A DNA stretch of 64,000 nucleotides, from positions 838,001-902,000 of the forward strand of contig JAINUG010000305.1 in the NCBI GenBank assembly GCA_029706075.1. The letters are read 5' to 3'. The notes below the pieces were generated by a model. It saw only the letters and a program-made list of their open reading frames with translations, made no database searches and was not told the origin of the DNA. The first letter of the stretch is position 1; every line of letters starts with the position of its first letter. Shown here piece after piece: positions 1-64,000 of this stretch. The translations under genes were made by a program, and so were the position numbers. Source of the DNA: Aldrovandia affinis. Lineage: Eukaryota; Chordata; Actinopteri; Notacanthiformes; Halosauridae.

Positions 1-2332
1 TGCAGTAACTGCTCTCCTCGGTTTCCCAATTTCCAGAGAGAGCCTCCGGGACATGCCCCCTTTCACCATCTTTAATTTGACTTTTCAACAGCGGACCCTC
101 CAACAACACAAAGTTTAAAGTATATAATATACAAGTAGTAATATACCGCCAAAAGAATGGAAACACAAAGATAAAGTGTTTTAAAGGGGCGTTGGGCCAC
201 GGGGACCTGTCAGAAATTCTTCAATGCACTTTGCCATAGTTTTTATAACTGTCTGGAACTCTACTGGAAGGATGTAACATCATTCTTTCACAACAAATTC
301 CATCATTTGGTGTTTGAAAGTGAATACTGTTTCATTTCATTCATTTCATTTGATAATCAAGGAATGTAAACAGAAACTATTAGTGACCTTTGTTGTCAGG
401 GGGCACTGAGCACATTCATGTCCATGTTTTGGGGAGTGTCCCCTTCTCACAAGGTTCTGCAGGCAGGTCTTGTCAACACCGGTGTTTTGCACACTGAGAC
501 ACCTTTTCCCCCATAGTACTGAGCTTAAATGACAACTCTTCATCAGGCATATCACTGCAACAAACCCTTATGGAAAAATTATATCAATTCTGCACATGTG
601 AATCACATGTTTTTTCACATTTCATATATATATATATACTACACATTTCCACACCACATATTGTCATGTGTATATCATGTGATCACACGTTGACACAATT
701 GCTGGTTAGTATTCACACGTGATCACATATCTACATGTGTTTCTTGGACATTTCACCATGTGACATTCACATGATTTGTTTCCGTACAGGAAAGCACATT
801 ATGCATGCTGAACTGACAGCAGCGGATCGAATTACTGAACAGCCACCACATTGCCTTGCCTGGTGCCACTGTATCTTCTTGCTCCTTGGATGATGTGGGT
901 GAATATCTGTTCATTGTACAAAGTTAGATTTCCTTTTGCCTCTCACCCTTGTTCTCTTCCATGAAAATTAATTTCTTTGATAAAAAAAGAAGACAGGAAA
1001 TGATCACCGTGTATTGCACGATACCGCGTGTCACTCAAAATCTGAGCTTGTAATTGTATTTCAGATTTTTAATAGACATCAGAGCTTTGCTCCTTTGTAG
1101 TGATCTGTACTTCAGGGACAGTTCCTCCCTGGTCGCTGCTGCGGGGCTGCTGGCAGAGTCGGCACCTTTTTTTATTCTTATTTTATAATTAATTTTAAGC
1201 TAATTTACATGAAGAAAAATGTCACTGGACGGTATGAGATACAATCCAGCTCATTTCACACGTGAAATACTCACACCCCACCTCTAACCCACTATTTACC
1301 CCCAGCTCTGCATCTGTATTAGAGATGAGAGCCAGGATGTAAACCATGAAAGGGTTAGGAAAGTAAGAGAGAGGAGCCCTGTTAAAATCCTGCTGCCATT
1401 ACCTGGACCAGGGAGATGCAGCCCATGGGTGGGGCTCGCCCATCCCTCATTACAACAGCCCCAACTCAAAACCCTCATGTCTGGCACGAAAAGACAGGCA
1501 AATGACTTAGGGCTGTTAAAGATCCCATGAGGCACAAAGCTGGCTTAGCAGTGTACTGCAGCATAAGTTGCGCGATCCAAAATAGGCTGCAAACGACACG
1601 ATTTGCATATGCGTATTTATTGAACTACAGCAGGACCAGAGGCCCTCAAGGAGGAATTAAATGAGATGTTTAACATTCAAACAGCACACAAACATTGTTA
1701 TTCCATTTTTATTATGTATTACTCCGTTTTTTATATTATTCCTTAAGACTTCTGCGGTTTTCCAGAAATTCTTCTGTGTTGATTCTTCCTCATCATTTGA
1801 AATACACAGGTGCACATATTTTTGTGAAGGTTTATGGCCATGTTGTTTCTTCTTGGTTCATATTCGTGATAACAATGATTTACTTGTTTCTTATTTCCAT
1901 TGTAATTGGGATTTCATCTTAATAAGAGCTGTTTGTATTTTATTACATTGTATCACTCTTTTCACAGTTTAATTGAATAGCCAATTTAGTCTGCTTTGTT
2001 TTAGGTAGCAGTTTTCCTCAGATGTGGCTGGCCCTGCATTATTAATTCATTTTCAACACAAATATGACCACTGAAACGGAACTAATCAGATTACAATGCA
2101 AACGCTGTAAAAGAAAAAAATTATTAGTACAGCGCTTTTTACAGAGAACTGTCACAAACACGCTTTACAGAGAACCGAAAATACTAGGTCTGAACCCCCA
2201 AAAAGCAGAAAGTGAGGCAAAAAACTCCCCAGTGGGAAAAGAAAACACACTCAGTGGCAAGAAAAACTCCACAGTGGAAAGAAATCTCAGGAGGAACCCG
2301 TCTTAGTGGGGGAGCCCATCATTACATTACAG
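1..2332. other. gene-free stretch
   Basis: Apart from the Tc1 scrap at 140-300, I see only AT-rich DNA. Bases 590-780 repeat CACATGTG and CACATG words many times. Short open frames here have no recognisable motif. Confidence 0.6.
140..300 (-). mobile_element. divergent fragment of the same Tc1 family
   Basis: CCGCCAAAAGAATGGAAACAC near 149 resembles the left terminus at 36464. Bases 250-300 (GGAACTCTACTGGAAGGATG, then CAACAAATTCCATCATTTGG) parallel 36565-36620. It is short and diverged, with no coding potential. Confidence 0.55.
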
Positions 2333-2487
2333 CAAGGCCGAAATTACCATATATATTGGGGGGGACACATCCCCCCCAATATTCAGATATGCTCAAAATG
2401 TCCCCCCCAATATATAGCCTAGCTGATATAAAAAATATATAGGCAGATTTGGTCCCCCCCAATGTTGACTCCATGGTTACGGCCTTG
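2333..2487 (+). mobile_element. short hAT-like MITE, copy 1
   Basis: The element begins CAAGGCCGAAATTACCAT and ends ATGGTTACGGCCTTG, imperfect terminal inverted repeats. Both sides carry the 8-bp duplication CATTACAG (2325-2332 and 2488-2495). It is 155 bp long. A 13-bp perfect stem with a CACA loop lies at 2353-2382. An 8-bp duplication points to the hAT superfamily. Confidence 0.88.
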
Positions 2488-2989
2488 CATTACAGGCATT
2501 GCGGGAAGTACAGTTCCAGGTGCTAGGAGCAACCACATAGTTAAACTAGGACCCTGTAGGTAAATCTGTAGCCACAATTGCAAACCATCCTCCACTGGCC
2601 GGTCCAGGTGTCAGTAGTGGTAACAAAATGTCCTAAGAAGGGAAGGTCTAAAGTTCGAAAAATTAATCCAGGCCTCCATTCTACATCCCGGGCTGGACCG
2701 AAACCAGCAGAGGGTCGGTGCTGGAGCGGTCTGGTCTCAGGGTGATGGAAGGGGCAGAAGCCCCAGGGAAGAGAACCAAAGTGGATAGGTTAGAGTCAGA
2801 ATATTAAAATGTTAGGTATGTTAGAGAGGCCAGTGTAACTTGGGACAGCCCCAGCAGTCTAAGCTATGGCAGCATATCTAAAAGATGAGCAGGAAGGGGG
2901 TGTGTGAACCATGAGAGTGGACTAGCACTGACAGCACCATAACCAGCAGAACAGCTAACCCTGAGCGGTCACATAGGTTTTTTGCTAAT

Positions 2990-4690
2990 GATCTCAGTGA
3001 TCACTGCCCTGTTGTGTGTATCAGAGATACAAAAGACAAAAAATCTGATCCTCTGGCTATGAAAAAAAGGAAATCCAAGAACTTTGATGAGCAAGCCTTT
3101 TTGCATGACCTATATCATTGTGATTTAGCTGGGATTTCTCTTCTACCGGATCCTGAATTGGCTTTTGATTATTTCAAGTCCTTGTTCCTAGTGATATCCG
3201 ATAAGCATGCCCCATGAGGGTGTCAAAAATATAGTGAATTTTAGGGTTGAAAATAGATTGGTTTTCAACCCTCATTGAGGGTCAAAATCCTTGGTTTCCT
3301 TGGTGAATCCTTGGTTTTCCCCAGACCTCACAGAGTTACTTCATTTGAGGAATGAGGCATGGTCTAAAGCAGCGGTTCTCAAACTATGGGTCGCGACCCC
3401 ACTTGGGGTCGCCAAAGGGTAATGGTGGGGTCGCCAAAAAATAAATGTAAAAAACCAAAAACTAACCATAGGAGAACAGTTTTTCCTTCCCTGTGCCAAG
3501 CAGAGGCGTAGCATGCGCTGTGGAACGCGGGCGCAAATTATTTTCCTCTAGCACCCCCGGTCCGCAAAATAAATGAACTGGTCTCATCTTTTTTTCGCGT
3601 GTACCCCCATCCACAGAAAATGGTTTTGCATGAAACCGGTCCGTGGTTGGGCACCGTTACGTGGGAAAACTTCATGCCATTGCCATTCAATTTGATGGGG
3701 TCGCGCTTTAAGTATGGGGTCGCGAATTTTCATTTATGTATGGGGTCGCGATTTTTTTCGACCCATGAAATGGGGTCGTGGAGTAAAAAAGTTTGAGAAA
3801 CCCTTGTCTAAAGCAAGATGTGCTCACGCTATAGCTGATTGGAAAGCTTTTAGACGTATAAGAAACAAATGCTCTTTTGTGATTAAGAAGGCCAAAGCTG
3901 ACTACCACTTAAAAAACGACCACTTTGTCAGAATCCAATAAATTCTGGAAATGTTTTAAAACCCTTAAAAGTACTGGGGCCTTATCTTTGCCTCTGTTAG
4001 ACACACTCGCCATCACTGATAAGAGGGAAATATGTGACGCTTTCAACCGCCTTTTTATTTAATCAAGTGTTCTCTTCAATAGGACTGTGGGAGTGTGAGT
4101 CTGGTTAAGAGCATGGCTGCGTGGTCTGAGTCAGTCTCAGTAGGTGTCCAGCCAGCCTCCGCTACTTCACTTTTCTCTCTTAATGAATTCTCTGCCTTGG
4201 AGGTGTTAGGTGCCTTACTTGATATCGATACTAAAACAAATAACACTGGTGCTGATCAATTGGCCCCCAATTTGCTGCAGCTTGATGCATTCCTCTTAAA
4301 CTCATATTTTTAATCTTGCCATTAGCTCTGGAACTTTCCCAAAGATGTGGAAGACTGCCCATGTACTTTCACTTCATAAAGGTTGTGACTCAAATTACCT
4401 GAATAATTATTGTCCAATTTCAAGCCTTTCTTGCCTAACTTAAATATCCACGCACCGTCCTATCTAGTAATGACATCTTAAATGTATATCAGTCTGGTTT
4501 TAGAGCAGGGCATAGTGCCACTTCGGCTGCTTCGCTTGTTGTTAATGATATAGTCTGTGCACTGGAAAATAAACAGCACTGTGTTGCCCTTTTTATTGAT
4601 TTGTCTACGGCTTTTGGCACGGTGGATTTATTCATTGCTATTGCAGAAATTGTCCTCAATTAGTTTTAGTCAAGCTGCTAATACAGTGCC
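2990..4690 (+). mobile_element. LINE (non-LTR retrotransposon) relic, ORF2 fragments
   Basis: Broken translations match a LINE ORF2. Near 3014-3217 the text ends FLVISDKHAP, like the end of an endonuclease domain. At 3806-4080 come KARCAHAIADWKAFRRIRNKC and a FWK motif. At about 4320-4670 come reverse transcriptase pieces (FPKMWKTAHV, YQSGFRAGHSA, then CVALFIDLSTAF, an RT box A motif with F-x-D). There are several stops and frame changes, so it is dead. A hAT MITE sits inside it at 3370-3805. The family (Rex or CR1-like) cannot be fixed by eye. Confidence 0.75.
3370..3805 (+). mobile_element. hAT-type MITE nested in the LINE relic
   Basis: The termini CAGCGGTTCTCAAAC and GTTTGAGAAACCCTT are inverted repeats of the Charlie/hAT type. 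An 8-bp duplication, GTCTAAAG, flanks it (3362-3369 and 3806-3813). The interior is about 436 bp with repeated GGGGTCGCG words and no transposase. The flanking LINE frame (EAWSK ... SKARCAHA) reads straight through the empty site, which confirms the insertion. Confidence 0.8.
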
Positions 4691-4798
4691 CTCCAGAAGT
4701 ATTGGCACACTTGGTAAAGAGGAGAAAAACAGTCTATGTAAAAATGTCTTTGTTTTTCATCAGCTTGATCTTACACTCAAAATATGAGAGAAATCTGA
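4683..4798 (+). mobile_element. Tc1-like terminus fragment
   Basis: It begins TACAGTGCCCTCCAGAAGTA followed by TTGGCACA, a Tc1-type terminal repeat as seen in many fish. It ends where the 115-bp tandem array begins. Confidence 0.6.
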
Positions 4799-5088
4799 CC
4801 TTTATAGCATAGCATAGGCATAGGCTATATAACTCCCATTTTACCTTACTACGCTATTACAGATATATTACATTATATTACATTCTTAAGCATTTAGCAG
4901 ACACTAAATCTAACCTTTATAGCATAGCATAGGCATAGGCTATATAACTCCCATTTTACCTTACTATGCTATTACAGATATATTACATTATATTACATTC
5001 TTAAGCATTTAGCAGACACTAAATCTAACCTTTATAGCATAGCATAGGCATAGGCTATATAACTCCCATTTTACCTTACTACACTATT
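4799..5088 (+). repeat. 115-bp tandem repeat, about 2.5 copies
   Basis: Units start at 4799, 4914 and 5029 with TTTATAGCATAGCATAGG and contain CTTAAGCATTTAGCAGACAC, part of the family B SINE tail. The units are nearly identical, so the amplification is recent. Confidence 0.9.
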
Positions 5089-6548
5089 AACTTACAGAAT
5101 CGTGGGTCTGTCTACGCGAGTGCAAGACTGGATTATATTATATTAGTCTTAAGCATTTAGCAGGCACTCTTATATACACCTCATTCCACCACTGTATTTA
5201 GCAAATTAACAGTTTATTTTAATGTACCACTCATTTGGAATACATTTCAGGAAGATGCTAAAATACAGTCATCATTAATATAGTATCATTAAGCACTTTT
5301 AAATCCTTGGTAACCACTGCACATGTTTTTTATAGAACGTTTCCTGTATGTCTCCAGTGTATTTTTTAACTGTTATTGCTATTTATTATGTGTATTATGG
5401 TCGTTTTATATGCTTTGGCACACAGGGCTCCACTGTAAATGAGGCTTCTGTCTCAGATGGGGGTCTCAAAACCATTCAAAGGTAGAACATGAAAAGTGAC
5501 CTGGATTCAGACAAATCAAAGAAACGTCGGAAAACACTTAAATCCAGGAAGCTGAATATTTCACACATCTATGGTATCATCAGAGAACACACAGCGGGGG
5601 GATAGGAGCGGGACTACTTTCTCTCAAGATTAGATATCTCACAAGCCTCTCTTCCTTTGTGCCATTAATACACATAAATTGAGTTGAGCTCAGTCTTGCA
5701 TACCACTTCATATATCATGTTCACTGTGTGTATGCCTGATATATCTCTGCAGGTTCTCTGCATGGGGTTTCTGCCATTAGCGGGAGCCAGTGCACAGAGG
5801 GCTGTGGGCCTGGCATGCGGTCTGTATTCAAGTCCGCTGTGATTTTGGGCCATCTGCTTTACATCAGAGCCCCTTGTATCACCTTGTCTTAGCATTATCA
5901 GCATTCACTGCAGAGCTGCTGAGAGGAGCAACAGTCTTGTTCCATATGGACTGCATTAAGCACTCCATTAAGACATTGTGGAAGGTGTCGGTCTGGACAG
6001 GGGAATCAGGGGGGCACACAGCAGTACCGCATCATCTGAATGTACCTGTGTGCTTAAGACTGCTCTGCTCTGTCAGTAGGTGGCTGGAACAAGGGAGCTG
6101 AATACCGTCCAGAGAGGTCAATAAAATAGTGGCAAACATCTCTGTGTTGTGTAGTGTGTAATGTTTAGTGTTTTGCCGAAAAGCAAGCAAGGCTGAAGGG
6201 TTTAGTTCATTTTTGTAAAGTGCCTGTTTCCTCTCTCTCTCTCTCTCTCTCTCTCTTTTGCTTGTTCTTTGTATTTTATTTTATTTTTTATTTGACCTGT
6301 GGCCATATGCAAGCCTACACCAGGTACAATCAGCTTTATCAGATGTATTCAGGAGGCTTTGCTATTTGATCTGGAAGTGGCTTATACAGTGAGGGACAGC
6401 AGTGATCTCAAGTGAGTTGGCCTATATAATGCACATCGGAAATAAAAAATACTGTGTGCACAGAGGTAGTAAAAGATAACATGTTCTTTACATCCTTGTG
6501 TTCTTTCTCCAGTAGCTGGGTGGACTTATTTCACATCAGTGTCAACTT
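5089..6548. other. gene-free stretch before the minisatellite
   Basis: No coding exon is recognised. The (CT)n tract at 6230 is the only clear repeat. The frame at 5790-6101 has no domain motif. Confidence 0.6.
6230..6257. repeat. (CT)n microsatellite
   Basis: An uninterrupted CT tract of about 14 units. Confidence 0.9.
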
Positions 6549-7432
6549 GGATAGGCTCATAGTACTGTAAGGTTATGAACAGCCTGGTCAGGCTCATAGT
6601 ATTGTAAGGTTATGAGCAGCCTGGTCAGGCTCATAGTACTGTAAGGTTATGAGCAGCCTGGTCAGCTCATAGTACTGTAAGGCTATGAGCAGCCTGGTCA
6701 GGCTCATAGCACTGTAAGGTTATGAGCAGCCTGGTCAGGCTCATAGTACTGTAAGGTTATGAGCAGCCTGGTCAGGCTCATAGTACCGTAAGGTTATGAG
6801 CAGCCTGGTCAGGCTCATAGTATTGTAAGGTTATGAGCAGCCTGGTCAGGCTCATAGTACTGTAAGGTTATGAGCAGCCTGGTCAGCTCATAGTACTGTA
6901 AGGTTATGAGCAGCCTGGTCAGGCTCATAGCACTGTAAGGTTGTAAGCAGCCTGGTCAGGCTCATAGTACTGTAAGGTTATGAGCAGTCTGGTCAGGCTC
7001 ATAGTACCGTAAGGTTATGAGCAGCCTGGTCAGGCTCATAGTACTGTAAGGTTATGAGCAGCCTGTTCAGGCTCATAGTGCTCTAAGGTTATGAGCAGCC
7101 TGGTCAGGCTCATAGTGCTGTAAGGTTATGAACAGCCTGGTCAGGCTCATAGTGCTGTAAGGTTATGAGTAGCCTGGTCAGGCTCATAGTGCTGTAAGGT
7201 TATGAGTAGCCTGGTCAGGCTCATAGTACTGTAAGGTTATGAGCAGCCTGTTCAGGCTCATAGTGCTGTAAGGTTATGAACAGCCTGGTCAGGCTTATAG
7301 TGCTGTAAGGTTACGAGCAGCCTGGTCAGGCTCATAGTGCTGTAAGGTTATGAACAGCCTGGTCAGGCTTATAGCACTGTAAGGTTATGAGCAGCCTGTT
7401 CAGGCTCATAGTACTGTAAGGTTATGAGCCTG
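6549..7432 (+). repeat. 37-bp minisatellite, about 24 copies
   Basis: The unit includes GGCTCATAGTACTGTAAGG and TTATGAGCAGCCTGGTCA. There are roughly 24 copies with scattered substitutions and occasional 1-2 bp deletions (e.g. near 6665 and 6885). Each unit contains the inverted arms TATGAG/CTCATA and AGCCTG/CAGGCT. Confidence 0.93.
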
Positions 7433-8780
7433 ACAAGTGAGGCTGCTGCTTGGTTGGGTCAGAATGAGAGTTCAATGCTTTGCCAACTGGCATGAACGGC
7501 ATGTACAACTTGGCCAAAAAACGGACAAAAACAAAACAAACAACAACCGATTTTGGCTATATTTCAGGCAATGGCCACTTTATGGCCAATCTTGTTTCCG
7601 CTGGCTAATATTGTCCATGCCTAAGACATCCTTTCCTCTCACCGCAACCACATTAGCAATTCCACCTGCTCCGGATCTACCGACTCTTGGATGTGCTTGC
7701 TGCCTGTTCAAGAAATAACAACATATTGGTCATATTAAATGTTTGGCCCTGTTTTAGATGGGAAATTAATGTTTGGTTCTACATTTTTTCAGGTAATGTT
7801 TTTTCAGAACGTTTGCCTGTGGGGGGTTACAAGGTACACTAATAAAAATGGATGATTATGTGTGATTTGAACGGCAGTGTGACATTGTTCAAAATCGTAT
7901 CAAAATCCACTGGTATACCATACCATAGATACTGTACAGTAGAAATATATACCTGGCCTATGCATTTCACACAATAAATTCCAAATATTGCTTAATATTT
8001 CGGGGTGAAAATATCTTTGCATATCTTTACCTGTCCATTCATTTTCATGTTCTGCTGTCTTAGTCTCTGCCATTGATAAATATACATTGAATACTATATA
8101 TGTGACAGTGGCCTTAGTGTATGGCTCCTTAGCTGCAGTATTTTGATACCGCAAAAACTCAAAACCGAACATGTAAAATGTGTCCTCTGGATGTTTTTTT
8201 GGTTCCTATATGTTGAACCTTGTTCTCACATTTTGCTACGCTGCCTGCACCACAGCAGGGAGATCTGCAGCCGAAGCATGTCTACCCACCTGTGAGGCAG
8301 TTACTGTTTTCCAGTCTACAAGCCACACTGCATACATCAAGAGAGGCTGGCACTGATAAGAGGAGATGTGCATCTCTCACTGACGATAACTGTTTACCCA
8401 CACGCTTCTGGTGCATCGCTAATGGACGCCGGTGCATGCCCTAAGGGCCTGATCGCACGGAGACGGACAAAACGTATGGCAAGCGTATACGCATTCCTCA
8501 CTGTCCATTTTATATCCATCTATAATGCGTAGTGGAGGCGTGGTGCTTTTGAAAGAAATGTCTAATTCCAGGGGAAAAGTTGCTCATTTTCCAATGGATG
8601 ATTGCATACAGTATAGTGCAGTAGTCTGCATAAAAAGTTCACTCCTTTTAGCTTTTGACTTGTGTAAAACGTACTTAAAAATATGGACAAAGCTATGTAA
8701 AAATTACAGATAGCTCTTTGCTCTCCCCCTCGTCTGCCAATGTATAAGCCCCATAGAACATGCACTAGGTCAGTGGAAAA

Positions 8781-8783
<3 letters not shown>

Positions 8784-8838
<55 letters not shown>
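8784..8838. repeat. (AT)n microsatellite
   Basis: About 27 uninterrupted AT dinucleotides. Confidence 0.97.
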
Positions 8839-8843
<5 letters not shown>

Positions 8844-9602
8844 CCGCTGAGTTTACAAGCAGGCTCGTGTTAATCTTAACTGCACAGCTCTTATGAGCTG
8901 TAAGATGTATTCAAACACAAATGTTCCACTGGTCACAAACGAATCCACTCATACACTGTGTTGTCACCATTTGTCCCTACAATAACGTAAAGTTGTCTGA
9001 GAGACCCCACTGTCCCCCTGAGTCAATGAACACCTTACCCTCAAACCTTAGCCTGATCCAAAGCATTTTGTTCCTTTAACCCAGTTTTGAATGTAAACAT
9101 CTCAAGGTGATTGGTCAGAAAGCTTTAGTTTTGGTTTGCAACAAGTTAAAGTTGCTGATGATTGGATGTCCTAAAACAATCTTCCGCAAGAGACTCAAAA
9201 CCCACCTTTTCAGACTTCACTACCACTGAATTCTGTACATCTAGCCAATTGTCATCACCACTGCCTACTTGTTCAATAGTTTTTGTATATGTATCCTTGC
9301 TTACTCCTCATAAAATGTTTTTAAAAATCGAATTAAAATTAAATTTGTACTAAGAAATACATCAAGAGTCTAGCTTTGTATGCTTCTCCATTGTATCTGT
9401 GTGGATCAAAGTAGGAAATAAGTAGTTCAGTCCTTTGTGGGTATTACTATTTTTCTAGCAGAGCTCACACTTTAACAACATAATTGATGTCCCTCAATCT
9501 CAAGGATGGCTTTGTCAACGGAGCTAGGCAACATTGACGTCAAAGCTATTGATTGCTATTATATTGTCGTTCAATGGTTCAGCGCTCTATTATTCAATTA
9601 TT

Positions 9603-9765
9603 TTCTTTTAGCAGACACCTTTATCCAGAGCAACTTGCACAGCTTGCACAGCTGGTAATTTACCAGAACATGTCAGGCGTACAACAGCAATGCTCAACTT
9701 GGGACTTGCACTTGCAACCTCTGAGTTACAAGCCAGGTTACCTGAGCGTTATACTACACGGCCAC
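9603..9765 (-). repeat. family B SINE, diverged, reverse orientation
   Basis: TTTAGCAGACACCTTTATCC, CTCTGAGTTACAAGCC and GCGTTATACTACACGG follow the order of the inverted family B elements, with many substitutions. Confidence 0.6.
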
Positions 9766-11100
9766 TTCACTTTGCTGGTAGGCATTGGGTTGGACAGTTT
9801 GCTCCCAGGCTGCACAGCTGTAGGCCTTTTGTTCCATCTTGTACCTAAACAGGGGGGCTCTTCTTTTCTGAAAGTGCTCCCGATTGCTTTTTTTTGTTGC
9901 TGCTGTTGGCTTTTGCAGAGCTGACAAGCTACGTACCTAATCAGTCAATGTAATGTTTATGTAAATACTTCCACATCATGACAGAGCTATGTGTTAGGGA
10001 TTGACCATTCACTTCTGTTTACCCTGCGCTCAAAGGCGTAAGCCTAAACCTGACACTTTTTTGCACTGAACATTTCCCAGGCTGAAAACTGAAGAAGATA
10101 GATTGTGTGAATTTGCACTGCGGGAAATGCATTAGATAACAATTGTCTTGAATGATCATTACAGCTGATTGTCTGGGGGAAAGACAGGGGAGCTAGTCCA
10201 ACAATCTGGCAGCAATTCTGGTCAAAATGTAAAGTGTTCATTTGTCCTAGACTGGTCCAGTCTCGTGTGTGTTATATTGCCGTCTAACAGAATCAGCCCA
10301 CTATGTGGGGAGCCTTTAGTGTAATTAACACTCACTTAAAATGCCCAGATTTGTCAAGCATTGTAGCGGAATGAAACTGCTCATCGAAAAGGCTGCTAAT
10401 CTTCCTTTCTTCCGCTAGGTCTTCAGAGAGCTCATCAGTTTAATCTGACCTATGGCACACCTGACTCATTGCTAAGCTTTGAGCATCAATGAAAGTTCAT
10501 TAATTAGGTAGCTCCCCTCAGCTGAATTTGAAGATGCAATCTGAATGCTAATTCAAAGAAAGCAAAGGACTGTGTCAATCAAAATGTCTTTGAAAAGAAA
10601 AGGTACCAAGGGAGGCCACATCCTGCCAGTTTTGGGAAGGATACGTTTGATTTTGAATTGAAGACAGTGCTGTGATTCTCAGAACAAAGCAGTCGGAGAG
10701 ATTGAGCCAGACCAAACAGCCAAGCCAGAACAATGGGCTGTGGGTTGATTTTGAGATCAGGCAGGCATGTATGTAAATTCTTGTAAAAAACGTCTCTCTC
10801 TCCACTATCTCTCAGTTAAATTAGGTCATTTGTATAACAGGACCGCCAAAGCTTGCATTCAACATAGAATTAATAAAGCTGCTCTTAAAATGCAATGTAC
10901 GGGTATTCCCAATTTCAGACAATAGCTTTCTTTTCCAAAAAGGGCTTGCAAGAAGGACTTTCAAATAAGTCGTTTTTCTGTAAGTGGAAGTAAGTACAGA
11001 AGCAGATTCACTGACTTCTGTCATTCTTGCAAATCAGCCATACATGTGCACAAAATCAAGCCAAGTATTCCCAATGGTTTAATAATTCAGAATAATGTAT

Positions 11101-11684
11101 TGTGGCAGCCCAAGGGGCTGCACAAGGAAATGGCTGCCTGGCCTACAACACATGGGAGCCAGGGAACACTACATTTCCCAGCAGGCCACAGTCACACCTG
11201 AGCCAAGTCAAGGCAATGGGACTAACGACCAGCTGAAGGCCATTTCAAGGCCTATTTAAAGGTCTGATTCCCATCACACTGGGAGAGGAGTAGGAACGTG
11301 TTTGGAAAGGAGTTGGTGAGTGTGTTTGGGGAAGTAGAGAACCTGTGAAGTCGTCTGACCAGCCAGGATTTGAGGAGAGAGTGTTTTTTGGATTGTTGTG
11401 TATGAAATTGGATTGTGTGAGGACCCCCCTTTTGGATATCGACTACGGACTGGATTGCGGAACGGAACTAGATTTTGTGGATTGGATTTTGGACATTGAC
11501 AACGAGTAGGGTTGTGGACTTTGTGTTTGTATTCCCCCGAATACCCCGCTCTTTGTTTGGTGTAGTGTTTGTCAAGATTAGTAGTTTAATAAATTATTGT
11601 TTTGTTTATATTACTGCCTCCTCTGTGTTCTTTAACTTGCTTACGCCCTCTGCAAGGTCCGTGCGTGTCGCCCAACCCCTGGGG
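11101..11684 (+). repeat. 5' LTR of the coiled-coil element
   Basis: It begins TGTGGCAGCCC and carries TATTTAAAGG and TTTAATAAATT. It is matched along its length by 13799-14358, apart from a segment of about 28 bp near 11409-11437 that is absent from the 3' copy. The exact 3' end is uncertain because the two copies diverge after CCCCTGGGG. Confidence 0.85.
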
Positions 11685-11694
11685 ACACCACATA

Positions 11695-11709
11695 TGGTGG
11701 AGAATGCGG
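11695..11709 (+). promoter_or_regulatory. candidate primer-binding site
   Basis: TGGTGGAGAATGCGG begins with TGG, the complement of the CCA end of tRNAs, about 10 bp after the visible 5' LTR end. The priming tRNA was not identified. Confidence 0.45.
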
Positions 11710-11791
11710 TCAGAGGGCATCACTTATAGGCAAGAGGAGGTAGTGCAAGTGAGTGGGATTTTTGATTTTTGATTTTTGAAAGAACTACTCC

Positions 11792-13480
11792 ATGATGGAA
11801 GGGGACTGGACAGTGGATCCAGACATGGAGTCTTGGCTGGAGGCAGAGGGGCACAAGCACCTGTCAAAAGTGCACCGACGTTCCCTCAAGGTCTACTTTC
11901 AAGCAAGTCCAGCCCTCAAATGCTCCTTTTTGGCTGAAATGGTGCCCGACGTTGCTGAGGCCATCAGTGAAATGGAGAGGGTGTTGAGAACCCTGAAGGG
12001 ATGACAAGAGATACAAAAAGTCCAAAAGAATAATGGCCACTCCCGCTCGGTGGTGCACCCTAGGGAAAAGGGAAAGAACCCAGGTAGGCCACAAGAGCAG
12101 CCGACTAGTGAAATAAGAACTGCTGATATGTGTGCTGGGTTAGAGGCAGAGTTGGGAGAGGCGCAAATGTTCATAAATGGCCAAGATAAAGTCATTCGGA
12201 AACTGGAGAAGTCTTGTCGGGACCTGAAGGAGGACCTGGTGAAGAACCAGAAGCGGGCGGCCATTGTTGAGGACCAATGGCGAGTCACCCTCCAGGAGAT
12301 CCAAAGGCTGAATAGTGCCCAGACTGAGCTGGACAGGGCAAAGGTGGAGTTGGGGACCTCAGAGGAGCGCCACCTGCTGGCTGTGGGGCAACTGCTGGAG
12401 GAGCACAGCGACTCCCTGAGGAAGATTGGGAACATTGCTGTGGAACTCGAGAATGAAAAGGCATCTCTTTGCAATGAGGTGAGATGTGTGGAGGCCCACA
12501 GACAGGAGCTGAAAGAAGAGGTGAAGAACCTAACCCAGATGTTAGAGGAAGAGCATCTGCAGTGTCTGAACATCCAGAAATCCCAGGACAAGGCCAAAGA
12601 AGAGTGGGCCAGGGCATTGTTGGATGTGCAGACCAGGCTCGAGCAGAAGGAGGCAGAGCTAAGGAGAGCAGCAGAGACCCATGCGTCCGAGGCAGAGCAA
12701 CTCCGCAGCCAAGTGGAGCAAGAGCGTGAGGGAAGGCGGGAGATAGAGGTACAGTTGGAGCAGGTGAAGACCCTTGCTTTACAAAGAGAAGAAAATATTT
12801 TTGCATTGCAGGAAATTCACCAAACTACCTCTGCAGCACTCCTGATCGAACAGAGGAAAAATGAAGAGCTCCCGGTTCTGAAAGAGCAACTGCGTGCCTT
12901 AACCAGGAAGCTGGACCAAAAAGAAGCCCAGCAGCTGGCCACGGAGAACTCTTTTTGTGAGACCTTGAAAATCCAAACGGAAACGCTACTTGACCTACAA
13001 AATCAACTGGACGAGGTGAGTGAAGAGCTTGAGTGTGCAAAACGTGTGCCCGGTGTACAAGATTCTGCCACACAGGTGGAGCTCTCACAGCCAGTGGAGC
13101 CAGCAGGAGGCAATGACCAGACATTGGAGTGGGATAGATGGTCTTCAGTCCCACTCAGCCTGCAGGACCTGGGAAGGGGACTAGAGGAGCAGTATGTGGA
13201 GGATGAACTGTGTTGGGACCACAGTGTTGAAGAGGGTCTCTTGACTATGGCTGAGGAGGCCTGGTTGAAGGCCCAACTATCTCCTGATGTGGTGAGTCCG
13301 TCGCTGTCACTACTGAGAAAAGTGAAGATTAGAGGTTTTCCACTGAAGGGAAACGGGAAACGGAACAGGCAGATGTTTAGATGGAATGACCGTGGGAAGC
13401 GTGTATGGAGCAGAGATGCAAGAAAGACAAAGAGAAAATTAAGTGTTGAAGAACATGTTTTCCCTGGTGGCCAAGCCTAA
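11792..13480 (+). CDS. coiled-coil protein of the LTR element, interrupted by one in-frame TGA
   Basis: One frame runs from the ATG at 11792 to TAA at 13478-13480, 563 codons, broken only by TGA at 12002-12004. Residues 1-70 form a short domain starting MMEGDWTVDPDMESWLEAEG. From about residue 90 to 420 the protein is a long Glu/Lys/Gln/Leu-rich alpha-helical coiled coil with heptad-like spacing (for example ELDRAKVELGTSEERHLL and QLRSQVEQEREGRREIEVQL). The last 60 residues are strongly basic (GKRNRQMFRWNDRGKRVW, then RKTKRKLS). I see no zinc knuckle, protease motif or polymerase motif. It could be a Gag-like structural protein or a captured host coiled-coil gene. The basic tail could bind nucleic acid, but that is inference. 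The TGA could be a CpG decay of CGA or a readthrough stop. Confidence 0.6.
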
Positions 13481-13798
13481 TCACCTGGAAGAGGAGTGGA
13501 AGTGGTTCACTGGAGGAGCCATGGATAGCTGGTGAAGCACAGAGCCCGAGGGGTGATCGGTCTGTCCGTGAAGCCCAGAGCCTGTACCCACTGGTGGCCA
13601 TTTTGTGGCAGAAAAGGTGAGCAACTTGTGCCATGCACTAATGACTTTCAGACCTTACAGCAGATGAATTGAGATGGAATCTGGACGTTTGACCTTGGCG
13701 GAAAACTGCCTGAGTGGACCTGGAGAGGGGGACCCTCCTGGTGGCCGTTGGACACAGGCCGCTCAGCCCTCCCGAGGTCAGAGCTGAGGAGGAGGGTG

Positions 13799-14358
13799 TG
13801 TGGCAGCCCAAGGGGCTGCACAAGGAAATGGCTGCCTGGCCTACAACACATGGGAGCCTGGGAACACTACATTTCCCAGCAGGCCACAGTCACACCTGAG
13901 CCAAGTCAAGGCAATGGGACTAACGACCAGCTGAAGGCCATTTCAAGGTCTATTTAAAGGTCTGATTCCCATCCCCCTGGGAGAGGAGTAGGAACGTGTT
14001 TGGAAAGGAGTTGGTGAGTGTGTTTGGGGAAGTAGAGAACCTGTGAAGTCGTTTGACCAGCCAGGATTTGAGGAGAGAGAGTTTTTTGGATTGTTGTGTA
14101 TGAAATTGGATATCGACTACGGACTGGATTGCGGAACGGAACTGGATTTTGTGGATTGGATTTTGGACATTGACAACGAGTAGGACTGTGGACTTTGTGT
14201 TTGTATTCCCCCGAATACCCCGCCCTTTGTTTTGTGTAGTGTTTGTCAAGATTAGTAGTTTAATAAATTATTGTTTTGTTTATATTACTGCCTCCTCCGT
14301 GTTCTTTAACTTGCCTACGCCCTCTGCAAGGTCCGTGCATGTCACCCAACCCCTGGGG
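13799..14358 (+). repeat. 3' LTR of the coiled-coil element
   Basis: It begins TGTGGCAGCCC directly after a purine-rich tract and matches the 5' LTR at about 97% by eye. Homology ends after CCCCTGGGG at 14358, where flanking DNA may already begin. Confidence 0.85.
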
Positions 14359-14480
14359 CGTGACTAAAAGTGACTAACATATATATATTTTTTCAAATAT
14401 AATATTTAAACTTTTCTATTCCAAACATCTGCATTCAGAATATTGAGTTATTCAGAACACAGTATTTTGAATAACATGTA

Positions 14481-14640
14481 CACTACCGGTCAAAAGTTTT
14501 GGAACACCCCCATTTTCCAGTTTTTACTTAAATTTAAGCAGTTCAAGCCCAGTGAATAACCTGAAATGGTACAAAGGTAAGCGGTAAACTGCCAGAGGTT
14601 AAAAAAAAAGTTTAGGTTACCAAAAACTTAAAAATAATGT
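14481..14640 (-). mobile_element. single-ended Tc1-like fragment
   Basis: It begins CACTACCGGTCAAAAGTTTT and is the reverse complement of 55845-55970, including the CTGCCAGAGGTTAAAA segment. Only this terminal part is present, just downstream of the LTR element. Confidence 0.75.
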
Positions 14641-15234
14641 CAGCCTGTCTTCTGTTGCCAACCAGCTGCTGGCAACACTCAGGAGGGCTTGAGGGCTCCC
14701 TGGAGGACAGCCATCGTTGAATCTATGCTTTATCGTTGTAATTCTTTGCTTATTATCTTAGTCTGCTATGATATAGTGTCTTTTAGGGGTTGTTTAGAAA
14801 TGTTACTTTATATTTTCGTGTATTCTAGTAGCTATTTCGTTTCCTTTTTCTTGTGTTTTTGCTACAATATAAGTTGACTTTCTCAAATTGTCTGTGTGAG
14901 CATGAAGCTTTTAGAGGGGACTAATACAGGAGGCCTCTCTCTCTCCCTCTCTCTCTTTCTCTTACCCTCCCTCCCTCTGTCAGGTCTGCTGGCATATCTT
15001 CCTTCCTGTGGTCCAAGGCTAAATATCCTGTCCTATTTTAATAAGCAAACAGGTCTCTGACATTGTGTGACCAAGCTGTTCTATCATTTAAGATCTACAC
15101 TAATGTTATTGTTTATGACAGAAACATGGAATTGAACAGAGCTGTTTGGAGGATGATTCCTTGCATGGTTACTTTAGAGAATTCTCTGAACTAAAGTTTG
15201 TCAGATGACTGGAAAATACTGATTGCAAATAAAT

Positions 15235-15279
15235 GCCAGTGCCAGTGCCAGTGCCAGTGCCAGTGCGTGTGTGTGTGCA

Positions 15280-15335
<56 letters not shown>

Positions 15336-15345
15336 TGTGTGTGTT
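15235..15345. repeat. (CCAGTG)n and (GTGC)n compound microsatellite
   Basis: About five CCAGTG units run to 15265, then about 19 GTGC-type tetramers to 15345. Open reading frames across it are artefacts of the repeat. Confidence 0.95.
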
Positions 15346-15350
15346 CTTTG

Positions 15351-15507
15351 CAAGGCCGAAATGACCATATATATTGGGGGGGACACATCCCCCCCAATAT
15401 TCAGATATGCTCAAAATGTCCCCCCCAATATATAGCCTAGCTGATATAAAAAATATAAATAAATTGATTTGGTCCCCCCCAATGTTGACTCCATGGTTAC
15501 GGCCTTG
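15351..15507 (+). mobile_element. short hAT-like MITE, copy 2
   Basis: This copy is nearly identical to the one at 2333-2487, 157 bp long, with the perfect 8-bp duplication GTTCTTTG (15343-15350 and 15508-15515). It was inserted at the edge of a (GTGC)n microsatellite. Confidence 0.88.
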
Positions 15508-16570
15508 GTTCTTTGTCTTGGTTAATACTGTTGAGAGTTCAAACATGAAAATTTCAGACAACTTCATGTTGATCGTAGCCTCCAAAAACAGTGCCAGAGA
15601 CACTTTTCTCCACATAACTTCTCAGGAATACAGAAATTGCTGAAGGAGCAATGGAGTGAAGTCTGATGCTCACTTTGGCTAAGAGCTAAAGTGAACATGC
15701 TTTTGATTGGCTACTGGGGTGCTTCAGTAGACACTGGGAATGTTTCGTGGAGTCAGGAAATCCTGAGCCCAGGCTTGTGGTCCCCTGTGGGAGTGGACAT
15801 GGACAGAGGAGAGGAGAACTTGGGGGGGTGGGGGCGGTCATGGTGGTTGGGGAGAGTTGCTGAAGGAAGGTCCCTCACTGGTACAGTTAACAATCAAATC
15901 ACACACTCCAGCAGGTGACTTAAATTCAGTAAGATTGCTATTTATTTTTAGGTTCCTTGAGCCTCATCTATCAAACGATCAAGCTTATTGAATAAATACG
16001 CAGAATAAATGAATAAATATTTGCTTATATAACTTATAACAACTCTCTACATCATTATAGCGTACAAGGTATAACATAATTTTTAGGGTGATGCTGATCT
16101 CTTGTGTCACCCATACATGATTCATCTGATAGTGCTTCACAAACATTGTGTGACACTCCTGGACGCATATATAAAAGAGTGCATTAAAAAGGGGGCTTCC
16201 CAAGATGATAACGATATCACCAATGATAGAGCACAGATGGCTCTGTCATGTTCTACAGGCCAGATACAGGAGCGGAATCCATACTGTGGCCTTGGAACAG
16301 CTGGGCAAAGTGGGAGCCAACTCACGTCGACAAGGTTACAGCAGGAGACGCTAATGACACTGTGCTATCCGCCGGAGTGAAGCGGATTAAGTCGGTAAGT
16401 GTTGCACCTTCCCCGTGTGTCACTGTGCGATTGAAGTGTCCTCTGCCCACACTGCTCTGGAAGTGCCAGGCCCAGTGCCTGTGTTCAGCCAGATGGGCCA
16501 GCTTCCCTATGGAAGGCCCCTAAACACGGCAGGCTGGGAGCCTATCACACTGTCAAAAAGGATTCACATG

Positions 16571-16940
16571 GCCTCCCGGGTGGTCTAGTGGTAGAACGTC
16601 TGACGCTGCCCACTAGAACCGGGGTTTGATTCCACCAGGTCGCGCCAGTTTCAGCTCTGGCTGGGAGTGCCACTAGGGGGTGGTGATTGGCTGTCCACCC
16701 CAGGGAGGAGGGGGGAGGGATAAAAAGCCTTGAGCTCGCTGCATATATGAGTGCTCCTATGTGTTATGGTGACAGGCTTCAGCTTAGGCGGGTGCCGGCT
16801 CGGAGAAGGCGGTGCAGCGTTCACTACCGGTCTCGGGACTAAGGCAGAGAGTTCTCATACGAGGGAGGGGATAATTGACATGAAAAAGCTAGGGTATAAT
16901 TGGATACTACATTGGGAGAAAAAAAAGAGAATAAGCAGCA
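16571..16940 (+). repeat. tRNA-derived SINE, family A, copy 1
   Basis: The head GGTCTAGTGGTAGAACGTC (A box region) and GGTTTGATTCC (B box) resemble a tRNA gene. A body of about 300 bp contains CCAGGGAGGAGG and GGGATAATTG, with an A-rich end at about 16920. Copies with the same layout lie at 27342 and 50689. Confidence 0.8.
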
Positions 16941-18963
16941 AAAATGCTAGAAAATTCACCCAGCTCTAGAAAACGCTACTGCAGTCACTGCACACCTGAA
17001 TCAGCTGGCCTTGCTTGGCTGAAATTATGCTGAAATGTAAAAGGCCCTCACAACAATCTCAGGTGTAATGAATGTTTAACACCTGCAGTGCTAATACCCC
17101 AGTAAATCACATCAAAGATGAATGTGTAGACAAACAAAATCGACAAGAAGCAAAAGCAAAAAATACTCAAATTTGTAAGGGAAATTGTTTCAGCTGGGTG
17201 CCAGGACTCCCTTGCTAAAACATTGGGCAGCATGCTGGTCCATCTCTGTAAGAAAAATATGAAATTCTGATGACAAAATCTGCTTTTTTTTACAATAGAT
17301 GTTTTAAACACAAAGAGAAACACATACACACAGATAAAATGAATAAACAATACACAAGGTCCATTTCCAGTCTACCATCTCATTACTGAACTGCACAGTA
17401 ATGCAGAAGTATGTCTAATCAAATCCACCTTGTATTATTCACACAATACAACAAGTGCAAACAGAAATATGAGGGACTGTGGGTATTGTTTAATTCAAAT
17501 TCAGCAGTCCTTCTGCTTTACGTAAGTCCACACATTACATATTTTATGGCGTGAATACTATACAATCAACGCAGATGTGTTTTAATTATTAACAATTATT
17601 AAGCATTTAAATATTTAGAGGCAAAAAACACCAAAACACTGATGAGTAAGAATGACGTCATGCATAATGCATCTTCGTAATGGCGATGGCAGCCTCGTTA
17701 AGGGCTCCAGATCTTTCAGCGTTAATGTTGCAGTACTAGGCCTACCTGTTGCTCAGGAGAACGAGCTTTGTTTCCCAGCAGGTTCACTGTGATTCATCTT
17801 CCCACTTGCTCCCCACAAACTGTGTCCATATGTGGAATGCATATTATACTCCAACACGAACGACCAGCTTATATGTGTATATATATACATATCTGAAACG
17901 TTATTAACCTGTGTACGTAATGGTGTTGGAAGAACATGCATTAATTGGCACCAAAAAAAGAAGCAAAAATGGAGCATGCCTGTCTAACACATGCACAATC
18001 TTTACAACCCATAGCGCACACAACTTAAGCGATGTTCGGTTCCATTGTGTCCTTTGGGGTGGTAATCGGTGCTATTTTTAGAGCCTGCTTATTGACTTCC
18101 AAGTCATTGTATTTGCGCTTGTCAAGGCGCAGCGCCTGCAGAGACACTGACTCACACACCTCGCCTCATCTCGCGCATTCGGAGCGAGCTCGCGCGGGCT
18201 GGCTCCACGAGGCCAGATCAGTTCATTCGCAGGGAGGTTATCGTTAAATTGGCCATTGCCCACGGTGAAACAATTGAATTAATAATTGAACATTAATTAA
18301 CGTTAATATGAGGAAAATATTCACACAGTAGCCTAGGCTGCACGACCTTATCTCCCCAGATGGCAGCAGACCGTTGCGTTGCAATATTACAGGCTACCGA
18401 TTGGGTAGGGGCTGTAAGGTCGACGTTGTGTTGCAGGGTGAATTTGTGAACCATCTATGTCAGCTGTCCTGTTTAAGAGGAATCTGAACCGTTACTATTT
18501 CTCGAACTTGCCTAACATTCGCGAAAATCAAAGAAAATGACATCTGCAGAGTGCACATATGAGATGGCTCGCTGGAGATGATTAGGCATGTTATTAGGCA
18601 TCTTGTTGTTATTATTATTAGTAGTGTTGGTTTATTTAAATTATACAATTAGTAGCCTGTTCTTGATATCAGTATTATTACTACATGTAAGACGTTTTCA
18701 ATAAATTGATTTGATTACAAATATTAGCAGTCATTATTTTGAGCAAGCTCTCGGGTGGTTCCTTTGTAATCATTTTGTGAAAAGTGAATGTACAGTGTCC
18801 TTGATTCATAAACGTTGCAAATAAAGCTGCTAGTTGCCAATCAAATATATTATTATGACGTCCTGGAGATGTGTTGTGGATGAGCAAACGCTAAAAAAAA
18901 CACATTTTCCATATGAATTGGCAGAGATCATATTGACGTCTCAGAGAGGTGTGTGTGCCTACT

Positions 18964-19013
18964 GGGTAGTTATACAGTGTAGTTATACAGTGTAGTTATA
19001 CAGTGTAGTTATA
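18964..19013 (+). repeat. 15-bp tandem repeat
   Basis: TAGTTATACAGTG-type units, about 3.5 copies, roughly 290 bp upstream of the candidate oxtr TATA box. Confidence 0.85.
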
Positions 19014-19298
19014 GCCTACAGAACCATATAAAAAATGGTTTCATATAAGTTTAATCACATGCATTTCTATATTATTTTAATTATTTAAAGGGTGAACCTG
19101 GGAAATAATTATTGAATACATTGGGCGCTTTGTATGGAAATATAATTTATTTTCTGTACTGATACAGTATTTCAGTTCAGACTTGTGTGGCCCCTCGGTG
19201 CATGATGATAGTAATACTTTGGCGCACAGGGCCACCTACTGGTAGCAATGTGTAACTGAGCTGTTCCTTCCCAGTCTTCCCCAAAGATATACAAGTGG

Positions 19299-19305
19299 TA
19301 TAAAT
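19299..19305 (+). promoter_or_regulatory. oxtr: candidate TATA box of oxtr
   Basis: TATAAAT lies about 770 bp before the oxtr ATG, on the coding strand. Transcription would start near 19329-19336. It is the best TATA-like site close upstream of a usable 5' untranslated exon. This is inference only; no transcript evidence is available. Confidence 0.35.
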
Positions 19306-19329
19306 ATCAAGATGCTAGGCATACACAGC

Positions 19330-20069
19330 GAGAGAGTGAGGCTAGGCTGGTGGTTTCCTTAACTTCCTGGACTTGAGCCTAAACGCTACCAAAGACGATT
19401 AGACGCAGCATAATCTACAAATGATTCAAATTATATCTATAATAGAGGAATTTACAGATACAAATATGGAACAGTTTTTTTTTTTCTAAACCAAATTGCA
19501 AGTATGTTTATTCTTATACTTCTTCATCTTCTTCATATTATTATTATTATTATTATTACAGATTTTTTATTGAGTTAACATTTTTAACACAATAAATGTC
19601 AGTTGTCAATATAATGTGTATCATGTGCTAATGGGTTGTGGTCACGCATTTTAAATTGTTATTAGAGAGAATTATAATTGTATTTTCTTATTGTGTTTGA
19701 TTTATGCGTATTTTATCTTAACATTTTTCATTAAACGCGTTTTGCTTTTGCGTTAATTTCCTGCCACGCATGGGACATGAAGAGCAATACTGTGTCTTTC
19801 TTATTTGTTTTAGCCTTTCTCTGTGATTAAGCCAAGCGGATGAAAGAAGAGAGGCGTTCCTGCACAATCAAAATTGACTCTGCGATTGACAGAACTCAAG
19901 ATGTAGACGTTTAAATCATCCGAGAGTTTATTTAGTTAAGTTACCTGAAGAACGAAGGAAGGTATTAAAACGTATACAAATACTTACCAATGTCAATGGG
20001 TGAGTGACGAGTAACTGCTAAAGTAACAGAACCGCTTGCGAATAGAGGGAACATCAACGATTACGCGTG
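19330..20069 (+). other. oxtr: candidate oxtr 5' untranslated region with a short intron
   Basis: A possible non-coding exon runs from about 19330 to 19501 and ends at the good donor AA|GTATGT (19502). A pyrimidine-rich acceptor, TTATTTGTTTTAG, ends at 19813. Exon sequence would then continue to the ATG at 20070. Mammalian OXTR also has 5' non-coding exons, which makes this layout plausible. The two splice sites are read from sequence; their use is inferred. Confidence 0.3.
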
Positions 20070-20991
20070 ATGGAGAGTCTTTTCAAAGAGCAAGATTTTG
20101 GGGTAATGAACGCGTCCTGGACTAACTCGAGTCTCGGCAACGAGAGCGAAAGCGCAAACCAGACGGTGAACCCCTTGAAGCGGAACGAAGAAGTGGCCAA
20201 AGTCGAGGTGACTGTGCTCGTCCTGATCTTACTGCTCGCCCTGGCAGGAAACCTGTGCGTACTGCTAGCCATTCGCACGACCAAACACAGCCAGTCTCGG
20301 ATGTACTATTTCATGAAACACCTCAGCATCGCGGATCTGGTCGTGGCGGTCTTCCAGGTGCTGCCGCAGCTCATCTGGGACATAACGTTCCGATTTTACG
20401 GACCCGACTTTTTGTGCCGGCTGGTTAAGTACCTGCAGGTCGTCGGAATGTTCGCCTCCACGTACATGCTTGTGTTGATGTCCATAGACAGATGCTTAGC
20501 GATATGCCAGCCATTGCGCTCTTTGCACCGAAGGAAAGACCGCTTCTATGTCATCGCTTCTTGGATGCTCAGCCTGTTGTTTAGCGTCCCGCAAGTGTAC
20601 ATATTCTCCCTGATAGAGGTGGGCAACGGAGTTTACGACTGCTGGGGAGACTTCGTGCAGCCTTGGGGTGCCAAAGCGTACGTGACGTGGATTACCCTAA
20701 CCATATATATCATTCCAGTGGCCATACTAAGCATCTGTTACGGACTGATAAGCTTTAAAATATGGCAAAACTTTAAATTGAAAACCAGGAGGGACCAGTG
20801 CATAACTCTCACCCCGAAGGCGTCCAGGGGTACGGCGCTTTCTCGGGTGAGCAGCGTCAGGCTCATCTCCAAGGCAAAGATCAGGACGGTTAAAATGACG
20901 TTTGTGATAGTCGTCGCGTATATCGTGTGCTGGACGCCCTTTTTCTTCGTGCAGATGTGGTCGGCTTGGGATCCAGAAGCGCCCAGAGAAG
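20070..20991 (+). CDS. oxtr: oxytocin/isotocin receptor, coding exon 1 (N-terminus to TM6)
   Basis: This exon encodes residues 1-307 plus the first base of codon 308 of a class A GPCR for oxytocin-type neurohypophysial peptides. The family acts at the plasma membrane and signals mainly through Gq/phospholipase C. The extracellular N-terminus has four N-glycosylation sequons (N14, N19, N24, N30). TM1 has the GN pair (G60-N61), TM2 has LSIADL with D89, and C116 is the TM3 disulfide cysteine. The TM3 end is D140-R141-C142, the DRC variant of DRY typical of vasopressin/oxytocin receptors. TM6 has CWTPFF followed by VQMWSAWD, close to the mammalian oxytocin receptor. I chose the ATG at 20070: it has G at -3 and +4 and gives 389 residues, the same as human OXTR. 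The reading frame stays open to 21017, but homology stops at 20991, followed by GTAACC, a donor in phase 1. The intron position between TM6 and TM7 is the conserved one. Confidence 0.96.
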
Positions 20992-22039
20992 GTAACCTTT
21001 CCGCCTGTGACGAATAAAAACCCCGCGCGTCACATACATCTTGTAATGTGAGCTTGTCGAATGGGTGTCCATCCCTGTGAACATTTCCCAAGACAATATA
21101 TGAAAGTTGATGGACAGCCTATATAAGCTACAATGTAGCCTATGCAATTAAGTATAGTCAGTTGGAGACGTACCGTTGGCCGTGCCCAGCTGTTATCTGT
21201 GTTGTTTTCATAAATATGACATTTTGCAACCGCAGTTTCTGGAACTCAGTACTTTGCCACACGCAATTTAATAGGGAGATGGAGAGTGCAGACGAAGTCA
21301 CACAGTAGGCTAGATGACTTAGTGAATTTCTGTCTCCTGACAATCACTATGAGTTTGATTTAATTATGTATTATTAACGTTGGATTTCTCTTCCAAAGTT
21401 CATAATTTGGAAGTATATTTGCTACCTAACGCATTCACCTGGTCACTTTTTGTGCTGCGCTTCTGTAACCTACTCAGCATAATATGAAATGTGTTGGGCA
21501 CAGTATGAAATGGCCTAAAATGTTATTGCTTAAATATTGTCTTAAAAGGTATTATTTATTTATGATCCGTAGTTCCTTTCAGCACAGTTATTTAAAGTTT
21601 CGCCTAAAACTGGTGCACCTATGTCCACATATTTAGGCTATTCTAAGGGGCGGCGCCAGAAAATTTTGGTTGGGGGTGCTAAGGAGGTGCTTTATGGTTG
21701 TGAGGGGGTGCTCATGAAATGTATACACCCGTGCAGGTCACGGGCGCGCAGACCACGGCTATGAAGGCTACATTACTACGCATAATGTTTAAACCGTCTA
21801 GTCAGATATTACAGCACGGCTACTACAACAAGCATGCTATGCATTGCTTCAGCTGATGTACTGCCATCTCACGCACTCACAAATTAATACAATAACCCAG
21901 ACCCTCAATACCAATAGCCAGGAAAACATTGTCACTACATGACAGATAAACACTGCTTAGACCATCTCACTCATTGCAAAATCAACTGGAGCTTGTGTTG
22001 GCTCGATTTCTTCTTAGTTTTTAGTAGCCCGGAGCCCGA

Positions 22040-22660
22040 ATTTATTTTTTACAGCACCTGCACTGATTCAAATAACTCTGTCGCCAGTTGTATGTTTTTA
22101 ACGCAGTCCACCAAAACAAGACTTGGAGGATGAGCGTGGCAATGGATATACAGTGCCTGTGGGACATCTTTTCTGAATGTATCTGCTACACCGTTATGAC
22201 AGCCTGACATAACGGCTGCGCCGTCATAGCATTGAGCAACGCACGTATTGTGCTCAATGTTGCATTTATTATGTGTCAATTTGATTGTTTTTAAGAGCGA
22301 ATCAGCGTCTAATCCATCGGCTGAAGTGAAATGTAGGAATTATTCCAGTGCAACATCATTGTGCAAATAGCGTGCCACCACAGACACCTGTTATTTTTTG
22401 CGTCCTTACTTTCGTCGACTATCAATGCAAACAGTCCAGCTTCCTCTATTTCACTACTTATTTGCTCCCTAACCATATTTGCCATAATTTCAATTAACTC
22501 GTTCTGTATATCATGGTGAGTATACTTCGCATTTCTGGGATTGTCTGATATTTTTTGCGCAACAGTTTTGTCGAACTTGCCAATAACGTGTAAAAATTCA
22601 ATGAAGTTGAGATGGCAACGTATCGTACGTAGGTTAATTATAGGTACCCTCGTCAAAAAA
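22040..22660 (-). pseudogene. hAT transposase relic (ZMYM1/DUF4371-like)
   Basis: Two minus-strand frames match a hAT transposase of the DUF4371/ZMYM1-like type. The first (22656 downward) has NAKYTHHDIQNELIEIMA and FALIVDESKDA, where the DESKD stretch holds a catalytic Asp region. The second (22279 to 22049) has CVAQCYDGAAVMSG, then HCHAHPPSLVLVDCV. They are separated by a frame break and the C-terminal dimerisation domain is not seen. A GGGGCGGCGCCAG word at 21645 with a GGGGGTGCT-rich tract could be an end of the same element. Confidence 0.75.
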
Positions 22661-22845
22661 AGATTTTTTATGATTTTCCTAAAATGTATATGATTAGTAT
22701 TTACTTAAAAGATACTTTCTTTAGTGTATCTGTGGCTGCTGGGTAACCAGCCAGCCAGGGTGTAACATTGGCTGCTAAATGTGTATTAGGCAGGAAGGGG
22801 GAGAAGAGACTTGCTTGTGAGTCTCAAATCGAAGAAAGTTACAGA

Positions 22846-23505
22846 TGTCACGGTTTTACCTTGTTCGGCCGCTGGAGGGCGCTTGATCATGTGATGGTCT
22901 GTTTTCTTTTGTTTTGCTTGAGGAATCATTGTCATTTCCGCGATCCTTATATGGTCTTTTGTCGGTGAGTTTTCCGATCACTTTCAGCTGAGGGTTATCA
23001 GTGTTAATTCCGCCTCTTATTTAAGGTCTGTGTTTCCCCTCATACAAACGCTTCTGTGTAAACCATTGTTACGCTCTAGCCGGTACTACAAACGAAGGTA
23101 TTAGTTTTCCACCCTGTGGTCTCTCAGTTAAAGAGAGAAGGTACTTCTAATTATCTCATTTAAAGGTTGGAATTATCCTATCCTACCTAGAAGTTTTATG
23201 CTTGCCACTTTGGTGATGTTTCCTCTCGAGATTCATTCTTTGTTTATTGGGATAAAATTCCCCAGAGCTAAAGTCTCAAGTCATTTTAGTTTCTTACCTC
23301 TTCGTTGAAGAGTTCTCGCCCTTATTGGGTTATTTTCTGTTGATTTATTTTCCCTGGACTTTTTGTGCCCAGAGTGTTCTTTTCTTTCTTTCCATTTTTT
23401 CCCCCTGCTCCCTAATCTGTTCGCAGACTTGGCTGATCACTCTTGGTCAGCTTTTAGATGTTCGTGAAATATGCGTGTGGCTCTTCCACCCTCGATCCAC
23501 ACTAC
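22846..23505 (+). repeat. LTR-like repeat in the oxtr intron
   Basis: It begins TGTCACGGTTTTACC and ends CACACTACA. A TATTTAAGG promoter-like site lies near 23019. ACAGA precedes it and GCAGA follows, a possible 5-bp duplication with one mismatch. Its last 350 bp recur at 28855-29223. No internal retroviral region adjoins it, so it may be a solo LTR. Confidence 0.5.
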
Positions 23506-23607
23506 AGCAGATGTATTGAATCTGGGATAAGTTGACACAGAACACAGAATTACATCATATTTTAATTGTATGAAGTAGTCTGACTGCTCATCCACGCCCA
23601 TGTTAAG

Positions 23608-23773
23608 GCCAGGTTGCAAGTTCGATTCCCAGGTGGGGCACTGCCATTGTACTGTTAACCAATGTACTTAACTTAAATAGCTTCATTAAATATCCAGCTG
23701 TATATGTGGATTGTATGTACAGAAATGTGTAAGTCGCTCTGGATAAGAGCGTCTGCTAAATGCCTGTAATGTA
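23608..23773 (+). repeat. family B SINE, partial
   Basis: The B box region AAGTTCGATTCCC and the tail GTAAGTCGCTCTGGATAAGA are present. The head is truncated or diverged. Confidence 0.72.
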
Positions 23774-24224
23774 TCGTGATATGGGCAATTCAATTCAATT
23801 CAATGCATAAGCCATGCTCATAGAGAATGCCCAGTTACGCATGGACAGTTTCAGTCTGAGTGAGTTTTCCACTTGAGTTGCACAGTGCATGGCCAGTTAG
23901 AATTTTCTCAATATTTAAGTATCTTCACCATAAGGGTTTCCTTGTAAAGCAAGAGAAAACATGCATTTCCATGGGATCGTGATCAACACTTTAACAAGTG
24001 TAGACAGAGACATTCAATCAACATTTATCCTTAATTTAGACTCAATTAAAATGTGCAAGTTTTTCTTTTTTCAAAGCAAACACATTTTTTCCAGTTTCAT
24101 TTGTTGATCAGTGTTCTGGTGGCCTGTGGTAGTCCAATGCCCTGGATTGTATGTTAAGACACTTTATATTGGTGTTTCCTTTATTTTGGCTTCTTTTTTT
24201 TTTGTGTGGCAATTACCAGTATGC

Positions 24225-25078
24225 CTTTCACGTCTACACCCCATCTAAAAAAATCACCTTTTGCTTTTTGGAAGAAGCAGCCTTTGCTTGAATACAGCCA
24301 TGAGTCTGTTTAGATATGTCTCTACCAACTTTACACACCTAGATTGGGCAACGTTTGCCCATTCGTCCTTACAGAACTGTTCAAGCTCAGTCAGATTGCG
24401 TGGGGACTGTTGATGGACTGCGCTCTTCAAGTCATTCCACAGATTTTCAATAGAATTTTAGGGCAGGGCTCTGCCTAGGCCGGTGAGGACATTCACTTTT
24501 TCGTTTTTTTTATCCACTCCACTGTTGCTTTAGCGGTGTTCTTTGGGTCATTGTCAGCTGAAAGGTGAACCTCCTTCCCAATTTCAACATTGTAGCAGAG
24601 GCCAGCAGGTTTTCCTTAAGAATTTTTACATATTTTGCTCCATCCATTTTCCCTTATATCCTGACGAGTGCCCTAGTCCCTGCTGACCAGATACACTCCC
24701 AAAACAGAATGCTGCCACCATCATGCTTTACAGTAGGGGTGGTGTTCTTTGTTCTTTTCTTTTTTTTGCATACCTCAAACAGGTCTGAATGATGACTTTT
24801 TGGAGAAATTGCTTCCTTCTTATCACCCTACCATACAGAGTTGTGGAGAGCTTTCTATATTGTTGACACATCCACACATTTACCACTCTTTGCCATAAAG
24901 TCCTGTAGCTCCTTCTTAGTTTCCATTGACCTTTTGGTGGCCTTTAGTTGTAGGGTAAAATGTGGAAATAAAGGTAGAAAAAGTCTGATTTAATATGTTT
25001 AATAAAATTTCAGGCTGTAAGGCAACAAAAGGTGACATTTTTGAGACGGGGTATATACTTTAAAGGGGCACTGTATAC
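24225..25078 (-). mobile_element. Tc1/mariner relic in the oxtr intron
   Basis: The right end, read on the minus strand, starts CAGTGCCCCTTTAAAGTATA, a Tc1-type terminus. The interior is decayed transposase sequence in minus orientation (GGSILFWEC-like reading near 24700-24720). Several frame breaks are visible. A short terminus of another Tc1 family (GTGTTTCCTTTATTTTGG) lies just before it at 24172. Confidence 0.65.
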
Positions 25079-27063
25079 AATTATATGCAGTGTATATATA
25101 GTTGTTCATTAAATAGCACAACATCTTAATTTAATATGAGACTGTGGGAGGTACAAAAGCTGAAAAATTCAGAACATCTGCTTCTGCAAATAATGATTTA
25201 TGCTCCCAAATGTAACCTTTGAGACTGTGTAAACCCACCTTGACAACTCAAAGCTGATACACTGCTATTTAAATCCTTGGATAATCCTAAACTAAACTGG
25301 AGGCCAACAAATTTTAAAAAGACGTTCAGGAATACTTTCCAAAGTCTCAGGATCACAAATAAAAGCAATATGTATGTTCTAGAACATAAAAAGTGCTATC
25401 TTTTCACCCCATAAAAGTGTAGAGTTCAGAGGCTTCTCTTCTCACATTATTGCTTACTACAGAACTTACCAGCTAGTGTGTTTCTGGGGATATATTACAA
25501 TTTAATGAGGCCTGGATTTATTGATTCATGGTTTTGGCGGCATCTAATGTGCAGACTGTCAAATGGGAAGTTTATTTTTTAAATAGTGTACGTATGCTGT
25601 TGTGGATATAAAAGCTGAGGTTCTCAAACTGTTTAGGGCCTCGATTCAAACAAACAGACTTAGACTAAATAAGGACAAAATACAGAGAAAGGGGAAGAGG
25701 CCTTTTGTCCTAAGAATATGTTCACCTGTGTCTAACTTTATATGTTATGCGTGCAAGTATCCCACACAATTCATTGTGTTAATATTTCAGGTATTTGGTG
25801 GAAATATATATTCTGATGTGTTGATTAAGGAGTTCAACATTTGATCAGATGTCGTAAATACATTTTCTGCAGTTTGTGTCTGGTTAAAATGTAAAATATG
25901 AAGTAAAGAAGGGAAGAATGGCATTACTGAAGTTCAGAAACCCAACAGTTCTACCTCAGTGGTGGCGCACACTCCCTGTGCTGCAGTGCCAGGAGAAAAG
26001 ATGCTGGAAGTTTCTCATAAATATGCAATTTTCACAGATATACACATTCCATTAAGTGGCATCCCTCCTAACAGAAGTGGCATGGTTGCACATTTGCATT
26101 TGTTTTCAGCACATTTTTAATTAGAATTTTCTGGTCCAGTTGGCTGGTGATGACTTCCGAGACTTGGTACAGCATCTAAAGTTGAGAAGGCTGTCTATGC
26201 AAACTTTACGCTGTCATGACACTGAACAGTCATGTTTTTATACTCCCTGGTCCACTTGTATTTCTGCTCAGTGTTCTTAGGGTGGGTCATTTACTGTCCT
26301 AATTTTTATTAGTGTCGTTTATTTGGGATATTTTGGTTAGAATAAAATGTGTCTGTCTGTTAAACCTACGCCTAGTATCACATATGCCACACAGCCAGCT
26401 CCACCCCTGATGGCTGTCTGCCTGTGATCTGCTATCTGAGGAGCTTTGCACGGCCGTGCACACGTGGGAGCGATGGTGCTTAGGGAGTGTTTTTCTTGAT
26501 TATCTCAGTCCCCTGTTTGTGCTGTGAAGATAAAGAGCTTAAAGAACCACACTGATGTCATCTGCGGGACATGTTATCGAGGGTGGGCCTCCATAAAATG
26601 ATATAGAGTGATGTACGCGCCCTTTATTTTGCTGACGCAATGTCGGGTCAGGCTAATGGAGGCCCTGTCTCAGACACAGTCCACAGCTGCAGTAGGGACA
26701 GTCTGTGTCTACAGTGTGGCCACAGTTATCCTTTGCTGCTGTGCGGGGAGAGTTTCACATTTAAGCATTTGATCATAAATGCATCTGATGGAGTTTGGAC
26801 CGATTTCTAAGGATCATTGAAATTAAAGATCAAGGATCGTTACTAGTTTTAGGTTAGAGTGAAGAAAAGCACAAGACCTCTGTGCAGCCACAGGCAGAAT
26901 CAATAGAGTAGCGCACTGACAGACGTCACAGTCAGGATCCTAATGTTCTGAAAAAACTAGTTTGTCAAGGAAAAAGCTAAAGGAAAATTAATAATAATGT
27001 GGCAAATTTTGAAACCAAAAACTATTTTTTATATACTACATAATTACTTTCTATATCTATCAA

Positions 27064-27139
27064 CAACCTGGTCTCATGCCCTCTGTGTCGTTATGGTCAG
27101 ACATCAACATATTGAAGCAAAGGGCATGAGACCAGGTTG
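27064..27139. repeat. 76-bp foldback element
   Basis: CAACCTGGTCTCATGCCCT (27064-27082) returns as its exact reverse complement at 27121-27139. The spacer is 38 bp. No target duplication was seen. Confidence 0.8.
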
Positions 27140-27341
27140 CTTTCTCCAGTTACAAAGATTTTCTAACTGACAATACTCCCATACCCATCCAGGAATATAT
27201 CAAACTCCCCTTTGAGGAAAATTGGATCATAAAGGTCAGCTTTGAGCTTTGAGCTTTCAACTGTCACTTTTGAAGTATAATGGTTGGCCATATTATTAGC
27301 CTCGTCTCAATTCATCGATCAATCAATCCTTGTTTTGGGGG

Positions 27342-27655
27342 GCCTCCCGGGTTGTGTAGCAGTAGAACGTCCGATGCTGCTCACTGCAACCAGGGTTAGA
27401 TTCCACCAGATCGTGCCAGTTTTGGCCCAGTTTGGCTGTCCACCACAGGGTGGGGGGAGGGAAGGTGATACGAGCTCACTGTGTATAGGAGTGGCCCTGT
27501 GTGCATACTGGAGTTACAGCAACAGCTTGGCGAGTTCTGGCTCGGAAGAGGCGGTGCCGGTTTCAGGACTATGGCAGCGAGCTCTCAAATATGAGGGAGG
27601 GGGTAATTGGTTAATAAATTGGGGAGAAAAATGCAGAAAAAATCTGAAAAAGAAA
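27342..27655 (+). repeat. tRNA-derived SINE, family A, copy 2
   Basis: It starts GCCTCCCGGGTTGTGTAGCA and has a B-box-like GGTTAGATTCC. The body is shorter than in the other two copies. TCCTTGTTTT before it and TTCTTGTTTT after it may be its target duplication. It lies in the oxtr intron. Confidence 0.75.
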
Positions 27656-28854
27656 ATGTAATTCTTGTTTTTGTATTGTTCCATTTAAAAAAAAAATTGT
27701 TACACAGCAATTTATAGATGGCTGGATGGCTACAGTAGGTTTCAGAACATAGTTTAATTACAACAAGATTCTTAAGTGATAGATTTGTATTATAGGGGAT
27801 GAGTGTTGAACAAGAGTCTAAAAAGAGCCTAAAGAAGGAGTCTTAATTTAAGGACCAAAACTGTTTCTGTTTCCTGCATGATCTGAGGAAGGTCATTTCA
27901 AAAGCTTCTAAAAGCTCTGCCGCCAGTTTTCAGCTTTGAAATTTTGGGGCGAAGCAAGATAGCTCACATCCTGTGACCGTAAGGTCATATTCAAGGGACA
28001 CAAGTAAATAAGATCAGAAATAAAGACCATGTTTGCACAAAATTTGTTGTATTGAGTGCAGAAACTTGTGCTATTGGCTTCGACCTGTGTCTGGGGATGA
28101 GCACAGGGGAATAGAAGTTTTATTGGCGCCTTGTGTGAGTTATAATCAATCCTGTTTGACACTGCTTGATTAATTGCATTTCCGGAGTCACCTTAGCTGT
28201 GCTGTAATCGTCAAAACAATGTAAAACCTTAAATTTAGTAGAAGAGGAAAACACAATGATCATTATGTCCTTCTGTTTCTCCATATTTTCCTCTATGCGG
28301 ATTGTCATTAACAGCAGGCCGGACAGCATTGTGTAGCTCCTCTGTGAGTTCGGTTTGAGTTTTGGCAATTTGGCCACCTGTCACTTCCTGCTTATCTGAC
28401 AGTATGCAGCGACTACATAAATATTTTCTAGATGTTGTGAACCGTAACAAATCCAATATTTGTTGTCACAGTCCAGAGCCTGTTATTGCTGGATGATTCC
28501 CTGGAAACGACTTAGTCTGGAATCCCTTGAGATGGCGCATTATGTGTGGATGAGAGTTTTTCATTCTCCCCATGATTCATCAGCAAATCATTGGCTTTCT
28601 GTTGCTTGCTTTAAAATGGGATGAGCTTAATAAAAACATAAATCACCCCAAAAAAACAAACCAAAGCAATAATAATAATAAGTGAAGCTGAACCCCAACT
28701 AGAACAGCACTTTATTGCAACATTTTGTAGCATTGCAGTAAGGTTGTGAATGTAACAACATTGCAGCAGTGTAATAACGTTTTGAAGGGAAACATAATGT
28801 TATCATGATTTTGTTGGGTTGTGCTTAAAATATTTTCAAAATATTACTATGTTT

Positions 28855-29223
28855 AGCACTCTGTGGTTACCTTTTAGGAGGAATTATCTTATCCTAACTA
28901 AAGGTTTTATGCACACCGCTTTTGTGGTGTTTCCTTTCAAGATTCATTCTTTGTTTATTGGGCTAAAATTCCCCAGAGCTAAAGTCTCTAAAGTCATTTT
29001 AGTTTCTTATCTCTTCGTTGAAGAGTTCTCGCCCTTATTGGGTTGTTTTCTGTTGATTTATTTTCCGTGCACTTTTTGTGCCCGGAGATTTCTTTTCTTT
29101 GCCTTCCCATGTTTTCCCCTGCTCCCTAATCTGCTCGCAGACTTAGTGGCTGACCACTCTTGTTCATCTTTTCGATATTCGTGAAATCTGCATGTGGCTC
29201 TTCCACCTTCGATCCACACTACA
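28855..29223 (+). repeat. second copy of the LTR-like repeat, truncated
   Basis: It matches the last 350 bp of 22846-23505 closely (GATTCATTCTTTGTTTATTG, GAAGAGTTCTCGCCCTTATT) and has the same ending, CACACTACA. The front part is missing. Confidence 0.65.
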
Positions 29224-30417
29224 ATATTACCATGTTTACCACCTATTTACAATGTAACTTGAAAGTTGTGGTTTGTGGTAACTAAAAAAGGAACATTCTA
29301 TAAACAGGGCTTACAAATACAACCGGGCCTACCAAATTTGGAGAAGAAGGGGGAAGAATTTCCCCTTATACGCATTGTCGGCAATGAATGAAGGCATTTT
29401 ATATTAGGGGAACACCATTGCTCAAAATGGCCTACATCTCAAGAAGGAGACCAACTTAGCCATTGATACTTATATCCACATGTTATGAAGTTCAGGTGCT
29501 GAAGCGATTTGGGTATCTAGCCCCAGGCTAGGAAGGTTTACATTAAACCCTGCTGTAGAGCGTTCCCATGCTGAGGCCAGGTCTACAGGGTCAACACCCT
29601 GTCTGCTGATTGGCCCTTCTCGTAGCTGTGCTGAGCCAAACCGATCGGTCAACTGCAGATTCCCCCGATAACAGTGGCGCAACTGCAAGTGTGGGCCCTG
29701 CCAGCGGAAGAAAATGAATCCGTAGGTTTCTGATTAATGGTCAGTGGGATCGGTTTAAAGGATGTGGCTTTGTGGCTTGAGCGATTTCCATGCCACATGC
29801 AGTGCGGGGCACAGGGCATGACTCATGCCTTCTGAAGTGAAAAATGAAACGGGTTAGACAACATGCGAATGACTTCAGATCCCCTGAAACACAAGGGCCC
29901 CACAGAATGTCAGGACTTCCATTGCCAATGCAATAATGTTTTTACCATTCGTTCTGGTTATTATCCTATATCCTATTTTTTCTCTATTGTTTATCCATTA
30001 GATATGATTTTACAACGTGTGGATCCATCATTGGACCCCCCCCCCCCTCCCCCTCTGAACCATTTAAATTATGTTTTTTTTGCCTCAATGAATTGCAAAC
30101 GAGGCTACGGTCCCTGTCAGATTGGATTAATTTGTGTGCATAATTCAAGACAGTTCCCTGATCTATTCATGTGCATAAGAACACTGGACTCTGTGCTATC
30201 ATTTTCATGTGATTTATCCTCCAGCTGCAAAATGATGAGATGGGCTAGTCTCACAAAGGGTCTTTTCCCTCCATCTCCTCCTACACTGTAGGTCTTCAGA
30301 CCCCACATTAGAATTAACATTGTTTAGATTCATTAATATGTGTGGGGTTAGGACAGCAAGAGTGGTGTAAATGAGAGCATACATCATGCATAACGATGGC
30401 CAATGGCCATACCAATT

Positions 30418-30637
30418 TACATTACATTTACATTTTAGGCATTTAGCAGATGCTCTTATCCAGAGCGACTTACATAGTTTACATTTCTTTACATACAATA
30501 CATTTATACAGCTGCAAGCAATTGAGGCTAAGTACCTTGCTCAAGGGTACAACGGCAGTGCCCCACCTGGGATCGAACCTGCAACCTTTGTGTTACAAGC
30601 CCAGTTCTCTAACCATTATGCTAACACCGCCACCCCA
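30418..30637 (-). repeat. family B SINE, reverse orientation
   Basis: It starts with the inverted tail GCATTTAGCAGATGCTCTTA and ends with the inverted tRNA-like head (TAACCATTATGCTAACACCG). Confidence 0.78.
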
Positions 30638-32070
30638 AATGGCGTGGGTCTGCTAAATCAAGAGTAAAATTTATATGTTTTTGAATACGACAGACAGAAT
30701 GGTCGTGGATAAACACTTCTCCTAATGGTAGTGCTGCTAAAAACGTTCGTCCAGTTCAGCCTGATATAATTCCACCAGAGTGAAGTATCCCAAATCCAAA
30801 TAGCCCTGGACAGTACATCACTGGCACACAGAACTCCAGTCACATGTTGCTTAAATTACCACCAGCATATGGAAATGTGAGAAGCTTCATAGCATCGTTG
30901 TGGTCTACAGTATGGTTAAGGCTTATGTAACCAAAATAGGTGGACAGTCCACCGTGCAATTCAGTGCCATCTGAAAGCACCAGTAGGGAGGAGAAGAAAG
31001 ATCAGGAATTTGTGTAAAGACGGTTAATACAGCACACAAGCCAATTCTATTCATCTTAAACTAATTAACGAAATGGCAGGTTACTACTGGAGGCTAGTGT
31101 GCGTGGCTAGTATAAATGTCAACCCCACACTATAGTACAATATGTTCCACCTGATATATCCTAGCCTCCTTATCGCAGTATTGACATTTTACATTGTGAT
31201 TGCATGCACATGTGTGTATGTGTGTGTGTAACGGGAGCAAAAGGTCACAAGCAATTACAGATCTTATCCTTGTACAGGAGAGCTCTATGATCTGTGGCCA
31301 CTGGCCGACATTATCTCCCTTGCCTTGCTTGCAGCTCAGCACTGTACACTGACATCTTCTGGATGGTGAGGCTAATGTGCAATGATATTGAATTGATGGA
31401 AAAAAATTATATTTACCCAGAGAATATAGTCACGGGCGGAACGCAAACAGGAACAATGGACCGAAACTATTTTTTTACAATGTGTCTTAATTCCCATGTA
31501 ACAATGAACTTACCTACATGTTTCCATTGGGGAGAATTTTTTAAATGCTTTGAGCTCATTGTAAGGGTCCCACCATACAATGACTATAATACATGTATAT
31601 TTACATTACATACTACATGCACAATTACAGTGGTAGGTGCAGTCCAACTACTGTGTGAATGCAAAGTACTTACAACCTCTGCACACCTTGGATTTCACTC
31701 AAAAATCTTTTCATTGTTGTTGTTTTCTGTTTTCTGACAAATTATACAAATATACATATGTGCTTTTTTGTGAATCATTATTAAAAGCCTATTAATACAT
31801 ATAATATAAGCCAAGTGTATGTGGGCAAAGGAAAGTTCTGCTTTCTTCTGAGTTTCAGAACTTTTGCTATTGTCTCTGAGCTCTACATTTGAAAACTGTG
31901 TCATGTATCGTCATACCTACACTATTACTGTATGTCTTGCAGGGTTATTACAAGCTTCTAAGCTAGATAGTAAAAACGTACACGTTTCCCTTATGGCAAA
32001 ATGGCAAAGGGCTGTGAAACAGAAGGAGTCAGTCTGCAGAATGTTCAGAAAAGCGTTGTTTGATTAGTCT

Positions 32071-32278
32071 GGCAGTGTAGTGTAATGGTTAGGGAACTGG
32101 GCTTGCAGGTTCAATCCCCAGGTGGGGCACTGCTGTTGCACCCTTGAGCAAGGTACTTAACCTGGATTGCTACAGTAAAATATCCAGCTGTTTAAATGGA
32201 TTGTATGTAAAGAAATGTAAACTGTGTAAGTCGCTCTGGATAAGAGCGTCTGCTAAAAATGCTTAAAATGTAAAAACA
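32071..32278 (+). repeat. teleost tRNA-like SINE, family B, in oxtr intron next to exon 2
   Basis: The layout is GTGTAATGGTTAGGGAACTG, a B-box-like GGTTCAATCCC, CTTGAGCAAGGTACTTAA, then the tail GTAAGTCGCTCTGGATAAGA. ATTAGTC occurs on both sides (32063 and 32280 areas) and may be the target duplication. It ends about 45 bp before the exon 2 acceptor. Confidence 0.8.
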
Positions 32279-32322
32279 ATTAGTCAGCCTGGCTTGATCA
32301 TCAGTCTTTCTCTCTCCCCCAG

Positions 32323-32570
32323 CGATTGCCTTCATCATCGCTATGCTGCTGGCCAGCCTGAACAGCTGCTGCAACCCCTGGATCTACATGTTCTTCGCGG
32401 GGCACCTGTTCCACGACCTGGTGCAGCGCTTCGTCTGCTGCTCCACACGCTACCTGAAGTCCTCGGAGTGCAAGTGTGAGCACGAGTCCAGTCGCAGGAG
32501 TAACTCCTCCTCCTACGTCATCAAGAGCAACAGCAGCCAGAAGAGCTTCACACAGACCTCCAGCACGTGA
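32323..32570 (+). CDS. oxtr: oxytocin/isotocin receptor, coding exon 2 (TM7 and C-tail)
   Basis: This exon completes the receptor. The acceptor is a pyrimidine tract ending CCCCCAG at 32322. The first two bases finish codon 308 (Ala), after which 81 codons lead to TGA at 32568-32570, giving 389 residues in all. It encodes TM7 with the NPWIY form of NPxxY inside the oxytocin/vasopressin receptor signature [14 protein letters not shown]. Next come helix 8, a CC pair that could be palmitoylated (VQRFVCC), and a serine-rich tail suited to kinase and arrestin regulation. The segment before TM7 ([13 protein letters not shown]) matches oxytocin receptors better than V1a receptors, which supports oxtr over avpr1. 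Two details stand out: a SINE-like repeat ends about 45 bp before the acceptor, and a Tc1 relic starts about 115 bp after the stop. Confidence 0.95.
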
Positions 32571-32684
32571 ATGAGGCTCACTGAAGACCACTGCGCTACT
32601 TTTCATATATTTCTGCACAAATAGTGGTGGTAGAATTGTAAATTGTACAAAAAATGGGAAGAATATGTATATATGTCGCATGTT

Positions 32685-33868
32685 ATTTTCTTACTTCGTG
32701 GAATCAAAATGGATTTAATTGGGATTTCTTGAAACTGATCAACACAAAATACTTGATAATGTCAAATAAAAAAATCAACTCTAAAGCTTTTTCTTCATTA
32801 ATTACAAATAAAAAACAGACAATAATCAATTCCATAAGTATTCATCCCATTTGCCAAGACACACCAAAATAAACTCTGGTGCAATAAATTGTCTTAAGCG
32901 GTCACATAATTCTTTCCATAATTTCAATTCCAAAGACTGAATATCCTCTAGGGCACCATTAAATCCATCATAAAGAAATGGAGAGCATATCGGCCAACTG
33001 AATTTGCCCATATTCAGGCCGTCCTCCAAAACCAAGAAGTTATGGAGGCCACCAAGAGGCCTATGGCAACTCTGACAGAGTTACAGTCTTCCATGGCAGA
33101 GATGGGGGAAACTGTCCATGGCACAACAATTGCCCAGGCACTTCACAAATGTGCGCTTTATGAGAGGGTGGCAGAAAGAAAAACCATTGTTGAAGAAAAC
33201 TAATGAAATTTCACCTTGAGTTTGCCAGAAGGCATGTGGGAGATTCTCAAACTTAGTGAAGGAAGATTCTGTGGTCTGATGAGACCAAGACTGAACTTTT
33301 TGGCCTCAACGCTAGGTGCTAGGTTTAGCGCTAGCCTAACACTGCGCATCATCCTAAGATCACTATCCCTGCCGTGAAACATGGTGGCAGGAGCCTAATG
33401 GTATGGGGATGCTTCTTTGCATCAGGGACTGAAAAACTTGTCAAAATAGACAAGGATGGACGAAGTAAGATATAGACAAATCTTGGAGGAAAACCTGCTG
33501 CAGACTGTTCACAAATGGTCGCCATCCAACCTGATGGAGCTTGAGCAATTTTATAAAGAAGAATGGGTGACAATTGCAGTGTCCAGATTTGCAAAGCTGG
33601 TGCAGACTTACCCAATAGACCCACAGCTGTAATTGCAGTTCAAGGTGCTTCTACCAAGTATTAAGTCAAGGGGGACTAATACTTATGGAATCAATTGTTG
33701 TCTGTTTTTTAATGTAATTAATTAAGAAAAAGCTTTAGAATATTTTTTTTATTTGACCGTATACAGTATTTTGTGTTGATCAATGTCAAGAAATCCCAAT
33801 TAAATCAATTTTGATTCCCATTTGAAAATAAAATGTGAAGGGGTGAATACTTTTTATACCAAGTGTAC
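32685..33868 (+). mobile_element. Tc1/mariner relic next to the oxtr 3' end
   Basis: Sequence near 32698-32766 (containing TTTAATTGGGATTTCTTG) returns inverted near 33730-33815, so the two are terminal inverted repeats. The outermost part of the left end is missing. Between them are decayed transposase segments: near 33240-33300 a stretch reading like the LWSDETK region, and near 33370-33420 [14 protein letters not shown]. The element lies in the likely 3' untranslated region of oxtr, about 115 bp after the stop, and supplies the first AATAAA I find there (near 32764). Confidence 0.7.
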
Positions 33869-34154
33869 GTGTATATACAGGGGAAACCCAAAACAATATA
33901 TGAAATGTATTAAATAATACGGAATTGGGCCACCCTTCTTCTTGGAATGCTGTTGTACAAGTTTTGAACTGTACTAACACCAACAGATTTCTCCAAACAT
34001 AACCTGTAAGAAAAAGAGTAAAAGACAACTCACCGGACGATATTGCTTTATTTCACTGCTCACAAGTCGAGGTTTTGTGCTCATTGCACCAGGTTATATG
34101 TTGTTGGTCATTGGCCTTGGTTACAAGCGGTTTCCAAATGGCAGCCCTACCATG

Positions 34155-34311
34155 CATAGGCGCCGATCCCGTGGGTGCTCCGGGGCCCGAGCACCCACGG
34201 AGAAGGCCGAGCACCCACGGGGAAAATTATGCACTTGACATCTGTATAATGCCGCTCAAAATTTCCTGGGTATTGAGCACCCACGGGCAGAAACATAAAT
34301 CGGTGCCTATG
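34155..34311 (+). mobile_element. hAT-type MITE
   Basis: The inverted ends CATAGGCGCCGAT and ATCGGTGCCTATG enclose 157 bp. The flanking 8-bp duplication CTACCATG is perfect (34147-34154 and 34312-34319). The interior repeats the word GAGCACCCACGG three times. It has no coding capacity. It is unrelated in sequence to the 2333/15351 family. Confidence 0.85.
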
Positions 34312-34338
34312 CTACCATGAATATCAGCTTTGTCAAGC

Positions 34339-34569
34339 TCACGGCATACAGTTTTTGTTGAGACTGGGTCTCAGATGTGTAGATGTAGATTCATTTCTGT
34401 GGTCATTTTTGAGGCCATAGTTTTGTGTTTTTTTAGCAATTATCCTGTTAAGTGTCCGTCTATCCTTATCAGTGAGCTTCGACTTGAGACCAATGTCCCT
34501 CTTTCCTGATGCAGTTTTTCCTTGTTTGGTGTATGGCGTCATGATTTTAGACACTGTACCCCTTGACAC
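34339..34569 (-). pseudogene. Tc1-like transposase N-terminal fragment
   Basis: The minus-strand translation has SRGTVSKIMTPYTKQGKTAS, then KSKLTDKDRRTLNRII. That corresponds to the helix-turn-helix DNA-binding region of fish Tc1-like transposases. It ends before the DDE catalytic domain, so it is a fragment. Decayed related sequence may extend to about 33890. Confidence 0.65.
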
Positions 34570-36463
34570 ATTAAATAATATTTCTAAAATGATGGACTTG
34601 AAGCCATGTCATATGATGCATGTTTAAATTACATTTTCTTCTTTTTATATATAAATCTAATATAAAGCAGATCAGTAATTTAACAACTACGTGTGTAGAT
34701 TTCTTAATATTTCAAAAATAAGTCAGCGATAATGCAAATGATGACAGGATGCTAAGGTGAGTATATAGACCGCATATGCAGAGCATGCACAGGCCTGGGT
34801 CTCCTTCTACAGCGTCCTATACTTCAGTTCACCCATAGTTTGATTCATACTTACCTCACCTGACCCACCAGGTGAGTTACTGTGAGAATTCAAGGTGGCT
34901 TTGCCCAGTAGGGAATGTGGAGGAACCAGTTGATTAGTTAGAGAGAATGAAGGTACTTTATTTGTGTATGTCTTAGTTTTGAGTCTTGCAGTTTCTCATT
35001 CATAATCACCCCAGTATGCTTCTTTCATGCATTAGATAAGACCAGTTTAATGGTTTGATATGTTGTGAAATATATCTGTTTACAAAGCAATGGTATATTA
35101 TTATTATTATTATTATTTTATTTTTTTACAAAAGTGAGTTTGACTGATTTTGTGTATTTTTCCTAAAAGCAAAGACAAACAGTACTATTTGTGTTCTTTG
35201 GCCCTTGTTCGTCTCATTTAGAGAGGTTCTTATTTGTAGGTCCTTATAAATAATTTGCATCATTTGTTTTCTTTCATACCCTGATTTTCATGCAATTCGA
35301 TGAAACCTTTCTGTTTCCATTGCTTCCTTAACACTAAACAGATTCCCTGTGGTTTTAACTCCCACCTCCGGCATGAAAGCATTTTGAATTCCACGGGGAG
35401 ATTTATTTGCAGACAGTCGTGCATGAACATTTTAAAGAGAAATGTTGCACTCACAGTAGAGAATGTGTGCCTTCCACTTTGAACAGGAGGATCGCATTCC
35501 CGTAGCCTGACAAGAAACGATTCACTTTTCCTCTTATATTACAGTATTGATTATAGGACCAGCTTTAATAATGATGGCTCTTTTGCTGATTTTGGCGTGG
35601 TTTGTATTGTGACTGTGTGGGAAACAGAACTGTAAATATTCATATTTTTTTCATTTAGTGGGCTATATTTCAAATGAAATGTAAGACTTATTTATTAAAA
35701 TAAATAGTGTTCTCTCAAGTGTAACCGTGTTACCTAATTACCTACTTGCACAAATCATAATGCTTGTGTGGAACATGGGAGCAGTACTCGATATTTGACA
35801 GATGAACAGAATTCTAATTACTCTGGATACCCTCTAGTGGTGAAATGTGGCACCACAGAGCGGGGATACAAAATATTGCCTTTTCTTCATAGGCAGATAT
35901 TTCTCAAAAAACGTTTTCTTTTGTACAGGCCTTACTTACCGATTGCACTGGATTTTATTAATCTGTTTGGATTGAAGCAGAACGGCTGTATAGTTTATTA
36001 CTGAGCTGAGCTGTTGCTAAATATAGAGGGACGCTAGTTGGGACATATTTTGCCTCATGGATCCAGTTACAGTGCATTGATCATTCAGATACTTTCACCT
36101 CTGTATTCTTCCACACACTTACTTTAGCTAATTATGTTTATTATGGCATTCTCTCTCTGGTAGGTTATTTACCTGATCTGGTTTTGTGCCTGCAGATATT
36201 TCCTTGCATATGTGTACCTAAAACTGGCGAGTCGATGAATGAATAAAATCAAAGATTCGTAGCCACACAATTTACAAGGCTTTAATTATACTAAAAGTAA
36301 ATACATTCATTATTGCAATAATGACATATGAAAGAAAACATCACAGTTTGTAAATATGTCCTACATTTTTACATATTTATTTCATGAAAAGTTTAAAACT
36401 CACTTTAAAAAGTCTAGGGACAATTAATGGGGACAATTAATGGGGAAATTAATTCTATACAGG

Positions 36464-36838
36464 TAACTGCCAAAATAAAGGAAACACCAACATAAAATGT
36501 CTTACTAGGCCACCTGGAGCAACCAGAACAGCTTTAATGCGCCTTGGCATAGATTCTACAAGTGTATGAAACTCGACTGGAGGGATGCAACACCATTCTT
36601 CCACAAGAAATTCCATCGTTTGGTGTTTTGTTGATGGTGGGGGAAAACACTGTCTCAGGCATCGATCCCGAATCTCCCATAGGTGAGAGATCTGGTGACT
36701 GAGACGGCCGTGGCATATGATTTACATCTTTTCATGCTCATCAAACCATTCAGTGACCACACATGCCCTGTGGATTGGGGCATTGTCATCCTGGAAGAGA
36801 ACAATCAAGCGTTTCCTTTATTTTGGTAGTTGCCTGTT
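36464..36838 (-). mobile_element. Tc1-type element fragment
   Basis: Inverted ends CAGGTAACTGCCAAAATAAA (left) and TTTATTTTGGTAGTTGCCTG (right) enclose 375 bp. The minus-strand interior matches the C-terminal transposase part also present at 57735-58193. It is internally deleted and non-coding. Confidence 0.78.
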
Positions 36839-36853
36839 TATATATATACATAT

Positions 36854-36877
36854 ATGTGTGTGTGTGTGTGTGTGTGT
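36854..36877. repeat. (GT)n microsatellite
   Basis: About 12 GT units next to a Tc1 fragment. Confidence 0.9.
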
Positions 36878-37294
36878 TTTAAATTCAAGCTCTCCTGAAG
36901 GCCATTCATTCTTTTACACACTGGTAATGATCAAATTACAGGCGACGCTCTGAAACTTCTTTTCAGTGATGTCATATAAAGGCGCAGTGCAGCAGCACAT
37001 CCACTGCCGCTACGCTCTGGAGCAGTGCCAGGCGAGAAGGGGATAGCCCTGCCGCCGTTCCGACGAGCTGATACTGTTCTTTGGCTGAGAAGTAGCGTTA
37101 AAGCTGGGACGTTCCTCTTGCAAAGCCCCCAGCTGCACTGAAGGTTCCAGAGCTGTCACGGAGTAGGCGCAGGTCTGGGAGGGGACGTTTATTTAGGGGC
37201 ATGTGACTCACCGCTAGAGCCATGGGGGGGGGGGGGGTGGGGGATGAGGGGGGGTTTCGTGGGACAGAACGGAATAGGGCCGCACCACTTTGCC

Positions 37295-37636
37295 CTACAC
37301 CTCTTTGCGCAGGGCCACCCGAATGCTGCCGAAGACCTTGCCCAGGGCCTCGAACAGGGGGTCGCAGAAGGTGTGGATGCAGAGGGAGTAGATTCGGCTC
37401 AGGCACTGCGTCTCGATCAGGTAGCTCTTGATGCAGGGCATGACGGCCCAGATGTGGCAGAAGGAGATGCAGGCGAACAGGAAGCCCCACAGCAGGGAGA
37501 TGGGGATGCCGAAGATGGCGGACAGCACGCGGTAGCACCAGTACTTGGAGACCGTGAAGGTGGTGTAGCTGGCCTTCCACACCCCGTCCAGGCTGTGGGT
37601 CCCGTCCGGCTCGGCAATCACATCCTCAAAGTCCAC
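37295..37636 (-). CDS. cav3: caveolin-3, exon 2
   Basis: The acceptor GCAG precedes 37636, and 113 codons follow to a stop at 37295. The exon starts V38-D39 followed by the caveolin signature FEDVIAEP (residues 40-47). The scaffolding domain lies at about 54-73, with [17 protein letters not shown]. The long intramembrane hairpin follows, with [18 protein letters not shown]. Three C-terminal cysteines (in MPC, SLC and TFC contexts) sit at the positions palmitoylated in caveolins. The protein ends VALRKEV, close to human CAV3. The [14 protein letters not shown] and [13 protein letters not shown] stretches favour cav3 over cav1 and cav2. The reading frame is intact. Confidence 0.96.
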
Positions 37637-39076
37637 CTGCGGAGGGGCGGAGCCAGATCAGAACGTCCATCACGTCACAAACAACATCAACACAGCCATT
37701 ACTACTGGTGGTCCATTAACCATAATAAGATTTATATATGGGAGGACTTTGTTACTGGACCTAATAAAACATTCAAAAAACATCTCCCAATCTGAAGATT
37801 AAAAAAACTGATATAGATATGCTATTTATAGAAATGGCTCCTCGTTATTTTGTCAACAGTCTGGTGTTTCAGCTCATTCATGAATGGAGATAATCACGTT
37901 TCATGTTGAAAGACTGCTGTGCACAGCTGCAGTTTGTCAACAGCAAGGACAAACTCTTCAACAAACTTTTTATTTGAATGTGAAATAGTACATGAGCCTC
38001 TCTCTTAAATGGAATCTTATTCTTGGAGTTGTTGCAGAATATGAAAATAACAGAGTTCCGAGACGTGAGTTAGCATGTGAGCGTCCGCTGCAGAATGTGA
38101 CGTCACCCCTTCAGAAGCAATAACAGTATGAATAGTTCCCTTGGCTGTGGACCTCAGTCTTTAGCTCAGCAGGCTAATCATGTCTCTTGTTGTGGTGTTG
38201 GTTCGAAACCCCAGCAAGCAGACCTACCCCCGTCACACAAAGGTGGAATCACATTCTAGTGACTGGCGAGACCAGGTGTTGCAGGTTCACGACGGGCTGT
38301 GCAGTTGTATGAAAATAGACCGTGACAGGGCGTGAAGCTGTCCCAAGGCAAAGCCCAAACCCTGGATTGCTTTATTCTGCTCATACCACGGACAGAAATA
38401 TTTAAGCACTCAAACACAATTGTTGAAGAGCTAAGTTGTAGAGCTTCTTACTTTTTTCCTCCTTATTTTCAGTTATGAATGGAATGTTCAATTGAAATAT
38501 TGAACGTCTTGTGTATTGGTTTGTAACCTTGGTAAAGCCACTTTCCCTGGAACTACTTGATAGTCGTGTATTATTATGTTTGTCCATGAGGTTTACAATA
38601 AAATAATGAACACCCCCTCGACCAGTCAGAATCACATTTTTAACAAGGTACTGGTATAGTGTAAAATAATGATCACAATCGGACTGCCAGTGTGCTACCC
38701 TTCTGTGAATAGGGAAGTTGACCTCATTAGTCATGCTTACAAAGAGTATGTATTTGCTTATAAATGAATAAAATATATTTTATTTCACAATATGTTATAC
38801 AATATGCAATATAATATAGAAATGCATCATTTATTTGTTTATACATTATATTCCTTATAATTATATTCTAGCATCGCTTAGTTTGACTTTTTCACACCGT
38901 AATAGCAGAAGCGTGGCTGCAAGTCCACACATTGAGAGTTGCTTTATGACTTGTTATGCAGCCATTTATATTCAGATTCCAACTAATCGTGTTTTATAAA
39001 GGATTACCTAATGAACACACAGACACCCAGATCCTTATCACAATGGCAATAATCCATAAAGTAACATTTTCTGTAT

Positions 39077-39137
39077 GCACTTCGTAAGTCACTCTGGATA
39101 AGAATGTCAGCTAAATGAGTAAATGTAAATGTAAATG
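39077..39137 (+). repeat. family B SINE tail fragment
   Basis: GTAAGTCACTCTGGATAAGA followed by AATGTAAATG words; only the 3' tail is present, inside the cav3 intron. A similar scrap lies at 42680-42712. Confidence 0.55.
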
Positions 39138-39539
39138 CTAGTTTGGTTTCTATGTGTTATAAACAAGCTCTGTGTTGCTAAACTAAGACTGTGTGAATGT
39201 GATGCATTTATAAGGGAGTCAAATAGTTTTGGATGAAACTTATTAATAGCAGAAATGTAGAACAAATATAACAAGCATGAACAAAACAAAACCCAGAATA
39301 ACTTGGCAACAAATTGGCAATGTCTTCAATGTAAGGGATAATGTACTGCAGACAAGTTGGTTGTTGAAAGTAACAGCACAACAGGGTGTCTCATCAACTA
39401 ACTTGTCCGTAGTGCACTGTCCCGTTATACCACAGCTACTTGCCAAAGTAATGAATGCACAATCAGTGAATTATGTCTAAATACATTTATTCACAAAATT
39501 AGGCAACATTTCATAAGGAGGTAGGTCTGCTGCAAAAAT

Positions 39540-39559
39540 AGTGACACCTAGGTGTCACT
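39540..39559. promoter_or_regulatory. 20-bp perfect palindrome, T-box-like, in cav3 intron 1
   Basis: AGTGACACCTAGGTGTCACT is its own reverse complement. ACACCTAGGTGT is the core of the palindromic Brachyury site; the flanking bases differ (TGACACC, not TCACACC). A regulatory role for cav3 is speculation. Confidence 0.3.
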
Positions 39560-40772
39560 GATCGCGAACCAGACTGCTGCCATTAAGCAGTAGCTGTTGT
39601 AAGTGTGTTGTTGGGAGCCAAATGTTGTGGGCGCCTAGATATATTTACATGTGGAAATGCATGTATACGTCTGGATAACACGTCCGATATCAAAAACGAG
39701 TGAAATCCGCCCGTGACACCCTCTTGACCAATTAGAATTGAGTATTTACCCAAGCTATGGTATAAGTTGATATAAAGTATTTTCTGAAGCTTGAGAATAC
39801 CCTGCAAGATTGACTGGCAATTTACTTTTAAGATATAGGACACAATGATTATATACACATTAGAAAAGTGCTGCATGAATATTGCACTAGTCAGCTATCA
39901 TGACAGGAGTGAATAGAAAAAGTACAGTAATTTGTCAAGGAGCAACATTGGCATGTGAACATGAGCAATGCCATACCTGTAATGTGATATGTGACTGCTC
40001 CACCTAACACTGTCACAAACTGTAGAATCTCAGTCAATGAGATCAGACCAGACAACTCCATACTAGCATTAGATGTACACCCATGTATTATTTTTATTTG
40101 CACTGTTATAAACATTACAGTAATGTGCCAGATTAGAGTTTCATCATAGCACATGTTTAGAAAATATATCCATCATTCTGTATATCCAACATAAGCAGTT
40201 CCTAATGCAATTCAGGCTTTTTCAAATAAGTATTTAAATTCTTGGATTTCTGACCTTGGTGAAACTGTAAACCGTATTGATGCAATCCATCATATTTCTA
40301 TGTCTTGTATAGATTTATGCACGCTGGTAAATTGCAAGTGTCGAATACCTGAAGCATGAGTCATTTAGGTCTGCTTTTCAGCCAATCAAAACTTGTGACC
40401 AAAACAGTTCGTTCTCTACTGCAGTGTAGCAAAACATGGAATGTCATATCACTTCTAACCCTTACAGAATTGCACGATAGAATACCCTATAAATGAACCT
40501 TATTAATGCCTAGCAACACTCGGCAAACAAACTCTAAACCTCCGCCAGTCACACCCTATCCCCTCTTCCAGAAATAAAGCCTGTATCTCTCGCCGTGGCA
40601 GCAGAGTTGGCCGATGACTATTTCGGGAGCGGCGCGACAGGGCGCAACACGTCGCAATGTAAAGGACGCGGGGTGCGGGTGTGTGGGTGTGCGGGTGTGC
40701 GGGTGTGCGGGCCCCGTCTCTGGGCACATGCACAGAGCCGTCGCGGAGTGTCCGGGTGAGCCGATCGGGTAC

Positions 40773-40883
40773 CTTGACCACGTCCTCGTTGATCTGTTTG
40801 GGGTCCCTGTTGATCAGGTCGATCTCCTTCGTGTGGCTGTCCTTCACGATCTTCTCCTCGTTGGTGTTGTACTGGTCCGCCAT
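40773..40883 (-). CDS. cav3: caveolin-3, exon 1
   Basis: Caveolin-3 is the muscle caveolin, an integral scaffold of sarcolemmal caveolae. This exon encodes the first 37 residues. It has the conserved IVKD and [11 protein letters not shown] stretches and ends in INEDVVK, which matches the mammalian exon 1 end. The start is in a perfect Kozak context (GCCGCCATGG). The exon ends AAG|GTACCC at 40773, a phase 0 donor, as in mammalian CAV3. Joined to exon 2 at 37636 it gives 150 residues, against 151 in human. The gene is convergent with oxtr, the same neighbour and orientation as in human. Confidence 0.95.
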
Positions 40884-41126
40884 GGCGGCGTTGGCGTCCC
40901 TGTCTGGAGGCAGAGCGGGGTACGAGGCGGGCGGGACGGGGGGTGAGTTCAGCCGCGCGGAGACTCGGTGGAGAGTGGGACTCTGTGCGCCAGCGTCGGA
41001 CTTCTGAGCGTCTGTGCCGTGAGTGATGTCACTCCTGGAATGCCGGCGGACAGCTGCTCGACAGCCGGAGCCCCTCCTGTCAAAAGAGGGCACAGCTAGC
41101 GTGCAGGACCCCTCCCTGCCCCGCTC

Positions 41127-41151
41127 TCTCCACACACACACACACACACAC
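41127..41151. repeat. (CA)n microsatellite upstream of cav3
   Basis: About 12 CA units 245 bp upstream of the cav3 start codon, possibly inside its promoter or 5' untranslated region. Confidence 0.9.
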
Positions 41152-43206
41152 ACGCGCACACACCCACATCGCCCTGCCCCACCCTGCCCCACTGGCTCAT
41201 CCCACTCACCACTCATAACTCACACCCAGACCAAAAGTGTCTCTTAAAGGGGAAACCAGGCCGTGTTACATTTCACACTGGGTTGACAGGCCACCCAACT
41301 GTAATTGCATGAGTTTCCTTACAGGCCATGCACACTGCCCACATGCGATCCAGAATGGACTCTCCCGTAGAGAGTATGCCCATGCCCGGCCTGATAAGCT
41401 GCACTGCAGCGGAGTGCTATTCATGTAAAGTGGAGCCTCAATTGAGGCAATGGAATGAGCTTACTATTGGCTTACTATATTACTATTGTTACATATGAGT
41501 CATACAGGCTCAAAAAACACTACATTTCCTTATGCTGCTAATTTTGTTTCAGTTTATGCTAGTAGGCTATCAGTAATTGTTGCGTTTATGAATGGGAAAA
41601 ATGCAAAATATATACAGTTCTACAATTATATGCTATATTGCATAATGAAGTGCAAAAGGTAATTGTGAAAAGCTTTATTGTTGCAGAAGGCTTTTGGCAG
41701 ACAATGGCAGTTAATTCTTCAGGCCCAGAGAGATATATTGAAATGCAAATGTAAATCTGGCATTTTGATTCAGGTCTCTGGGTAGCTGATTTTTCCTAAT
41801 CACGAGAGCTGTGGTAGAATGGGGTTTATTGATGATTTGCACAGGTCTAAGCTGATTTGCTGCTGGCTGGCTTGGTAAATGCGCTGCAGCACTCTCACTT
41901 CAATGTGATTCTTGGCATGCAGAGTGGTATGAAGAAAAATGTGGCACGTATAAATAGAGACAAATAGCTATTGCAACCTAATCTACTTCTGTGCCTTTTC
42001 CCTGCTCCATTTATCATATTTCATATATTAGATGGACTGAACGTCCAACGTGCTGCCAATGCCCTTTCAAAAAGGAATGACCACTATATATACTTACGTA
42101 TTTCTTAAAGGTAAATGCATTCATATTCTATTTTATTTCAGTATTGCAAAAATAGATATTTAATATATTATTTAAAGTATATGTGATATGATTATTATTG
42201 TTGTTATTATATAGTGTATGTTATGTAGATTGAAAAGTGAGATAATCCATATGATAATATGAAACCGGAAGGCTGGGACATATAAGCGGTAGGGTGATAG
42301 CACACTTCCCCCAATAGGCTAATGGGACAGGGGCAGTCAGCTGTCAGTAAGCACTGCTACACCCACGTCTAAATCTACCACGTCCTGCGTGTTGGGTTCG
42401 AGCGGTTATCAGGCACAATCCCCATGCTTTCACATTTGTTTCAGTCTGAGGGGTGCTGATTGGCCAGACATTTTTGATATACGGTTGTAGCCAAGGCAAC
42501 ATAGTAAACAAACCTCTGGCTATCTGTCATTATAGAGGGTAAACAGGAAGATTAGGTTTCAGGTATCACAGATGACAGCAAATAGCACGATAGAGAACAA
42601 GATGGTTTTCCTTTCCGTAATGATATTCAATTTACAATTGACAAATTTGTCACAGTTACAAATGTAAATTGACAAAAAAAAGTTTTATCCAAAGCGACTT
42701 ACAATAATGCATGAACGTGGCTTGAGAATCATCAGTGGAGCTATCAAAGAGTAAGCTACAGTCCAATAATTGTTATCACTGAAGTTCATTCCATGAAACC
42801 TGTAATGAAAATGCAGACCTGCCAACTCTCCCTGTTTTGTGTTAGCCACCCCCTGAAGACTGTTGACAGGAATAAAGGCCAGAGAAAGGTTATTACTTTA
42901 CTTTTTAAAAATGAATTTCAGTATATGTGATATATTCAACATTAACATTAGCCTCCCAATACTACCACATCAGCAATGCACAGAACATAAACGAATAAGC
43001 CTAAATTATGTGCAGCTTTGGACAGGTAGCCGTGCCTCCCAAATGAAAAGTCCTGGGCATGCCGCTGCTGTTGGCAGCGAAGCTGTTGGTAATGCTTCCA
43101 TTATAGCGCAGAACTGTTTTGGAGAGGAAGAAAAACCTCATTCTTCCACCCTCTCAACATTTTTTGTCCACTGCAACCTCAGCACCACAAAATTCCTGCA
43201 TCTCAC

Positions 43207-43433
43207 ATTTACATTGACATTTTAGGCATTTAGCAGACGCTCTTATCCAGAGCGACTTACACAGTTTACATTTCTTTACATACAATCCATTTATACAGCT
43301 GGATATTTTACTGAAGCAATTCAGTTTAAGTACCTTACTCAAGGGTACAACAGCAGTGCCCTACGTGGGAATCTAACCAGCAACCTTCGAGTTACAAGCC
43401 CAGCTCCCTAACCATTACACTACACTGCCAGCC
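43207..43433 (-). repeat. family B SINE, reverse orientation
   Basis: The inverted tail GCATTTAGCAGACGCTCTTA is followed by GTACCTTACTCAAGGGTACA and the inverted head CTAACCATTACACTACACTG. It lies between cav3 and the cav2-like gene. Confidence 0.8.
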
Positions 43434-44845
43434 TCATCTCATCCTCTGCCCATATTTCTACGAGGGTGACCATTGAGTTGTAGCAGTATCCATGGTTACG
43501 TTTTGTTGAGGGTGCTGACATACGAAACAGTGCATGACCTACGCAGGTGGTAATCTCCTGCAGAGTTTCCCCCCGTTACGGAATGTCAGATCCATCACAC
43601 CTTTGTGAGTGCAGGACTGTATGTAGGTGGTGTGGAAACGTGCCTCCCGTATAAACACTCTCTCGCAAGTCAGTTTGCTTTCAATTCTACGGGAAAATGT
43701 TTTCAGTCAAGGCGTGAAAGAGAAACACGTTGGTGCGAGTGAGTCCAGGTGTGAAACCTTACATTACAGAAAGCTGAGAGGTTTTCGGCTAGTCCATAAT
43801 TCATATGTCAAAAGAATTAACTTCAAGGATGAGAGATGTGATCACATAGTAATGAGTTTTATCAAGCAAAACACGTCTGTGTATAATTTACAACCATCTA
43901 TATATAGCAGTAATAACATTACCACCAGTGTGTCAAGCAGCCATCAACCAATGGTTGCAACACATTTTTAATAGCCTTTCAAGAGTTGGAACGGGATGAA
44001 TGTATCATGGGAATATACAAATAAGGCCTGTTGCTAAATTTCACTCCATTAAAACTTGATCCTGGCCAAAAATACAACACAGTCATTCAAACCCTCCCTC
44101 TATAAAGATCACAGGGTGTGCCTCTGTGGCAAATAAACAGTAAGATAGGAGCTGTTCGATATGGAGCTGTTTAATGTGGTAGTAACCTCCGGGATAGCTT
44201 GGCATAGAAATGAGCAGGGTTCGACTCTGTGCAGAGAGAGTGGCGGATTCAGGTCAAAGTTCACGTTGGTGGGCGGGGGCCAAACTAATTGCAGAAGCAT
44301 TCACAGTGTATTCATAGAAGGGATGGGTTCTTAGTCCTGGGGGAGGATGGAAATAGCAAGACATGTCGGACACATGCCGCGACTCCCTTTTAAACCCATG
44401 GCGTAAAGTGAACCCGCTGCAGCCCCCCCTCACACCAGTGCACACAGACACAAGGCAAAGACGCTCTCATTTGCATGAATTCATTGAGACAATGGGGGCC
44501 ATTTATGAAAGTTACATGAACTAACAATGTACACGCTTCTTACTAAATGGATTGAAACAACTCCTAGAGGTTTGGGACTTGGGTATTTTAGATCTTCCTA
44601 GTATCTAGTATCTAGGTCCTCCTCTTTATCCAAACAATGTAATTACTAATGATTTTAAATAAATATACCTGATATATCCCCCAATTCACTTATGCTAAGG
44701 TATGAATGCATCTATACAGAATTATTGTTTGCAAGATCGCAATCTTCTTTAGATTTTAATGAATATCTTTTCAATTGCTGTCCTACAGCCATTACAGTTG
44801 TATTTTTCCTGGGCCAGTTTTTAACCCACAGACTGGTCTTATGCT

Positions 44846-44925
44846 CCTGCCTGGTGGCTGATGCTAAACAGGGCTGTTCTTGGTTAGTACTTGCATGGGA
44901 GACCTGCTGTAAAAGCTGTGTTGCA
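44846..44925 (+). repeat. 5S rRNA-derived sequence (SINE3-like or 5S pseudogene)
   Basis: GATGCTAAACAGGGC and GGTTAGTACTTGCATGGGAG, then ACC, match the 3' half of vertebrate 5S rRNA, including the internal promoter C box. The 5' half is not recognisable, so this is not a functional 5S gene. It may be the head of a 5S-derived SINE. Confidence 0.65.
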
Positions 44926-46163
44926 ACAGGAAGTATTTTATTTTATAAGTAGCCTATATTATTATAGCCCTGCCTTCATTCGGATTGTTATTTCAAAGGG
45001 CAGGGAGAAGGGATGTGGGACTGTGGAGAGGAAGCTGACTGTGTTGTTGTTGTTTTTTAATTCAAAGCCTCCTAGTGTCTAAATTAAATTAAAACATACT
45101 GTAGTTTCCATGGCAATAATTAGTAGGTGTCCATCTCTGACCATCCATGGCCGGCAGGGACACTAGCACCATTATCACACAGAACACAACATGGTGGGCA
45201 TGTAGCTCCTGGCCACCCTTTCTAAGTAGCAGAGTGAAGGCTGGAACAAACACCGGTTACACAAGTATCTAGATCCTCCCCCAGAAATACGTTCAACTAG
45301 GCCAACTAGATAATGGTTAGCTAAAGTTGCAAACATAACGTTATACCCTCGTTGCGTTCAACAAGGCGAACGTTATCTAATGTCAGAAAACCTTCACAAA
45401 TGTATTCACATATTTGTATGTTCCCCACAGACATTCGATAACGTTAACTAACGGTCTGAAAAGGTATATTTTCCCTCCCAATATGTTCACCAATGTCATA
45501 AAACACTATAGAAGATGACTCGGTAATGTCATTCTTGCAAAGTACTGAAAACAGGGGTGTGAATAATTCTGTTCTGGGGAAAATATATTACTGGTTAAAC
45601 AAAATCATTTTCTCTGAGCAAGTATTTTATTATATTAGCAAAAGCATACAATTGTCACATTTTTATGAGCATATAATGTAGCTCATTACTTGTATTGTTT
45701 ATTTTATACAGCCTCCTTAGCTCATCTTTATCAAAGTTGTGAATCATTTTGGAGTTTGCTGTATATAGATAGTACCATGTGGCATGGCCCAAAATGATCA
45801 GCTAAGATCCTTTAAACCACCCCATTACTGTGTAAATAAAAGCAACCATTTAAATAACTACATGACGCCAAAATCATCTAGCATGACAGCTGCAAACCAG
45901 CAATCCATATCAGTGCACACAAAACATCTCCATGTCCATTTTTACATTTCAGGTTTTCAAAAATTCAGTCAGTGAAGGTATTTTGACTTTCATTTCTCAG
46001 CATTTTCAGCAATTGTCACGCGGGGTCACACGTAGGTGTTTGCGCTGTACTCCGCTTAGCGACAGTTTCGGGTGACCGCACTGCAGCCACAGGCTGCTGA
46101 CCCTGTCCCCCTGAAGGAGGTGACCTCCCTGCATGGGTTTCCCCCTCGTGCGGCGAGCTCCGG

Positions 46164-46314
46164 TCACTCCTGCGCAAGGTGGACGCTGATAGCTCCCCAG
46201 CACCTCCCCAGACTCCTGCAGAGGGGCGAGACGGCGATGTCCAGCACGCTGCTCCAGATGGTCTGCAGGCACCATGTGTTCATCAGCAGGAACTTCATGA
46301 ATGGCACAATCAGC
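46164..46314 (-). CDS. cav2r: caveolin-2-like protein, exon 3 (C-terminal domain)
   Basis: This exon starts after CTCTCCAG at 46314 and ends in TGA at 46164-46166. The first base completes Trp (HIW). Then come LIVPFMKFLLMNTW, LQTIWSSVLDIAVSPLC and LGRC, the counterpart of the CAV2 C-terminal domain (MPFVK, VQTIW, IIAPLC, VGRC). The ending HLAQE resembles the CAV2 ending. The three exons give 161 residues, against 162 in human CAV2, with the same intron positions. Introns are 2.1 kb (47245-49333) and 742 bp (46315-47056). No frame disruption is visible, so the gene looks functional. Confidence 0.9.
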
Positions 46315-46534
46315 CTGGAGAGGAAACAGGTGAATATGTGTCACGGGCCAGCGAGGGAGTCTGCTCTTCATTAGAAACTGGAGAAATAGTTCACATATCG
46401 AGAGGAGAGTAGACTAGACACTACTGTTGCATGCTCTGGTCATTTATAGTCACATAAACAATCATATCTGATGTGCCATCATCTCATTATCTCATATCTA
46501 ATAACTCGCAGGAATAGATTTTTACACAGAGTTG

Positions 46535-46692
46535 TTAATGTGTGAAACAGCGTGCCAGGTCGTGGAGTAGCGCTGGGGTGTTCAGGTCCAGACTTAACGC
46601 AGTGCTGGATACTCTCTAGCCAGTAGGGAAATGGTGAGCCGAGATGGGCTGAATGGCCTGTTCCGTCCTCAAATATTCTCATATTCTTATTA
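46535..46692 (+). repeat. probable LINE 3' tail
   Basis: GATGGGCTGAATGGCCTGTT followed by a TCTCATATTCTTAT end resembles the 3' tail of fish CR1/L2-type LINEs. It lies in the 742-bp intron 2 of the cav2-like gene. No coding part is present. Confidence 0.5.
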
Positions 46693-47056
46693 AGGTCATT
46701 TGTTTGCAAAAACATTGAAAACATTTGTTTTTTCATGAAAGCAGCAAAAACCTTCCTAATTCATGTCTAATTCTGCCATGCATCTGTACATAGGTGTGTA
46801 AGTGGAGGTCACAGTGTTTGGGCTGTGAACTAGAGATGTGAGAGAGGTTTCATGAAACTGAAAATGGTTGGAGCTACAATATGCAATCAGTGACTCACTG
46901 ATTTGAACCAAACATTGTGTTTTGTTGTGGAGGGCAAAACCCTTTGATCTCTTCAAACCATTCCATGATTGACAGCCCATTGTAGTTCCGCCCACACCCA
47001 TATATGGTTTCATGAAACCTCACTCTCCCATCACTACTGTGACTCAATGGACATAC

Positions 47057-47244
47057 CATATATGTAGACAGGTCAGGATGGCGAATAGAATCCCACTGAT
47101 CAGAGACACGGGGACGGCCAATAGGGTGGTGAAGATCCTGTAGATCCAGACCCTGGAGACCTCGAACAGGGCATTGCTGCAGATCCACACCTTGTCAGTG
47201 CTCCGCAACGACTGCGGCTCGGCAATCACGTCCTCAAAGGTGAC
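47057..47244 (-). CDS. cav2r: caveolin-2-like protein, exon 2 (signature and scaffolding domain)
   Basis: This exon is 188 bp, the same length as human CAV2 exon 2 as I recall it. It is bounded by CTCCAG before 47244 and TG|GTATGT at 47057 (phase 2). It encodes [10 protein letters not shown], carrying the caveolin signature FEDVIAEP. Next comes a CAV2-type scaffolding region with [17 protein letters not shown], then the hydrophobic intramembrane hairpin with [13 protein letters not shown]. The DKVWIC...ALFE wording is characteristic of caveolin-2, not caveolin-1 or -3. Caveolin-2 proteins partner caveolin-1 in caveolae; here the linked partner would be caveolin-3, which is inference. Confidence 0.93.
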
Positions 47245-48242
47245 CTGGAGGCGGAGGCAGATGGCACAGGACTAGTGACTCACATGTAAGGGTTTTACCT
47301 CAGGCTCTTTACCCGACTGACAATAGATGATTTGAACTTATTTTGTCAGAACTTATGTTGGTGTATCAAGCAAAGGTCACAGTACCTGTATTACAGTCCA
47401 TCAGGACTCAGATCTGGTATTAGTGGCCTGCGATATTGCCACCTTGACTTTGATTGGTTGTGTACAATTTTGAGACCTTTAAACAATTTTTGTCTTGGAC
47501 GTAAGACTATAACACTGCTTATGTAAAAGGTCTGTTGTGTGTATTTAAATTGGATTCTTACAGCAAGCATCTGTGTGGACAGACTACAGCAGATTGTGTA
47601 CTCAAAGCAGACCTGTCCAGAGTTTACATTGACACAGTTACAGACTGTTCATAGGCCTTCAGAGTCTGATGCTGGAGAACTGTAGTCCAAAACGTGTTTC
47701 CTCCTGTCTTCAAATAACTAACAGATAACAGACTAGGAGGAGGACCAAATGATTAATCTTAAAATGGTTAATGGGTTGAATCCAAGGTCACCTTCATCTA
47801 AATTGAGCTGACAGATTGAGCCTGCAATTCTACCCCTCCACATACTTTCAACTCTGTTGATCTGCACAGATTAATTCATTAATCTCCTCCCACCCTCCAG
47901 GATCTCTGATGTGGATGAGTCTCAATATAAAGTCACATGAAAGACAGAAGGCTCACAGACACTTTTGTTGTCTTTCAACAATCTAGGATCATTTTGTCCA
48001 ACCATAGCCCAAGCCTCAAACATTGTGCACTAACAAGCTCAAACTGATCCAGGGTTAGTGCATTGGGCAAAACCTATCCACCACCAAATTGTTTAAAGGT
48101 TGTAATCCCAGAGAGGAAGTAGATGGGCTCTTTCAGTGGTTACAGCCATAGCAATGTTGTACCTGCTCTACTAAGAAGCCAGTACTAAATCATATATTAG
48201 ACACTAGGCTGTCCACTCAGCTAGAGCACTCATTCTCAGTAG

Positions 48243-48458
48243 GGTGGTGGTAGTAGTATAATGGTTAGGGAACTGGGCTTGTAACGTTAAGGTTGCAGGT
48301 TCAATCCCAGGTGGGACACTGCCGTTGTACCCTTGAGCAAGGTACTTAACCTGAATTGCTTCAGTTAATATCCAGCTGCATAAATAGATTGTAAAGAAAT
48401 GTAAACTGTGTAAGTCGCTCTGGATAAGAGCGTCTGCTAAATGCCTGTAATGTAATGT
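48243..48458 (+). repeat. family B SINE in intron 1 of the cav2-like gene
   Basis: A full layout of tRNA-like head, GGTTCAATCCC, CTTGAGCAAGGTACTTAA and tail GTAAGTCGCTCTGGATAAGA. Confidence 0.8.
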
Positions 48459-49333
48459 ACTGAGTGATGTGCCACGTGGTCTGGAATTGAATCCTGACCG
48501 CGCACTGCTCACTGAGCCTGCTGTGTATAAGTGGCTATAGTGTCACCCAGGGAGGGTTTCAATAGGCAGAGTATTCAACAAGTGTGGCAGTCAGGCACCT
48601 GCAGCTGGCCTGCACCATCTGGTGTAAATAGTGGCATCCTGGGGCACATGGGGCTGTGCATCTGACAGAATGCATTCTGGAGGGAACAAGTGCTACTCTG
48701 TGCTCCCCTGACTTGGGGTGATCTATGAGTATGGTTGGCCAATGCCAAAATCGGGAGAAAAATAAGAAAGGTAAGTTCCAAAAATGTTGTTCCAAAAAAT
48801 ACATGAAATAAAAAAGATCTATACATGTATCCATCCACAGGTGCTTCATGTTTTCACAATGAAGTCATTAGTCATTTGAATCAACTGGGAGGTCAAATTA
48901 ATCATTGTGGCCACATGCTTAAGGCATTATTTTGATGATTTATTAGGAGAATTGGGGAATTCAGGTGCAGAGGAACAGAATTGGAGTAAAGGAAAGCACA
49001 TCACAACACCACAAAAGAGAGAAAAATACAGTAGGCCTTGGAAGGCAATACAGTGCATAAAGTGCTGCAGTTTTCAACATATCCACAAGGGAGCAGCAAA
49101 GCCACACAAACCACTTATGCCTCCAAAAGTTATTATATTTTATCCAAAATTTTTTTTTTTTTTTACAAAATAATTATTTGATGGTTTGTGAATATACTTA
49201 ATCAAAGCTCCTGTAACATTGATTCCATCCACTTGGCATCCGGCAAACAGCCGGGAACTGAAACAGCCGGGAACCTGGTGCCACAGAGAGTAAATACGCC
49301 CCCTACTCCGGCACGGGCTGGCGGCATGGTTAC

Positions 49334-49480
49334 CTTCAGGCATTCATTGTCTCCGCGAGGGTCCCTCTCATTCAGCAGTGGCCTGGTGTCGCTCTGTGTG
49401 GAGACGATATCGTCCTCCAGAGGAATCTCCGTGTCCCCCAAGTCTATCTGGGTGTCCTCTGGGCTGTCCTCCCTCATCAT
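49334..49480 (-). CDS. cav2r: caveolin-2-like protein, exon 1
   Basis: This exon encodes the first 49 residues of a caveolin-2-like protein, an acidic N-terminal domain (MMREDSPEDTQIDLGD and onward) ending DNECLK. It ends AAG|GTAACC in phase 0, as CAV2 exon 1 does. Two adjacent ATGs (49480 and 49477) could start translation; I took the first. The N-terminus diverges from mammalian CAV2, so the assignment rests on exons 2 and 3. From memory, a cav2-related gene (cav2R) next to cav3 has been described in non-mammalian vertebrates; I use that name with caution. Confidence 0.82.
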
Positions 49481-50688
49481 GGCGTCTGTCTACGCGGGGG
49501 GGAAAGGAAGGATCCAGAACCCAAGAGCCAGGAGGCAGAGAAACGAGCCCAGGCAATTCTGCGAGCAAGGAGCCTATTCTGGCTCTCCAGACAGCGATCC
49601 CCGCTTGCCATGGCAGCGGGGTATATTAGGAAAGTGACTGTGCCCTCTGGAATCCCCCCCCCCCCGACATAGAGAAGCGGGTAGTTCAATAAAGAGGGTA
49701 TTAATACTTTGATGGGATATTTCCCTGTGTAAATACTGGCTGCTGTTTCAGAGCGCTAATGGAAGTAAAGGCTATATGTGAGCTGTGTGTGCTGAGAGAT
49801 AGGAGGACATAAATGGGCAAAAGACCCTGTTTGATGGTAGTTATACTGATTTCAGGAACTTGGAATTCTAGGCATTCTAGGCGTTGATATGGTTTAATTG
49901 ACTGCCTTTTTTTTATGTTTCAAAAAGGCTTATGCAGACAGCAGGGGGTTAGTGAGAAACCACGGGCATTGTTGTAATGTTGTAGCAACCTTTACAGCAC
50001 CACTCACAGCAGGTTTATGGCAACATTCAGCGTTAGCTAAGATTATGTCCATTTTCAAGGGTTACATCCGATAGGAAGCAATCGCACAAGGAGCGAGCTG
50101 GAAGGGGAAACAGTGGAAATTTCCGTAGCTGCACATCGCCCTCTGCTGGCCACAGGAAATACCGCACTCATTCTGTCTCATTTTAGAAGGAACTTTCTCA
50201 GCACTCCTGAAACATGATCCATTGGTGCTGGTGATAGATGGCTGTGTATGAAGTGTGTTTCTCTGCTGTAAACACTGGCCTGGTAACCGTGGGATACGGC
50301 CTGCCATTCAAGCGCGCCCCGGTCTTCTCGGGGTAATTTCCAGCAGCTGCTTGTTTAAGTCTAGTGACAAGCTATGCTATGCAAACGGGAAATATAAATA
50401 CATATTTCATTCTTATGTCAGTGTTGATTTTTCCTCTTTCAATGCTCGCCACTTTGTAACACAAAATATTGATCGTGAGAGGTGAACAATATCTCGGGGG
50501 AAATGAATGGCATATTTTCAACTTTCTGTGGAAGCTATTTAATCTGAGATAGTGATCAATAGTTCTACAAGGCAGAGGCCAGAACTGCTGTGGACATGAG
50601 ACTGTGAGTACTGAGGCAACTGATGGAAACTTTGATTAGTGCCTCCTAACTCCCTCCGGAAGCACGATGCATCAAAATGTGAAATGGG

Positions 50689-51138
50689 GGTCCTCCCGGG
50701 TGGTCTAGCGTGTACAACGTTCGATACTGGCCACTGCGACCAGGGTTCGATTCTAGCAACCGTGCCAGATTCAGCTCTGGCCAGGAGTGCCACTAGGGGG
50801 CGGCAATTGGCTGTCCGCCCCAGGGAGGAGGGAGGGAAGCCAACATGAGTTAGCTGCGCATAGGAGTGGCTCTGACATTTTGAGCATATCTGAATATTGG
50901 GGGAGTTCGTTTCGGCCTTGAGCTGCGCATAGGAGTGGCTCTGGAGTATCGGAGTTACGGTCGACGGCTTGGCGAGTGCCATCTCGGAGATGATACTCCA
51001 CCCTTTCCGGTCACAGGGCTACGGCAGCAAACTCACAATACGAGGGGGGGAGGATTGCCATGAAAAAGAGAGGCTACTGTAACCAGCTACTAAATTGGGA
51101 GAAATGGGAGAAAATCAGAAAGAAATTCTTTTAAAAAA
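50689..51138 (+). repeat. tRNA-derived SINE, family A, copy 3 with a MITE remnant inside
   Basis: The tRNA-like head (TGGTCTAGCG, GGTTCGATTC) is followed by the family body and an A-rich end. A perfect 10-bp target duplication, GTGAAATGGG, flanks it (50679-50688 and 51139-51148). It is interrupted at 50875-50920 by a MITE remnant and a 23-bp duplication. Confidence 0.85.
50875..50920 (-). mobile_element. short hAT-like MITE, remnant copy 3
   Basis: On the minus strand it begins CAAGGCCGAAACGAAC and continues CAATATTCAGATATGCTC, so it keeps the left terminus and part of the interior but lacks the right end. It sits inside a tRNA-derived SINE between two copies of a 23-bp SINE sequence (50852-50874 and 50921-50943). 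Confidence 0.8.
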
Positions 51139-52380
51139 GTGAAATGGGTTTGTAGAATGACTCAATCACAAGGTGTGGATGTGGAAGATACTCTGTCATC
51201 CAAAACATCCAAAACATCTAAAACATCTCCACCCAGAAGATAATTTGGTGCCCATTGGGGTAAAGGTAACGGCCAACACGGTGTTGTGTCATCTCTTCTT
51301 CCAGGGGAAGGGAGGGAGGGCGGGGGGGGGGTTAATGTGGAAAATGTCACTCAGTCCACAAAGCCAGGTCCCCCTGACGTGCTTCGGCACAGCGGATTTC
51401 ACAATGCGCTTTTAGGAAAATGTGTTTTCCCCAACCTTTGGACCCATTAACAGATCATCCTCTGACTGCTATTAATAGCTGGTGACGGCCTTGACTGTCT
51501 GCATTGTGGCCTTTTTAAATACACTGGGAGGATATAATCCCTTCAGAAATAAGCCTACCCTGTTAACTGATGCACCATAACACTGGCTGCTCAACCTTTT
51601 TTTGGCAATTGTATCGGTGGTCAATATGGAACAGCACGATAGGAAAAAAAACGGAGAATTACTGAAGGAGGCTTCTGTGGTGGAAATGTTCTTGCAAAAG
51701 TGTTAGCGGTGGGCAGGTGGCATTGGCAATCACTAAAACCCAACTCCGCTACACAAGTGATCACTTTGCAAGATGTAACACATGAAACTGAACATATGGC
51801 CAGGGAGCATAGGAGCATGCAATTCGACCCTATCCCTACGCTGGGAAACAATGTCACCTGTACTTGTGTGTGATTTAAGTCACAGGTGTGACAGTTTAAA
51901 TCAATCACTTATTTTAGACATTAAACAATTAAAGTGTCATGTAAGTACAGACTCAAAATTAACAGGTATGTAAGCCGATATTAACATAAAATATATTTTT
52001 TGTTGACATACTGTAAATATAAATATCAATATGCTTTAAGATTAACTTAGGGGTAGGGTGATCGATATTGTGTTTTGGAAATGGCGAAGAAACAAAGAAA
52101 GTTGTTTGAGACAAAGAAAAATATTTTAAAAACACCGACAGGAGCTCTCCTGGAAAGCGTTCATCGAAGGCACTTATATGACGGAGCCTCTGTGTCATCC
52201 AGAAGCCAACACATGACAACCAGCCTGAGCACGGAAAAGTGACGCGTGCTCTGCACATGCATCACACTTACATAAGGAAAGTTCATTCAATCTCCCGTCC
52301 CCGCTGTTTGACTGCACCCAAAATGGGCTATTAGGAAGAGTGATGCGTGAGCGCCCGGAGCTGGGCGAGAGAGAGGGAGG

Positions 52381-52452
52381 GGGGGGACCCAGGCTGTGAT
52401 AACGACCCGTCGTTCAGGGGGGGGACCCAGGCTGTGATAACGACCCGTCGCC
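52381..52452 (+). repeat. 38-bp tandem duplication
   Basis: GGGGGGACCCAGGCTGTGAT plus AACGACCCGTCG occurs twice in tandem, with no difference in the shared part. Confidence 0.85.
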
Positions 52453-55400
52453 GCTCCCTGTTGTGACAGGAGACAGCGGCACGCTAATGGCTAACTCGCC
52501 GCGGCAGATGTTTGCACCGCGAGCTAAACGAGCAGGGGACTGATCCAGAGGTCTCCTCACGCGCTCCCTTTTCACTCCTCCTGCCTCCATCGTGGGATGC
52601 GCTTTGGCGGAGCCGGACCGACACGCATCATGGGGGTTCATAACCCAACATTGAAGGGATAGTGCACTTTAACCTTGTGGAGATAGGAAATGACCAGCAC
52701 ACACTGGCTGATTGTTGTGTAACCAGATGCGTCTAAAAAACACAAATAACACAGTGCACAGGGTGGGAGGAGCACGGAACATTTGGGAACGTAACAACAG
52801 TCACTCCTCATTAATATGGCCGTGGAAAATCTAAGAACAAGCAGAGAAAGGGGCAGAAAGAAAGGCAGAGTGGTGCTGATGTGTTACGTATCATATTTGT
52901 CGCCCATATGAAAGCAGGAGGTAAGAAAATGTTTAATCGGGTAAATGGCACGCTGAATATCTCTACCTGCCAACATGCCTGTCCCCAAACCAAACCCCAG
53001 CAGCTTACAATAAACGGATGTTCGTAGCGCTTTAGAGTGTTCCATTATCTGGTCACACCTGGCTATCCAGCTGTTTCCGTGGTTACAGCACCCCAGCTCA
53101 CAGCCATTGCATCTCTAATTCTTCACTATCAACTTCATCCTCACTGGACCATCCTACAACAAAACTGAACTGGTACCACCAACAAGTAGTATTCATTCAT
53201 GAAATCTTAATGGGTGGTTTTTCTACAGAATTGTATGGTTCTGTCTGTGTGCAGATAGCATACATGTAGATTCATTTGTAAAAACTGAAAATAAGCATGT
53301 TTGTTCTCTCATTTCACTTTGATGGACAGCAGCCCTTCCCGGACTCAGCTCAGACACTATTTATATCGAGTTCTGTTTTCATCAGAAGCCGGGCACTCGT
53401 AACTCCCTCCTCAAATCACATGTACCTCTCCTCCCAAGCTCTGTTTAATGATAAGTGGCAGAGTTTATTCAGCATTTGAAATGTCCTTTCTTGTGTTTTT
53501 GATTAGACCATTTCAATAATTACAATCAGGAATAGCTTAGGCAAAGCATCTCGTATTTTCTCTCCCCTCCAAGTAAGCTTGTGTCCCCAGGTGACTGCTG
53601 AGGTTTGTAAATGTCCTTTTATTTTCAGCACATGTATTTGATGGCTGCTGGAAGATATCCGCTGATGGCAGAAGATTCCCTTGTTCCAGGTTGACTCCTG
53701 GTGGGAATTGTGCTATTGTAAATTCTGTATGTATCTGACTGATTAGGTAACTGTTATTTCTCAATTCAAATGTACATTTCCGAAGGAACCATATTTGTTC
53801 AGATCTCTGCTAAGATTGTTTTATACTACCAATAAAAGTCTGGAATGTAAAACAGTTGTTGAGTGCTAGTGTCTATGTGTGCACTGAGAACTGCTGTCGT
53901 GAATGGCTGTGTCTATCCTCCTAAAAAACGGCTTTTCTCAAACAAACATGACATCATTCTAAAACAGTTCACAGTTGGCGTAGGAAGCAACTTTATAATC
54001 AATATACTGACCATGCTAGGCCATGCTGACTTCACAAATCACACACGCATAGATATTCATCTTACAACTACACCTGTTACTTGAATAAATTAGAGATTAG
54101 TGTATGTGAAAAATGATTAAAGAGAATAGTAAGAACTATGCTGTAACCACTATTGTTGTAGACACATATTATTACAGTATTGTCAAACTGACGTCCAACA
54201 GTTAGTACTACCCTTGTAGAAGGTAGGCAGCTAGCTAGCCAGTTAGCTAACCATGCTAGTTAGGCCTTGATCCCCTGCATCCACAAGCATGGATGTATTT
54301 TGGAAGGGATGTGAACCACAAAGCATGGAGCCAAGAACTGTAGCTGAAAAGTTTGCTGACAGATAGTGATAATAATTGTATCTTGAAGTAAATAAAACGT
54401 ATGTTTTTGTATTTTTCTGTATATTTTCTTTGAATTGTTTTCATGGACACGGATTGACCTTGAGCTTTCTGTTATCCTGTTATGAAAGCCAGGAAGGCAA
54501 CACTTTCACCAAAGGAATCACTGATAGCAAAGAACAAAGGTCAAGAACACCACACAAATAATGTAAAAACACAAAAACCAAGAGAATAACATTACGTGAA
54601 TGCATCACAGTGAGCAAAGTATAGGAAAAAGCACAGGTCAATGATTACACATGATCAATAAAAACAAAATTCCCATGCCATAAAGAAAGATAAACAAAAT
54701 ATATTGTAAAATACATGACTCAGATAAAAATATAGAGAGATGGCATACATTAGTAATATATGAGAAAGTACAAAAACTTTATATTTAAGAAATGGTAATT
54801 ATATTGTATTATATATTCAATTATATGTTTATTATATTATGATGTCTATGTACAGTATGCCCAATAAACTTTTAATTATACATATAAGTTATATTTATAC
54901 ATACATTTTCTGAAATGAAATGTAATATAAATGCATTCCTGTCAGGAATATAAGTTAATATATTGGAAATGAAATTCTTGTCGGTAAGGGCTGGTCTCTG
55001 TTCTTACATTTTTGATTCTTCACTTTAAGGTGTCCCTGTTCTGTTCAATAATACATTTAAATGACTAAGCCATTAGAGGGCAATTTTGAAACACCCCATG
55101 ACTAATAAATATTTTATAACAAAGTGTTTTGAATTTTTAAACACCAATCAAATCATGTCATCGCTGTTATGATGTTGTCATTGCTGCATGCAGCTATAGG
55201 GTATTTAAGTTTCCCTATTTCACAATTCAGAGGCAGTTTTTCGCAATGTATTTCAATAAATAGAGTATATTTTATTTACCATAAAAGGTCAAATTCCACT
55301 TTGTTAAAATAGTCAAATCAGAATTAACATTTAAAATAAGAAAAAGAGGTAACCTACAAAATATTTATTTTTTCAGCCATGTTTTGATACTGCAAGCATA

Positions 55401-55689
55401 CAAGGACTTAGGGTTGCAAAATGACAGGAATTTTCAAAACAAGAAACTTCCCATACTAGCTCGACTTTCCATACAAGCTAACTTGTATATAACCCATGCT
55501 TGCTGCTAAAATTGTAGCTAAACTTCTGTTGGCTTGTGCAGGATGACCAAAATGTACCTCACTGACTCTAGATCAGACATGATGAAATTTCCAGTTCCCT
55601 ATGGCAAAGGTATTAAAGGGGAAGAAACCTGATGAGCAGATTGTCCATACTGAACCAAACCCTCTTTTACAACTGTGCTGCAGGTGGCT

Positions 55690-55970
55690 ACTGTCTGTTG
55701 TCATGAAACTACCGGAATGGACAAAGGCACAGCTTAATGCATGACAGGAAGAGGTCTGGCAGACTATGAAGACTGGAAGAAGGTCTTATGGACCGATGAA
55801 TCAAAATTCTGTCAAACATGGAGGAGGAATGGAACATTTTTCAGTTTTTGGTAACCTAAACCTTTTTTTATTTATTTTTTTACCTCTGGCAGTTTACCAC
55901 TTACCTTTGTACCATTTCAGGTTCAAACTGGAGAAACGGGGGTGTTCTAAAACCTTTGACCGGTAGTGTA
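55690..55970 (+). mobile_element. Tc1-like fragment with transposase motif and right terminus
   Basis: Near 55750-55810 the translation reads LADYEDWKKVLWTDESKFC, the first catalytic Asp motif of Tc1 transposases. The end at 55943-55970 is GAACACC-type inverted sequence finishing CTTTGACCGGTAGTG. The part between is not transposase, so the copy is deleted or rearranged. Confidence 0.75.
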
Positions 55971-56669
55971 TGTATTACAGTAAGGACTCATGAAGACAAT
56001 TAAACCAGTCAACAGGATATAAGCTGGACTCTATCCAGAGCCAGAGGTTCTAGATAGTTTATACATGTCCTATTTTCCAGAGCCTTTACTGTTTAAGGAG
56101 GCTTTGAAGGGTTGCACATTTACTTGCCAATGGAGGGGGTTTAATTATGCGCATCATCACTTTGATTGCAGGCTCATTATGGAAACTGCACAGATATATT
56201 AATTTGGGCTCAAAGTGGCTGGTCCTAGTGGCTTGAAATGAACACGTTCTATTGCTTTTGATATGCTTATTTTCTGCCTTGGATGTGCTTAGGAAAGTCC
56301 TCTTTTCCACATGCATAAGCAACTATAAGTGCTGTACCATCTGTTTTGGAGCTGCCGCACGTTTGTGTTTGTGAAGAACTGCTTGTTACAACGGAACCTA
56401 CTGCACGAAATAATAAATGCCCCATAGCTGAATATCTTTTCATGGTGTCGCATTGGATTGATTATGCTTAATTTAAAGTTGTAAAAAATATGTGTCCCAA
56501 TTAAAGTCGCTTTTGTAATATTGTTCTTGCTGAAATATCACGAGACGGGAAATTGTGAAGATAGAGACGGAAAAGGATCAGAGGCGATTTAGTATTGTAC
56601 ATGGTTTAGTTAATAGGTTTCTCATATTTCATACCAGAAGACTGAAAATCCCCACATGTACCAGTAATC

Positions 56670-56671
<2 letters not shown>

Positions 56672-56728
<57 letters not shown>
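56672..56728. repeat. (TG)n microsatellite
   Basis: About 28 uninterrupted TG units. Confidence 0.95.
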
Positions 56729-56730
<2 letters not shown>

Positions 56731-56844
56731 AGGTGCTTACGTACCTGTGTAGGTCACACAATGCTGTTATTGCTGCTTTAAATGTGTGCTGTGTGCATAT
56801 TGTCCTGTTCTCCTCTTTTCAGAGGTGAGAGTGCTTCCACAAGT

Positions 56845-56935
56845 TTCAATCAATCAATCTTTCAATCTTTATTTTTGTATAGCGCCATTTACAAACTGGT
56901 TGTAACACAGCGCTTCCCAATTCACATTGTCCAGG
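56845..56935 (+). repeat. teleost interspersed repeat fragment
   Basis: CAATCAATCTTTCAATCTTT followed by TTGTATAGCGCC and AACACAGCGCTTC is a common fish genomic repeat, probably a retroelement tail. Confidence 0.55.
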
Positions 56936-57734
56936 GAATCTCAGTCAATGTTTTTCTGTGTGTGATAGTACATCTTAGTGCTCCTATAAACCAGAGTGTT
57001 AGAGCCATAAAATTAGACAGTTATCACATGTTTAGGGTTTAACAATGGCTTCCTTTGAAGATGTCCTCAATACATGTCCTTACCTTGTTATTCTGATGGC
57101 TCTTGTGCGGTTGGCATAGATGGGTAGAATTTATATGCAAATGAGCCGGTGATGCATTTTCAAGGCATGCCCAAAACCCCGGTTTCCTCCGGTTCTTTCG
57201 TTAAATCCAAAGATCCAGCTGACAAGCGTTTTGTTGCTATGCGAGACGTCTATTTCCTGTCTGATTGCTTTCCCACAGCAATTGGGACAGATGGTATGAA
57301 GGGGCTGATTTAGATCACTTTCCGTTTTTAGAAATGTCGCTTTGTTCTTGTTCTTTTGTTCGGTTATAAAAATACAGGCTGATTTTCGAGGCATCATTTT
57401 CTCTCTCTCTCTTTCAAAGCTGGATCAAAGCTTTTCAAATATTTATCTGGTCTGGGTCAGCTTTAAATCTCTATGATCCCTTCCAGGCCAATCTGACTGT
57501 CCTCGCATTAAATCCTTGCTTCCAGGAATTCATTTCCTCTGAGAAAATTGCCAATTGCAATAAATATTCTTGCATTTTTAATTCTTTCTAATTTTTTAGT
57601 CAATAATAATAACAACTGCACTATTAATGTTCCTTTTCAGAGCTAGACACAAAAATATGCTTTCTCAAGACTTTCTATCTTTAGGTGAAGAAAAATGCAA
57701 AAATAAATCCTAGAGCAGAAAACAAAATGAAAAC

Positions 57735-58193
57735 ATAATCTATGGCAGAAAGTCCTCCATCGACCTCTTGGTGTTGGAGGTGCAGGTTCCTGACAGAGGA
57801 GGTGAAAAACACACCTATAGTAAGGTATTTCTATCCTGATGAGAGTGGTCTCTTCCAGGATGACAATGCCCCCACCCACAGGGCACGAGTGGTCACTGAA
57901 TGGTTTGATGAGCATGAAAATTATTTAAATCATATGTCATTGCCCTCAAAGTCACCAGATCTCAACCCAAATAAGTACATATTTGAGATCAATATTTTAC
58001 ACCATCATCAACAAAACACCAAATGATGTAATTTCTCATGGAAGAATGGTGTTGCATCTCTCCAATAGAGTTCCAGACACTTGTATAATCTATGCCGGGG
58101 CGCAATGAAGCTATCCTGGTGGCTCGTGGTGGCTCAACACCCTATTAAGACACTTTATGTTGGTGTTTATTTTATTTTGGCAGATACCTGTAT
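57735..58193 (+). pseudogene. Tc1-like transposase C-terminal fragment with right terminus
   Basis: The translation from 57742 includes GLFQDDNAPTHRARVVTEWF (second catalytic Asp region), then SKSPDLNPNKYIFEI, the region of the third acidic residue in DDE transposases. The usual SPDLNPIEH reads NPNKY here, so the catalytic acidic residue is not in its normal context. The right terminus lies at 58153-58193 (TATTTTGGCAGATACCTG). It is the same family as 36464-36838. Confidence 0.75.
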
Positions 58194-58681
58194 AGAGTGG
58201 CCATTTAAAGTCTACATCTCCTTTCAAATATTTAACCTTTTGTTACCTGACCGCTTTCAATCAGGATTTTTCTACCTTGACAGATGTATATTTTCTGAAA
58301 CTTCGCACATTATTTAAAACAAATAACTACCAAACTACCAGGGTACCAAAGTAGTTACATAGAAACTTTGATGTGGAACAAAAATATTTAAAGGGTTGGT
58401 ACATTTCAATCCTCTGATATAGAGACACAATATGCTTCTGCAATATTTAAAAATAAATAGCCTAACTTTACCATTTTTCAAGCAGATGTTATGTACTCTA
58501 TATGCTGAAGTTACTATTTTACTTCCATGGAGAGATTATTGAAAAAAATCTGCCCCAAAATAGCACAAAATGTTCATTACAACAGTTGTCAAAAGGAGGT
58601 AGTGCTCTTGTGGCAAACAATGCCTTTTAAAAAACTTGACACCATCTGCCCAGTTTAATTTCTGATGATGTTCCATTAAAC

Positions 58682-59094
58682 TGTAATGGTTCCTGCTCGC
58701 CGCCAGAGGACAGCATTGGATTTTTAGTGTTCCCTGATTGTGTCATTCTCTAATTGTTTAAATGTTTTATTGTCTTGAGTGATTCCACCTGTGCCTTGTT
58801 TTGTGCCCTTATTTAAGTTTCCTGTTTTATTTGTTCTGTGCTCTGTCTACAATGGTTATTCCCTGTGTTTGCTAGTCATAGTGGTTCAGTGTTACCATTT
58901 TGAGCCTTTGTCGTACAACTCGTATTTGGCTTGTGTTAGTGTTTTATTATTTATACTCGTGTTTATTTTCTTCCCGTTTGTGAGTTTTGTTCTCATGTTT
59001 TCATTAGTTCCGTCGTGTTCAAATATTCAGTTTATTGTATTGCTGCCTCTGGCTTCGTCTCTGCGCTTGGGTCCCATCTCTCTGCACCGTTTCA
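58682..59094 (+). repeat. possible solo LTR
   Basis: It begins TGTAATGGTTCC and ends CACCGTTTCA, with TTATTTAAGTTTCC near 58809 and a closing GCGCTTGGGTCCCATCTC typical of many fish Gypsy-type LTRs. No duplication is visible and no second copy lies in the window. Confidence 0.45.
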
Positions 59095-60249
59095 GAAATA
59101 TGAGGTTGTAGGGGAGGGGGGAATCACTGGGACTCTAATAACAGACAGGATGGCATACAGTGTATTTTTGTTTATTTTAAAATGCATTACAGTGTGCAGA
59201 ATAAATATTTTTATACCATCTACACATTAAATGTTTATACACTCTGCATGACTTGAAACATCTATACAGTATTTCCTAGACATACATTTTAAAATAGATA
59301 CAAATATTTACACTGTTATAGTAGTTATACAGTATTTACATTGTGAGCACAAAAATAACAAATATAATTGATTTCAGAAGTGCAAACATCTGTCTTAGTG
59401 CCATTATCAGTGTACATTATGATCATACATAAGTGTTGAATGTGAAGTTGAATGTCCCATTTTATACACAATATATAGCAACTTGCCGGGCTGGAGGAAA
59501 CATCTGTCACTTCAGCTTAAATAATGTAGAAAACCAGACACTGCAAACAATATACTGCACATCTTAAAACATTTTACATTTAATTCACTGTGCACAATTA
59601 TGATAAAACATATTGTTCAGCAGTTTCAAAATGTAATAATGTAATATTTTTAAATACTGTTTTACATCTCCCTCAAACATTTAATTGATAAAAAGCTATT
59701 GTAAGTAGTACAAGGAGTATGAATAGAAACAAAAGAATACGTGGAAATGGTAGTACAAGTTTGCGGACTCATTAGCAGCAGATATAGGATTAAACTGCTG
59801 TACAGACTATAGGGTAGACTCAAACAAACATTAGCCTAACCATTAAGCACAAACCAAAAAAGAATACTGAACAGTATGAATCAAAGACTAATAACACTCC
59901 AACCAAAAGCAGTCATTAGAGTCAGCTCTGTAATGCACAATTAACACGTCAGTCAAAGTTTCCATGTTAATATTCACAAACTTGTAACTGAACTTCACAA
60001 AGAATTGTTATAAAGAAGAGCATCCATTCAAGATAGGTAATACAAACAAATATGTCTAACAAAAAAATGGTAATGTAAGCTTTTTGCATCAGGCTCTTCC
60101 GATACGCAGAATCTAGCCTGTTGAGGTTTTGGGCAATAGACTCCACCTGTGATAACCAAGTTCCTATTCCTGGCGTAACGCTCCAGCCATTCCTTACAGC
60201 AGTATAAATAACTGCCCTCGAAAGAGCAGACACCACCAGTGCCACCATT
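59095..60249 (-). other. gpr61l: probable 3' untranslated region of the GPR61-like gene
   Basis: AT-rich DNA follows the stop at 60250 in the gene's direction. The minus-strand frame at 59967-60335 starts inside the gene in another frame and has no receptor motif. I did not identify a poly(A) site with confidence. Confidence 0.4.
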
Positions 60250-61541
60250 TTAATGGAATTCCTCTGGGATCTGCCCTGGGATTCTGAAGCCGGGCACCGT
60301 TTGTTCCAGTGTGCTCCGAGGGCTGGAGGTCGCACAGCTGGACCGGGTCTCTGCCGTGCAGGAGGACCTCTGCAGGAACTGGAGGAAGTTCTCCTGGGCC
60401 GAGCCCTCGTGGCTGGAGGCCGCCAGCTCCGTGGGCCGGGGCCCGTAGCACCGCCGCAGCTTGCACAGCTCCTCCCGGATTTGGCGGTTCAGGAGCCCGT
60501 AGAAGAAGGGGTTGAGGGCAAAGGAGGAGTAGGCTAGCCAGGTGACCGTGCCCTCCACATCCTCTGGGCTGCGGAGCGAGGCGTTCAGGGACAGGTGCAG
60601 GTGGAAGGAGAAGTAAGGCAGCCAGCAGAGCAGGAACTGGCCCACAATGACCACCAGGGTGAAGGCCGCCTTCCCACCCCCAAAGATCCTCTCTGGCGAC
60701 AGCCGCTGGGGTGCATTGCGGGTGGTAGTGATGATGGTGGTCTGGCTGTTGATGGAGTCTGAGCGGTGCTTGAGTTTGGTGGCCCAGGCAGGAGAGGGCC
60801 TTGCTGGCGGGCGGCCATGCGGGCCACCCTGTAGACCCGGCAGTACACAGTGAAGATCACCAGGGCTGGGAGGCAGAAGCACACCACCGTGAACACAATG
60901 GAGAAGACCTTCCTGTAGTCGCTGTGACTCCAGTGCAGGGAGCAGTGGGCCGCGCTGATGGAGCTCTTGTTCCCATATGCCGGCCAGCCGAACAAGGTGA
61001 CCAGAGCTAGCGAAATGGACTTGACCCATATGAGGACCATCACGGCAATGGCCAGGTTGAGTGTCATCTTGACCTCATACCTCATAGGGTGCACAATGTA
61101 GTAGTACCTCTCGATGCTGATGGCAGTGACGGTGAGGATGGACGAGCAGATGAGGAACACATTCAGGAAGATGTAGACCTGGCACTCCAGCACGGTGAAT
61201 GCCACTGTGCCGAAATACGGCGAGCTAGTCACAATGCCCAGGGGCATCAGCAGCACAGCGCAGAGCAGGTCCACCACGCACAGGTGGCCAACGAACGCAA
61301 ACTTCCTCAGATGAGGAGCTTTTATGATGACCACCATCACGGCCGTGTTGGCCAGGAGAGCCACCAAGTTCAGTGCCACCATGAAGAACATCCCCACCAT
61401 GTCCTTGAGGCGGGACTGGGCATTGGGCAGTACGCCCAGCTGCATGCTGGGAGCTGTAGGCATAGGCTCCCAGAGGCCAGATGTGTCATTCAGAGCTGTG
61501 TGGTTGGTGATAGGATTGAACATCGAAGCAGACTCTTCCAT
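60250..61541 (-). CDS. gpr61l: GPR61-like orphan GPCR, single exon, with a one-base frameshift
   Basis: This is a class A orphan receptor of the GPR61/GPR62 group. Frame 1 runs from the ATG at 61541 to about 60793: N-terminus with sequons N13 and N18, then TM1-TM5. It has HLCVVDLL in TM2, IERYYYIVHPMRYEV (ERY form of DRY) after TM3, and VYRVARMAARQQGPL entering loop 3. Homology then continues in another frame from 60792 to the stop at 60250. That part has PAWATK, GGGKAA, TM6 with FLLCWLPYFSFHL, TM7 with NPFFYGLLNRQIR, and the GPR61-type tail ENFLQFLQ and FRIPGQI. One base is missing between 60793 and 60792, in a CCTCTCCT context. Adding it would give about 430 residues, against 451 in human GPR61. 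Everything else is intact, so an assembly or sequencing error is likely; a real null allele is possible. The C-terminus stops soon after FRIPGQI, earlier than in mammals. GPR62 fits less well. Confidence 0.88.
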
Positions 61542-64000
61542 AATTCACAGTGAATGGTTAAGAGCTTGCATCTTAAACTCCCCCATTCTTTCTCTTTGAA
61601 GTCCAAGGGATTTATCTTTTAGAATGTCAGACATTATACTCCAAAATAGTCCTGTTGGCAAGAGAGAATTTTTTGTTTAGGACAGAACTCTTTAACTCTT
61701 AACCTTTTCTTTGTTGTCTAAAAATCTTGCCAAACAATTCACCCACCCACACTTTGTGCTTATGTTTTAGGAGCCAAAAGCAATTAGCTGCAACACAGTT
61801 CACTATTACATACAAATAATTATTTTAGCTGGCATTCTATTCAGCAATCTGCAATTTGTTCAGCTTTAGTGATTGAAAAATTGTGCAAAGGAAAACAAAT
61901 AGGATTAATGCCCCCGGAAGACAGATGCTCTTAAAAATGAAAACCTAAAAATGGCACAGCTTCAGTTGTTAGTACTCAACATTTTTCTATCACTCGGAAA
62001 CATGTTTTCTCAAAGTTATCCATTACCCCATTTACATCACCCACTTCTTGCGGTGTATTCGTAATTGTGTTGTTGCATCCACCTCTCCAGCTTTATGAGT
62101 GTAAGGAGGAAATACTTCTGACTCCTGGCAGCATCTGAACCATCTCATACTGCATATGACATTTGCTTGCTTTTCTGACCTTACGCTATCTGGGACATGT
62201 CTCGTAGACAAGAGTAAGAATTTTCTTGAACCCCCTTTTCCCCTAACCTTTTTGAACGAAAAACATAATGTGCATCCTTGTTGCTGTGAAGGTTAACTAT
62301 TCATGGTTCTGTGTGGCTGAGTAGGTAGAGCACGGCGCTTAGGTTGTGGGTTCGATTCCCATTGGGACCACATGTACTGAAAAATCTATGCAGTCATTAC
62401 TGTAAGTCGCTTTGGATAAAAGCGTCTGCTAAATGGCACATATTATATTATATTACAAAGGGCTAATCTTAAGATAATAATAAGTTGCCATGTAATTATA
62501 ATTTTTAAATTAACTTCTTATGCCCTATTTTTACCTTTCTCCCAATTGGTATGCTTGTGCCATTGCTGCTATGTGCTCGGTCCACTCTGAGCCGCGTGCG
62601 CTAGCGTGCTGCAGCGTCTTTCCCCTCCGCAGTCCCCCAACTGTCACTGTGCCACAGGACTGCACCACCCGAACACTTTGGTGTCATCCCTTTCCAAACC
62701 GTTAAAGACACTATCTATCTGAAGTACACTTACATATGAGAATATCATCTTGTTGAGTGGGGCATTTTGAGGTATAGTCCAGTGTTTTCCATTATCACTG
62801 TCGAATATTAATCATACATTTATAATTTTCTCCAATACTAGAGATACAGAGATTGTCATATGGTTATCAAAATATTGAATGAATGTGAGTGTTCTGATCA
62901 CTCCCCCTTTAAAAAGTAAATGTTGAGTCTCTACGCACCTGTCATTGGATAGTGGGTGAAATACTACAAAACAGCTGCGCCCCAGTGGAACTGTTTTACT
63001 CATCACACTCCTGCCACATCCATATATATATCGGTGAACCCAGTACTCTTCCTCACAAAGCTATTGAAACAAAGCAGGATTTCCCATTTGTTTCCCAGAA
63101 TTCTGTGACTATGCATGTTTTCATTATTGCCCTAAATCTACAGTAGGCTGTGCTGTCACATTCTGCCGATGTTTGTCCCCATAATCTTCTCTGGCGGATA
63201 GACTTTGACATCAAATGTTTGCTAATGAGATCGAGCTCGCGGCACGAAGCCACGGGAAGAAGTGGTGTGCTTCGTGAATGACATAAACGCGGCCTCGTTT
63301 CCATCGCATGCATCCTCCTCTGCTACGGCGTGCTGCCAATGGTCCGTTCAGAAAATATTCATTTTTGATAGCACATTAAAACCGATGCAAAGCTCTGTCT
63401 GCGGAGACTACCAAACACTGTGTGTTCCCCTGACTCTCTTAAATACATTAGTGTTGTACATTAGTAAAGCAGCTCTCGGGAGAAGGTGCCCGGGAACTGA
63501 GCTTTTGTCTTAAATTTGTTTCATGCAATCATGCAAGTAATCACTATAACCCTACAGGCACAGTATCGGATTGTGGAATTGATTATTTTAAAACAATACT
63601 GTATGAATCCAAGCATGATATTCTAAAGGGCAGCTTCCCTGATGAACTTAAAGCTACTTTGTAGTTAAGCTGTTTGTTTGAATGCAGCAGAAATGTATCC
63701 ATTTGGATAAAAGGGCAATCCCATTTATATAGAGCTGGTGTGACCAAGCAAACATTTTTCCATGAGTAAAAGTATATTTTTCAGATTTTTCAAGATGTTT
63801 CCGACTACCAATGTTGATGGGAGCTTTAGTTCTGGATTAACTAAACTCTTAACAGAGTCTAAAAGGGATACATTTGTAATCTATCTGAGTCGATTTAACA
63901 TTAACAATATTTTTGCAGTGTCTACTGTGTATCTTTCTTTGGATAGAGCACCGCATACGTTGCAAATATCTAAAGCTGATTCCATATCTCCTGAGCACTT
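61542..64000. other. upstream region of the GPR61-like gene
   Basis: It contains a SINE at 62308 and otherwise no recognisable exon. A 5' non-coding exon of the receptor gene could lie here but cannot be called. Confidence 0.5.
62308..62455 (+). repeat. tRNA-headed SINE sharing the family B tail
   Basis: The A-box-like GGCTGAGTAGGTAGAGCAC and B-box GGGTTCGATTCCC form a good tRNA-like head. The tail is GTAAGTCGCTTTGGATAAAA. The head differs from that of the other family B copies. Confidence 0.7.

What the first reader, a model, noticed from the sequence alone, without database searches (positions are those of the whole stretch)
11101..14358. LTR element carrying a long coiled-coil gene and no polymerase
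The sequence shows paired LTRs of about 560-584 bp, each with a promoter-like TATTTAAAGG and a poly(A) region. Between them are a candidate primer-binding site, a purine tract and one coiled-coil frame of 563 codons. The usual gag-pro-pol content is absent. LTR elements without pol are normally non-coding, so a retained long protein frame is unusual. It may encode a Gag-like scaffold used in trans with another element's polymerase, or a captured host coiled-coil gene. The two LTRs are about 97% alike, so the frame has survived little decay.
Basis: partly seen in the sequence, partly recalled or inferred. Interest (0 to 1): 0.75.

Follow-up and report, generated by a model that had tools for sequence, protein, structure and literature searches.

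The report
Fish retrotransposon carrying captured HMMR gene
This is an old, broken copy of a large and recently active family of fish jumping genes that seem to lack their own copying enzymes but keep a protein partly built from a piece of the fish's own HMMR gene, an unusual case of a stolen host protein segment being kept in working order.

Summary
The element is real, but its frame is broken. The window comes from Aldrovandia affinis, a halosaur fish. The element is a 3.26-kb two-LTR copy with PBS, purine tract and no recognised pol. Its "563-codon" frame has a TGA at codon 71 (70 + 491 codons), and no target duplication flanks it.

It belongs to a large family: 442 exact LTR-PBS junctions, 35 relatives read. 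Of 28 LTR pairs measured, 19 are at least 99% identical and 19 have flanking duplications of 4 nt or more. Of 35 relatives, 22 hold open frames of 468-786 codons. Median dN/dS is 0.44.

The coil's core (about 155 residues) is a processed piece of host HMMR/RHAMM: two host exons joined across a GT-AG intron, and a tree placing it beside Aldrovandia HMMR. In relatives it follows a small helical domain and/or a CCHC knuckle, like a Gag with a host coiled coil in its middle. Some relatives carry a second, non-HMMR coil. Copies are mosaics. In 79 of 442 sampled sites no pol was recognised, so enzymes in trans are inferred. Gag identity and particle formation are unproven. Verdict: a new variant of a known kind, a non-autonomous LTR element with a captured host gene.

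The parts
11101..11692 (+). 5' LTR, 592 nt, TGTGG...CCACA, with TATTTAAAGG at 11253-11262 and AATAAA at 11588-11593
   Evidence: self-repeat, LTR alignment, same 592-nt unit in relatives; motifs read
11695..11709 (+). PBS-like stretch TGGTGGAGAATGCGG
   Evidence: read; LTR-end plus PBS pattern occurs 442 times in the genome, 0 for the reversed control
11792..12001 (+). 70-codon N-terminal domain, predicted four-helix
   Evidence: AlphaFold2 mean pLDDT 80.8, pTM 0.60
12002..12004 (+). in-frame TGA, codon 71; the frame runs on at this point in the related copies whose N-terminal frame was read (L009, L010, L011, L012, L032, L034, L036)
12005..13480 (+). 491-codon open frame (with its stop): coiled coil, then an acidic stretch and a basic tail
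12299..12763 (+). HMMR-derived core (residues 99-253 of the 491), without the host intron that would fall near 12613
13786..13798 (+). purine-rich tract next to the 3' LTR
   Evidence: read
13799..14358 (+). 3' LTR, lacking 24 nt inside and the last 8 nt

Best explanation
A decayed copy of a high-copy, recently active, non-autonomous LTR retrotransposon family of the halosaur Aldrovandia affinis. The family's single long frame encodes a Gag-like fusion protein: a small helical N-terminal domain and/or a CCHC knuckle, a coiled coil whose core was taken from spliced HMMR mRNA, then an acidic stretch and a basic tail. Shown: LTRs, PBS and purine tract, flanking duplications, recent insertions, constraint on the frame, intronless HMMR origin, mosaic and tandem copies. 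Inferred: the LTR drives an RNA that is both messenger and genome; the protein multimerises through the host-derived coil and holds element RNA through the knuckle or basic tail; RNAs packed together allow template switching, which made the mosaics and the capture; reverse transcriptase and integrase come from another element in trans.
For: Family size: 86 matches from 36 scored of 5,410 candidates; 442 exact LTR-PBS junctions. Recency: 19 of 28 LTR pairs at least 99% identical; 19 of 28 with flanking duplications of 4 nt or more. Constraint: median dN/dS 0.44 over 188 of 190 pairs of 20 frames, all below 1; codon model 0.40, 0.37 and 0.53 for HMMR part, next coil and tail, 19 rows. HMMR origin: 9 of 11 protein hits are HMMR; shuffles never reach the real score for any of ten HMMR proteins; two host exons joined across a GT-AG intron; element rows one group (99/96) beside Aldrovandia HMMR (92/93). 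Gag-like layout: CCHC in 18 of 35 relatives, N-terminal domain in 15, both in 4 (regex in any frame). Mosaics, tandems.
Against: No profile or fold recognises a Gag domain. Window-type copies lack the CCHC yet some have near-identical LTRs (L009, L011), so the knuckle is not needed by every copy. The A-type and E-type N-terminal domains are only 22% identical, so calling them one domain is a judgement. No pol partner found. The dN/dS rows were picked for open frames; in the pre-coil segment 1% of 76 pairs was not below 1. Ten of the 19 flanking duplications are AT- or AC-repeat-like and weak evidence singly. No expression data.
Confidence: 0.66

Rival explanations
1. Passive passenger: the family is mobilised wholly by another element's Gag and Pol, and the long frame does nothing for transposition.
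For: No pol recognised; several relatives have broken frames (13 of 35 have a longest open frame under 468 codons); the window copy itself has a stop.
Against: dN/dS about 0.4; frames of 468-786 codons open in 22 of 35 relatives, while the other two frames of the chosen set hold 49-56 stops per 1,000 codons.
Confidence: 0.15
2. The protein acts on the host rather than as a scaffold: an HMMR-derived coil that binds spindle or centrosome partners of HMMR, helping the element in dividing germ cells.
For: The core is HMMR-derived and constrained (omega 0.40). HMMR's mitotic role is recalled.
Against: The retained segment lies between the HMMR_N and HMMR_C profiles of P0003 and P0004 and has none of either; L101 keeps a long frame though most of the HMMR part is gone.
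Confidence: 0.12
3. The coil resembles HMMR only because all coiled coils look alike.
For: Coiled-coil composition; no HMMR profile is hit by the piece.
Against: Two shuffle controls, HMMR-only hits beside the element's own kin, 61.5% identity over one host exon of 52 residues, tree placement.
Confidence: 0.03
4. A host gene family that happens to sit between repeats, not a mobile element.
For: Long constrained frames; P0001 and P0002 are annotated as host proteins.
Against: LTRs at both ends, flanking duplications, near-identical LTR pairs, 442 junctions.
Confidence: 0.04

Closest known systems
Crocodilian endogenous retroviruses with captured host mRNAs: KIT-ligand in CrocERV29, nectin3 in CrocERV31 (PMC4299795; passages and section 15 read)
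   Same: Host mRNA carried inside an LTR element, spread to several copies, open frames under purifying selection.
   Different: There the captured gene is a separate frame inside a retrovirus with pol; here a piece is fused inside a Gag-like frame of an element with no recognised pol.
Bs1 of maize and LTR-mediated retrocopies in animals, zebrafish among them (review PMC5408686; passages read)
   Same: Host mRNA joined to LTR-element sequence, thought to arise by template switching.
   Different: The passages describe retrocopy formation; here the captured piece sits in a conserved frame of a family with hundreds of junctions.
TR-GAG elements of plants (search listing only)
   Same: Short LTR elements with one frame and no pol.
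   Different: Named for a recognisable gag domain and described in the listed plant papers; here no gag profile matches and the middle is host-derived.
TRIM and LARD elements (recalled)
   Same: LTR, PBS and purine tract without pol.
   Different: By definition non-coding; this family keeps a long constrained frame.

Membership tests
LTR retrotransposon | Two LTRs with TG...CA ends, PBS and purine tract | tested here: met
   the window's own 3' LTR has lost its last 8 nt
LTR retrotransposon | Target-site duplication | tested here: met
   4 nt or more in 19 of 28 LTR pairs; not in the window copy
Autonomous LTR retrotransposon or endogenous retrovirus | Own protease, reverse transcriptase and integrase | tested here: not met
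   no such Pfam match in the window pieces or in the long frames of L014, L100 and L101
Non-autonomous element of a known autonomous family | A pol-bearing element with matching LTR and PBS in the same genome | tested here: inconclusive
   none recognised in 79 of 442 sampled junctions, one 451-nt piece each
TR-GAG | A recognisable gag domain as the only gene | tested here: inconclusive
   CCHC in 18 of 35 relatives but no gag profile match; no listed fold match for the N-terminal domain
TRIM / LARD | No coding frame | tested here: not met
   long frames in 22 of 35 relatives, dN/dS about 0.4
LTR element with captured host mRNA | Internal sequence homologous to a host gene and lacking its introns | tested here: met
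LTR element with captured host mRNA | Captured frame expressed as protein | not testable with these tools
   no transcript or protein data here

The most novel reading that the evidence does not exclude
A retrotransposon family that replaced the capsid part of its Gag with coiled coils taken from host genes more than once (HMMR, and in many copies a second coil) and reshuffles these modules between copies by template switching: a Gag scaffold that evolves by stealing host oligomerisation domains instead of keeping a capsid fold.
Probability: 0.3. Interest if true: 0.82.

Novelty: new variant of a known kind. Interest (0 to 1): 0.62.

Why it matters
Captured host genes in LTR elements are mostly known as single retrocopies or as passengers of complete retroviruses. 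Here a captured piece of a host coiled-coil gene became a constrained part of the only protein of a family with hundreds of LTR-PBS junctions and recent insertions, in an element without a recognised polymerase. This makes it testable whether a Gag can use a borrowed coiled coil where a capsid domain would be, and whether a defective element is kept alive by its own protein. It also explains a class of 'hypothetical' coiled-coil proteins in fish annotation (P0001, P0002) that should not be counted as host genes.

Tried and rejected
Segmental duplication as source of the paired LTRs: rejected; relatives on other contigs have the same LTRs with flanking duplications.

Chance coiled-coil similarity: rejected on two shuffle controls, the exon-wise match and the tree.

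Phage or viral-contig relatives of the 491-residue piece: none confirmed.

CCHC part of P0001 as query: found only itself among 2 candidates.

Second coil in L100, L101 and L103: weak matches to HMMR only (E 0.002 or worse in single comparisons). From memory it resembles golgin subfamily A member 3; no call confirms this. The genome search for its host gene listed element-like copies with long frames (150 scored of 1,128 candidates), so its source gene is not located.

Pol-bearing partner: not found. The 79 sites were taken from the roughly 100 places listed first, not at random. Of the 14 pieces without family DNA, the longest element-strand frame of 10 was scanned; L052, L062, L080 and L125 were judged by eye only.

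Rows dropped: dN/dS used 19 of 35 fetched loci (long open frames) plus the window piece; L024, L026 and L029 are near-copies of each other. The codon model left out L026, and its pre-coil run failed. LTR dating used 25 of 35 loci plus the window; the other 10 had incomplete pairs. Searches scored capped candidate lists.

Full report
Host. The window is G000:C1807:838001-902000 of a 1.22-Gb assembly. HMMR in this assembly lies on a contig of 5,985,393 bases, the contig length given for the Aldrovandia affinis protein P0003. Of eight aligned stretches of P0003, five match at 100%; the other three (64, 97 and 99%) run over exon edges or through an intron. I take the window to be Aldrovandia affinis, a halosaur.

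The observation. The 5' LTR is 11101-11692 and the 3' LTR 13799-14358, 97.3% identical plus a 24-nt gap; the 3' LTR lacks the last 8 nt. PBS-like and purine tracts are in place. The frame from 11792 is cut by a TGA at codon 71, leaving 70 and 491 codons. This copy has no target duplication. With 2.7% LTR divergence and a stop, it is an old, dead copy.

The family. A DNA search gave 86 matches from 36 scored of 5,410 candidates; 35 places were fetched. They share the LTRs and fall into structural types. Type A, like the window, has the 70-residue domain and no knuckle. Type B has a CCHC knuckle without that domain, its frame starting at the ATG inside the PBS-like stretch. Type C matches the window's second half at only 73-77%. 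Type D has a short N-terminus. Type E has a domain 22% identical to the window's (L043) and the knuckle. By pattern in any frame, 18 of 35 loci have the CCHC, 15 an N-terminal domain and 4 both. An exact pattern across the LTR end and PBS occurs 442 times, 0 for the reversed control. Some copies stand in tandem: seven junctions about 2.75 kb apart on C391, two-unit arrays in L033 and L036 whose outer flanks share 4 nt (read). A search with the E-type N-terminus and knuckle gave 150 matches from 150 scored of 693 candidates, with open frames up to 876 codons.

Activity and constraint. Of 28 LTR pairs (25 loci, the window, and two inner tandem pairs), 19 are at least 99% identical and 19 have flanking duplications of 4 nt or more; ten of these 19 lie in AT- or AC-repeat-like flanks. 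For 20 frames (19 loci plus the window piece), 188 of 190 pairs had dS above 0.03: median dN/dS 0.44, all below 1; coil 0.39; the pre-coil segment 0.51 with 99% of 76 pairs below 1. A codon model on 19 rows gives 0.40 for the HMMR part, 0.37 for the following coil and 0.53 for the tail. The other two frames of those rows hold 49-56 stops per 1,000 codons. The rows were chosen for open frames and the copies recombine, so the numbers are descriptive.

Origin of the coil. The 491-residue piece found 11 proteins among 7,995 scored: P0001 and P0002 from Aldrovandia, and nine HMMR proteins. For ten HMMR sequences the 155-residue core scores 174-390; for each, neither 300 block shuffles nor 300 heptad-position shuffles reached the real score. 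In the host gene the matching exons (P0003 residues 519-571 and 572-671) are parted by an intron of about 0.59 kb with GT-AG ends; the element runs straight through. In a tree of 21 rows the 12 element rows form one group (99/96) beside Aldrovandia HMMR (92/93), itself a long branch whose place is less sure. I read this as one capture of spliced HMMR mRNA in the halosaur lineage. P0003 lacks a clear match to the part before window residue 152, which Albula and Scleropages HMMR have: that exon is lost or missing from the gene model.

More than one piece. Four long frames (802-864 codons; L100-L103) carry the N-terminal domain and the CCHC. L102 has HMMR and then the window-type coil; L100 and L103 have HMMR and then a different coil; L101 lacks most of the HMMR part and has more of the other coil. 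That second coil is not clearly HMMR and gave 151 matches from 150 scored of 1,128 candidates. P0002 contains it too. Its resemblance to golgin A3 is recalled only.

Mosaics. Along the window element the closest of the 35 relatives changes from tile to tile: L010 at the start of the LTR and near the 3' end, L009 in the N-terminal domain, L025 and L013 before the coil, L039, L041 and L020 in it, L027 after it. This fits template switching between RNAs packed together.

Gag or not. A CCHC of nucleocapsid-like spacing ahead of the coil and a helical N-terminal domain suggest a Gag. No profile recognises them and the model of the domain has no significant fold match. I say 'works like a Gag' as an inference and do not file it as one.

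Polymerase. 79 of 442 LTR-PBS junctions were sampled 2.05-2.5 kb downstream (80 asked, one beyond its contig): 65 show family DNA, 14 do not. The longest element-strand frames of 10 of those 14 have no Pfam match to reverse transcriptase or integrase at E up to 0.1. A partner with a differing LTR end would be missed. Enzymes in trans are inferred.

Literature. Seven searches of one open-access library listed no paper whose title or displayed abstract start describes this family; only the best-ranked papers of each were shown. Nearest precedents: crocodilian ERVs with KIT-ligand and nectin3 (PMC4299795, passages and section 15); Bs1 and LTR-mediated retroposition (PMC5408686, passages).

Noticed in passing
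L100, L101, L103 (e.g. G000:C669:2167060-2167677): A second coiled-coil module, not clearly HMMR, sits in the same frame in many copies (151 matches) and in annotated protein P0002; recalled, not tested, as golgin A3-like.
   Followed up: partly
G000:C391:1380601-1397134: Seven LTR-PBS junctions about 2.75 kb apart on one strand: a head-to-tail array of this element sharing LTRs.
   Followed up: no
G000:C1967:4866494-4870980: HMMR model P0003 has no clear counterpart to a segment present in Albula and Scleropages HMMR and in the element: exon lost or missed by annotation.
   Followed up: partly
window 20046-21014 +: Open frame with a 7tm_1 receptor domain; looks like an oxytocin/vasotocin-type receptor (recalled).
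   Followed up: no
window 37298-37657 -: Caveolin domain exon (Pfam E 3.8e-50).
   Followed up: no
window 60588-61544 -: Second 7tm_1 receptor frame.
   Followed up: no
window 6553-7429 and 4791-5089: Tandem repeat arrays, self-match offsets in steps of about 37 bp and of 115 bp.
   Followed up: no
window 22312-22704 -: Weak DUF4371 match (E 6e-5, below the gathering score), perhaps a DNA-transposon remnant.
   Followed up: no
3' LTRs of relatives, e.g. L009, L014, L020, L030: In several copies the long frame runs on into the U3 part of the 3' LTR and ends there.
   Followed up: no
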